Shown here in pieces: positions 1 through 40,857 of a stretch of 40,857 nt of DNA. How positions within the stretch are numbered: position 1 is the first letter of the stretch; the number at the start of each line of letters is the position of its first letter. A model generated the notes under the pieces. It did no database searches. It saw nothing but the letters and a program-made list of their open reading frames with translations, and was not told where the DNA came from. The translations under genes and the position numbers were made by a program. The DNA is from Hyphomicrobiales bacterium (GTDB lineage Bacteria > Pseudomonadota > Alphaproteobacteria > Rhizobiales > Beijerinckiaceae). The DNA lies in the NCBI GenBank assembly GCA_947455995.1, contig CANGQA010000014.1, positions 1 through 40,857 of the forward strand, given 5' to 3'.

Positions 1-747
1 CCCTGCCCCTACAGTATCCATGACCTCGACACAAACCCCCTTGGCTGTCACAACCTGCCCCTGAGTGAAGCACACAGCGCCTTCTGCACCCAAAGTGATC
101 AGCACCAGCTTCACGCCGCACCCACTCCAGATACGGGCGATGGCCTGAGGATCAACATCCGGCCCATAGGCAAGCTGCAAATCCTCCAGACTGGCTTTGG
201 CAATATGGGCATGGGCCAGCGCATGATCAAACTGACCCTGCCATTGCGCCAGTGGACCGACGATCGAGGGACGGTAATTAAGGTCTATGCTGATCAGCCG
301 CGATCGACTTTCACGCGCCATCAAGTGAGCCAGTGCTTGGCCGATCGTGGGCATGATCAGCGCATAAGACCCCATCACCAAGGCTGTGACTTCATCGGGA
401 AAACGGCTGGGCAGGTCATGAATGCCGACATGCACGTCAGCCCCATCCCCGTAAAAGCTGAAACTGTGTTCGCCCGATTTGTCCTGCTGGACAATGGCAA
501 GCGTGGTGCGCTTTTCACTGGAGACCGCATAAGCAAGGCCCACACCTTCACGTGCCAGAATCTCGCGCAAATAAAGCCCGAAGCGGTCATAAGAAAGACC
601 AGCCAGTAGACAGACCGGCTGGCCCAAAGCAGCAAGAGCGCGGGCCGTATTGAAGGCTGAGCCACCTGCCACCAGTTCGGAATCGAGCCGATCCTGGCTA
701 TGGGTAACAAACACATCCATCAATGCTTCGCCACACACAACAATCAT
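1..747 (-). CDS. PfkB-family sugar kinase (fructokinase-like), C-terminus cut by window edge
   Basis: The frame is open for 249 codons from an ATG at 747 to the first base of the window, so the gene runs off the left edge. PfkB (ribokinase-like) kinases phosphorylate sugars or sugar acids with ATP. Seen: a start typical of fructokinases (MIVVCGEALMDVF), the substrate-binding GGSAFNTARALAALG at residues 28-42, DLNYRP at 155-160, and DTVGAG at 244-249. That last motif is the start of the anion-hole signature whose catalytic Asp should be the very next residue, beyond the edge. About 50-60 residues are probably missing. The gene starts 27 bases after the DUF3830 stop and is probably cotranscribed with it. 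Family is clear; the substrate is not. Confidence 0.9.
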   Translation of the reverse strand, partial: MIVVCGEALMDVFVTHSQDRLDSELVAGGSAFNTARALAALGQPVCLLAGLSYDRFGLYLREILAREGVGLAYAVSSEKRTTLAIVQQDKSGEHSFSFYGDGADVHVGIHDLPSRFPDEVTALVMGSYALIMPTIGQALAHLMARESRSRLISIDLNYRPSIVGPLAQWQGQFDHALAHAHIAKASLEDLQLAYGPDVDPQAIARIWSGCGVKLVLITLGAEGAVCFTQGQVVTAKGVCVEVMDTVGAG

Positions 748-774
748 GGCGATGGCCCCGGCATTCCGTCTCGC

Positions 775-1188
775 TCAGGCGCGTTCGAAGCGGATGTTCT
801 GCGCGCCCTTCCATAGGGTCGATTTGCCAAGGGCCGCCACATTCTCGTTGCCCTCGATGATGGTCAGAAAATGGTTTCCTGCCAACTGGCCCATCTTGCT
901 GGCGAAATGCACCCCGCCATAGGCCAACAGAATTTCGGTCTCGCTGATACCACCGGGATAGAGGATGAATTGGCCGGGCGCGGGATAGCTGGTGTGATTT
1001 TCGTAATCGACCCCGAAATCATAATCGCCCAGCGGAATCCAAACGCCTTCACCGCTCCAGCGCACATGCACGACCTGGCTTTCGAAAGGCAGACGCGACA
1101 AAAACGCTGCACACGTTTTGGGAGCGGCTTCTTCCTCGAGCTTGCCTATGAAAGTATAAGGCCCAGCAGTAATCTTCAATTTGGTCAT
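775..1188 (-). CDS. DUF3830 family protein (cyclophilin-like fold)
   Basis: 137 residues, the usual length for DUF3830. The pattern recognised is the central PGQFILYPGG, followed by SETEILLAYGG and a C-terminal GNHFLTIIEG. The family is predicted to have a cyclophilin-like fold and has no established biochemical role. From general knowledge, members often occur beside transport and amide- or ring-hydrolysis genes. The start is supported by AAGGA nine bases before the ATG. The sugar kinase gene follows 27 bases downstream on the same strand, so the two may form an operon. No signal peptide is seen, so a cytoplasmic location is expected. Confidence 0.75.
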   Translation of the reverse strand: MTKLKITAGPYTFIGKLEEEAAPKTCAAFLSRLPFESQVVHVRWSGEGVWIPLGDYDFGVDYENHTSYPAPGQFILYPGGISETEILLAYGGVHFASKMGQLAGNHFLTIIEGNENVAALGKSTLWKGAQNIRFERA

Positions 1189-1292
1189 TTCGGATATCCT
1201 TGGCGGTGAGAACGAAATCGGGGGTTCAACGGATCAAGCACTATTGGTTGTTTTGACTTGTTTTATCGCTTTTTTCAATGGCTGGCCGACAA

Positions 1293-1604
1293 TCAACTTT
1301 TCAGGCAATAATCGCCACTCTGGTGATAACCCGAAGGGCAGGACCCCGATTTGGGCATGGCCGGTTTCGAACTGTCGCTGCTGGCCAGGCAATAATCACC
1401 ACTCTGGTGATATCCAGACGGGCAAGAACCGATTTTGGGCAAGGCCGGTCGGGAGCTGCCCGACGATGGCGTGCAATAATTACCGCTCTGGTGATAGCCA
1501 GACGGACAAGATCCGTGTTTCTCCATCGGCATTTGGGCGAAAACGGGCTGTGCTGCCAGCATCCCGATTGTCCCAAGCACGACACCGCAACGAACAAAAA
1601 GCAT
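1293..1604 (-). CDS. Small secreted Cys-rich protein with three GSCPSGYHQSG(N/D)YC repeats
   Basis: 103 residues from an ATG at 1604, chosen because AAGGAG lies upstream at normal spacing; a longer frame up to 1694 has no such site. Residues 1-24 form a signal peptide (MLFVRCGVVLGTIGMLAAQPVFA then Q). The mature part contains three near-identical units of about 28 residues. Each has the core GSCPSGYHQSG(N/D)YC followed by a Ser/Pro/Lys linker such as SSDSSKPAMPK, and the last unit is truncated. Each unit has two Cys, so the mature protein has six, suggesting intra-unit disulfides in the periplasm or outside the cell. No function is recognised. It is divergent from the aldehyde dehydrogenase gene and stands apart from its neighbours in function. 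Confidence 0.72.
   Translation of the reverse strand: MLFVRCGVVLGTIGMLAAQPVFAQMPMEKHGSCPSGYHQSGNYCTPSSGSSRPALPKIGSCPSGYHQSGDYCLASSDSSKPAMPKSGSCPSGYHQSGDYCLKS
1306..1515. repeat. 84-bp tandem repeat inside the Cys-rich protein gene
   Basis: The same start (CAATAAT followed by a Tyr/His-coding stretch) recurs at 1306, 1390 and 1474, an exact 84-base period. The third copy is partial. Copies differ mainly at third codon positions and in the linker, so the protein core is better conserved than the DNA. This suggests selection on the motif after duplication. Confidence 0.8.
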
Positions 1605-1820
1605 AAGAAAAAACTCCTTGGCGGACCATCTTGCAAAGCATTGTGGCAGCATCGGAGCATCTTGCAACTCCCCTGGGGGAACCGATCCATGCAAACCCCA
1701 AAGAGGGGGATATCATGCAGCGCAGGATAAATGCACGGTGAGGGGTTCAAAACCATCGCTTAAGCCCGTAAACTGTGCGACACAATCAGAATAATAACCC
1801 TGAACTCCCAAGGAAAATTC

Positions 1821-3269
1821 ATGTCAGCTCAATTCAAGAACCATATTGGCGGCCAGTGGGTCGACGGCACCAGCATCAACGACAACATCAATCCATCCAA
1901 CACCAAGGATGTGGTTGGTCATTATGCCCGCGCTTCCCGCGCACAGGCCGAAGAAGCCATTGCGGCTGCCAAGGCGGCTTTTCCAACGTGGTCGCGGACC
2001 ACACCGCAGGAACGCTACGAGATTTTGAAAAAGGCGTCTGATGAAATTCTGGCACGCAAGGACGAGTTGGGCCGTTTACTGGCCCGCGAAGAAGGCAAGA
2101 CTCTGCCGGAAGGGATTGGCGAAGCAGGCCGCGCAGGCCAGATTTTCGCTTTCTTTGCTGGTGAATGTCTGCGCCTGACGGGCGAAACCGTTCCAAGCGT
2201 ACGCCCGGGGGTCGGCGTAGACATCACCCGTGATCCACTGGGCGTGATCGGCATGATCACTCCCTGGAATTTCCCGATTGCCATCCCGGCATGGAAAATT
2301 GCGCCCGCATTGGCCTATGGCAATACGGTCGTCTTTAAACCGGCAGATCTTGTGCCCGGTTCGGCGTGGGCATTGGTGGATATTCTGGTCCGGGCTGGTC
2401 TGCCAGCTGGAGTGCTGAATCTGGTCATGGGTCGCGGCTCGGAAGTCGGTCAGGCTTTGCTGGAACACAAGGATGTCACAGCCATTACCTTTACCGGCTC
2501 GGTGTCGACGGGCCGCAAAGTGGCAGCCGCTTGCGTCAACGCCACACCGATGAAAAAGGTGCAGCTGGAAATGGGCGGGAAAAACCCGCTGATCATTCTC
2601 GATGATGCAGATCTTAAAACCGCTGTGGAAGCGGCCGTCAATGGTGCGTTTTTCTCGACCGGACAGCGTTGCACCGCCTCCTCGCGCTTCATCGTCACTG
2701 CCGGCATCCACGATGCCTTCGTCGATGCCGTGACCGAACGCCTCAAGGGTCTGGTCATTGATGATGCCTTGAAGGCAGGCACCCATATCGGCCCCGTCGT
2801 CGATCAAAGCCAGCTCGATCAGAATTTGAAATACCTGCAAATCGGCCGTGATGAAGGGGCCACTTTGCATTGGGGCGGCGAGGTATTAAGCCGCGACAAT
2901 CCGGGCTTCTATCTGCAACCGGCTTTGTTTACCCATGTCGGACAGACAATGCGTGTGGCACGCGAAGAAATTTTCGGCCCCATTGCAACAGTTCAGCGCG
3001 TGGCCAATTACGAAGAAGCCCTTGCTCTCGCCAACGACACCGAATTTGGTCTGTCAGCAGGCATTTGCACGGGCAGCCTCAAATATGCCACCCATTTCAA
3101 GCGCAATGCTGAGGCAGGCATGGTGATGGTCAATCTGCCGACCGCCGGTGTTGACTATCATGTCCCGTTCGGTGGCCGCAAAGGTTCGAGCTACGGCCCG
3201 CGCGAGCAAGGCGCCTATGCGAAGGAATTCTTCACAACCGTGAAAACATCCTACAGCTTTGCCGGCTGA
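1821..3269 (+). CDS. Aldehyde dehydrogenase, likely 2,5-dioxovalerate (alpha-ketoglutarate semialdehyde) dehydrogenase
   Basis: 482 residues, the normal length for NAD(P)+-dependent aldehyde dehydrogenases. Seen: TPWNFP with Asn150, KPAD with cofactor Lys173, the general base Glu250 in QLEMGGKNP, and the nucleophile Cys284 in GQRCTAS. The C-terminal pattern DYHVPFGGRKGSSYGPREQG resembles AraE-type ketoglutarate-semialdehyde dehydrogenases, which oxidise the last intermediate of non-phosphorylative sugar or sugar-acid pathways to 2-oxoglutarate. AAGGA seven bases before the ATG supports the start. No sugar dehydratase or aldonate gene is visible beside it, so the substrate assignment rests on motif resemblance alone. 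A succinate-semialdehyde or other semialdehyde role remains possible. Confidence 0.88.
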   Translation: MSAQFKNHIGGQWVDGTSINDNINPSNTKDVVGHYARASRAQAEEAIAAAKAAFPTWSRTTPQERYEILKKASDEILARKDELGRLLAREEGKTLPEGIGEAGRAGQIFAFFAGECLRLTGETVPSVRPGVGVDITRDPLGVIGMITPWNFPIAIPAWKIAPALAYGNTVVFKPADLVPGSAWALVDILVRAGLPAGVLNLVMGRGSEVGQALLEHKDVTAITFTGSVSTGRKVAAACVNATPMKKVQLEMGGKNPLIILDDADLKTAVEAAVNGAFFSTGQRCTASSRFIVTAGIHDAFVDAVTERLKGLVIDDALKAGTHIGPVVDQSQLDQNLKYLQIGRDEGATLHWGGEVLSRDNPGFYLQPALFTHVGQTMRVAREEIFGPIATVQRVANYEEALALANDTEFGLSAGICTGSLKYATHFKRNAEAGMVMVNLPTAGVDYHVPFGGRKGSSYGPREQGAYAKEFFTTVKTSYSFAG

Positions 3270-3290
3270 ATTTTTCTTCTTCAATAACGA

Positions 3291-3317
3291 AAACAGCGCC
3301 GTTTCGGCGCTGTTTTT
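3291..3317. terminator. Intrinsic terminator between convergent genes
   Basis: A perfect 10-bp stem (AAACAGCGCC / GGCGCTGTTT) with loop GTTTC, ending in a T-run on the plus strand and in four Ts on the minus strand. It lies between the aldehyde dehydrogenase stop and the esterase stop, so it can serve both converging transcripts. Confidence 0.85.
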
Positions 3318-3337
3318 ATGGAAGGGGCAAGAAGAGG

Positions 3338-4285
3338 TTACAAGCCGAAATGCCCGCGCAGCCATTCACCGGCTTTTTGCTGGGCCTCGCGCGCCTGCAC
3401 CAGTTCAGCGCTCATCTGCATGAAGCCATGAACGACATTGGGAATGACATCGAAGCGGAACGTTACGCCGACATGGGCGAGACGCGTGGCCAGCAACAGG
3501 CTGTCATCCAGCAAAGGATCAAGCCCCGCGGCATTCATATAGAGGGGTGGCAGCCCGGACAGGTCCTCGTCAGAGGCATAGAGCGGGGCAGCCAGACCGG
3601 GGTTCTCGTGACTCTCCTGACCTAGAAAATTCGACCAGAACCAGCGCATCCGCTCGGTGCTCAGCAAATAGCTGCCATCGCCAAAACGGCGATGGCTGGC
3701 CGTTTCATGGTCGGGCGCGTAGCAGCCATAGAGCAATGCAGCCGTGCCGATCTGCGGCAGTCCCTTGAGCGGACGCGCCATCATCGCACCCAAAGCCAGA
3801 TTGGCACCGGCGGAATCACCCGACAAGGCAATGTGATTGGCGGGAATCGAGCGTCCCAACCCGCCATTTTCGACAAACCGGATCGTTTCCAGCACATCAG
3901 TATGGCTTGATGGAAAAGCATGTTCGGGAGCCAGTCGATAATCGATACTCAGAATATGAATGCGCGATTCAACGGCCAGACGGCGCACCGCGCAATCATG
4001 GGTTTCAACCGAACCGAAGGTCCAGCCGCCGCCGTGGACATAAATCAGCACCGGACCATCGACCTGCACCCCTTCAGGTGTGTAGAGACGGGCCGGAATG
4101 GCGCATTCAGGGGTCTGGATGAGCAGATCCTCAACCTGTGCCAAAGGCTCGGGAGACTGGTTCCAGTATCCCGCCAGACGGATAAAGGTGGTCCGCGCCT
4201 CGTTGATGGGCATGGTTTGATAGGGCGGAACCGGATTGTTTTTAGCCCGTTCCAAAATTGCCGTCATTGCCGCATCAAGTGCCAT
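3338..4285 (-). CDS. HSL-family alpha/beta hydrolase (esterase/acetylhydrolase)
   Basis: 315 residues, typical of the hormone-sensitive-lipase family of bacterial esterases. Seen: the oxyanion-hole HGGGW at 84-88, DYRLAPEHAFP, the nucleophile Ser158 in GDSAG, Asp256 in GLDPLLDD, and His286 in VVHGF, giving a complete catalytic triad. No signal peptide, so probably cytoplasmic. The start has GAGG seven bases upstream. It is the last gene of a minus-strand run beginning with a LIV-type importer and ends at a terminator. This context suggests removal of an acyl or ester group from an imported compound (inference). Short-chain ester preference is typical of the family, but the true substrate cannot be read from the sequence. 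Confidence 0.88.
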   Translation of the reverse strand: MALDAAMTAILERAKNNPVPPYQTMPINEARTTFIRLAGYWNQSPEPLAQVEDLLIQTPECAIPARLYTPEGVQVDGPVLIYVHGGGWTFGSVETHDCAVRRLAVESRIHILSIDYRLAPEHAFPSSHTDVLETIRFVENGGLGRSIPANHIALSGDSAGANLALGAMMARPLKGLPQIGTAALLYGCYAPDHETASHRRFGDGSYLLSTERMRWFWSNFLGQESHENPGLAAPLYASDEDLSGLPPLYMNAAGLDPLLDDSLLLATRLAHVGVTFRFDVIPNVVHGFMQMSAELVQAREAQQKAGEWLRGHFGL

Positions 4286-4313
4286 ATCCGAGCCTCATTT
4301 TATGAATGTGTTT

Positions 4314-4898
4314 TTATGGATACCGATCTCTGGGCGCAGGCGCAAGCATACCCATCATCGCAGTCAGGCAGGCTACGCTGATGGCATTGATCTGCCAAAG
4401 TGAGGACAGTGCCTCGGCCCCGAAGTGATTGGCGTGTCCTGCCAGCCGTTGCACGGCAAAAAACAACAAAAAAGGGACTGCGCACAAGGCCCAGCCCAGC
4501 AGCCGTTGCCGGGCTGGGAACAGCAAGGCGGAGAGCAAAATGCATGGCAGGAAAAACAGTTCAAACCCTGCACCCTGCCCCATCACCATGACATAACCTG
4601 CCGTATGGAGGCTGGCATAAAGGCTTAACAACAGCTTGGCGGCGAGGACATGGGAACGGGCGACCATTGGCACCACACAAAAAACCAGTGTCGAGACCAT
4701 CCCCCACAGACTCGGGCGGGCGGCTTCGCCCAACACGACATAAAGGGTAAGAGGAAAAAGCGGCTGGTTACTGCCCACCAGAACAGCGACAAGATTGCCA
4801 TAGGCCATGCGTTGATCACGATGCGTGACAAAGTGACCGAACCCAGAGCCGATCCGCTTAATCCATCCAGAAAACCAATTCGGCATAAAGCGTATCAT
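4314..4898 (-). CDS. Small integral membrane protein of unknown function
   Basis: 194 residues with about five hydrophobic segments after a basic amphipathic N-terminus. The middle segments (LLLSLYASLHTAGYVMVM, then FELFFLPCILLSALLF) recall membrane-sensor modules found in front of some bacterial cyclase or GGDEF domains, but no catalytic domain follows and the protein ends right after the last segment. It sits 9 bases after the SDR stop and 28 bases before the esterase start, so it is probably in the same operon. The ribosome binding site is weak, which suggests translational coupling to the SDR. I do not recognise a family. Confidence 0.6.
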   Translation of the reverse strand: MIRFMPNWFSGWIKRIGSGFGHFVTHRDQRMAYGNLVAVLVGSNQPLFPLTLYVVLGEAARPSLWGMVSTLVFCVVPMVARSHVLAAKLLLSLYASLHTAGYVMVMGQGAGFELFFLPCILLSALLFPARQRLLGWALCAVPFLLFFAVQRLAGHANHFGAEALSSLWQINAISVACLTAMMGMLAPAPRDRYP

Positions 4899-4907
4899 CC
4901 ATTAGCG

Positions 4908-5720
4908 TCAGGAAGACCAGTTTTGCTTAAACTCGCCATACAAGGTCAACCCACCGCAGGCATAAAGCGTCTGCCCCGTCACATAGACCGCATCCTGCGA
5001 CGCTAAAAAAGCGTAAAGCGGGGTGATTTGTGCGGCATCGGCGGCAAAACCCATCGGGATATGGCGTTCCACATCGGCACGTGCTTTGGGATCATGGATC
5101 CATGCCGCATTGATATCAGTGGTGACAGCCCCCGGAGCCACCGCATTCACACGGATCCCATGTTCAGCATATTCGAGCGCAAGAGTGCGCACCATCTGTG
5201 CCAAGGCCCCCTTGCTGGCCGCATAGGCCAGATAGGTCGGCTTCGGGATGATCTGATGCACACTGGATGTTGCGATAACCGAGCCACCCCCCTCGCGGGT
5301 CAGAAAATGGGCAATGGCCTCGCGCGCGCAATAGGCCGCACCATTCAGGTTCACATCCAATATCCGTTGGAAGGTCCCGGTATCGAAATCGTGCCCTTCG
5401 GTTACGCTCTGAATACCGGCATTGCAGACCATGCAATCCAGCCGCCCCCATTGCGTCACCACCTGCCGCACCATTGCCGCGACTGCCTGATCATCAGCCA
5501 CATCGGCCTTGATAGCGAGGTGATTGCGCTTGCTGCGGCCTGACGCTTCGTCGATGGCGTTCAAAGCGGCGAGTGTTTCTTGTGCAGCCTGTTCGTCACC
5601 GGGATGATTGATCGCGACCACTGCGCCTTCCGCTACGAAACGTTCGGCCACTGCCCGCCCGATCCCGCGCGAGCCACCCGTTACAACCGCAAAGCGATTG
5701 TATAACCGGTCACGATCCAT
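4908..5720 (-). CDS. SDR-family oxidoreductase (short-chain dehydrogenase)
   Basis: 270 residues from the ATG at 5720. The frame is open from a TTG at 5756, but the ATG has GGATTGAGAGTG upstream and the expected SDR start. Seen: nucleotide-binding TGGSRGIG at 14-21, NAG at 100-102, Ser153, and the Tyr166/Lys170 pair in YAASK. This is the classical SDR layout, close to glucose-1-dehydrogenase or 3-oxoacyl-ACP-reductase-like enzymes. It lies just downstream of livF and before a membrane protein and an esterase on the same strand, suggesting oxidation or reduction of an alcohol or ketone in the imported compound. The substrate is unknown. Confidence 0.88.
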   Translation of the reverse strand: MDRDRLYNRFAVVTGGSRGIGRAVAERFVAEGAVVAINHPGDEQAAQETLAALNAIDEASGRSKRNHLAIKADVADDQAVAAMVRQVVTQWGRLDCMVCNAGIQSVTEGHDFDTGTFQRILDVNLNGAAYCAREAIAHFLTREGGGSVIATSSVHQIIPKPTYLAYAASKGALAQMVRTLALEYAEHGIRVNAVAPGAVTTDINAAWIHDPKARADVERHIPMGFAADAAQITPLYAFLASQDAVYVTGQTLYACGGLTLYGEFKQNWSS

Positions 5721-5756
5721 CACTCTCAATCCTTTCAAAGAAGGCAGAACCCGCAA

Positions 5757-6497
5757 TCAGGTTTTGGCTGCTGTCCGTGCATGTCCGCCCAGATAGGCGG
5801 CACGGACATCCTCGTTGTTCCACAACTCGTCAGGTTTGCCCGTCACAACCAGACGCCCTGTTTCGAGCACATAGCCACGATCGGCAACAGACAGGCCCAT
5901 ACGGGCATTCTGCTCAACCAGCAAAACGGTTGTTCCGCGCCGCCGGATCTCCTTGATGATTTCGAACACTTTGGACACGATCACCGGTGCAAGCCCCAGC
6001 GAAGGCTCGTCCAGCAACAACAGTTTCGGCTTGGCCATCAATCCGCGCGCCACCGCCACCATCTGCTGCTGACCGCCCGACAGGGTCCACCCCAGCACAT
6101 GCTGGAACGGACGGATATCGGAAAACAGGTCGAACATCGCATCCGCTTCCTGATCGATCTGCGCCTTGGATACGCCACTCCGGTTGGAAGCACCGAGCAT
6201 AATATTTTCATGCGCCGTCAGCCCGGGAAACACCCGCCGTCCTTCAGGCACATGTGCAATACCCAGACGGACAATCTCTTCCGGACCCAATCCTGTCAGT
6301 GATTGACCCTCGAAGATGATTTCGCCTGAGGCAGGTTTGGTCAGCCCCGAAATGGCACGCAGGGTGGTGGATTTCCCGGCCCCGTTGCCGCCCAGCAGTG
6401 TCACCACCTCGCCAGCTTCCACAGACAGAGAAACCCCGCGCAAAGCTTCGATTTCGCCATAGCGAACAGAGACGTTTTTAAGCTCAATGAGCGGCAT
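5757..6497 (-). CDS. livF: LIV-type ABC transporter ATP-binding protein LivF (cassette 1)
   Basis: About 246 residues. One of the two ATPases of a branched-chain amino-acid-type (HAAT) importer; it powers uptake from the cytoplasmic face. Seen: Walker A GGNGAGKST near residues 36-44, VPEGRRVFPGLT typical of LivF, signature LSGGQQQ near 139-145, Walker B LLLLDEP and the switch-region EQN. The ATG at 6497 is preferred because GGGGAG lies eight bases before it, whereas it is only two bases before the ATG at 6503. The start overlaps the end of the fused permease-ATPase gene, indicating translational coupling. Confidence 0.92.
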   Translation of the reverse strand: MPLIELKNVSVRYGEIEALRGVSLSVEAGEVVTLLGGNGAGKSTTLRAISGLTKPASGEIIFEGQSLTGLGPEEIVRLGIAHVPEGRRVFPGLTAHENIMLGASNRSGVSKAQIDQEADAMFDLFSDIRPFQHVLGWTLSGGQQQMVAVARGLMAKPKLLLLDEPSLGLAPVIVSKVFEIIKEIRRRGTTVLLVEQNARMGLSVADRGYVLETGRLVVTGKPDELWNNEDVRAAYLGGHARTAAKT

Positions 6498-8259
6498 TGG
6501 CATCGCTCCCCAAATAGGCGGTCACAACATCGGGATGGTTGAGCACCGAAACGGGATCGCCATCCGCAATGCGGCGACCAAAATTGAGCACGGTTATATG
6601 CTCGGCGACTTCACTGACCAGCGTCATATCATGGTCGATGATCAGAATGGTCAGCCCCTTGGCGGCAATCCGTTTCAGGAGGTCACGCAATTCCATCTTT
6701 TCGGTTGAATTGAGACCGGCAGCCGGTTCATCCAGCAAAAGCAGGGTCGGATTGCCAGCCAATGCGCGGGCAATTTCGATCAGGCGTTGATGGCCGTAAG
6801 AGAAAGAGGTCACCAATTCATCGGCGCGATCCCCAAGCCCCACGAAATTGAGAGCAGCACGGGCGCGTCCTTCCAGTGCGATCGGTGCGTGGTCAACCGG
6901 ATTGCCCGGACGCTCCACCCCGATGATCACATTTTCCAATGCCGTCATCGACCGGAACAACCGGATATTCTGGAAGGTCCGACCCAAGCCATAGGCCGTG
7001 CGCTCATGCGGAGCGAAATGGGTGATGTCCTGACCATCCAGCTTCACCGCACCCGCCGTCGGAGTATAAAGACCCGACAACACATTGAGTGTGGTGGTTT
7101 TTCCGGATCCGTTCGGCCCGATCAGCGCATGCACACTGCCGCGTTTGACGACAAAAGAAATATCATCCACCGCCTTCAAACCACCGAAATGCTTGGCAAG
7201 ATTGTTGACCACCAACACTTCATCGGCATGCGCCTGGGTCTGCACCAAGGTCAGCTCCGGCAATTCCGCAGAGAAGCGCAAGGAGCCGCGAAGGCTTTTC
7301 AACCGCTGCACCACAAAACCCCAGATCCCGTCAGGCATAAACAGCACGATCAAAATCACCGCCAGACCATAAATGGCCAGATACAGACCGGGGATTGATT
7401 TAAGAAAACGCAGCCATTCAGGAATCAGAATCAGAAGGCCGGTGCCAATCACAGCGCCAATTGGCGAGGCAACACCACCCAACAACACCATGGTCAGGAA
7501 CACGATGGATTCAGCAAACGAAAACTGGTCCGGACTGACATAGGAGAAGCCACCGGCAAACAAGCCTCCGCCCAAACCGCCCAACAAGGCGCAAATGGCA
7601 AAAGCTGTCACCTTCGTGCGCTGGATATCGATGCCGGTCACACCAGCGGCCAGCTCGTTGTCCCGCACTGCGCGCATGGCGCGGCCCAATTTGGTTGAAG
7701 GCAATTGCCACACCAGATAGCCCACCACAGCCAGCACCACCACACAGAACGCCAGATAGCTTTGCGGTGTGTTGAACAGGCTCGGCTTCAAAATCCTCGA
7801 TACCCCATCGGGGCCATGCGTCACCGGTATCCAGTTGATCATGACCAGGGTCAGTATTTGCTGGAAGGAGATCGTCACCATCGCCAGATAGTGCCCGCCC
7901 AACCGGATCGTCGACGTGCCCAGAAAAGCACCGAAGCCAAACACCACAGCCAGTCCCAGACCAAGGCAGATCCAGTAGGACAGGCCATAATCCACCGTGC
8001 CGAGACCAACCGCATAGGCACCAAGCCCGAAAAAGGCCGCTTGCGCCAGGTTGATCTGTCCGCAAAGGCCCAACACAACGGTCAGCCCCATCACAGCCAC
8101 CGAATAGGTCACGGCCTGCATCAGAATATTGGTAATATATCCGTCGAATGTGGTGGTCGCGGCCACATAGACCAACACCGCAATCAACGCGATATAAGCG
8201 AGAAGTCCACGCTGCTTCCGTTGAGCGGAAGCGCGATAAATATCAATCATGCTGCTCAT
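6484..8259 (-). CDS. Fused LIV-type permease-ATPase (LivM-LivG single polypeptide)
   Basis: 591 residues. Residues about 1-325 are a LivM-type permease with repeated hydrophobic segments and the coupling-loop region TKLGRAMRAVRDNELAA near 189-205. After a short linker (326-348), residues 349-588 are a LivG-type ATPase: Walker A GPNGSGKTT at 381-389, GLGRTFQNIRLF, signature SYGHQR at 487-492, Walker B LLLLDEP at 507-512, and switch His543 in IDHD. All key ATPase residues are present, so it should be functional. Such fusions are known in some LIV-type systems, but the other two cassettes in this window keep the two genes separate. The start overlaps the livH stop (ATGA). Confidence 0.93.
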   Translation of the reverse strand: MSSMIDIYRASAQRKQRGLLAYIALIAVLVYVAATTTFDGYITNILMQAVTYSVAVMGLTVVLGLCGQINLAQAAFFGLGAYAVGLGTVDYGLSYWICLGLGLAVVFGFGAFLGTSTIRLGGHYLAMVTISFQQILTLVMINWIPVTHGPDGVSRILKPSLFNTPQSYLAFCVVVLAVVGYLVWQLPSTKLGRAMRAVRDNELAAGVTGIDIQRTKVTAFAICALLGGLGGGLFAGGFSYVSPDQFSFAESIVFLTMVLLGGVASPIGAVIGTGLLILIPEWLRFLKSIPGLYLAIYGLAVILIVLFMPDGIWGFVVQRLKSLRGSLRFSAELPELTLVQTQAHADEVLVVNNLAKHFGGLKAVDDISFVVKRGSVHALIGPNGSGKTTTLNVLSGLYTPTAGAVKLDGQDITHFAPHERTAYGLGRTFQNIRLFRSMTALENVIIGVERPGNPVDHAPIALEGRARAALNFVGLGDRADELVTSFSYGHQRLIEIARALAGNPTLLLLDEPAAGLNSTEKMELRDLLKRIAAKGLTILIIDHDMTLVSEVAEHITVLNFGRRIADGDPVSVLNHPDVVTAYLGSDANAAH

Positions 8260-9131
8260 GCTTTTTCCGCCACACGTTCACCAAAAATGCCTTGCGGCCG
8301 GAACACAAGGAAGGCCACCAACACCAAGAAAGCAAAGCCGTCCTTATAGGGAACAGAGACATAGGCCGCGCCGAAGGTTTCAATCACCCCCAAAGCCAAG
8401 CCGCCGATAATCGCCCCCGCCACATCGCCGAACCCGCCGATAATCGTGGCAGCAAAGGCTTTCAAGGCGATTGTGCCTCCCATATGGATCGACACGAACA
8501 GGATAGGAGCCACCAAAATCCCCGCCAGACCACCGATCATCGCGCTGTAGACGAAGGTTACCATGATCATTGTCGCCACCGGAATGCCCAACAATGAGGC
8601 CATTTCCTTATCCTGCGAGGTTGCTTGCAGCTTCTTGCCCAGCAAAGTGTGCTCGAAAAACCAATATTGGAAAGCCACCAGCACCACCGTGACGCCGATG
8701 ATCAGCAAGTATTGGGTATCCAGATAGACGGTACCAATATTGAAACCCGGAAAATCAAGAAGGTTCGACAGCACCTGGGGCTGGGGGCCATATAGCGCCA
8801 ATGTCGAATTGGACACCAGAATCGATGCCCCGATCGTGGAAATGATCACCGGCAAATAGGTGCGATGGCGCAAGGGGAAATAGACCCCCAGATTGAACAA
8901 GGCCCCGTAAATCGCCATGCCGCCGAGCGACAGGATAAACGAGATCCAGTATGGCCATTCCAGATCGACGGAAAAGATCACCATCAAGAAAGCCGCCACC
9001 ATCGAGAATTCGCCTTGTGCGAAATTGACGACATTGGTGGCACGAAAAATCAGCACAAAGCCCAGCGCCACAAGCGCGTAGACCGAACCAATGCCAATCC
9101 CCTGAAAGAGGAGTTGAAAAACAATGTCCAT
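8256..9131 (-). CDS. livH: LIV-type ABC transporter permease LivH (cassette 1)
   Basis: 291 residues, standard for LivH. Inner-membrane channel subunit that pairs with the LivM half of the fused downstream protein. Seen: the family start GIGIGSVYALVALGFVLIFRATNVVNFAQGE near residues 11-41, in which the NFAQGE box is characteristic, about eight hydrophobic segments, and the C-terminal FRPQGIFG motif. The stop overlaps the next start by four bases (ATGA). The preceding livK gene is 114 bases upstream, with a GC-rich hairpin in the gap. Confidence 0.92.
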   Translation of the reverse strand: MDIVFQLLFQGIGIGSVYALVALGFVLIFRATNVVNFAQGEFSMVAAFLMVIFSVDLEWPYWISFILSLGGMAIYGALFNLGVYFPLRHRTYLPVIISTIGASILVSNSTLALYGPQPQVLSNLLDFPGFNIGTVYLDTQYLLIIGVTVVLVAFQYWFFEHTLLGKKLQATSQDKEMASLLGIPVATMIMVTFVYSAMIGGLAGILVAPILFVSIHMGGTIALKAFAATIIGGFGDVAGAIIGGLALGVIETFGAAYVSVPYKDGFAFLVLVAFLVFRPQGIFGERVAEKA

Positions 9132-9191
9132 AAGATCACCGGAAGGTCATAATAACAGGCTGGAAACAGACAAGCTGCAACCGGAGGAAAC

Positions 9192-9223
9192 CGCCCCTCC
9201 TGCCAAACCGGCAAGGGGGGGCG
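9192..9223 (-). other. GC-rich intercistronic hairpin after livK (cassette 1)
   Basis: CGCCCCTCCTGCC pairs with GGCAAGGGGGGGCG around an AAACC loop, with one G-T pair and one bulged A. It lies between the livK stop and the livH start. There is no good T-run on the minus strand, so a partial terminator or a 3'-end-protecting stem is more likely than a full terminator. Confidence 0.65.
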
Positions 9224-9245
9224 ACCCTTTTATAGCGAAACCGGA

Positions 9246-10394
9246 TTAGGCCGGAAATTCGATATGCTTGGCAAATTCGATCTTGCCGCCGACATTCTTC
9301 ACGACATTGTAGCCGTGCAGACCATCACCATTGGCATCAAAATTATATTCGCCTTCAGCACCCTTGTAGCCTTTGATCGACAACATCGCGGCGCGCACGG
9401 CGTCCGGATCGGTCTTGCCAGCCTTGTTGATGGCCATTGCCAGCAAATGCATGCCGTCAAAGGTCCAGGAGGACTGGTTATCGGGTGCAACCTTCATCAT
9501 CGCGCGGTAGGTGTCGGCAAAGGCCTTGGCTTCCGGCGAGGATTCTTCGGCGTAATCGGCCACGCCATAGGTGTTATTGAGCGCGGCGCCGGCCAGCTTG
9601 ATCGCCGTGGTGTTGACGATAGAAGGCGAGCCGACCCAAGGCGCATTCACGCCAAGCTGGCGCAACTGGCGGGCAAAAATACCCAGATCATTCTCGAAGG
9701 TGAAATAGGACGAGATGATATCAATACCGGCCTGTTTCAAAGCCAGAACGACGGGCGTGAAATCCTGCGACTGGTTGGCATAGCCCTGGATCGCCACTGG
9801 TGTGACACCCAAAGCGAGCAAGGATGCTTCCAAGGCTTTCATGCCATTGGTACCGAACGCGTCGGTGGAGTGCACAATGCCCCACTTTTTCAAACCCAGT
9901 TCCTTCACACCGAATTCTGCAATGACCTTACCGGAGAAGGTATCATTCGGGCGGCAACGGAACAGCCATGGATTGCCGAGTTTGGTCAGTGTCGGATCGG
10001 TCCCGCCGAACATGGTCGGCTTGGCGATTTTGGCGATATCGGGCGCCATCGCATGCACCTGCGTCGACCGGATCGAGGTCACAAAGGCGACGATATCTGG
10101 ATTTGTTGCCAGTTTCGAGAAAGCCAGCACGGCGCCCGGATTGGTTGTCTGGTCATCTTCCGTGATGATTTCAACCTGTTTACCGAGGATGCCGCCTTTT
10201 TTGTTGATCTCATCCAGTGCAATTTTTGCACCGGCCATGGCATATTTGCCAGCTTCTGCAGCTGGTCCCGTGATGGGAACAACCTGACCGATTTTGATTG
10301 TCGCAGACTGCGCCGATGCGTTCCGCAAGAATGCAGGAGCTGCAACACCTAAAGCCAAAGCCGACGTAAAACTGCGCCGTGTAAAATTTGTCAT
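9246..10394 (-). CDS. livK: LIV-type ABC transporter periplasmic substrate-binding protein (cassette 1)
   Basis: 382 residues from the ATG at 10394, chosen because GGAGG lies five bases before it; in-frame starts at 10397 and 10406 sit too close to or inside that site. The export signal begins NFTRRSFTSALALGVAAP and ends ASAQ; the RR-x-F pattern suggests a possible Tat substrate. The mature part shows the type-1 periplasmic binding fold: IKIGQVVPITGPAAE at the start, ALDEINKKGGILGKQVEII, and VVHGH-free C-terminal lobes with WTFDGMHLLAMAI. It captures the ligand for the permease encoded downstream. Divergence from pobA hints at an aromatic ligand, but the ligand cannot be read from sequence. 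Confidence 0.92.
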   Translation of the reverse strand: MTNFTRRSFTSALALGVAAPAFLRNASAQSATIKIGQVVPITGPAAEAGKYAMAGAKIALDEINKKGGILGKQVEIITEDDQTTNPGAVLAFSKLATNPDIVAFVTSIRSTQVHAMAPDIAKIAKPTMFGGTDPTLTKLGNPWLFRCRPNDTFSGKVIAEFGVKELGLKKWGIVHSTDAFGTNGMKALEASLLALGVTPVAIQGYANQSQDFTPVVLALKQAGIDIISSYFTFENDLGIFARQLRQLGVNAPWVGSPSIVNTTAIKLAGAALNNTYGVADYAEESSPEAKAFADTYRAMMKVAPDNQSSWTFDGMHLLAMAINKAGKTDPDAVRAAMLSIKGYKGAEGEYNFDANGDGLHGYNVVKNVGGKIEFAKHIEFPA

Positions 10395-11819
<1,425 letters not shown>

Positions 11820-11844
11820 CCAGCATCGCATAAGGACTGATTTG

Positions 11845-12696
11845 ATGGCCGACGACAAACAGCACAAACTGGTGGCGCAACTTTCTGCAAGCGAGCCTTC
11901 GGTCGAATTGTCGGCACCGTCCCATCCCAAACTGTCCTCAGACCAACAACTTGCCTCTCCCACCTATCGTCTGCCAATTCTCGATCAGGATTTTCTGTTG
12001 AGCGACTCCCAGCGCGGGATGCGGTTTATGCTGGAATACGAAAAAACCGAGGAGATCATGCGGGCATGGAAGATCATGTCCACTGTGGTGGTGTTCGGCA
12101 GCGCACGGGTGCGCGAGGACGGGCCGGGCCGTCAACCCTTCTGGTATCACGAGGCCCGCCGCTTCGCCAGCATGTGTTCGGCCCATGGCACCGACCCCGA
12201 CCCGGTCACCGGGGAGCGTCACAATGTCATTTGTACGGGCGGAGGACCCGGTATCATGGAAGCGGCCAATCGCGGTGCTTTCGAGGTTGGGGCCCCTTCG
12301 ATCGGGCTCAATATCACCTTGCCGCATGAACAATGCCCCAATCCCTATATGACACCGGAATTGACCATGAATTTCCATTATTTCGCCATGCGGAAAATGC
12401 ATTTTGCCATGCGCGCATGTGCCATAGTCGCCTTTCCGGGCGGGTTCGGTACATTTGATGAATTGTTTGAATTGCTCACTCTCAGCCAGACCGGAAAATC
12501 AACGAAAAGCCGGTTTGTGCTGTTCGACAAAACCTATTGGTCAAGCGTCGTCAATTTTGACGCTTTGGTCAGTTATGGCATGATCAGCCAATCCGATCTC
12601 GATTTGATCCATTACGCCGAGACCGCCGAACAGGCTTGGGAAATGATCGAGCAAGACCAGCTCAACAATAAGGCAAAAACAAACCATAAATCCTGA
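11845..12696 (+). CDS. LOG-family protein (putative cytokinin riboside 5'-monophosphate phosphoribohydrolase type)
   Basis: 283 residues from the ATG at 11845, supported by AAGGA eight bases upstream; the frame is open earlier but would overlap pobA. Seen: VVVFGSARV at 81-89, GGGPGIMEAANRG at 132-144, the paired RK at 183-184, and the hallmark PGGFGTFDE at 198-206. LOG proteins hydrolyse nucleoside monophosphates to base plus ribose phosphate, including cytokinin precursors. Long bacterial members of this group are poorly studied. About 75 residues precede the Rossmann-like core, an extension that shorter LOG proteins lack. It probably shares the pobA transcript, but no link to 4-hydroxybenzoate metabolism is evident. 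Confidence 0.87.
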   Translation: MADDKQHKLVAQLSASEPSVELSAPSHPKLSSDQQLASPTYRLPILDQDFLLSDSQRGMRFMLEYEKTEEIMRAWKIMSTVVVFGSARVREDGPGRQPFWYHEARRFASMCSAHGTDPDPVTGERHNVICTGGGPGIMEAANRGAFEVGAPSIGLNITLPHEQCPNPYMTPELTMNFHYFAMRKMHFAMRACAIVAFPGGFGTFDELFELLTLSQTGKSTKSRFVLFDKTYWSSVVNFDALVSYGMISQSDLDLIHYAETAEQAWEMIEQDQLNNKAKTNHKS

Positions 12697-12775
12697 TAAA
12701 TACAGTCGAAATATCTTGAATTGATCTGCATTTATCCGAAAATTTGATGGTGTATTCTGTAAAGGAGAGGCTCTT

Positions 12776-14200
12776 ATGGGTGATTTTGATGTAGCGATCA
12801 GGGGCGGCACGGTGGTGACGGCTTCAGATGTGATGCAATGCGATATCGGCATCAAGGACGGCCGCATCACCGCGCTTGCGGATAGCATCTCAGGGGCCAT
12901 GTCAGAGATCGACGCCACCGGACTTCTGGTCATGCCAGGCGGCATCGATAGCCACGTGCATCTGTGCCAGAACAGCCCCGGCATTAGAATGGCCGATGAT
13001 TTTGTCTCCGGTTCGATGGCGGCCGTTGCCGGGGGCAACACCACCATCATACCCTTTGCCACCCAACCGCGCGGTGCCTCCTTGCGCGACAGCGTGACAC
13101 AGTATCAAAAACTCGCGGAAGGAAATTGTATTGCCGACTACGGCATCCATCTGATTATCACCGATCCGACACCGTCCATTTTGGGACAGGAATTACCCGC
13201 TCTGGTCGCCGATGGCTATACCTCGTTCAAAGTGTTCATGACCTATGACGATATGGTTCTCAATGATCGCCAGTTGCTTGATGTGTTCGATGTCGCACGG
13301 CGAGAGAAGGCCTTGGTGATGGTCCATTGTGAGGGCTATGATTCCATCAAATTCATGACCGAAAGGCTAGAAGCGGCAGGCCGCACCGCGCCCTACTATC
13401 ATGGCAAATCCCGCCCCGAACTGGTCGAGCGCGAGGCTGCCCATCGTGCCATCAGCCATGCCGAACTGGTCGATGTGCCGATCATGATCGTGCATGTATC
13501 GGGCCGCCAGGCAATGGAGCAAATCCGCTGGGCGCAACAGCGCGGACTTAAAGTCTATGGCGAAACCTGCCCACAATATATTTCTCTTACCGAAGAGGAT
13601 ATGAAGGGGAATAATTTCGACGAAACAGGCGGCAAATATGTCTGCTCCCCACCCCCGCGTGACAGCGCAGGTTGGGATGCGATCTGGGAAGGTTTACGCA
13701 CCGGCGTTTTCCAGACGTTCTCATCCGATCATTGCCCCTTTATTTATGACAGCCCGGAGGGCAAGCTCAACCCCAAGGGCAAACAATCGTTCCGCTATGT
13801 CCCCAATGGTATTCCAGGTGTTGAAACACGCTTGCCGATCCTGTTCTCGGAAGGGGTATCCAAAGGCCGCATCACGCTGGAACAATTTGTTGCACTGACC
13901 TCGACCAACCATGCCAAGATTTATGGCCTCTACCCGCAAAAGGGCTCGATTGCCGTGGGAGCGGATGCCGATCTGGTTCTGTGGGATGCAAACCGCACAG
14001 TGACAATCTCGCAATCGCTGCTGCATCACGGCTCGGACTACACACCTTGGGAAGGTTACGAGGTCAAAGGTTGGCCGGTCAAAACCATTCTGCGCGGAAA
14101 TATCGTGTTTGAAGATGGCAAAGTCCTCGGCAAACCTGGCTCAGGCCGTTTCCTCAAACGTGCGCTGTCACCCTATGCAGTGCCGAATGGTACAGATTGA
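12776..14200 (+). CDS. hydA: Dihydropyrimidinase / D-hydantoinase-type amidohydrolase
   Basis: 474 residues, normal for the family. Opens cyclic ureides (dihydropyrimidines or 5-substituted hydantoins) to N-carbamoyl amino acids using two divalent metals. Seen: metal ligands His60 and His62 in GGIDSHVHL, the lysine expected to be carbamylated, Lys152, in SFKVFMTY, His184 in MVHCEG, His240 in IVHVSG and Asp318 in SSDHCPF; the set is complete. A strong AAGGAGAGG lies just upstream of the ATG. It precedes a complete LIV importer on the same strand, so the importer may bring in a hydantoin- or pyrimidine-like compound (inference). No N-carbamoylase is visible in the window, so the next step would be encoded elsewhere. 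Confidence 0.92.
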   Translation: MGDFDVAIRGGTVVTASDVMQCDIGIKDGRITALADSISGAMSEIDATGLLVMPGGIDSHVHLCQNSPGIRMADDFVSGSMAAVAGGNTTIIPFATQPRGASLRDSVTQYQKLAEGNCIADYGIHLIITDPTPSILGQELPALVADGYTSFKVFMTYDDMVLNDRQLLDVFDVARREKALVMVHCEGYDSIKFMTERLEAAGRTAPYYHGKSRPELVEREAAHRAISHAELVDVPIMIVHVSGRQAMEQIRWAQQRGLKVYGETCPQYISLTEEDMKGNNFDETGGKYVCSPPPRDSAGWDAIWEGLRTGVFQTFSSDHCPFIYDSPEGKLNPKGKQSFRYVPNGIPGVETRLPILFSEGVSKGRITLEQFVALTSTNHAKIYGLYPQKGSIAVGADADLVLWDANRTVTISQSLLHHGSDYTPWEGYEVKGWPVKTILRGNIVFEDGKVLGKPGSGRFLKRALSPYAVPNGTD

Positions 14201-14261
14201 ACAGCAGTCTCAACAAGAAACGAGATCAGACCAGATTTCGCGCGGGCGTGAGGCCGTTGCC

Positions 14262-14291
14262 TTGACGCTCGTGCCGACAAGACGGTAAAAT
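14262..14291 (+). promoter_or_regulatory. Sigma-70-like promoter ahead of cassette-2 livK
   Basis: TTGACG at 14262-14267, an 18-base spacer, then TAAAAT at 14286-14291. Each box matches the consensus at five of six positions. It lies about 73 bases before the livK start and would give cassette 2 a transcript separate from the hydantoinase gene. Confidence 0.6.
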
Positions 14292-14325
14292 GTTCGCAAT
14301 ATGAAAAAACGTTCGCATGATGAAC
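14292..14325 (+). promoter_or_regulatory. Paired operator-like sites GTTC-N7-GAAM overlapping the transcription start
   Basis: Two similar 15-base sites, GTTCGCAATATGAAA at 14292-14306 and GTTCGCATGATGAAC at 14311-14325, lie 19 bases apart (about two helical turns) directly after the -10 box. The second is a perfect GTTC-N7-GAAC inverted repeat; the first has one mismatch. The position is typical of repression, with a regulator dimer on each site. The half-site resembles operators of IclR-type regulators, but that family assignment is inference and no regulator gene is nearby. Confidence 0.5.
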
Positions 14326-14363
14326 AAACCACATGCAGAACCGATCACAAGAGAGGGACACCG

Positions 14364-15566
14364 ATGAGCAAACATCCATTTTCCAAACGCGTCTTGCTGA
14401 CCGCCTCTGTGGTGGCTGGCTTGGGCCTGCTGGCCCCTCAGCTGTCGCAGCCGGCATCGGCGCAAGAGACGGTTAAAATCGGCATGATCCTGCCCATGAC
14501 CGGTCCCTCCAGCTCGACGGGACGGCAACAGGAAGCAGCCGCCAAATTGTTTATCCAGCAAAATGGCGCAACTGTTGCCGGCAAGAAAATCGAACTGATC
14601 GTCAAGGACGACACCGGCGCTCCTGATGTGACCAAGCGTCTGGCGCAGGAACTGATTGTCAATGATAAGGTCAGCGTGCTGCTTGGGTTCGGCTTGACAC
14701 CTCTCGCACTGTCTGTTGCTCCGCTTGCAACGCAAGCCAAGGTGCCACAGATCGTGACTGCGGCAGCAACCGCGATGATTACCGAACAATCGCCTTTCAT
14801 CGTGCGCACCAGCTTCACACTGCCACAGGCATCGGTGCCGATGGCGGAATGGAGCCTGAAAAACAACATCAAGAAAGTGGTGACACTGGTCACAGACTAC
14901 GGCCCCGGCCTTGATGCTGAAAAATGGTTCAGTGACACCATGACCAAAGGCGGCGGAACGGTTGTAGAAAATCTGCGTGTCCCTTTGCGCAATCCCGATT
15001 TTGCACCCTTCCTGCAACGCGTCAAAGATGCCTCGCCTGATGCTGTCTTTGTATTTGTGCCCTCGGGCTTTGGTGCAGCTTTCATGAAACAATTTGTTGA
15101 ACGCGGCTTCGACAAAGCCGGCATCAAGCTGATTGCCACCGGCGATGTGACCGATGACGATCTGTTACAGGAAATCGGTGATCCTGCCCTTGGGGTCGTC
15201 AACACCCATCACTATTCGGCGTCACATGCCTCGCCCGAAAACAAGGTTTTTGTGGAGGCATTCCGCAAAGCCAACAACAATATGCGCCCCAACTTTATGG
15301 CCGTTGGTGCCTATGACGGCATGCAGCTGATCTACAAGTCACTGGAAAAGACCAAAGGCAATACAGATGGCGAAACCCTGATTGCCGCCATGAAAGGGAT
15401 GAGCTGGACCTCGGTACGCGGCCCTGTCTCGATTGATCCCGACACGCGCGACATCGTCCAGAACATCTATGTGCGCAAGGTCGAAAAGGTTGGCAACGAA
15501 CTCTACAATCAGGAATTTGCGACCATTGAAGCGGTCAAGGATCCTTTCAAGGCCGCCAAGAAATAA
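14364..15566 (+). CDS. livK: LIV-type ABC transporter periplasmic substrate-binding protein (cassette 2)
   Basis: 400 residues from the ATG at 14364, supported by GAGAGGGA upstream; an earlier in-frame ATG at 14301 overlaps the operator-like repeats and has no ribosome site. Signal peptide of about 34 residues (KRVLLTASVVAGLGLLAPQL, ending ASAQ). The mature part starts VKIGMILPMTGPSSSTGRQQ and has the two-lobe binding fold with VDYGPGLD-like hinge sequence and VGAYDGMQLIYKSLEK near the end. It delivers ligand to the LivHMGF complex encoded next. The association with a hydantoinase suggests a cyclic ureide, and the downstream methyltransferase suggests a methylated compound; neither is proved. 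Confidence 0.92.
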   Translation: MSKHPFSKRVLLTASVVAGLGLLAPQLSQPASAQETVKIGMILPMTGPSSSTGRQQEAAAKLFIQQNGATVAGKKIELIVKDDTGAPDVTKRLAQELIVNDKVSVLLGFGLTPLALSVAPLATQAKVPQIVTAAATAMITEQSPFIVRTSFTLPQASVPMAEWSLKNNIKKVVTLVTDYGPGLDAEKWFSDTMTKGGGTVVENLRVPLRNPDFAPFLQRVKDASPDAVFVFVPSGFGAAFMKQFVERGFDKAGIKLIATGDVTDDDLLQEIGDPALGVVNTHHYSASHASPENKVFVEAFRKANNNMRPNFMAVGAYDGMQLIYKSLEKTKGNTDGETLIAAMKGMSWTSVRGPVSIDPDTRDIVQNIYVRKVEKVGNELYNQEFATIEAVKDPFKAAKK

Positions 15567-15604
15567 TATCGCGTTTTCATAAAAGAGGCGCAACTGCATC
15601 ACGA

Positions 15605-15646
15605 GGGGGGGCGAGAACGGTAAGAATGAAGCCGTTTCGTCCCCCC
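15605..15646 (+). other. Strong intercistronic hairpin after livK (cassette 2)
   Basis: GGGGGGGCGAGAACGG at 15605-15620 pairs with CCGTTTCGTCCCCCC at 15632-15646, with one mismatch and one bulge, around an 11-base loop. No T-run follows. It lies between the livK stop and the livH start and could stabilise the livK message or partly stop transcription, giving excess binding protein over membrane subunits. Confidence 0.75.
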
Positions 15647-15711
15647 GTTATTCAAACAAGCTTTTCCGATTGCTTTGATCCCGAAGCCGACGACATGAAA
15701 AGACTCCTCCC

Positions 15712-16572
15712 ATGCTGACGATCCTCTTTGATGGCATAGCTTACGGGATGCTCCTGTTCGTGCTGGCTTGCGGGCTCAGCGTAACCATGGGCCTGATGAA
15801 TTTTATCAACCTGTCGCATGGCGTTTTTTCGATGGCGGGCGGCTATATCACGGCATTTCTCATCAACCGCTGGGGCCTGCCATTTCTTCTCTGCCTGCCT
15901 TTGGCATTTATCTTTTCAGCTGCGCTCGGCATGCTTCTCGAGCGCACGCTCTATCGTCGGCTTTATGCACGCAGCCATCTTGATCAGGTCTTATTCACCA
16001 TCGGCATTGTCTTCATGGCGGTGGCCGCTGTTGACTATGTGATTGGCTCGCAGCAACAAACCGTCAAATTGCCAGACATGCTAAAAGGCCGCATCGATAT
16101 TTTTGGCGGCAGCATTGGCCTCTATCGTGTGTTCATCATTGTATTGTGCGGTTGCTTGGCTGCGACCATCCAGATGTTGCTGGTCAAGACAAGGTTCGGC
16201 AGCCAGCTGCGTGCTGCTGTTGATGATCCGCGGGTGGCGCGCGGCATGGGCATCAATGTCAACACGGTATTTGCCATTACGTTTGCCGTTGGCTCGGGAC
16301 TGGCTGGGCTGGGCGGCGCCTTGGGAACCGATATTCTCGGAATGGATCCGACCTTCCCGATCAAATTCATGATCTATTTTCTGATCGTGGTGACGGTCGG
16401 AGGGACCAGCGGTATCATGGGAGCCTTTTTTGCATCACTGATCCTCGGCATTGCCGATGTTGGCGGTAAATATTACGTGCCACAAATCGGCGCCTTCATC
16501 ATCTATGCCTTGATGGTGGTTGTGCTGATCATCCGCCCTCAAGGCTTGTTCAGCCGGAGCAGGGGAAAATGA
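15712..16572 (+). CDS. livH: LIV-type ABC transporter permease LivH (cassette 2)
   Basis: 286 residues. Channel half of the cassette-2 importer in the inner membrane. Seen: the N-terminal GIAYGMLLFVLACGLSVTMG and the NFINLSHGVFSMAGGY box, where the usual NFAQGE is replaced by NLSHGV as in several LivH subfamilies, multiple hydrophobic segments, the coupling loop near RFGSQLRAAVDDPRVARGMG, and the C-terminal IRPQGLFS. The stop overlaps livM by four bases (ATGA), so translation is coupled. It is 145 bases after livK, with a strong hairpin in the gap. Confidence 0.93.
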   Translation: MLTILFDGIAYGMLLFVLACGLSVTMGLMNFINLSHGVFSMAGGYITAFLINRWGLPFLLCLPLAFIFSAALGMLLERTLYRRLYARSHLDQVLFTIGIVFMAVAAVDYVIGSQQQTVKLPDMLKGRIDIFGGSIGLYRVFIIVLCGCLAATIQMLLVKTRFGSQLRAAVDDPRVARGMGINVNTVFAITFAVGSGLAGLGGALGTDILGMDPTFPIKFMIYFLIVVTVGGTSGIMGAFFASLILGIADVGGKYYVPQIGAFIIYALMVVVLIIRPQGLFSRSRGK

Positions 16573-17561
16573 GCATGACCGCGTCCACCCATGACATGAT
16601 GCTTGAACAGGCACGCTGGCGCTGGAGCGAGAGCCTGTTCTGGATCTTGAGTGTTCTCGTATTGTTCGTTTTTCCGTCAAAAGCTCTGTTGTTCAGCCAG
16701 ATTGCCATTATGGGCCTGTTCGCTTTGTCGCTTGATCTGATTCTCGGCTATGGCGGCATTGTCTCGCTCGGCCATGCCGCCTTTTTCGGTGTCGGCGCCT
16801 ATGCGGCAGGGCTGATGGCCAAACATGGTTTAGGCGATCCGTTGCTTGGACTCGCGGTAGCCGCTTGTGTGGCCGCCTGCATCGGCTGGCTGACCAGTTT
16901 CCTGCTGTTGCGCGGCAGTGATCTGACACGACTGATGGTGACCTTGGGCATTGCGCTGATGTTGTTCGAACTGGCCAATCGTATGGCATCCATTACCGGC
17001 GGAGCCGATGGCTTGCAGGGCATGATGGTCGGTCCGGTCCTCGGCCTGTTCAGTTTCGATCTGTTTGGCAAGACCGCCTATCTCTATTCGCTAGCGGTTC
17101 TGTTCGTGCTGTTTCTGCTTTCCAGAAAAATTGTCCATTCGACATTTGGCCTGTCCTTGCGCGCAGTCAAAGGCAATATCTTGCGCGCTGGCGCGATCGG
17201 CATTTCGGCCTCGAGCAGGCTGGTGGCCATCTACACGCTTTCAGCTGCTATTGCAGGCATTGCTGGCGCGCTTTCGGCACAGACGACCCAGCTTGTCTCG
17301 CTGGATGTGCTGGACTTCCATCGCTCGGCGGACGTGATGCTTGTGCTGGTGATCGGCGGGGTCGGCTGGCTCTATGGCGGTATCATCGGTGCGATCATGT
17401 TTACCCTGATGCAGGATTGGCTGGCTGGCATCACCCCGCAATATTGGGAATTCTGGATCGGGCTTGTGCTGGTCTGTCTGGTTCTGGTCGGCCATGACCG
17501 GATCAAGACCGGCTTCCAATCCATCACAGCACGCGTCAGCGGCAAAGGGGGTGCGGCATGA
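16569..17561 (+). CDS. livM: LIV-type ABC transporter permease LivM (cassette 2)
   Basis: 330 residues, the second channel subunit. Seen: LILGYGGIVSLGHAAFFGVGAY near residues 57-78, the LivM hallmark, then successive hydrophobic segments, the coupling-loop region FGLSLRAVKGNILRAGAIG, and a GGVGWLYGGIIGAIMF segment before the C-terminus. Overlaps the stop of livH and the start of livG by four bases each. Unlike cassette 1, it is not fused to the ATPase. Confidence 0.93.
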   Translation: MSMTASTHDMMLEQARWRWSESLFWILSVLVLFVFPSKALLFSQIAIMGLFALSLDLILGYGGIVSLGHAAFFGVGAYAAGLMAKHGLGDPLLGLAVAACVAACIGWLTSFLLLRGSDLTRLMVTLGIALMLFELANRMASITGGADGLQGMMVGPVLGLFSFDLFGKTAYLYSLAVLFVLFLLSRKIVHSTFGLSLRAVKGNILRAGAIGISASSRLVAIYTLSAAIAGIAGALSAQTTQLVSLDVLDFHRSADVMLVLVIGGVGWLYGGIIGAIMFTLMQDWLAGITPQYWEFWIGLVLVCLVLVGHDRIKTGFQSITARVSGKGGAA

Positions 17562-18302
17562 GCATCGCACTGGCCACGCATGAACTTGTGAAAAACTTTG
17601 GTGGCTTGCGGGCCACTGATCATGTGTCCCTCACCATCCATACCGGTGCCCGCCACGCTTTGATCGGACCGAACGGCGCGGGGAAAACCACATTGATCAA
17701 TCTGTTGACAGGTGTTCTGACACCTTCGCAGGGCACCATCATGCTGGAAGGCACCAACATCACCCGCCTCAGCCAGCATGCGCGGGTGCAGCGGGGGCTG
17801 GTCCGAACCTTCCAGATCAACCAGCTGTTTGCCGATATGAGCCCGCTTCAGTCGCTGTGTCTGGCGGTGTCCGAGCGCCACCAGCAGGGCCGTGACTGGT
17901 GGCATGTTGCGGGATCCAACAAATCCTTTGTCGACGAGGCCGAAGATATTCTGACCCGCTTCGGGCTGAGCGATGTGATGATGCAACAAACCCGTTTCTT
18001 GCCCTATGGCAAACAACGTCTGCTTGAAATCGCTTTGGCCATTGCCTGCAAGCCGCGCGTATTGCTGCTCGATGAGCCTGCCGCGGGCGTGCCGGAAGAA
18101 GAACGCCATGAAATTATCGATATTCTAGCCGACCTCCCCAAAGATGTGACTGTGGTGCTGATCGAGCATGATATGGATCTGGTGTTCAGTTTTGCCGATC
18201 GGATCTCGGTGCTGGTCAATGGAGCTTTACTGACCGAGGGCGGGGTCGACGAGATCGCGCGTGATCCACAAGTGCGTGCGGTGTATTTGGGAGAATCCGG
18301 CC

Positions 18303-18310
<8 letters not shown>
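17558..18310 (+). CDS. livG: LIV-type ABC transporter ATP-binding protein LivG (cassette 2)
   Basis: 250 residues. Seen: Walker A GPNGAGKTT at 37-45, LVRTFQINQLF (the LivG-type RTFQ box), signature LPYGKQR at 148-154, Walker B LLLDEPAAG from 169, and switch His in IEHDMD. All catalytic residues are present. Works with LivF to energise uptake through LivHM. Overlaps livM by four bases and livF by eight. Confidence 0.94.
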
Positions 18311-19067
<757 letters not shown>

Positions 19068-19078
19068 AGGAACCAGCC

Positions 19079-20179
19079 ATGCAACGTAACAAGCCACCTT
19101 TCCGCGCCGATCAGGTAGGCAGTCTCCTGCGCAGCGAACCTCTTAAAAATGCGCGCACTGCTTTTGCCAAAGGGGAGCTGGATGCAGCAGGCCTGAAGGC
19201 AATCGAGGATGTCGAGATTCTGGCTCTGGTCAAAAAGCAGGAAAGCATCGGGCTCGACAGCATCAGCGATGGCGAGTTCCGCCGTGCCTTCTGGCATTTT
19301 GATTTTCTCGGAGGATTGGGTGGTGTTGAAACCTTTGAATCCGATCAGGGCATCCAGTTCAAAGGCGTTCAGACCAAAGCGACAGGTGTGAGGGTAACGG
19401 GCAAAGTCCATTACAAGCCACATCCGATGGTCGATCATTTCCGCTATCTCAAAAGCGTCACCAACAAGACCGCCAAAATGACCATACCCTCCCCCTCAAT
19501 GCTGCATTATCGTGGTGGCCGCAAGGTGATCAATATGGGTGTCTATCCGGAGATGGACGGCTTTTATGATGATCTTGGCACTGCCTATGCAGGAGCGGTC
19601 AAAGACTTCGCCGATGCCGGTTGCCGCTATCTGCAGCTCGACGATGTCAGCTTCGCCTATTTGTGTGATCCCGAACAACGCCAGATGTTGACCGAGCGCG
19701 GTGATGATCCGGTCAAGCAGCCGCATATCTACGCCAGCATGATCAATCGGGCGATCCGTGACCGTCCGTCCGACATGGTGATTTCCATGCATCTGTGCCG
19801 TGGGAATTTCCGTTCGACCTTCATTGCCTCGGGCGGCTACGAGCCGATTGCCGAATTGCTGTTCAATGAAGTCAATGTTGATGCCTATTTTATGGAATGG
19901 GACAGCGACCGCGCGGGCGGCTTTGAACCTCTTCGCTTCCTGCCCAAGGGCAAGTCAGTGGTGCTGGGTTTGGTAACCTCGAAAACCGGCGTGCTGGAAA
20001 GCCGCGATGCGTTGCTACGCAGGATCGAGGAAGCAGCCAAGTTTGCGCCGCTGGATCAGCTGTGCCTTTCGCCACAATGCGGCTTTGCCTCTACAGAAGA
20101 AGGCAATGTCCTGGCTGGCGACGAACAATGGGCCAAGCTGGAAATGATCGTCTCGGTCGCCAAAGAAGTCTGGGGCTGA
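19079..20179 (+). CDS. MetE C-terminal-domain-like zinc methyltransferase (cobalamin-independent methionine synthase family)
   Basis: 366 residues, matching stand-alone proteins with only the catalytic MetE barrel. Seen: ADQVGSLLR near the start, DGEFRR at 64-69, LQLDDVSFAYL at 185-195, and the zinc ligands His238 and Cys240 in MHLCRGN, Glu273 in FMEWDS and Cys334 in LSPQCGF. These match the MetE His/Cys/Glu/Cys set, so a thiol methyl transfer or related thiol-alkyl reaction is likely. The large N-terminal half of true MetE is missing, so methyl-tetrahydrofolate use is uncertain. AAAGGA precedes the ATG. It follows livF by 11 bases, suggesting that it processes the imported compound, perhaps by demethylation (inference). 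Confidence 0.85.
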   Translation: MQRNKPPFRADQVGSLLRSEPLKNARTAFAKGELDAAGLKAIEDVEILALVKKQESIGLDSISDGEFRRAFWHFDFLGGLGGVETFESDQGIQFKGVQTKATGVRVTGKVHYKPHPMVDHFRYLKSVTNKTAKMTIPSPSMLHYRGGRKVINMGVYPEMDGFYDDLGTAYAGAVKDFADAGCRYLQLDDVSFAYLCDPEQRQMLTERGDDPVKQPHIYASMINRAIRDRPSDMVISMHLCRGNFRSTFIASGGYEPIAELLFNEVNVDAYFMEWDSDRAGGFEPLRFLPKGKSVVLGLVTSKTGVLESRDALLRRIEEAAKFAPLDQLCLSPQCGFASTEEGNVLAGDEQWAKLEMIVSVAKEVWG

Positions 20180-20200
20180 TCCAGACTTCTCATCGAACAA

Positions 20201-21439
20201 TCATCCGATCGGACGTTCATCGGCAATCACTTTGCCGTCATTAGGCAACGAGCCGATCGGGTGCCATTCGATTGTTGCACCGAGTTTGGTGATCTCCCTG
20301 ACTGTCCGGGCCAGTGTCTCGTCCTGACGTGCGGCCTCTGCCATAACAATCATCAGATCTTGTTCATTGTCGCGCCGCACCACCACGCGCAGTCGCGCAA
20401 TGGCGGGGTGGCGGCGGCCAATGTCTGCGACCTGCTCGGGCCGGACAAACATACCCTTGATTTTGGCCGTCTGGTCGGCACGCCCCATCCAGCCCTTGAT
20501 GCGCTGGTTGGTGCGCCCGCAAGGTGATGGCGTGCGCATCACAGCGGTCAGATCACCCAGAGCCAAGCGGATCACAGGATGGTGCGGATCAAGCGAGGTA
20601 ATGACGATCTCGCCAACCTCGCCAATCTCTCCGATCTGACCGGTGGCGACCGGATCACCGGTGCCGACGCGCACCACTTCGAGAATGACATCCTCGCTCA
20701 CCACCAAGCCATCCCGCGCAGCGGTTTCATAGGCAATGACACCGAAATCGGCGACAGCAAATGCCTGATAGGCCGCAACGCCACGCCTTAGCAATTCATC
20801 ACGCAAGGAGGGGGGAAAAGCCGCACCCGACACCAGCGCCTTTTGGATTGACGAGACATCGCGACCCAGCTCATCTGCTTTATCGAGAATGATTTTCAGA
20901 AAATCCGGCGTGCCCGTATAGGCCACCGGACGCAGGTGCTCGATCACATCGAGTTGTTGCTCGGTCTGTCCGGGACCAGCGGGAATGGCCACACCGCCCA
21001 AAGCGCGAATTCCGGAATCCATGATAAAGCCGCCAGGTGTCAGGTGATAGCTGAACGTATTGAGGACAACGTCACCGGCCCGAAAACCCGCAGCAAACAT
21101 GGCACGAGCCGTGTGCCAGACATCATCGCCACGCCGTTCAGGTTCGAAAATTGGACCAGGAGACGTAAAATAGCGTCCAAACAAGGCGGGATCATGCGCA
21201 ACAAGCCCGGCAAACGGGGCATCGGCCTTCTGCATCACCGGCAATTGCGCCTTGCGAAGCACCGGCAACTGCGACAGCGCCTCAAGAGAGGTGATGCTGG
21301 CAGGATCAACCGAGCCCAAATGCTGCCGCCACGCAGGCAAAGCCAGAGCCGCTTCGATCACCTTCGGCAGAACAGATCCCTGCGCCTGCCGACGCGCCTC
21401 GGGGGTGCGCGTTTCCAGTGTATCGAAATAATCAGCCAT
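20201..21439 (-). CDS. PaaK-like phenylacetate-CoA ligase family protein with degenerate P-loop
   Basis: 412 residues from the ATG at 21439 (GGGAGAAGGG upstream); an earlier in-frame start at 21514 would overlap livF. PaaK-type enzymes activate arylacetates with ATP and CoA. Family evidence: YTGTPDFLKIIL at 174-185, SGAAFPPSLRDEL at 204-216, GEIVITSL at 276-283 and GRADQTAKIKGMFV at 319-332. The usual SSGTTG nucleotide loop is replaced by TSPGPI at 92-97 and the C-terminal catalytic-lysine region reads NDGKVIADERP at 400-410. The fold should be kept, but activity may differ from true PaaK. A small IGEIGEVGEI repeat lies at 269-278. Last gene of the cassette-3 run. Confidence 0.85.
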   Translation of the reverse strand: MADYFDTLETRTPEARRQAQGSVLPKVIEAALALPAWRQHLGSVDPASITSLEALSQLPVLRKAQLPVMQKADAPFAGLVAHDPALFGRYFTSPGPIFEPERRGDDVWHTARAMFAAGFRAGDVVLNTFSYHLTPGGFIMDSGIRALGGVAIPAGPGQTEQQLDVIEHLRPVAYTGTPDFLKIILDKADELGRDVSSIQKALVSGAAFPPSLRDELLRRGVAAYQAFAVADFGVIAYETAARDGLVVSEDVILEVVRVGTGDPVATGQIGEIGEVGEIVITSLDPHHPVIRLALGDLTAVMRTPSPCGRTNQRIKGWMGRADQTAKIKGMFVRPEQVADIGRRHPAIARLRVVVRRDNEQDLMIVMAEAARQDETLARTVREITKLGATIEWHPIGSLPNDGKVIADERPIG

Positions 21440-21473
21440 CTGATTGCCCTTCTCCCAATAAGTCCTGATGATT

Positions 21474-22334
21474 TCAGGAAAGCCAGCGTTTGCGGCGCTT
21501 GTAGCTTTTGACATCTTTGAAACTCTTTCGATCAGCCCCTGCCACCCCGAGATAGAATTCCTTCACATCCTCGTTCTCACGCAAGGCCTTGGCCTCGCCA
21601 TCCATCACCACTCTCCCGGTTTCAAGAATATAACCGTAGGTGGCATATTTGAGGGCGATATTGGTATTCTGCTCGGCCAACAGAAACGAGACCCCCTCTT
21701 TTTGATTGAGGTCGCGCACAATATCAAAAATCTCTTCAGTGACCTGCGGAGCCAGCCCCATCGAGGGCTCGTCCAGCAAGATCATCCGCGGCCGGGACAT
21801 CATTGCGCGGCCAATGGCGCACATTTGCTGCTCGCCTCCCGATGTGTAGCCCGCCATAGAATTCTTGCGTTGGCGCAGACGCGGGAAATAATTGTAGATG
21901 ATCTCCATATCGTGTTTGATTGCCGCCGATCCGTCACGGCGCGTAAAAGCCCCTGTCAGCAGGTTTTCCTCGATCGTAAGATGGCCGAAACAATGGCGGC
22001 CTTCCATCACCTGGATGCAGCCACGCCGCACCAGTTCGCTGGGCGACAGCCGGTCGATCCGGTCACCCGCGAAATGGATAGAGCCTTTGGTCACATCGCC
22101 GCGTTCGGCACTCAGCAAATTGGAAATGGCTTTGAGTGTTGTGGTCTTGCCTGCCCCGTTGGCCCCGAGCAAAGCCACAATGCCGCATTTGGGGACAGTC
22201 AGGGATACCCCTTTGAGCACAAGGATGACGTGATCATAGATCACCTCGATATTATTGACCGACAAGATCGCCTCAGAGCCCGGCATGTCCCCACTGGGGT
22301 CCGCAGTCTCCGCAGATACACCGAGTGCGCTCAT
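21474..22334 (-). CDS. livF: LIV-type ABC transporter ATP-binding protein LivF (cassette 3)
   Basis: 286 residues, longer than usual: about 22 extra at the N-terminus and a basic C-terminal tail (RKSFKDVKSYKRRKRWLS). Seen: Walker A GANGAGKTT at 57-65, VMEGRHCFGHLTIEEN, signature TSGGEQQ at 164-170, Walker B ILLDEP near 185-190, and AEQNTN. This LivF subtype is common in clusters with an acyl-CoA synthetase and a PaaK-like ligase. AGGAG lies 10 bases before the ATG. It sits between livK and the PaaK-like gene. Confidence 0.92.
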   Translation of the reverse strand: MSALGVSAETADPSGDMPGSEAILSVNNIEVIYDHVILVLKGVSLTVPKCGIVALLGANGAGKTTTLKAISNLLSAERGDVTKGSIHFAGDRIDRLSPSELVRRGCIQVMEGRHCFGHLTIEENLLTGAFTRRDGSAAIKHDMEIIYNYFPRLRQRKNSMAGYTSGGEQQMCAIGRAMMSRPRMILLDEPSMGLAPQVTEEIFDIVRDLNQKEGVSFLLAEQNTNIALKYATYGYILETGRVVMDGEAKALRENEDVKEFYLGVAGADRKSFKDVKSYKRRKRWLS

Positions 22335-22379
22335 CTTGTTGTTCTCCTGTCCAGATCCGTCCTGTCCATTTATCCTATC

Positions 22380-22401
22380 GGGCCGCCCCTCAGGGCGGCC
22401 C
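22380..22401 (-). other. Perfect 9-bp hairpin between livK and livF (cassette 3)
   Basis: GGGCCGCCC and GGGCGGCCC form a perfect stem around a four-base loop, 20 bases after the livK stop. There is no T-run on the minus strand, so it looks like an intercistronic stabiliser or attenuator, as in the other two cassettes. Confidence 0.75.
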
Positions 22402-22420
22402 GCCGATTGTCAATCAGTCA

Positions 22421-23746
22421 TCAGGATTTGTCGCAGGCTTCAGAACGCTTGGGCCAACCGGCATTCTTTTCGCCATATTCCTTTGCTGCTTCGTCCAAGG
22501 CAGGCTTGACCTTCTCTGGCAGCGGCTCGATGAATTCGGTCATCTTCACCCATTTAGCGCCATCCCATTGCTGGATGAACGCCGCACGATGGCCATTGTG
22601 GTCCTTGCATGTCAGCTGCAAATTCCCTGCAAAACCGGGCAGGCCAATGGCTTTGAAACGGGCTTCATCCAGATTGATATTTTCCAGGCCACGGCGCACA
22701 TCCGACCCGTCAACCACCTTCTTTCCGGTGATTTTTTGGGCCTGTGCAATACCTTCTGCGATCAGGATCGCGTTATAGACGCCGCGATTATAGAGCAATT
22801 CGCCAACCTTCTCTTTGGGGGATTTGCTCAAGCCCTTGTCGACAACCAACTTCTGGATGTCTTTGAGGGCGGGATAATCAGTGCCGATGCCATGCCAGTT
22901 AAGCATCTTGAAGCCCTTGGCACCTTCGGTGCCGTTGATGTCGTTTTCACCGGGCCACCAGATCGAAACGAATTTATCCATCGGATAGTTGATCTTAACC
23001 GCTTCCTTGATCGCAGTTGGATTCATTGCACCCCAGCCATACATGACCATGAAATCGGGGCGGTCGCGACGCACCGACAGCCATTGCGAAGACTGGTTCT
23101 GCATTTCTCCCGGCGGCACCGGATAGAGCTTCAACTCGAAGCCCATTTCCTTGGCCATCTGCTCAAACAGTGGAATCGGTTCCTTGCCGAAGCCGCCGTC
23201 GAAATAGATATAGCCGATCTTTTTCCCTTTGAGTTTATCAAGACCGCCGGATTCGGTACCAATATAACGGATGATCATCGCCAAACCGTCCCAATAGGTG
23301 GCAGGCGGGTTAAAGACCCACGGGAAAATATCGCCGCGTGCCGAAGCCGATAGGCCATAGGCCATTGAGAGGACGGGAATCTTGTCCACAGAGGCCTTGG
23401 GGATCAACGAGAGTGAAATGCCTGTCGACCATGGATTGACCATGACGGGATTTTTTGGCTTGACCGCGTCGTAGCACTCAAGGCCCTTTTTGGTGTCGTA
23501 GCCGGTCTCGCATTCATCAAGCGCGATCTTGACGCCGCCGATTCCGCCGTCCCGCTCGTTCAGCATCTGCAAGTAATCGTGCATCCCGTCGGCAATCGGA
23601 ATACCCGATCCGGCAAACGGACCGGTGCGATAGGTGAACAACGGCACATAAACGGATTCCTGGGCCGCCGCCTGCGGTGCCGCCATGATCAGGGATGACG
23701 CCATGACGCTGGCTGCCAGTCCCAAAACCGTCAAACGTTTAGACAT
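22421..23746 (-). CDS. livK: LIV-type ABC transporter periplasmic substrate-binding protein (cassette 3)
   Basis: 441 residues from the ATG at 23746, fixed by GGAGG upstream; the frame stays open for another 600 bases upstream but that stretch is antisense or out of frame to livM. Signal peptide of about 29 residues (KRLTVLGLAASVMASSLIMA, ending AAAQ). The mature part starts ESVYVPLFTYRTGPFAGSG, unlike the VKIG starts of the other two, with DECETGYDTKKGLECYD and MVNPWSTGISLSL. It belongs to a larger binding-protein subtype found with acyl-CoA synthetase and PaaK-like genes. A terminator-like hairpin lies upstream, so livK may have its own promoter. Ligand unknown; an aromatic or aliphatic acid fits the neighbours. 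Confidence 0.92.
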   Translation of the reverse strand: MSKRLTVLGLAASVMASSLIMAAPQAAAQESVYVPLFTYRTGPFAGSGIPIADGMHDYLQMLNERDGGIGGVKIALDECETGYDTKKGLECYDAVKPKNPVMVNPWSTGISLSLIPKASVDKIPVLSMAYGLSASARGDIFPWVFNPPATYWDGLAMIIRYIGTESGGLDKLKGKKIGYIYFDGGFGKEPIPLFEQMAKEMGFELKLYPVPPGEMQNQSSQWLSVRRDRPDFMVMYGWGAMNPTAIKEAVKINYPMDKFVSIWWPGENDINGTEGAKGFKMLNWHGIGTDYPALKDIQKLVVDKGLSKSPKEKVGELLYNRGVYNAILIAEGIAQAQKITGKKVVDGSDVRRGLENINLDEARFKAIGLPGFAGNLQLTCKDHNGHRAAFIQQWDGAKWVKMTEFIEPLPEKVKPALDEAAKEYGEKNAGWPKRSEACDKS

Positions 23747-23809
23747 CTGTATTTCCTCCGGTGTTATGACCCGCCGCAAAATGTTCTGCGTTCGAGTCGT
23801 GATCCTCTC

Positions 23810-23841
23810 AAAAAACCGAGCGCGGCACACTCCGCGCGCGG
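23810..23841 (-). terminator. Intrinsic terminator between livM and livK (cassette 3)
   Basis: Read on the minus strand: stem CCGCGCGCGG / CCGCGCTCGG with one mismatch, six-base loop, then six Ts. It follows the livM stop and precedes livK by about 63 bases. It could end or reduce the upstream transcript, leaving livK-livF-paaK to an internal promoter. Confidence 0.6.
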
Positions 23842-23856
23842 CACCTCTCTGTGCCC

Positions 23857-24936
23857 TCAATACGGAAAAGGCCACATGCGTAGTTTCTGTTTGCCGATCT
23901 GCCACAATCGCGCCAAGCCATGCGGCTCGACGATCAGAAAAAAGATGATCAGGCTGCCGACCAGAATATAAGTCAGATGTTCTGCGGTTGCGCCTGCCAG
24001 CGGAATGCCCAAAGCGGGCAAGCCGAATTTCAGCATTGTCGGGAGCATCGAAATAAAGGCTGCACCAAAAAACGAGCCTATCATCGACCCAAGCCCGCCG
24101 ATGATCACCATGAACAAGATCAGAAAGCTCTGGTTGATATTGAAGGCATCGTTGGCCTCGCCACCGCCATACCACAAGAACATCATGGCAGCGCCAGCCA
24201 CGCCTGCATAAAAAGACGAAACGGCAAAGGCCAGCAGCTTTGTTTTCAGCAGATCGATCCCCATCAATTCGGCGGCGATATCCATATCGCGGACCGCCAT
24301 AAACGAGCGACCGATGCGACCATGCATCAGGTTGGAAGCCACCCATGTCAGGACTGTTACCAGCGTCAGCAGCACCATATAACGGGCTTCGAGCGATGCC
24401 TTGGGTCCCGTCACATTCATACCGAACAAGGTGCGCTGGCCAACCTCGATGGCCCCGGACGTATTGTAATTATAGAGCCACGGAATGCGCGTGAAACACC
24501 ATTGCAAAAAGAACTGCGCCGCCAGGGTCGCAACCGCCAGATAGAATCCTTTGATCCGCAAGCTCGGCAGGCCGAACAGCACCCCCACAAAGGCCGAGAA
24601 AAAGCCTGCAGTCACAATCCAGACCACAATATTGACTTCAGGAAACAGCGTTGTCAGTTTGTAGCAGGCATAGGCCCCCACACCCATGAAGGCCCCGGTT
24701 CCAAGCGAGATCAAACCGGTATAGCCGGTTAAAATATTGAGCCCGATGGAGGCCAGTGAAAACACCAGAAACGGGATCATGACCGAGGACAGCAAAAAGT
24801 CGCTGCCGAGCAAAGGAATAAGAACAAATGCGACAACCAGGATCAGAGCGATACCGATCCTGTCCTGCAAAATAGGGAATACCGCCATGTCGCCGGCATA
24901 ATTGGTTTTGAACTGGCCTGTCTCGCGATAGAACAC
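23857..24936 (-). CDS. livM: LIV-type ABC transporter permease LivM (cassette 3)
   Basis: 359 residues from a GTG at 24936, with GAGAGGGTGAG just upstream, 16 bases after the livH stop. Seen: LNILTGYTGLISLGTGAFMGVGAYA near 65-89, the LivM signature with TG in place of the more usual GH, repeated hydrophobic segments, the coupling loop GRIGRSFMAVRDMDIAAELMG, and the C-terminal VEPHGLARLW. Slightly longer than cassette-2 LivM because of an N-terminal stretch before the first membrane segment. Confidence 0.92.
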   Translation of the reverse strand: MFYRETGQFKTNYAGDMAVFPILQDRIGIALILVVAFVLIPLLGSDFLLSSVMIPFLVFSLASIGLNILTGYTGLISLGTGAFMGVGAYACYKLTTLFPEVNIVVWIVTAGFFSAFVGVLFGLPSLRIKGFYLAVATLAAQFFLQWCFTRIPWLYNYNTSGAIEVGQRTLFGMNVTGPKASLEARYMVLLTLVTVLTWVASNLMHGRIGRSFMAVRDMDIAAELMGIDLLKTKLLAFAVSSFYAGVAGAAMMFLWYGGGEANDAFNINQSFLILFMVIIGGLGSMIGSFFGAAFISMLPTMLKFGLPALGIPLAGATAEHLTYILVGSLIIFFLIVEPHGLARLWQIGKQKLRMWPFPY

Positions 24937-24952
24937 GGTTGCTCACCCTCTC

Positions 24953-25909
24953 TCAAATTCGCTCTATGATTTTGTCGCCAAAAAGGCCTTGAGGGCGGAA
25001 CAACAAAAACCCCAAAGCGATGCAATAGGCTAACCAGCTTTCGATCCCGCCGCCTACCAGCGGCCCCCAATAGAATTCACCAAGTTTTTCGCCGATGCCA
25101 ATGATGAGCCCACCAACAATCGCGCCAGGCACCGAGGTGAAACCACCCAAAATCAGCACCGGCAGGGCCTTCAAGGCGATCACCTGCAAGCCGAAAGAGA
25201 CATCCGAACGCGCACCCCACATGATCCCTGTCACCAAGGCGACAATGCCCGCGGTAAACCACACGATCACCCAGATCTGGTTGAGCGAAATGCCCACAGA
25301 CAAAGCCGCCTTGTGGCTATCGGCCACCGCGCGCAAGGCGCGACCGATCCGCGTCTTTTGAAAAAATACGGCAAGTGCAACAATCATCACCACGGCGATG
25401 ACCGCGGCGGCGATATCGATTTTTTGGAACTGCACGAAACCGCCGAGCATTTTTACTTCAATCGCTCCACGCGGCAAAAACAACTGGTCGGTGATCATCT
25501 GCTTGGGATTGCCACCAAAGATCAATTCTCCAAGTCCGATCAGAAAATAGGTGATGCCAAATGTTGCCATGAACAGAATGATATCAGGCTGATTGACAAG
25601 GGGCCGCAAGACCACCCGTTCGATCGCCAGCGCGAGCACAAACATCACCCCCAAAGTGACCAAAACTGCCAGTGGCGCAGGCAAGCCCATTTCATAAAGG
25701 CCAACCAAAGTGAGACCGGCAAAAACCACCATGATCCCTTGCGCGAAATTGAAAACGCCGGAGGCCTTGAAAATCAATACGAAGCCCAGCGCAATCAGCG
25801 CATAGAGCACGCCTGTGACAAAGCCGTCCCAAATGGTCTGCACAAACAGATCAGGCATCGCGCCCATTTGAAGAAACGGATCAATCAGGATTTTGAACAG
25901 GATGTCCAT
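24953..25909 (-). CDS. livH: LIV-type ABC transporter permease LivH (cassette 3)
   Basis: 318 residues from the ATG at 25909, chosen because GAGGGA lies seven bases before it; an in-frame ATG at 25915 is too close to that site. Seen: WDGFVTGVLYALIALGFVLI, then KASGVFNFAQG (the LivH box), long hydrophobic segments, RIGRALRAVADSHKAALSVG and the C-terminal FRPQGLFGDKI. The gap to livG is 10 bases. The first cytoplasmic or periplasmic stretch (about 25 residues) is longer than in the other LivH proteins. Confidence 0.92.
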   Translation of the reverse strand: MDILFKILIDPFLQMGAMPDLFVQTIWDGFVTGVLYALIALGFVLIFKASGVFNFAQGIMVVFAGLTLVGLYEMGLPAPLAVLVTLGVMFVLALAIERVVLRPLVNQPDIILFMATFGITYFLIGLGELIFGGNPKQMITDQLFLPRGAIEVKMLGGFVQFQKIDIAAAVIAVVMIVALAVFFQKTRIGRALRAVADSHKAALSVGISLNQIWVIVWFTAGIVALVTGIMWGARSDVSFGLQVIALKALPVLILGGFTSVPGAIVGGLIIGIGEKLGEFYWGPLVGGGIESWLAYCIALGFLLFRPQGLFGDKIIERI

Positions 25910-25919
25910 CACCATTCCC

Positions 25920-26717
25920 TCAATGTGCAACACCAAGATAGGCATCGATCACGCTCTGATCAGCTTTCACCTCATCGGGTGTACCATCGGCGAGTTTGCG
26001 TCCATATTCGAGCACGACAACGCGGTCCGACAGATCCATCACCACGCCCATATCATGTTCGATCAACGCAATCGTGGTGCCGTATTGGGTGTTCACGTCG
26101 ATGATGAAGCGTGACATGTCTTCTTTTTCTTCAAGATTCATGCCCGCCATCGGCTCGTCGAGCAGCAACAAATCCGGCTCCATCGCCAAAGCACGCCCCA
26201 GTTCCACGCGCTTTTGGAGGCCATAAGGCAGCTTGCCGACCGGCACTTTGCGGATTGCCTGGATTTCAAGAAAATCAATGATGTCCTCGACAAATTCACG
26301 GTGGCGGATTTCCTCTGCCATTGCCGGACCATGCCGAAGGCATTGCCAGAAAAAATGGGAATTCATCTTTAAGGTGCGGCCTGACATGATGTTGTCGAGC
26401 GTACTCATGCCCTTAAACAAAGCGACGTTCTGGAAGGTCCGTGCAATGCCTTGTGCGGCCGCAACCGAGGGCCGCATTTTGGAACGGGTCTGGCCCTTGA
26501 ACGTGATTTTGCCTTGTTGCGGATGGTAAAAGCCATTGATGACATTCAGCATCGAGGTCTTGCCCGCACCATTGGGGCCGATAATGGCGCGGATTTCTCC
26601 TTTGCGGATATCGAACGACACATCGGTGATGGCCTTAACCCCACCAAATGACAGCGAGACCTGATCCACAGCCAGAAGCACTTCACCCTTCTGGATCGAT
26701 TGACTGGTTCTGGTCAT
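25920..26717 (-). CDS. livG: LIV-type ABC transporter ATP-binding protein LivG (cassette 3)
   Basis: 265 residues. Seen: Walker A GPNGAGKTS at 47-55, IARTFQNVALFKGM, signature LPYGLQK at 163-169, Walker B LLLLDEPMAG from 183, and switch His in IEHDMG. It has an insertion (MNSHFFWQCLRHGPAMAEEI) between the Q-loop and signature typical of the subtype found beside long-chain acyl-CoA synthetases. The start overlaps the acyl-CoA synthetase stop by four bases (ATGA), linking transport and activation in one transcript. Confidence 0.93.
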   Translation of the reverse strand: MTRTSQSIQKGEVLLAVDQVSLSFGGVKAITDVSFDIRKGEIRAIIGPNGAGKTSMLNVINGFYHPQQGKITFKGQTRSKMRPSVAAAQGIARTFQNVALFKGMSTLDNIMSGRTLKMNSHFFWQCLRHGPAMAEEIRHREFVEDIIDFLEIQAIRKVPVGKLPYGLQKRVELGRALAMEPDLLLLDEPMAGMNLEEKEDMSRFIIDVNTQYGTTIALIEHDMGVVMDLSDRVVVLEYGRKLADGTPDEVKADQSVIDAYLGVAH

Positions 26718-28681
26718 GCCGCTTTTCCGATTTCATGTGAAAAAACAGGACAATCGCTGATCCTGACTCGTGCTGAAATCGCCCCCTTGCGGCCATCCTC
26801 GAAAGTCACCTCGGTGGTAATATCGGCCAGTTCGGTCCCGTTATACAAAGCCTCGATCAACGTGGCATAGCGTTCGGCAATAAAGCCCCGCCGGACTTTT
26901 TGTGTGCGGGTCAATTCGCCATCATCGGCATCCAGTTCCTTATGCAGGATCAGGAAACGCTTGATCTGCGCACCGGCCATCAAGGGTTCGTGTGCCAGCG
27001 AACGGTTCGTATCGGTGACGTGATCGGCAATCATCGCATAGACATCAGGATGTCCTGCCAATTCCTGATAGGAAGCATAGGACACATTGTTGCGTTCGGC
27101 CCAATTGCCCACGGCCGTCAAATCGATATTGATGAAACAGGTCGCAAAATCATGCCCGTCACCGAACAATACGGCTTCCTTGATATTGGGAAAGAATTTG
27201 AGTTTGTTCTCGATATATTTGGGCGGAAACAACGAGCCGGTCTTGAGCTTTCCGACATCCTTGGCACGATCGATGATTTTGAGATGTCCGGATTCGGGCT
27301 CGAAGAAACCGGCATCGCCTGTCTTGATAAATCCGTCATCGGCCAGAGTTTCAGCGGTGCGCTCATCATCCCTGAAATAGCCGAGGAACATCCCGGGTGA
27401 TTTGAAAAGCACCTCGCCGCTTTCGGTCAGCTTGACCTCGACATGAGGAGCGAGCGGACCAACGGTATCGGCCCTGATCTCGCCGTCAGGCTGAACGGTC
27501 ACGTATAAAAAAGCCTCGGTCTGGCCATACAGTTGTTTGAGGTTCATGCCGAGCGAACGGTAGAAGGAAAACAATTCCGGCCCGATCGCCTCTCCTGCCG
27601 TATAGCCCACTCTGATCCGCGAGAAGCCCAACACGTTTTTCAAAGGCGCATAGATCAGCAGGTTCCCCAGCGCATAGAGCAAGCGCCCGCCGAGCGGCAC
27701 CGACTTGCCGTTCAAAATATCCTCGCCATAATTCTTGGCGATACCGATAAAGGTTTTGAACAACCAGCGTTTGAACGCTCCCGCATCTTCCATGCGAATG
27801 GTGACGCGGGTCAGCAGATTCTCGAATACGCGCGGTGGAGCAAAATAGAAACTCGGTCCGATCTCGCGCAAATCCTGTTCTACCGTATCGGTGCTTTCAG
27901 GGCAGGCCATGCAAAAACCTGCCACCAACCCTTGGGCATAATTCATGTAATGATCACCCACCCATGCCAAGGGCAGATAGGCCAGAACCTGATCATTCTC
28001 GTCGAGACGGTCGAAGGAAACACTGTCCTTGGCCGCAGCAATGCAGCGTTCGGCTGATAACATCACTCCCTTTGAACGTCCGGTGGTGCCGGATGTATAG
28101 AGAATGACAGAGACATCCGAGCCCTTTCCCTGCTCGATCAGGTGACTGAGCGCAGTGACAGTGCGGGGATCTTTTTGAAAATGCGTCCGGCCCTCTATGA
28201 TCAGGCTATCGATGGCATGAAGTCGGTCATCGTCATAATCGCGCAGGCCGCGCCCCCAATCATAAAGAACAGCTTTGAGCTTGGGCAGCCGGTCGGCTAC
28301 CGAAAAAATCTTATCAACCTGTTCCTGATCCTGCACGGCAGCCATGGTGACGCCGGCATGTTCGAGCACATAGACCATCTCCTCGGCCACAGAGTCAGCA
28401 TAAACCGGCACCGGAATAGCGCCCAAACATTGCGCAGCCATCATGGACCAATAGAGCTTGGGCCTGTTGGTGCCGATAATAGCGATGGTGTCCCCATGGA
28501 CCAGCCCGAGATCCTGCAGCCCTTGCGCATAAGCGCGGACAATCTCGGCCACTTCGGCCCAGGTCCATGTCTGCCAGATTCCGAGATATTTATGACGCAA
28601 GGCTGGCAGATCTCCATAGAGAACCGCATTGCGCATCAGCAATTTCGGAAATGTATCCTCGCAAGTTGCCATTGTGGCCAC
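26714..28681 (-). CDS. AMP-forming long-chain acyl-CoA synthetase (FadD/FAA1-like)
   Basis: 655 residues from a GTG at 28681, preceded by a strong GGGGAG; the ATG at 28672 is the alternative, and the first ATG at 28729 is unlikely because its first codons form a hairpin. Adenylate-forming enzyme that turns a carboxylic acid into its CoA thioester. Seen: P-loop YTSGTTGRSKG at about 195-205, YLPLAWVGDH, GYTAGEAIGPE, YGQTEA, and TGDAGFFEPESGHLKIIDRAKD followed by KLKTGSLFPPKYIE. This is the large subfamily related to eukaryotic long-chain enzymes, but its consistent linkage with LIV transporters suggests that the substrate may not be a typical long-chain fatty acid. First gene of the cassette-3 operon. 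Confidence 0.9.
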   Translation of the reverse strand: MATMATCEDTFPKLLMRNAVLYGDLPALRHKYLGIWQTWTWAEVAEIVRAYAQGLQDLGLVHGDTIAIIGTNRPKLYWSMMAAQCLGAIPVPVYADSVAEEMVYVLEHAGVTMAAVQDQEQVDKIFSVADRLPKLKAVLYDWGRGLRDYDDDRLHAIDSLIIEGRTHFQKDPRTVTALSHLIEQGKGSDVSVILYTSGTTGRSKGVMLSAERCIAAAKDSVSFDRLDENDQVLAYLPLAWVGDHYMNYAQGLVAGFCMACPESTDTVEQDLREIGPSFYFAPPRVFENLLTRVTIRMEDAGAFKRWLFKTFIGIAKNYGEDILNGKSVPLGGRLLYALGNLLIYAPLKNVLGFSRIRVGYTAGEAIGPELFSFYRSLGMNLKQLYGQTEAFLYVTVQPDGEIRADTVGPLAPHVEVKLTESGEVLFKSPGMFLGYFRDDERTAETLADDGFIKTGDAGFFEPESGHLKIIDRAKDVGKLKTGSLFPPKYIENKLKFFPNIKEAVLFGDGHDFATCFINIDLTAVGNWAERNNVSYASYQELAGHPDVYAMIADHVTDTNRSLAHEPLMAGAQIKRFLILHKELDADDGELTRTQKVRRGFIAERYATLIEALYNGTELADITTEVTFEDGRKGAISARVRISDCPVFSHEIGKAA

Positions 28682-28702
28682 CAAGCGTCTCCCCTCTCCC
28701 CT

Positions 28703-28720
28703 AGCCCGATGAATCGGGCT
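28703..28720 (+). other. 8-bp hairpin upstream of the acyl-CoA synthetase gene
   Basis: AGCCCGAT and ATCGGGCT form a perfect stem with a two-base loop, followed by four Ts on the plus strand. No plus-strand gene ends here. On the minus strand it lies in the leader, just before the ribosome site of the acyl-CoA synthetase gene, where it may affect translation, or mark the end of readthrough from the upstream oxidoreductase gene. Confidence 0.4.
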
Positions 28721-28851
28721 TTTGATCATTGCAGGCCATTCAGGCTCTTGGATCAGGAAACCGGCAACAGCAGATGACCTGACCCTAGCAATCTATCGGA
28801 AGTCCGGAGCGCCTCACAACCAACACCTTAGACGAACATGCACCACCCAAC

Positions 28852-31800
28852 CTATTCGGCGGCTTGCGGCAGCACAAAGCGGGGACGACCTTTCAATTCC
28901 TTGAGGAAATCCAGCTCTTGTTGCTTAACAGCCTCAATATGGCGCAACCGGACATGGCCGAAACCACGGATTTGATCGGGCAGGCAAGCCAGTTTGACTG
29001 CCACCGCATAATTATCCACCGTCAACTGCGCGACCAGATCGGCAAGACGGGCACGGTAATCTTGCAGCAAGCGCCTTTCCATCCGCCGCTCCCTTGTATA
29101 ACCGAACAGATCAAGTGGCGTGCCACGCAACCATCGGAGGGCCGACAACAGCGTGAAGCCCCACATCATCTTTGGCCCGTAACTGGTTTTGACGGGATGG
29201 CCGTTATGATCCTTGCGGCCTAGCAGCGGCGGTGCCAGATGGAATTCGAACCTGATCTGACCTTCGAAATCACGGGCAACCTGTTGCTTGAACCGTCCAT
29301 CCGAGAATAAGCGCCCGACCTCGTATTCGTCCTTGATTGCCATCAGCTTGAACAGGCCACGCACCACAGCCTCGGTCAACTCGGTCGAGTCCGGTTTAAC
29401 GTGCTGTTCAGCCTTCCGCACGGTCTCGACAAGCTGCGTGAACTGGCGGGCATAGCGGCTTGATTGATAGTCTTTCAAAAAGGCGGCACGCCGCTCGATC
29501 CGCTCATCCAATGTCGAAGACAGCACCAGATGGGAGACCGGCTGGCCAGGATTGGCGGTGGCAGGATTGGAGGTGGCAGGATTTGAGCCCAAGTCTAGAA
29601 CGGTTTGGGGATCGATCACCGCCCGCCGCCCCCATTCGAAAGCCGCCACATTCATCGCCACCGCCTCGCCATTCAACCGGATCGCCTCGATCAGCGAGGC
29701 CGATGACAGTGGCACTTTGCCACGCTGGAACGCATAGCCGAGCATGAACATATTGGCAGCAATGGCATTGCCCAGCAAACGCATGGCGATGCTTGTGGCA
29801 TCAATCAATTCGGTTCCTTCAGGTCCAGTCGCATCACGTAAAGCCCGTTTTATTTTTTCAGCCGGAAGCAAAAAATCGGCATTGCGGGTAAAATCCCCGG
29901 GCATCACCTCCGCTGTATTGGCAAGCACATACGTCCCGTCCTGCCGGATGCCAGCCAGTACTTTTTTGCTGCCCGTAACCACCAGATCGCAGCCAAGGAC
30001 CAGATCGGCTTCGCCCGCCGCCACGCGAATGGCATGGATATCCTGGGGACGCGGTGCCAATTTGACATGACTAAACACCGCCCCGCCTTTTTGCGCCAGG
30101 CCAGCCATGTCGATCATTCCGCAGCCTTTGCCTTCGAGATGCGCGGCCATGCCGATAATCGCCCCGATGGTCACCACGCCCGTCCCGCCGACACCCGTAA
30201 CAATGATGGCATAATTGCGCGACAACGGTTCATAGATGGGCTCAGGAAGATCAAACCCTTTGCTATCGGCAACCAGCGGTGCAGATTTTTTAATGCTGGC
30301 ACCATGCAGCGTGACAAAGGAGGGACAAAACCCTTCGATACAAGAAAAATCCTTGTTGCAACCTGACTGGTCGATGACCCGCTTGCGGCCGAATTCGGTC
30401 TCCAGCGGCTGGATGGCAATGCAGTTGGATACCTCGCCGCAATCGCCGCACCCTTCGCAAACCAGCTCGTTGATCACCACACGTTTATCGGGGTCGGGGA
30501 ACTGGCCACGCTTGCGCCGCCTGCGCTTTTCGGCCGCACAGGTCTGGTCATAGATCAAAACGCTCACGCCCGGCACATCGGCAATCATCCGCTGCACCTC
30601 ATCCAGTTGCGAACGATGGTGAATGGTCAGGCCAATCGGCCAGTCTGTATTCGGTGCATATTTGTCAGGCTCATCGGTCACCACCACCACTTTGGAAACG
30701 CCTTCAGCCGCAACCTGGCGGGCGATCATATCGACTGTCAGGTTTCCTTCATGATGCTGCCCCCCCGTCATGGCCACGGCATCATTGAACAGGATTTTAT
30801 AGGTCATGTGGGTTTTGGCCGAGACGGCAAAACGGATCGCCAACAAGCCGGAATGATTATAGGTCCCATCGCCTAAATTCTGGAACACATGGGTGCGGTG
30901 GGAGAAAGCAGATTCGCCCACCCAGTTGGCTCCCTCACCGCCCATCTGGGTAAAGCCCTCGGTTTCGCGATCCATCCATTGCACCATGTAATGGCACCCG
31001 ATGCCCGCATAAGCGCGCATGCCTTCCGGCACTTTTGTGGAGGAGTTATGCGGACAGCCCGCGCAGAAATGCGGAACGCGGCTGCCCACATCCTGCACCT
31101 CGGACAAATAGGCCTGTAATTGTTTGAGCCGCTGCACCCTCGCGCGCAGCTCCTCACTCTCGTGAAAGCGCAGCAGCCGTTCGCCAATGGCGATCCCAAT
31201 GTCATTGGGATCGAGCGCACCTTTGACCGGAAACAGCCATTCACCCTGCTCGTCGCGTTTGCCGATGCAAACCGGTTGGTGCGGCTTGCCATACAGCTCC
31301 TCGCGCAGTTGCACCTCGATCAGTGAGCGTTTTTCTTCGACCACAATGACGAGTTCGAGACCGCGCACAAATTCGGCCAGTCCGACAGGTTCGAGCGGCC
31401 AAGCGCAACCGATTTTATACAAACGCAAACCAATGCTGTTGGCTTGCGCCTCGTCTATGCCCAAATCATCAAGAGCCTGGCGAACATCCAAATAGCTTTT
31501 GCCGACTGTGATAATGCCGACACGCGGCGCAGTCCCACCCGACATCACGATGCGGTTGATCGGATTGGCCCGCAAAAAGGCCAGCATGGCATCACGTTTA
31601 TAGTCTTGAAGCCTTTCTTCCATCGCCAGAATACCATCGCGTGGACGGATATTGAGCCCGCCCCTCGGCATCGCGAAATCACTTGGCTGACGGATCGTCA
31701 CCCGATCAATCGAGCCATCGACGACGGCGGTCGATTCAACCGTATCTTTCACGCCTTTCAAAGCCACCCATGCCCCGGTATAACGGCTCATCGCAAATCC

Positions 31801-32406
31801 GTAGAGACCGTAATCGAGCACCTCCTGCACGCCGGCAGGATTCAGGATCGGCATCATCACATCGACAAAATGGAATTCAGATTGGTGGGCTGTTGTCGAA
31901 CTTTCGGCGGTGTGGTCATCCCCCATCAGGGCCAGCACGCCACCCCATTCAGAAGTGCCGGCCATATTGGCATGGCGGAACACATCCCCTGAGCGGTCAA
32001 CCCCTGGCCCCTTGCCATACCAGAGCGAAAACACACCGTCATACTTGCCCTCGCCCCGCATCTCGGCCTGCTGGGTACCCCAACAGGCGGTGGCTGCAAG
32101 CTCCTCGTTGATGCCGGGCGTAAACACAATATGGGCTGCATCCAGCGGCTTGCGGAAACGGTGCAGCTGCTGGTCCAAGGCACCCAGCGGCGAACCGCGA
32201 TAGCCTGAAATGAAACCGGCGGTGTTGCGGCCCTGCAGCGTGTCGCGCTCATGCTGCATCAGCATCATGCGAATAACCGCCTGCGTGCCTGTCATAAAGA
32301 TGCGCTGTTTGGAAAGATCGAATTTATCATCCAACGAGACGCCAAAATCTTTCGGCAAAACAGTGCCGCCAGATGTCGATTGGGTGCCTTGTGTGTCGCC
32401 CGCCAT
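28852..32406 (-). CDS. Single-chain indolepyruvate ferredoxin oxidoreductase (IorAB-type fusion)
   Basis: 1184 residues from the ATG at 32406, supported by GGGGAG six bases upstream. Thiamine-diphosphate enzyme that decarboxylates aryl-pyruvates to aryl-acetyl-CoA, passing electrons through Fe-S clusters. Order: pyruvate-binding alpha domain (SGYRGSPLGALDQQ at 68-80), thiamine domain with CAGCPHN at 448-454 and GDGTYNHSG at 512-520, ferredoxin-type Cys C650-C653-C656-C662 plus C683, C689 and C694, gamma domain from about 732 (VTGVGGTGVVTIG), then a C-terminal domain of about 220 residues found in proteobacterial forms. A NPATSNPATANP repeat links the last two parts. Head gene of the aromatic-acid region; it may act in phenylalanine, tyrosine or tryptophan breakdown. 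Confidence 0.93.
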   Translation of the reverse strand: MAGDTQGTQSTSGGTVLPKDFGVSLDDKFDLSKQRIFMTGTQAVIRMMLMQHERDTLQGRNTAGFISGYRGSPLGALDQQLHRFRKPLDAAHIVFTPGINEELAATACWGTQQAEMRGEGKYDGVFSLWYGKGPGVDRSGDVFRHANMAGTSEWGGVLALMGDDHTAESSTTAHQSEFHFVDVMMPILNPAGVQEVLDYGLYGFAMSRYTGAWVALKGVKDTVESTAVVDGSIDRVTIRQPSDFAMPRGGLNIRPRDGILAMEERLQDYKRDAMLAFLRANPINRIVMSGGTAPRVGIITVGKSYLDVRQALDDLGIDEAQANSIGLRLYKIGCAWPLEPVGLAEFVRGLELVIVVEEKRSLIEVQLREELYGKPHQPVCIGKRDEQGEWLFPVKGALDPNDIGIAIGERLLRFHESEELRARVQRLKQLQAYLSEVQDVGSRVPHFCAGCPHNSSTKVPEGMRAYAGIGCHYMVQWMDRETEGFTQMGGEGANWVGESAFSHRTHVFQNLGDGTYNHSGLLAIRFAVSAKTHMTYKILFNDAVAMTGGQHHEGNLTVDMIARQVAAEGVSKVVVVTDEPDKYAPNTDWPIGLTIHHRSQLDEVQRMIADVPGVSVLIYDQTCAAEKRRRRKRGQFPDPDKRVVINELVCEGCGDCGEVSNCIAIQPLETEFGRKRVIDQSGCNKDFSCIEGFCPSFVTLHGASIKKSAPLVADSKGFDLPEPIYEPLSRNYAIIVTGVGGTGVVTIGAIIGMAAHLEGKGCGMIDMAGLAQKGGAVFSHVKLAPRPQDIHAIRVAAGEADLVLGCDLVVTGSKKVLAGIRQDGTYVLANTAEVMPGDFTRNADFLLPAEKIKRALRDATGPEGTELIDATSIAMRLLGNAIAANMFMLGYAFQRGKVPLSSASLIEAIRLNGEAVAMNVAAFEWGRRAVIDPQTVLDLGSNPATSNPATANPGQPVSHLVLSSTLDERIERRAAFLKDYQSSRYARQFTQLVETVRKAEQHVKPDSTELTEAVVRGLFKLMAIKDEYEVGRLFSDGRFKQQVARDFEGQIRFEFHLAPPLLGRKDHNGHPVKTSYGPKMMWGFTLLSALRWLRGTPLDLFGYTRERRMERRLLQDYRARLADLVAQLTVDNYAVAVKLACLPDQIRGFGHVRLRHIEAVKQQELDFLKELKGRPRFVLPQAAE

Positions 32407-32733
32407 AACATCTCCCCCGCCCGCAAAAGCCCGCTGAACCACCCTCTTACGGGGTTTGCATCCAGCAAAAGGACCGGAAGGCCGGCTCGATTGCTGTGCC
32501 TGACCTTATGGCGATCCTGAACGTCCAAAAAAATTAATCAAGAAGAATTCATCTTATTAGGTCAGTAAAGCTGACATAATGCACGGAGGTCGTCAAGCAT
32601 TCCGTTTTTATCCTCCGATTGAAACCATTGTCTTGGAACCATTGTCTTGAAACCATTGTCTTGCCCCACTTGCCTGCTAGTTGAACATTGGGGACAGTGC
32701 CTGTGTGATTCGGTTGGCTGCCAGGGAGATTGA
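32407..32733. promoter_or_regulatory. Divergent intergenic region, indolepyruvate oxidoreductase versus DUF1007/NicO
   Basis: About 327 bases without a gene. It contains an inverted repeat GTCAG-N5-CTGAC at 32561-32575, overlapping a CATAAT that could be a plus-strand -10 box, and three tandem 14-base repeats at 32622-32663. I checked for a cobalamin riboswitch B12 box, since NicO genes are often under one, and saw none. No tRNA-like structure was seen. Confidence 0.45.
32622..32663. repeat. Three tandem 14-bp repeats (RAACCATTGTCTTG)
   Basis: AAACCATTGTCTTG, GAACCATTGTCTTG and AAACCATTGTCTTG follow one another with no gap at 32622, 32636 and 32650, differing at one base. They lie about 70-110 bases before the DUF1007 start, where iterated sites could bind a regulator or could be simple replication slippage. 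Confidence 0.85.
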
Positions 32734-33387
32734 ATGCGCAAATTATGGTGGATCTATGCCCTCTTCGGGACTGTTATTGGGCTGTGTCTGAACGGATCAA
32801 AAGCAGTTGCGCATCCGCATGTGCAAGTGGAAGCCAGCGCCAGCCTGCTGTTTTCGGGCACAGGTCAGGTGATCGGCCTCCAGCATCACTGGCAATTTGA
32901 CGAGGCCTATTCAGCCTTTGCCGTCCAAGGTCTCGATGCTAATGGTGATGGTAAAATCAGCCGCGCGGAACTCGCCGACCTTGCCAAGGAAAATACCGAA
33001 TCGCTGAGTGAATTCGACTATTTCACCAAATTGAAAATAGACGGGAAAAAGCTCGATTTCGCCAATCCGGTCGATTACTGGCTTGAGTATGACAATGGCA
33101 AACTGACCCTTCATTTCACCTTGCCGCTGAAAGGACCAACCAAGATAGCCAGAACCAGCGGGATTGAGCTGTATGATCCCACCTATTTCGTTGCCTTCAC
33201 CTTCCGCGAGGGTGATCAGGCCTTCTCCTTGAAATCTGGTCCCAGTGGATGCGTGGCCACCATCACACGGCCAAAGGCGCCCACCCAAACAAGCCAGAAC
33301 CTCAACGAGAGCTTTTTCAACACCCTGTCAGCCAAAGGCGATTTTGGTGCACAATATGCCAACCGCGTTCTGGTTGCCTGCCCCTAA
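32734..33387 (+). CDS. DUF1007 family exported protein, partner of NicO transporter
   Basis: 217 residues. Signal peptide at 1-26 (LWWIYALFGTVIGLCLNGSKAVA) followed by HPHVQVEAS, the usual start of the mature DUF1007 domain with a His pair that may bind metal. An EF-hand-like loop, LDANGDGKISRAEL, lies at 67-80. Members commonly sit directly before NicO/RcnA-type nickel/cobalt transporters, as here (12 bases), and are thought to assist metal delivery in the periplasm. Exact role is unproven. Two Cys near the C-terminus (GCVATI and VLVACP) could form a disulfide. Confidence 0.87.
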   Translation: MRKLWWIYALFGTVIGLCLNGSKAVAHPHVQVEASASLLFSGTGQVIGLQHHWQFDEAYSAFAVQGLDANGDGKISRAELADLAKENTESLSEFDYFTKLKIDGKKLDFANPVDYWLEYDNGKLTLHFTLPLKGPTKIARTSGIELYDPTYFVAFTFREGDQAFSLKSGPSGCVATITRPKAPTQTSQNLNESFFNTLSAKGDFGAQYANRVLVACP

Positions 33388-33399
33388 GGGTTCCATGCC

Positions 33400-34452
33400 A
33401 TGCCACATCACCACGTCCATGATCATTCCCCCATGACGCATGAGCACCCCCATGAGCACCCCCATGAGCACCCCGCCGCGCACATCTGGCGGCAAATCGC
33501 ACTTTTCGTGTTGTCTTTGGCCCTGATCACCGGATTGGGGATCGTGGTAAGCCAGTTTACTGGTTCACTGGTCCCACCTGCGGGAAAAAATCCGTTCGGT
33601 GCTGGCATGCGCGAAGGGGCCGGTGCGGCTGGCGGCATCATGGGGATGATATCGACACTGCAAAGCCTGTTTTCAGCCCACATTATTGCAGGGCTGAAAG
33701 AATTCTCCCAATCGAGCGAAGCAGTGTGGGGCCTGCTTGGGATCAGTTTCATCTATGGTGTGGTCCATGCGGCGGGGCCCGGGCATGGCAAGGCCGTGAT
33801 TGCGGCCTATGTGCTGGCCAGCAAAACGGCTCTGAAGCGCGGCATAGGCATGGCCGTGGCAGCGGCTTTGCTGCAAGCCCTTGTCGCCATCTCGCTGGTC
33901 GGCCTGTTCTCGATCGTTCTGCGCGCCACTGCCTCTGGTCTGTCAGCGATGGCCGGTCGGATCGAACAGATCAGTTTTGCAGCCGTTGCTTTGGTCGGAC
34001 TTTGGCTGCTCTGGGGTAAAGCAGGACGGCTCGCTGCCCTGATCGCACCCCAGGTGGTACAGGATCACCATCATCATCACCATGGCGAGGCCTGCGGTTG
34101 CGGCCACAGCCACGCACCGATTGCGCCGCAAGAAGCGGGAATGCGTGATATGGCGCTGGCCGTTCTTGCGGCAGGTATCCGCCCTTGTTCGGGGGCTATT
34201 CTGGTGCTGGTCTTTGCCCTGGCGCAGGGCCTGTTTGGTGTCGGAATTGCCGCAGCCCTTGTCATGGGGCTGGGGACGGCATTGACCACCAGCGTGTTGG
34301 CCTGCCTTGCTGTCCTGACCCGTCATACAGCCATTCGGATGAGTGGTGGAACAGAAAGTCTCCTCGGCCAACGCGTTATCACCGGATTGGAGGTGCTGGC
34401 CGCCGCCTTCGTGGCGTGGATGGGTGCAGCCTTTCTGTTTGCCGGCCTATGA
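33400..34452 (+). CDS. NicO/RcnA-family nickel/cobalt transporter with His-rich segments
   Basis: 350 residues. Inner-membrane Ni2+/Co2+ permease of the NicO family; related proteins act in uptake or, as RcnA, in efflux. Seen: His-rich N-terminus (MPHHHVHDHSP, then HEHPHEHPHEHP) before the first membrane segment, GVVHAAGPGHGKAV near residues 118-131 (the family metal-site motif), a second His-rich loop DHHHHHHGEACGCGHSH, and IRPCSGAILVLVFALAQG near 262-279. Direction of transport cannot be read from sequence, but neighbourhood with a cobalt enzyme favours supplying cobalt (inference). It ends six bases inside the end of the convergent accessory-protein gene. Confidence 0.92.
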   Translation: MPHHHVHDHSPMTHEHPHEHPHEHPAAHIWRQIALFVLSLALITGLGIVVSQFTGSLVPPAGKNPFGAGMREGAGAAGGIMGMISTLQSLFSAHIIAGLKEFSQSSEAVWGLLGISFIYGVVHAAGPGHGKAVIAAYVLASKTALKRGIGMAVAAALLQALVAISLVGLFSIVLRATASGLSAMAGRIEQISFAAVALVGLWLLWGKAGRLAALIAPQVVQDHHHHHHGEACGCGHSHAPIAPQEAGMRDMALAVLAAGIRPCSGAILVLVFALAQGLFGVGIAAALVMGLGTALTTSVLACLAVLTRHTAIRMSGGTESLLGQRVITGLEVLAAAFVAWMGAAFLFAGL

Positions 34453-34821
34453 GGCGAGCGGATCATTTTCCAGCATGATCGGCTGGCCATGCGGAGTGGC
34501 TTTGGCTGCTCTGTTCCAGGCCGACTGAACCTGTTTGAGATGGTCGAAACTTGTTGCACCTTTGCTGACAGTCAGCCCTTCCAGCGTAGCCAGCCAGTGC
34601 TGATAATAGGTTTCCCCTGTATCGGGATCGCCCGCCATTTGCGCCACTTTGATTTGTGCCGATAGGGCTGCCGCCCATTCGCTCCACGTGAACAGGCCTT
34701 TTGCATGGGCATCAACCGCCAGCGCGAAGGCTTGTGCCTCCCATGGCTCGCGAAACACCGGACCCTCGACATCGCAAGGCAGAGCCGGGATCAGGTTCAG
34801 CATATCAGCTGGCACGGTCAT
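34447..34821 (-). CDS. Nitrile hydratase accessory protein (activator, P14K/NhlE-like)
   Basis: 124 residues from the ATG at 34821, overlapping the beta-subunit stop by four bases. The pattern FREPWEAQAFALAVDAHAKG, FTWSEWAAALSAQI and GETYYQHWLATLEGL is that of accessory proteins related to the N-terminal part of the beta subunit. In characterised cobalt-type systems this protein carries the alpha subunit during cobalt insertion and then swaps it into the final enzyme. No His-rich or Cys-rich metal site is visible here, so the His-rich alpha extension may take over metal capture (inference). The 3' end overlaps the convergent NicO gene by six bases. Confidence 0.88.
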   Translation of the reverse strand: MTVPADMLNLIPALPCDVEGPVFREPWEAQAFALAVDAHAKGLFTWSEWAAALSAQIKVAQMAGDPDTGETYYQHWLATLEGLTVSKGATSFDHLKQVQSAWNRAAKATPHGQPIMLENDPLAS

Positions 34822-35486
34822 GCGGCGCGATCCTGAAAATAGGGTTCCCAACAATCCACGATCACTTCAAGGCTGGCATCGGCCTCTGCTCCCCATAATT
34901 CGCGACCAGAGAATTTGACGCCATAGCACCAGTGCGGCTGCTCGCCCAGACCATGGGCATGACTGTCCGGAAACACGAAGGCCCCATGCACCGCCACAAT
35001 TTCGCCTGCCTTGCCGCGCGCATAACGGGGCAGACGCGTATGGGTGGAAGGATGCATGACTTTGGTCACAATGCGCTCGCCAATCCCGAAACGTGCCGGA
35101 TGGTCGACAGGACGATCATAAGGGCTGCCTTTGGACAGCGCCGCAGCAACCTGAAACTGATCGGCTTTAGGCTTTTTGGTGGCCACTGGCGGGACGAGGG
35201 TTCGAGCCGCTGCGACCTCCTCGGGCGTCACCATTCCGCGTTCCGCAAGCATATTGGCCAGCGCCCGGGTCCAGATCTCGTAATAGGACACCGAAAGATA
35301 GATATGGGGAGGCAGGCTTTCGCGCGCATGGCGCCCCATATCGAGGTTCCATTCACCCAGAGCAGCCGAGGCAAGAGTGATCGCCAAAGCGCGCTTTTCC
35401 CAGTCGGCATGAAACACTGGCTCGTCCACTTCTGGACGCACCGGCCCGAAGCCCATCATGCCGCCTAAATCCTGCGGACCGTTCAT
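34818..35486 (-). CDS. nthB: Nitrile hydratase beta subunit
   Basis: 222 residues from the ATG at 35486, which overlaps the alpha stop (ATGA). The start [16 protein letters not shown] is diagnostic. Arg52 (in MGRHARE) and Arg157 (in [11 protein letters not shown]) fall at exactly the positions of the two beta-subunit arginines that hydrogen-bond to the oxidised alpha-subunit cysteines in known enzymes. The C-terminal [11 protein letters not shown] and VDCWEPYF are also family features. With the alpha subunit it forms the nitrile-to-amide hydrating enzyme. Confidence 0.96.
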
Positions 35487-36223
35487 TGGCTTGCACCTGC
35501 GGCAAGCGGCAGGCCGGTGCCGATCATGCTGTCGCGGGTGACCAGTTCGGCAAGGCGTTCCTCGCTCCAATTCTTGGTGCCTGCAGGGCGTTGAGGCAGC
35601 ACCAGATAGCGGATTTCAGCGGTCGAATCCCACACACGAATGGTCTTGTCCTTCGGCAAAGCCAGGCCAAAATCGGATAGGACGCCACGCGGATCCATCA
35701 CCGCTCTGGAGCGGTAAGGCGCGGATTTATACCAGACCGGCGGCAGGCCCAAAACCGGCCACGGATAGCACGAGCACAAGGTGCAGACGACGAGGTTGTG
35801 GATCTGGTCGGTGTTTTCAACCACTTTCAAATGCTCGCCCTGCCGTCCCGAAAACGACAGTTCTGCCACCGCCGCAGTCCCGTCTTCCAGCAGGCGTTGT
35901 TTATAGGCAGGATCAACCCATGCCTTGGCGACGACCTGCGCCCCGCAGCGAGGACCAATTTTAGTCTCGTAGGTCTCGACGATCAGATCAAGCGCGTCGG
36001 GATCGACATAGCCTTTGGCAAGCAAAACGGTTTCAAGCGCACGCACCCGAATAGCCGCCTCGGACAATTCCGAGCCATGATCATGGTCGTGATCATGATC
36101 GTGATGATGGCCGTGATGGTGATGGCCGTGATCATGCGGGTGATCGTGCGGGTGATCATGGGGGTGATCATGGGGGTGATCATGGGGATGATCGTGATCT
36201 GGATCGTGATGTTGCGTGCTCAT
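35483..36223 (-). CDS. nthA: Cobalt-type nitrile hydratase alpha subunit with His-rich N-terminal extension
   Basis: 246 residues from the ATG at 36223; an upstream TTG start at 36262 is less likely. Hydrates nitriles to amides at a low-spin metal centre. The claw CTLCSC at 147-152 has Thr at the second position, which marks cobalt-type enzymes (iron-type have Ser). The catalytic domain from about residue 52 is normal: [28 protein letters not shown] and [16 protein letters not shown]. Unusual: residues 5-49 hold 25 His, including five PHDH units, a HHHH and DH repeats. Such a stretch could bind several Co2+ ions and act as a built-in metal store or chaperone (inference). It is divergent from an SDR gene, and the three-gene operon is tightly overlapped. 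Confidence 0.95.
36077..36211 (-). repeat. Low-complexity His/Asp/Pro-coding repeat in the nitrile hydratase alpha gene
   Basis: The stretch encoding residues 5-49 consists largely of 12-base units (PHDH) and 6-base units (DH). The codons vary little, so slippage may change the copy number between strains. Confidence 0.85.
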
Positions 36224-36339
36224 GGGCCTATCATGGCGAAAAGCGTCCACGCATGCAAGCAATCCCGATATGATGAAATCTACTAGCGCAAGCGGGCTGC
36301 AACCGTCATGATAACGTCAACACGAAGACAAAAAGCGGG

Positions 36340-37119
36340 ATGGATGCTATGGCTGCTGCGACGTTGTTCGATTTGCAAGGAAAAGTGGCGGTTGTCACAG
36401 GCGCATCGTCGGGACTGGGCGTCCAATTCGCCCACGCACTGGCCAGCCATGGTGCAAAAACAGTGCTGGTGGCCAGACGCAAGGACCAGCTGGACCGGCA
36501 TGTAAGCGAACTGGTCGCGCAAGGCTGTCATGCCATGGCTGTTGCCGCCGATCTCACAAAACCTGACGATATTACTCGTCTGTTTGATACGATCGAGAAC
36601 GACTTGGGGACGCCAACCATTCTCGTCAATAATGCAGGGCTGGCGCAAGCCGCCAAACTTTCTGAGATCAACCGAGCGGAATGGGCCACCACCATGGCTC
36701 TCAATCTCGATGCTGTCTTGTTCACCGCCCAGATGGCTGCCCAACGGATGATGGCGGCAAAGCTATCCGGCAGCATTATCAACATCGCTTCGATCCTTGG
36801 GCAGCACGTCCAGAAGGGCGTGGCCGCCTATTGCACATCGAAAGCCGGTGTCATTCATCTGACCCGTGCCATGGCACTGGAATGGGCAGGCCGCGGAATT
36901 AGGGTCAACGCGCTGGCGCCGGGTTATGCGGTGACCGACATCAACCGTGCTTATCTGGAGTCTCCTGCCGGTCAGGCCATGCTGCCCGATATTCCATTGC
37001 GGCGCTTCGGTGGCCAGGGCGATTTTGACGGAGCATTGCTGCTGCTGGCTTCCGATGCAGGCCGCTATATGACCGGAACGACACTGACTATTGATGGCGG
37101 TCATACGCTCGCCCTCTAA
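36340..37119 (+). CDS. SDR-family oxidoreductase
   Basis: 259 residues. Seen: TGASSGLG at 20-27, NNAG at 97-100, Ser151, and Tyr164/Lys168 in YCTSK, a full classical-SDR site, plus IDGGHTL near the C-terminus. The ATG at 36349 is a possible alternative, with GGATGG before it. Divergent from the nitrile hydratase genes across 116 bases and followed 45 bases later by an acyl-CoA dehydrogenase gene. The pair suggests 3-hydroxyacyl-CoA-type or alcohol metabolism, but the substrate is not evident. Confidence 0.87.
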   Translation: MDAMAAATLFDLQGKVAVVTGASSGLGVQFAHALASHGAKTVLVARRKDQLDRHVSELVAQGCHAMAVAADLTKPDDITRLFDTIENDLGTPTILVNNAGLAQAAKLSEINRAEWATTMALNLDAVLFTAQMAAQRMMAAKLSGSIINIASILGQHVQKGVAAYCTSKAGVIHLTRAMALEWAGRGIRVNALAPGYAVTDINRAYLESPAGQAMLPDIPLRRFGGQGDFDGALLLLASDAGRYMTGTTLTIDGGHTLAL

Positions 37120-37164
37120 TTCACCGCTGCTCTTATCCCCGGCTCAGAAAGAAAGACAATCCCG

Positions 37165-38364
37165 ATGGATTTTACCCTTCCCCCCGACCTTGAAGCGATC
37201 CGCAAGGCGACACGTTCCTTTGTATCGGACCACATCCTGCCGATCGAAGCTGACCGCACCCATTGGGATGAGCATGACAATATCAAACATGCCCCGCTTG
37301 CTGCCCTGCGCGAAAAGGCCAAGGCTGCGGGCTTGTGGGCGCCGCAAGCACCCAAGGCGTGGGGTGGAATGGGCCTGCCAATGGTTGGTTGGGCAGCCAT
37401 GTACGAGGAAGCCAACCGGTCGATTTTCGGTCCGGTGACCTTCAATTGTGCGGCCCCCGATGACGGCAACATGAATGTCCTGTCCAAAATCGCCACCGAC
37501 GAGCAAAAGCAACGCTGGCTCAAACCGATTGTCGAGGGCCAGGTACGCTCGGCCTTTGTGATGACAGAGCCTCATCCGGGCGGCGGCTCGGATCCGGGCA
37601 TGATCCGCACCCGAGCGGAACGGTATGGCAAAGGCTGGAAAATCTACGGCCATAAATGGTTCATCACCGGCGCCCAAGAGGCCGAGCATTTTATCCTCAT
37701 GGCACGCACATCGGATGATCCGCGCAAGGGACTGACCGCATTTCTGTACCACCGGGACCAGCCGGGCTGGAACATCCTGCGCCGCATCGAGATCATGGGA
37801 CCAGAAGAACATGGCGGCCATTGCGAATTGTCCTATGACGGACTGGAAGTGTCCGACGACAATATATTGGGACAGGTCGGGGACGGTTTGAAAATCACAC
37901 AGATCAGGCTTGGCCCGGCCCGCCTGACGCACTGCATGCGCTGGCTTGGTCTTTCAAAACGATGCATGGAAATCGGCGCAGCCTATGCCAATGAACGCAC
38001 CGGATTCGGTATCCGGCTGGCGGATCGGGAATCGACCCGCATGAAACTGGGCTCGCTGGCGATGGATATCGACATCGGCCGTTTGCTGGTGATGCGCGCC
38101 GCATGGATGCTGGATCAGGGTGATTTTGCCCGCAAGGCCATTTCGATGGCCAAGGTCCATGTGGCTGACACGCTTCACAAGGCCGCTGATATTGCGATCC
38201 AGATCAATGGCGCACGCGGCTATTCCAAAGATACTGTTCTGGAATGGGTCTATCGCTATGCCCGTCAGGCCCGGCTGGTCGATGGGGCCACCGAGGTTCA
38301 TCAAATGGTGTTATCCGATGCCTATGCCAAGCAGGCCGATGATTTCTGGCATTGGGGTGTATGA
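37165..38364 (+). CDS. Acyl-CoA dehydrogenase (ACAD10/11-like subgroup)
   Basis: 399 residues. FAD enzyme that introduces a 2,3-double bond in acyl-CoA substrates. Seen: FVMTEPHPGGGSDP (flavin/substrate loop), KWFITGAQEAEHFILMART, TGFGIRLADRES, INGARGYSKDT, and VDGATEVHQM with the likely catalytic Glu377 in the late position used by the ACAD10/11 and FadE36-like group. This group can handle unusual or branched substrates. Likely cotranscribed with the upstream SDR. A strong hairpin follows the stop. Confidence 0.9.
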   Translation: MDFTLPPDLEAIRKATRSFVSDHILPIEADRTHWDEHDNIKHAPLAALREKAKAAGLWAPQAPKAWGGMGLPMVGWAAMYEEANRSIFGPVTFNCAAPDDGNMNVLSKIATDEQKQRWLKPIVEGQVRSAFVMTEPHPGGGSDPGMIRTRAERYGKGWKIYGHKWFITGAQEAEHFILMARTSDDPRKGLTAFLYHRDQPGWNILRRIEIMGPEEHGGHCELSYDGLEVSDDNILGQVGDGLKITQIRLGPARLTHCMRWLGLSKRCMEIGAAYANERTGFGIRLADRESTRMKLGSLAMDIDIGRLLVMRAAWMLDQGDFARKAISMAKVHVADTLHKAADIAIQINGARGYSKDTVLEWVYRYARQARLVDGATEVHQMVLSDAYAKQADDFWHWGV

Positions 38365-38403
38365 TACCGACATATGACACCAACCCGCCCCAGCATTTGA
38401 ACC

Positions 38404-38435
38404 AGCCAAACGGAGCACCGTCCCTCCGTTTGGCT
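38404..38435. terminator. Perfect 12-bp hairpin between convergent acyl-CoA dehydrogenase and amidase genes
   Basis: AGCCAAACGGAG at 38404-38415 pairs perfectly with CTCCGTTTGGCT at 38424-38435 around an eight-base loop. There is no clear T-run on either strand, but the position between two converging stops supports a bidirectional transcription end or message-stabilising stem. Confidence 0.6.
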
Positions 38436-38445
38436 GATACCCAGA

Positions 38446-39648
38446 TCAGGCGATTTGCTGTTGGGCTTTTGCAAAAATATCGGCCGCCAGATGCGCCAGT
38501 GAGCGATCCGAACCGCGTGGGCCCAGAATGGAGATTCCCATCGGGGCTCCTGCCTTGGTCAACATCGGCAGGGTGATCTGCGGGCACCCGCTCAGGCCCG
38601 ATGGGCAAAGCAGACGCATCGATTGATTGCGTTGCAACTCCAGCTCGTCCTCGGACGCCGCCATCAAAGACGGCACATCCGGCACTGTCGGCAGCAGCAG
38701 CACCCCATCGGATCCCAAAATTTGGTCGAGATGGGCACGGAAAGCGGCACGCACCTTCCGGTTCGTTGCCTCCTGCTCGGCTGTCACACCTTTGGAAAAG
38801 GCAAAACGTTCAGCGATGCCGGGTCCGAGCGCGGGACGATGCTTGGTGATGAAGTCGCCGTGTGACTGCCAAGCCTCGCGGCCTTGCAGGAAACGGAACG
38901 CCCAGAACAGCGTGTCAAAATCAGGCTTGGCGATCTCCTGATGCTCCAGCGGCGAGACCATCCTGTCAATCCGGGCAAACAGGGCTTCAAAGAGAGCGCG
39001 GGCTTCCGGATCGGTTTGCTGGACCAGATCGGTGGCCAGAATCAGCCGTGGCTTGGCGGGTAAAGGATGCGGATCCTGCCCCAAAATCGCATCAGCCACT
39101 TTGGTGAAGGTCGCGGCATCCCGTGTAAACCAGCCGGGCGTATCAAAACTGGCTGCCAAAGGCATGGTCAGATCGAGAGGCAGGCGATCATGCGTTGGGC
39201 GGATCCCGAACAAGCCGCAATAGCTGGCGGGCCCGCGCACCGAGCCGCCTGTATCGGAGCCAAGACCGATATCGCATTGCCCGCCAGCGGTGGCCGACGC
39301 CGAACCGGAGGAGGAGCCACCCGGAATCCGGTCCGGTGCTGCCGGATTGATCGGCGTGCCGAAATGCGCATTTTTACCATTGAGGGAGAAGGCCAGCTCA
39401 ACAGTATGCGTCTTGCCGTTGCAATGGGCGCCTGCATCCAGAAACATCTGCACAAAGGGTGCGGTTTTCGTTTTGATCCCCGACAAAGCAAGTGCATGCG
39501 GTTGGCCCCAGCCCGAGGGATAGCCTGCAACATCGAAAATATCTTTGACCCCAATCGACAACCCGCTCAGCGGCCCTGTGGCGGCATGGGGAACGTCGAC
39601 TGAAGGATAAGGCAGATAGGCGTGATAGGGATCTTGGGAAATGGTCAT
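38446..39648 (-). CDS. Amidase-signature hydrolase, AMI1 (indole-3-acetamide hydrolase)-like
   Basis: 400 residues, compact for the amidase-signature family. Catalytic Ser-cisSer-Lys triad: Lys35 in GVKDIFD, Ser112 in GGSSSGSA and Ser136 in SDTGGSVRGPAS. The spacing equals that of plant AMI1 shifted by one residue, and GVKDIFDVAGY is AMI1-like. It hydrolyses a primary amide to acid and ammonia, which fits the product of the nitrile hydratase 2 kb away. Arylacetamides such as indole-3-acetamide are the closest guess. GAGG lies six bases before the ATG. Transcribed after the gamma-glutamyltransferase gene across 57 bases, on the same strand. Confidence 0.9.
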   Translation of the reverse strand: MTISQDPYHAYLPYPSVDVPHAATGPLSGLSIGVKDIFDVAGYPSGWGQPHALALSGIKTKTAPFVQMFLDAGAHCNGKTHTVELAFSLNGKNAHFGTPINPAAPDRIPGGSSSGSASATAGGQCDIGLGSDTGGSVRGPASYCGLFGIRPTHDRLPLDLTMPLAASFDTPGWFTRDAATFTKVADAILGQDPHPLPAKPRLILATDLVQQTDPEARALFEALFARIDRMVSPLEHQEIAKPDFDTLFWAFRFLQGREAWQSHGDFITKHRPALGPGIAERFAFSKGVTAEQEATNRKVRAAFRAHLDQILGSDGVLLLPTVPDVPSLMAASEDELELQRNQSMRLLCPSGLSGCPQITLPMLTKAGAPMGISILGPRGSDRSLAHLAADIFAKAQQQIA

Positions 39649-39705
39649 GCAAGGCCTCTGGACGATACGGTTAAACGAAAGGGAAAGGTAAACAGGGTTT
39701 GAAAT

Positions 39706-40857
39706 TTAGCAACCATACGCGCCGCCATCGGCTCTCGGATCATGATCGGCCTCGATTTCGCCGGAACGGGGATCACGGATCAGAATACCGGCATGGCCTA
39801 CCGGATTGACATAATCGGCATCGAACCATTCAACCTCGTGTCCGGCTTTTTCGAGATCCTTGACCAAAGCGGCATCGAACCGCCTTTCGACTTTGACCGT
39901 TGCGCGGTCGGCTTTATAGGCGCGGCCAAAAATAAAACGCGGACGGTCGATCGCCTCCGAGACGGGCAATCCCTGCATGGCGGAGCGGATAAAGGTTTGC
40001 GCGGTAATTTGCGGCTGAGGATCGCCCCCCATCGTGCCGTAGGACATGACGCGGCCATCATCGAACACGGCCATCGGCGGGTTGAGCGTATGGAATGGAC
40101 GGCGGCCTGAAATCAGCGGGTTTTTCGCCTGCTCAGAGAGCGAGAACGAGGTGCCGCGATTTTGCAGCAGAATACCGGTTTTGGGCAGCACGCAGCCAGA
40201 ACCATATTCCCAGAACAGCGACTGGATGTAGGACACCGCACAGCCCTGCCCATCAATCGCACCCATCCACACCGTATCGCCCTCGCCGAAAGGTGGCAGA
40301 GGCACTTTGGCGGCGCGCTGCATGTCAATGGCTGCCGCCTCGCGGGCAAAGCGCTCGTCGGTGAGGAAGGATTGGGGATCGAGCGTCAGATGATCGAAAT
40401 CTGTTACCACCGCATCGCGGATGCGCCATGCGCGCTTGATCGATTCAATCAGCCCATGGGTATGGGCAAAGCCGTCATGCTCGCGCAGATGCAACTGGTT
40501 GTAGATCCCGAGAGTCAACAGCTGGGCAAGGCCCTGACTGGAGGGGGGATGGTTATAAAGCGTCACCTTGTCCAGCCGTGCCTGTAAGGGCTTGCGCCAA
40601 TGGGTCTGGAAACGGGCCAGATCCTCGCGGGTCACAAATCCATTCAATTCGGCAAAATCGGCGGCAATTTCACGGGCCACATCGCCGCGATAATAATCCT
40701 CAAGCCCGGCTTGGGCGAGTTGATCAAGCGTTTGGGCCAAAGCGGGAAAATGCCGGATCTCGCCTGCCTTGAAACGCTCTTTGTCGCGCATGTAATGGCT
40801 GGCAAAATGCGGTGCGGCATAGACATCCTCGGCATCTTTGACCGTGTAACCGGCTTC
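39706..40857 (-). CDS. Gamma-glutamyltransferase family protein, N-terminus cut by window edge
   Basis: 383 residues are visible and the frame is open to the last base, so about 150-200 N-terminal residues are missing. These Ntn-hydrolases cut themselves into two chains and act on gamma-glutamyl amides such as glutathione; some family members are acylases. Seen: HPPSSQGLAQLLTLGIYNQL, then GEGDTVWMGAIDGQG, where Thr195 of the visible part should be the nucleophile exposed by self-cleavage, RRPFHTLNPPMAVFDDG, GGDPQPQ, and ADHDPRADGGAYGC at the end. Substrate undefined. It precedes the amidase gene on the same strand. Confidence 0.9.
   Translation of the reverse strand, partial: EAGYTVKDAEDVYAAPHFASHYMRDKERFKAGEIRHFPALAQTLDQLAQAGLEDYYRGDVAREIAADFAELNGFVTREDLARFQTHWRKPLQARLDKVTLYNHPPSSQGLAQLLTLGIYNQLHLREHDGFAHTHGLIESIKRAWRIRDAVVTDFDHLTLDPQSFLTDERFAREAAAIDMQRAAKVPLPPFGEGDTVWMGAIDGQGCAVSYIQSLFWEYGSGCVLPKTGILLQNRGTSFSLSEQAKNPLISGRRPFHTLNPPMAVFDDGRVMSYGTMGGDPQPQITAQTFIRSAMQGLPVSEAIDRPRFIFGRAYKADRATVKVERRFDAALVKDLEKAGHEVEWFDADYVNPVGHAGILIRDPRSGEIEADHDPRADGGAYGC

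What the first reader, a model, noticed from the sequence alone, without database searches (positions are those of the whole stretch)
36077..36223. Cobalt-type nitrile hydratase alpha subunit with a built-in 25-histidine metal-binding tail
Residues 5-49 contain 25 His plus Asp and Pro in PHDH and DH units, joined directly to a normal CTLCSC-type alpha subunit. Ordinary bacterial alpha subunits lack this. A His-rich segment is known in a fused eukaryotic (choanoflagellate) nitrile hydratase and in nickel chaperones such as HypB. I infer a self-contained cobalt store that could assist or replace activator-mediated metal insertion. It may be a distinct subclass of nitrile hydratase.
Basis: partly seen in the sequence, partly recalled or inferred. 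Interest (0 to 1): 0.75.

Follow-up and report, generated by a model that had tools for sequence, protein, structure and literature searches.

The report
Extra-long histidine tail on nitrile hydratase
A cobalt enzyme that breaks down nitriles carries an unusually long histidine-rich tail; shorter tails of the same kind turn out to be common in its bacterial relatives, so this one is an extreme case of a widespread, little-noticed feature that probably helps gather cobalt.

Summary
The alpha subunit of a cobalt-type nitrile hydratase (NHase) begins at ATG 36223 (minus strand) with a 49-residue leader holding 25 His.

The claim that ordinary bacterial alpha subunits lack this is wrong. Of 325 distinct near-full-length family members examined (not a random sample), 299 have at least one His in the N-terminal leader, 264 at least three, 179 at least five, 43 at least ten. 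The window's 25 is the maximum; its nearest relative has 20. Short versions occur in solved enzymes: a cobalt NHase (3qxe) and thiocyanate hydrolase.

The tail lies in an array of in-frame 12-base repeats and is predicted disordered. "Replaces the activator" is not supported: an activator gene sits beside it, and short-tailed P. putida NHase needs its activator and holds about one cobalt per alpha-beta pair.

Best reading: a flexible arm that transiently concentrates Co2+ for activator-dependent loading (inferred, untested). Where alpha has 0-2 His, the activator C-terminus is more often His-rich, 13 of 42 against 5 of 200; tree-aware pairs do not support this.

The parts
35483..36223 (-). nitrile hydratase alpha subunit, 246 aa, with stop codon
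   Evidence: TIGR01323 305.7 bits, PF02979 295.2 bits; only PF02979 match in the genome held, which is 94% complete
36077..36223 (-). His/Asp/Pro leader, residues 1-49 (25 His, 12 Asp, 6 Pro)
   Evidence: residues 1-9, 11-40 and 44-50 have pLDDT under 50 in the AlphaFold2 model
36128..36193 (.). 12-base tandem array (5.5 copies, 92% matches) behind the PHDH units
   Evidence: Tandem Repeats Finder
35768..35785 (-). active-site motif CTLCSC (residues 147-152), the cobalt-type form
   Evidence: that CTLCSC marks the cobalt type is established knowledge, not tested here
34818..35492 (-). nitrile hydratase beta subunit, 224 aa; overlaps the end of alpha by 10 bases
   Evidence: TIGR03888 245.2 bits, cut-off 152.2
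34447..34821 (-). NHase accessory protein (activator, P14K/epsilon type), 124 aa; overlaps the end of beta by 4 bases
   Evidence: TIGR03889 92.6 bits, cut-off 46
33400..34452 (+). NicO-family Ni/Co transporter with its own His stretches, convergent with the activator gene
   Evidence: PF03824 91.7 bits; His stretches; same arrangement in 13 of 172 related loci
32734..33387 (+). DUF1007 protein, gene beside the NicO transporter
   Evidence: PF06226 200.9 bits; found with NicO in the same 13 loci

Best explanation
It is an ordinary, probably activator-dependent cobalt-type nitrile hydratase whose alpha subunit carries the longest version I found of an N-terminal His/Asp leader common in this enzyme family. 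SHOWN by sequence, prediction or literature: the leader lies in the open frame before the conserved core, is predicted disordered, differs between close relatives, is built here of 12-base and in the nearest relative of 6-base in-frame repeats, and its short counterpart in P. putida is translated and retained. INFERRED: its alternating imidazole and carboxylate groups bind divalent metal loosely and reversibly. As a flexible arm on the subunit that receives cobalt, it raises the local Co2+ concentration (or buffers competing metal) around alpha and the alpha-activator complex. The activator still does the loading, cysteine oxidation and subunit swapping. A long tail should matter mainly when cobalt is scarce or fluctuates.
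For: Leader in 299 (>=1 His), 264 (>=3) and 179 (>=5) of 325 distinct alpha-family proteins. His is 29.9% of leader residues against 0.9% of the first 60 core residues; His codons 1719 against Gln codons 109, with third positions free (CAT 678, CAC 1041), which points to selection for His at protein level (309 proteins). Successive His codons in leaders with >=5 His differ in 539 of 1231 cases, 549 expected on shuffling. The homologous cobalt enzyme thiocyanate hydrolase has [12 protein letters not shown] at the same end. Strong His clustering (>=8 in 40 aa) is in 75 of 325 alphas, against 10 of 382 beta and 8 of 250 activator frames (frames run from stop to stop and were not de-duplicated). 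NicO+DUF1007 stands convergent and downstream in 13 of 172 related loci. Some other loci have the cluster on the activator. Precedents: HypB His tails suggested to store or buffer nickel (PMC7055735); a His-rich extension of a CbiX cobalt chelatase proposed for metal storage and delivery (PMC7689651).
Against: No metal binding was measured here, and I saw none reported for a bacterial NHase tail. P. putida NHase (short tail) holds 0.88 Co per alpha-beta, and added cobalt alone does not activate its apo-enzyme. Deleting the CbiX His region did not affect cobalt insertion (PMC7689651). Tail-less cobalt-type enzymes exist: 52 of 312 CTLCSC proteins have under 3 His. Leaders differ even between close relatives, as for a weakly constrained repeat. 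At a milder threshold (>=5 His in 40 aa) beta frames are as rich as alphas, 194 of 382 against 183 of 325, so moderate His density alone is not special to alpha. Detected metal-transporter genes are relatively most frequent next to alphas with 0-2 His, 8 of 21. The Fe-type comparison is too small to test metal specificity.
Confidence: 0.45

Rival explanations
1. Weakly constrained repeat: a short functional or neutral HDH leader grew by replication slippage in this lineage; the extra length has no function of its own.
For: 12-base array in the window; the nearest relative has a 72-base perfect hexamer array and 20 His; leaders differ in 21 of 25 pairs of cores with >=95% identity, mean His difference 1.2; tail-less enzymes exist.
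Against: Neutral drift should produce Gln and other codons; His:Gln codons are 1719:109 over 309 leaders, and the window's His codons are a mixed 13 CAT and 12 CAC. Some His is kept in 299 of 325 proteins. These speak for selection on His, less for selection on this length.
Confidence: 0.3
2. General metal buffer or protection: the enzyme sequesters excess Co/Ni/Zn/Cu in the cytosol, independent of its own maturation.
For: A NicO transporter with His stretches sits beside it, with a weak match, far below cut-off, to the nickel/cobalt efflux model PRK10019 (33.6 of 195 bits). HypB-type tails are suggested to store nickel.
Against: The strongest clusters sit on alpha and, in some loci, on the activator rather than on beta, which fits the loading complex better than a general sink; P. 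putida NHase with a short tail holds no extra cobalt.
Confidence: 0.12
3. Self-sufficient cobalt store that replaces the activator.
For: 25 His is near the 24 of B. japonicum HypB, so several metal ions per subunit are plausible.
Against: Activator gene present above cut-off and overlapping beta; 29 of 29 loci with >=10 His and enough flank keep two beta/activator-type frames; P14K is necessary in short-tailed P. putida, where even an added His-T7 tag neither raised the cobalt content nor allowed activation by cobalt alone.
Confidence: 0.05
4. The tail is not translated: the protein starts at TTG (residue 53) or GTG (residue 60).
For: Both codons are in frame and the first predicted helix begins at residue 55.
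Against: ATG before the His stretch in relatives; codon use shows protein-level selection for His; P. putida alpha was sequenced from GQSHTHD.
Confidence: 0.03

Closest known systems
Cobalt-type NHase alpha of PDB 3qxe (Pseudomonas putida by recall; one search does not name the organism)
   Same: Same core and motif; short leader MGQSHTHDHHHDG in the chain sequence, agreeing with GQSHTHD found by N-terminal sequencing of P. putida NRRL-18668 alpha; alpha-beta-activator gene order
   Different: 5 His instead of 25; no extra cobalt bound after purification
Thiocyanate hydrolase gamma subunit (PDB 2dd4)
   Same: Homologous cobalt subunit with [12 protein letters not shown] near its N-terminus
   Different: Different substrate and subunit make-up (recalled); the window protein stays below the model's cut-off (184.1 of 291.45 bits)
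Fused beta-alpha NHase of Monosiga brevicollis and some other eukaryotes
   Same: His-rich stretch between the beta and alpha domains, 17 residues in Monosiga (PMC3323583, passages)
   Different: Internal, between fused subunits. From recall only: a 2018 deletion study (title seen in the reference list of PMC7193024; paper not held) found the stretch not required for metallocentre assembly
HypB with His-rich N-terminal region (Bradyrhizobium japonicum)
   Same: 24 His, suggested nickel storage and buffering (PMC7055735, passages)
   Different: A GTPase accessory protein for nickel, not the enzyme subunit itself
His-rich N-terminal domain of Cu,Zn superoxide dismutases of some bacteria
   Same: His-rich extension on the metalloenzyme itself, proposed as metal chaperoning (only the title, seen in the reference list of PMC8382915)
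   Different: Copper enzyme of an unrelated family; I did not read that paper

Membership tests
Nitrile hydratase alpha subunit | Match to the equivalog model TIGR01323 above its cut-off | tested here: met
   305.7 bits, cut-off 249.85
Cobalt-type nitrile hydratase | Active-site motif CTLCSC (recalled as the cobalt-type form) | tested here: met
   residues 147-152
Cobalt-type nitrile hydratase | Beta subunit and P14K/epsilon-type activator genes alongside | tested here: met
   TIGR03888 and TIGR03889 above cut-off, overlapping genes
Cobalt-type nitrile hydratase | Bound non-corrin cobalt and nitrile-hydrating activity | not testable with these tools
   needs purified protein
His-led NHase alphas (my own grouping: N-terminal His/Asp leader) | At least 3 His in the leader before the core | tested here: met
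   25; 264 of 325 family members meet it
Thiocyanate hydrolase gamma | Match to TIGR03887 above its cut-off | tested here: not met
   184.1 bits, cut-off 291.45
Fe-type nitrile hydratase | CSLCSC motif (recalled as the usual Fe-type form) | tested here: not met
   CTLCSC
Metal-storing His tail (HypB-like function) | Binds several metal ions per subunit | not testable with these tools
   no binding data; short-tailed P. putida NHase keeps 0.88 Co per alpha-beta

The most novel reading that the evidence does not exclude
The His-rich arm is a movable module of the alpha-activator cobalt-loading complex in cobalt NHases and thiocyanate hydrolase. It usually sits on the alpha N-terminus; in some lineages with a bare alpha it sits on the activator C-terminus (16 and 15 His in L298 and L295, 9 in L299 and in L020) or as an HDHDH-like insert in a second beta-like protein (L179, L182). 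Its length is a slippage-tuned dial for cobalt capture, and the window's 25-His tail is the extreme setting. The exchange part rests on uncorrected counts; the tree-aware pairs do not support it.
Probability: 0.22. Interest if true: 0.65.

Novelty: new member of a known kind. Interest (0 to 1): 0.4.

Why it matters
How cobalt reaches NHase, an industrial enzyme, is described mainly through the activator and subunit swapping. A His leader in most of the alpha subunits examined here (264 of 325 with at least 3 His), stretched to 25 His in this one and possibly shifted to the activator in some lineages, would be an overlooked part of that pathway, easily tested by tail deletion and swapping. It would also suggest that adding or trimming natural tails could tune cobalt demand, and that many of these enzymes carry a built-in metal-affinity handle. 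In what I saw of the papers found (open-licence papers only; listings, and passages of some) a His stretch was remarked on only for eukaryotic NHases; subscription papers were not searchable, so prior mention is possible.

Tried and rejected
Rejected: 'unique to this protein'; 'distinct subclass' (continuous lengths, many state changes on the tree); 'tail stands in for a missing activator'; wrong start codon; tail length following a metal-transporter neighbour (transporter families in 8 of 21 loci with 0-2 His, 5 of 68 with 3-5, 6 of 54 with 6-9, 5 of 29 with >=10; my seeds cover only some families, some hits listed are weak, and three of the eight, L191-L193, are near-identical).

Inconclusive: Fe-type against Co-type. 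Only 9 CSLCSC proteins, 2 of them with >=3 His (L275, L276), and the CSLCSC genes L191-L193 lie near a CbiM-like gene, so the motif is an imperfect marker. A search with a CSLCSC protein to enlarge that set returned mainly the same alphas. Alpha/activator exchange: strong in the raw table (13 of 42 against 5 of 200, Fisher p 1e-7), but the rank correlation is weak (rho -0.13, p 0.04). With a stricter cluster definition the counts are 7 of 99 against 2 of 142. Tree-aware pairs gave no significant result, almost no pair being informative: at alpha >=3 they lean slightly or not at all towards exchange, and at alpha >=5 with activator >=5 or >=6 they lean the other way (about 1.5 pairs the same way against 0.1-0.2). 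Some activator counts include His of the conserved core (for example L194), a few of the 242 activator frames look spurious (L190 appears twice; L152), and L191-L193, L295/L298/L299 and L304/L307 are groups of relatives. Attempts to enlarge the tail-less set reached only 24 and 3 genomes and brought no new near-full-length alpha.

Limits of the survey: class-sample loci were fetched from the top of a score-ranked list (more matches exist than were listed), and about 80 loci are the window's nearest relatives, so the 325 are not a random sample. In the class sample alone, 106 of 132 have >=3 His and 4 have >=15. Six partial frames were dropped and 37 duplicates collapsed. Leader starts follow a rule (nearest upstream ATG, extended over His-rich gaps), not proteomics. 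The tree and the codon counts rest on an earlier set of 309 proteins. The phylum of G744 is that of a MAG labelled Solirubrobacterales, and the label may be wrong. A genome-wide ranking of His-rich proteins could not be made.

Full report
What is there. The minus-strand ORF 35483-36223 encodes 246 aa; residues 1-49 hold 25 His, 12 Asp and 6 Pro, against 1.44 His expected by composition (P about 1.5e-25). The rest is a nitrile hydratase alpha subunit (TIGR01323 305.7 bits) with the motif CTLCSC. Beta (TIGR03888) and an accessory/activator protein (TIGR03889, 92.6 bits, cut-off 46) follow as overlapping genes. It is the only alpha gene in the genome held, which is 94% complete. Convergent to the operon lie a NicO transporter, itself with His stretches, and DUF1007.

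Is it unusual? I collected alpha-family proteins from the class of the window's genome (142 of 385 genomes have a match), from a phylum sample (61 of 398), two further orders (51 of 200; 12 of 214, some of them weak), another phylum (25 of 198), the best 80 loci of named genomes and eight plasmid stretches. After dropping six partial frames and collapsing duplicates (362 to 325), 299 of 325 have at least one His in the leader, 264 at least three, 179 at least five, 43 at least ten and 6 at least fifteen. The window's 25 is the maximum and 20 (L032, 86% identical core) comes next. By group, >=3 His: class sample 106 of 132, nearest set 79 of 81, phylum sample 37 of 42, order of G605 24 of 28, order of G643 3 of 8, phylum of G744 12 of 25, plasmids 2 of 8, and the window itself. 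So the feature is common in the window's own class and phylum (Pseudomonadota, to judge by its named nearest relatives) and patchier outside. These are not random samples: rows were taken from the top of score-ranked lists.

Known relatives already carry it. The cobalt NHase chain 3qxe (P. putida by recall) has MGQSHTHDHHHDG before the core, and thiocyanate hydrolase gamma 2dd4 has [12 protein letters not shown]. Some fused eukaryotic NHases have a His-rich stretch before the alpha domain, others do not (PMC3323583, passages; PMC2603476, passages). Full-text searches for NHase with histidine-rich, histidine residues, His-rich, a natural His-tag, an HDH repeat or polyhistidine showed me such a stretch remarked on only for eukaryotes. 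I saw listings, and passages of some of those papers; only open-licence papers are held. PMC3511329 prints the P. putida N-terminus GQSHTHD but its main text does not contain the word histidine.

How it evolves. Leaders are 29.9% His and 18.1% Asp; His codons outnumber Gln codons 1719 to 109 while CAT and CAC are mixed (678:1041), and the first 60 core residues are 0.9% His (309 proteins). Successive His codons in leaders with >=5 His differ in 539 of 1231 cases, 549 expected on shuffling. This fits protein-level selection for His. Length is fluid: the window's tail is a 12-base array (5.5 copies, 92% matches) and L032 has a 72-base perfect hexamer array. Pairs with >=95% core identity differ in leader sequence in 21 of 25 cases, by 1.2 His on average. 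On the tree of 309 cores the >=10 His state needs at least 31 changes, so long tails are not one subclass.

How it may work. The AlphaFold2 model (45 sequences, mean pLDDT 77.7) leaves residues 1-9, 11-40 and 44-50 under pLDDT 50, and the first helix starts at 55: a flexible arm on the subunit that receives cobalt. In P. putida the activator P14K forms alpha(P14K)2, takes up cobalt and passes loaded alpha to the enzyme. Alpha there starts GQSHTHD; holo-enzyme holds 0.88 Co per alpha-beta; and cobalt alone does not activate apo-enzyme, even with an added His-T7 tag (PMC3511329, passages and section 17; PMC4709657, passages). So a short tail neither holds extra cobalt through purification nor replaces the activator. 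The window has an activator too, and among the 172 loci with enough flank two or more beta/activator-type frames are present in 29 of 29 with >=10 His, 51 of 54 with 6-9, 63 of 68 with 3-5 and 19 of 21 with 0-2. The best remaining role is loose, reversible concentration or buffering of Co2+ near the loading complex. That is inference; I have no binding data.

Is the His special to alpha? Strong clusters (>=8 His in 40 aa) are in 75 of 325 alphas against 10 of 382 beta and 8 of 250 activator frames; at >=5 the difference vanishes (alpha 183 of 325, beta 194 of 382, activator 45 of 250), because beta has moderately His-dense stretches of its own.

Cobalt context. NicO plus DUF1007 stand convergent and downstream in 13 of 172 loci, always in that orientation, besides the window. 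Some plasmid NHase clusters have other metal-transport genes in a similar place: NiCoT in Rhodococcus, an ECF permease in Klebsiella, HupE/UreJ in Picosynechococcus, CbtB-CbtA in Acinetobacter; the other stretches, in Gloeocapsopsis, Haladaptatus and another Rhodococcus, list none, and the Rhizobium record has no annotation. The transporter families that I could detect are not commoner beside long-tailed alphas; the highest share is in the 0-2 His group, 8 of 21.

A lead worth following. In some loci where alpha has a bare start, the activator ends in a His cluster: 16 and 15 His in L298 and L295, 9 in L299 and L020, and a heptahistidine in L130; L179 and L182 instead have an HDHDH-like insert in a second beta-like protein. 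An activator C-terminus (last 45 aa) with >=5 His occurs in 13 of 42 loci with alpha His <=2 and in 5 of 200 with >=3 (Fisher p 1e-7). Against it: the rank correlation is weak (rho -0.13), a stricter cluster definition gives 7 of 99 against 2 of 142, some counts include core His, several loci are close relatives, and tree-aware pairs gave nothing significant; with the alpha threshold at 5 and the activator threshold at 5 or 6 they even lean the other way, about 1.5 pairs against 0.1-0.2. It remains a hypothesis; having looked again I lowered its probability from 0.25 to 0.22.

Verdict. The finding is accurate, but it is the extreme of a widespread, largely unremarked feature rather than a new subclass. 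The interest lies in the family-wide pattern and in the possible exchange of the His arm between alpha and activator, not in this single protein.

Noticed in passing
window 32734-34452 (+): NicO transporter and DUF1007 gene convergent with the NHase operon; NicO and activator genes overlap by 6 bases at their ends. The same arrangement is in 13 of 172 related loci.
   Followed up: partly
L295, L298, L299, L020, L130, L200, L324: Activator proteins with His-rich C-terminal stretches, mostly where alpha lacks a His leader (L200 is an exception, alpha with 5 His).
   Followed up: partly
L179, L182: Tail-less alpha; a second beta-like protein carries an HDHDH-like insert.
   Followed up: no
L191, L192, L193: CSLCSC alpha subunits (a motif usually taken as Fe-type, by recall) with a CbiM-like metal transporter gene nearby.
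   Followed up: no
L275, L276: CSLCSC alpha subunits that nevertheless carry leaders with 7 and 6 His.
   Followed up: no
window 38446-39648 (-): Amidase-family gene (PF01425) on the NHase strand, about 2.2 kb upstream and separated by an SDR and an acyl-CoA dehydrogenase gene on the other strand; could act on the amide product.
   Followed up: no
window 28852-32442 (-): Long protein with POR, TPP-binding and DUF6537 domains, by domain content an indolepyruvate-ferredoxin-oxidoreductase-like enzyme (name recalled).
   Followed up: no
L032: Nearest relative lies in a MAG labelled Comamonadaceae although many of the next relatives are labelled Hyphomicrobiales or allied families: transfer or a binning error.
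   Followed up: no
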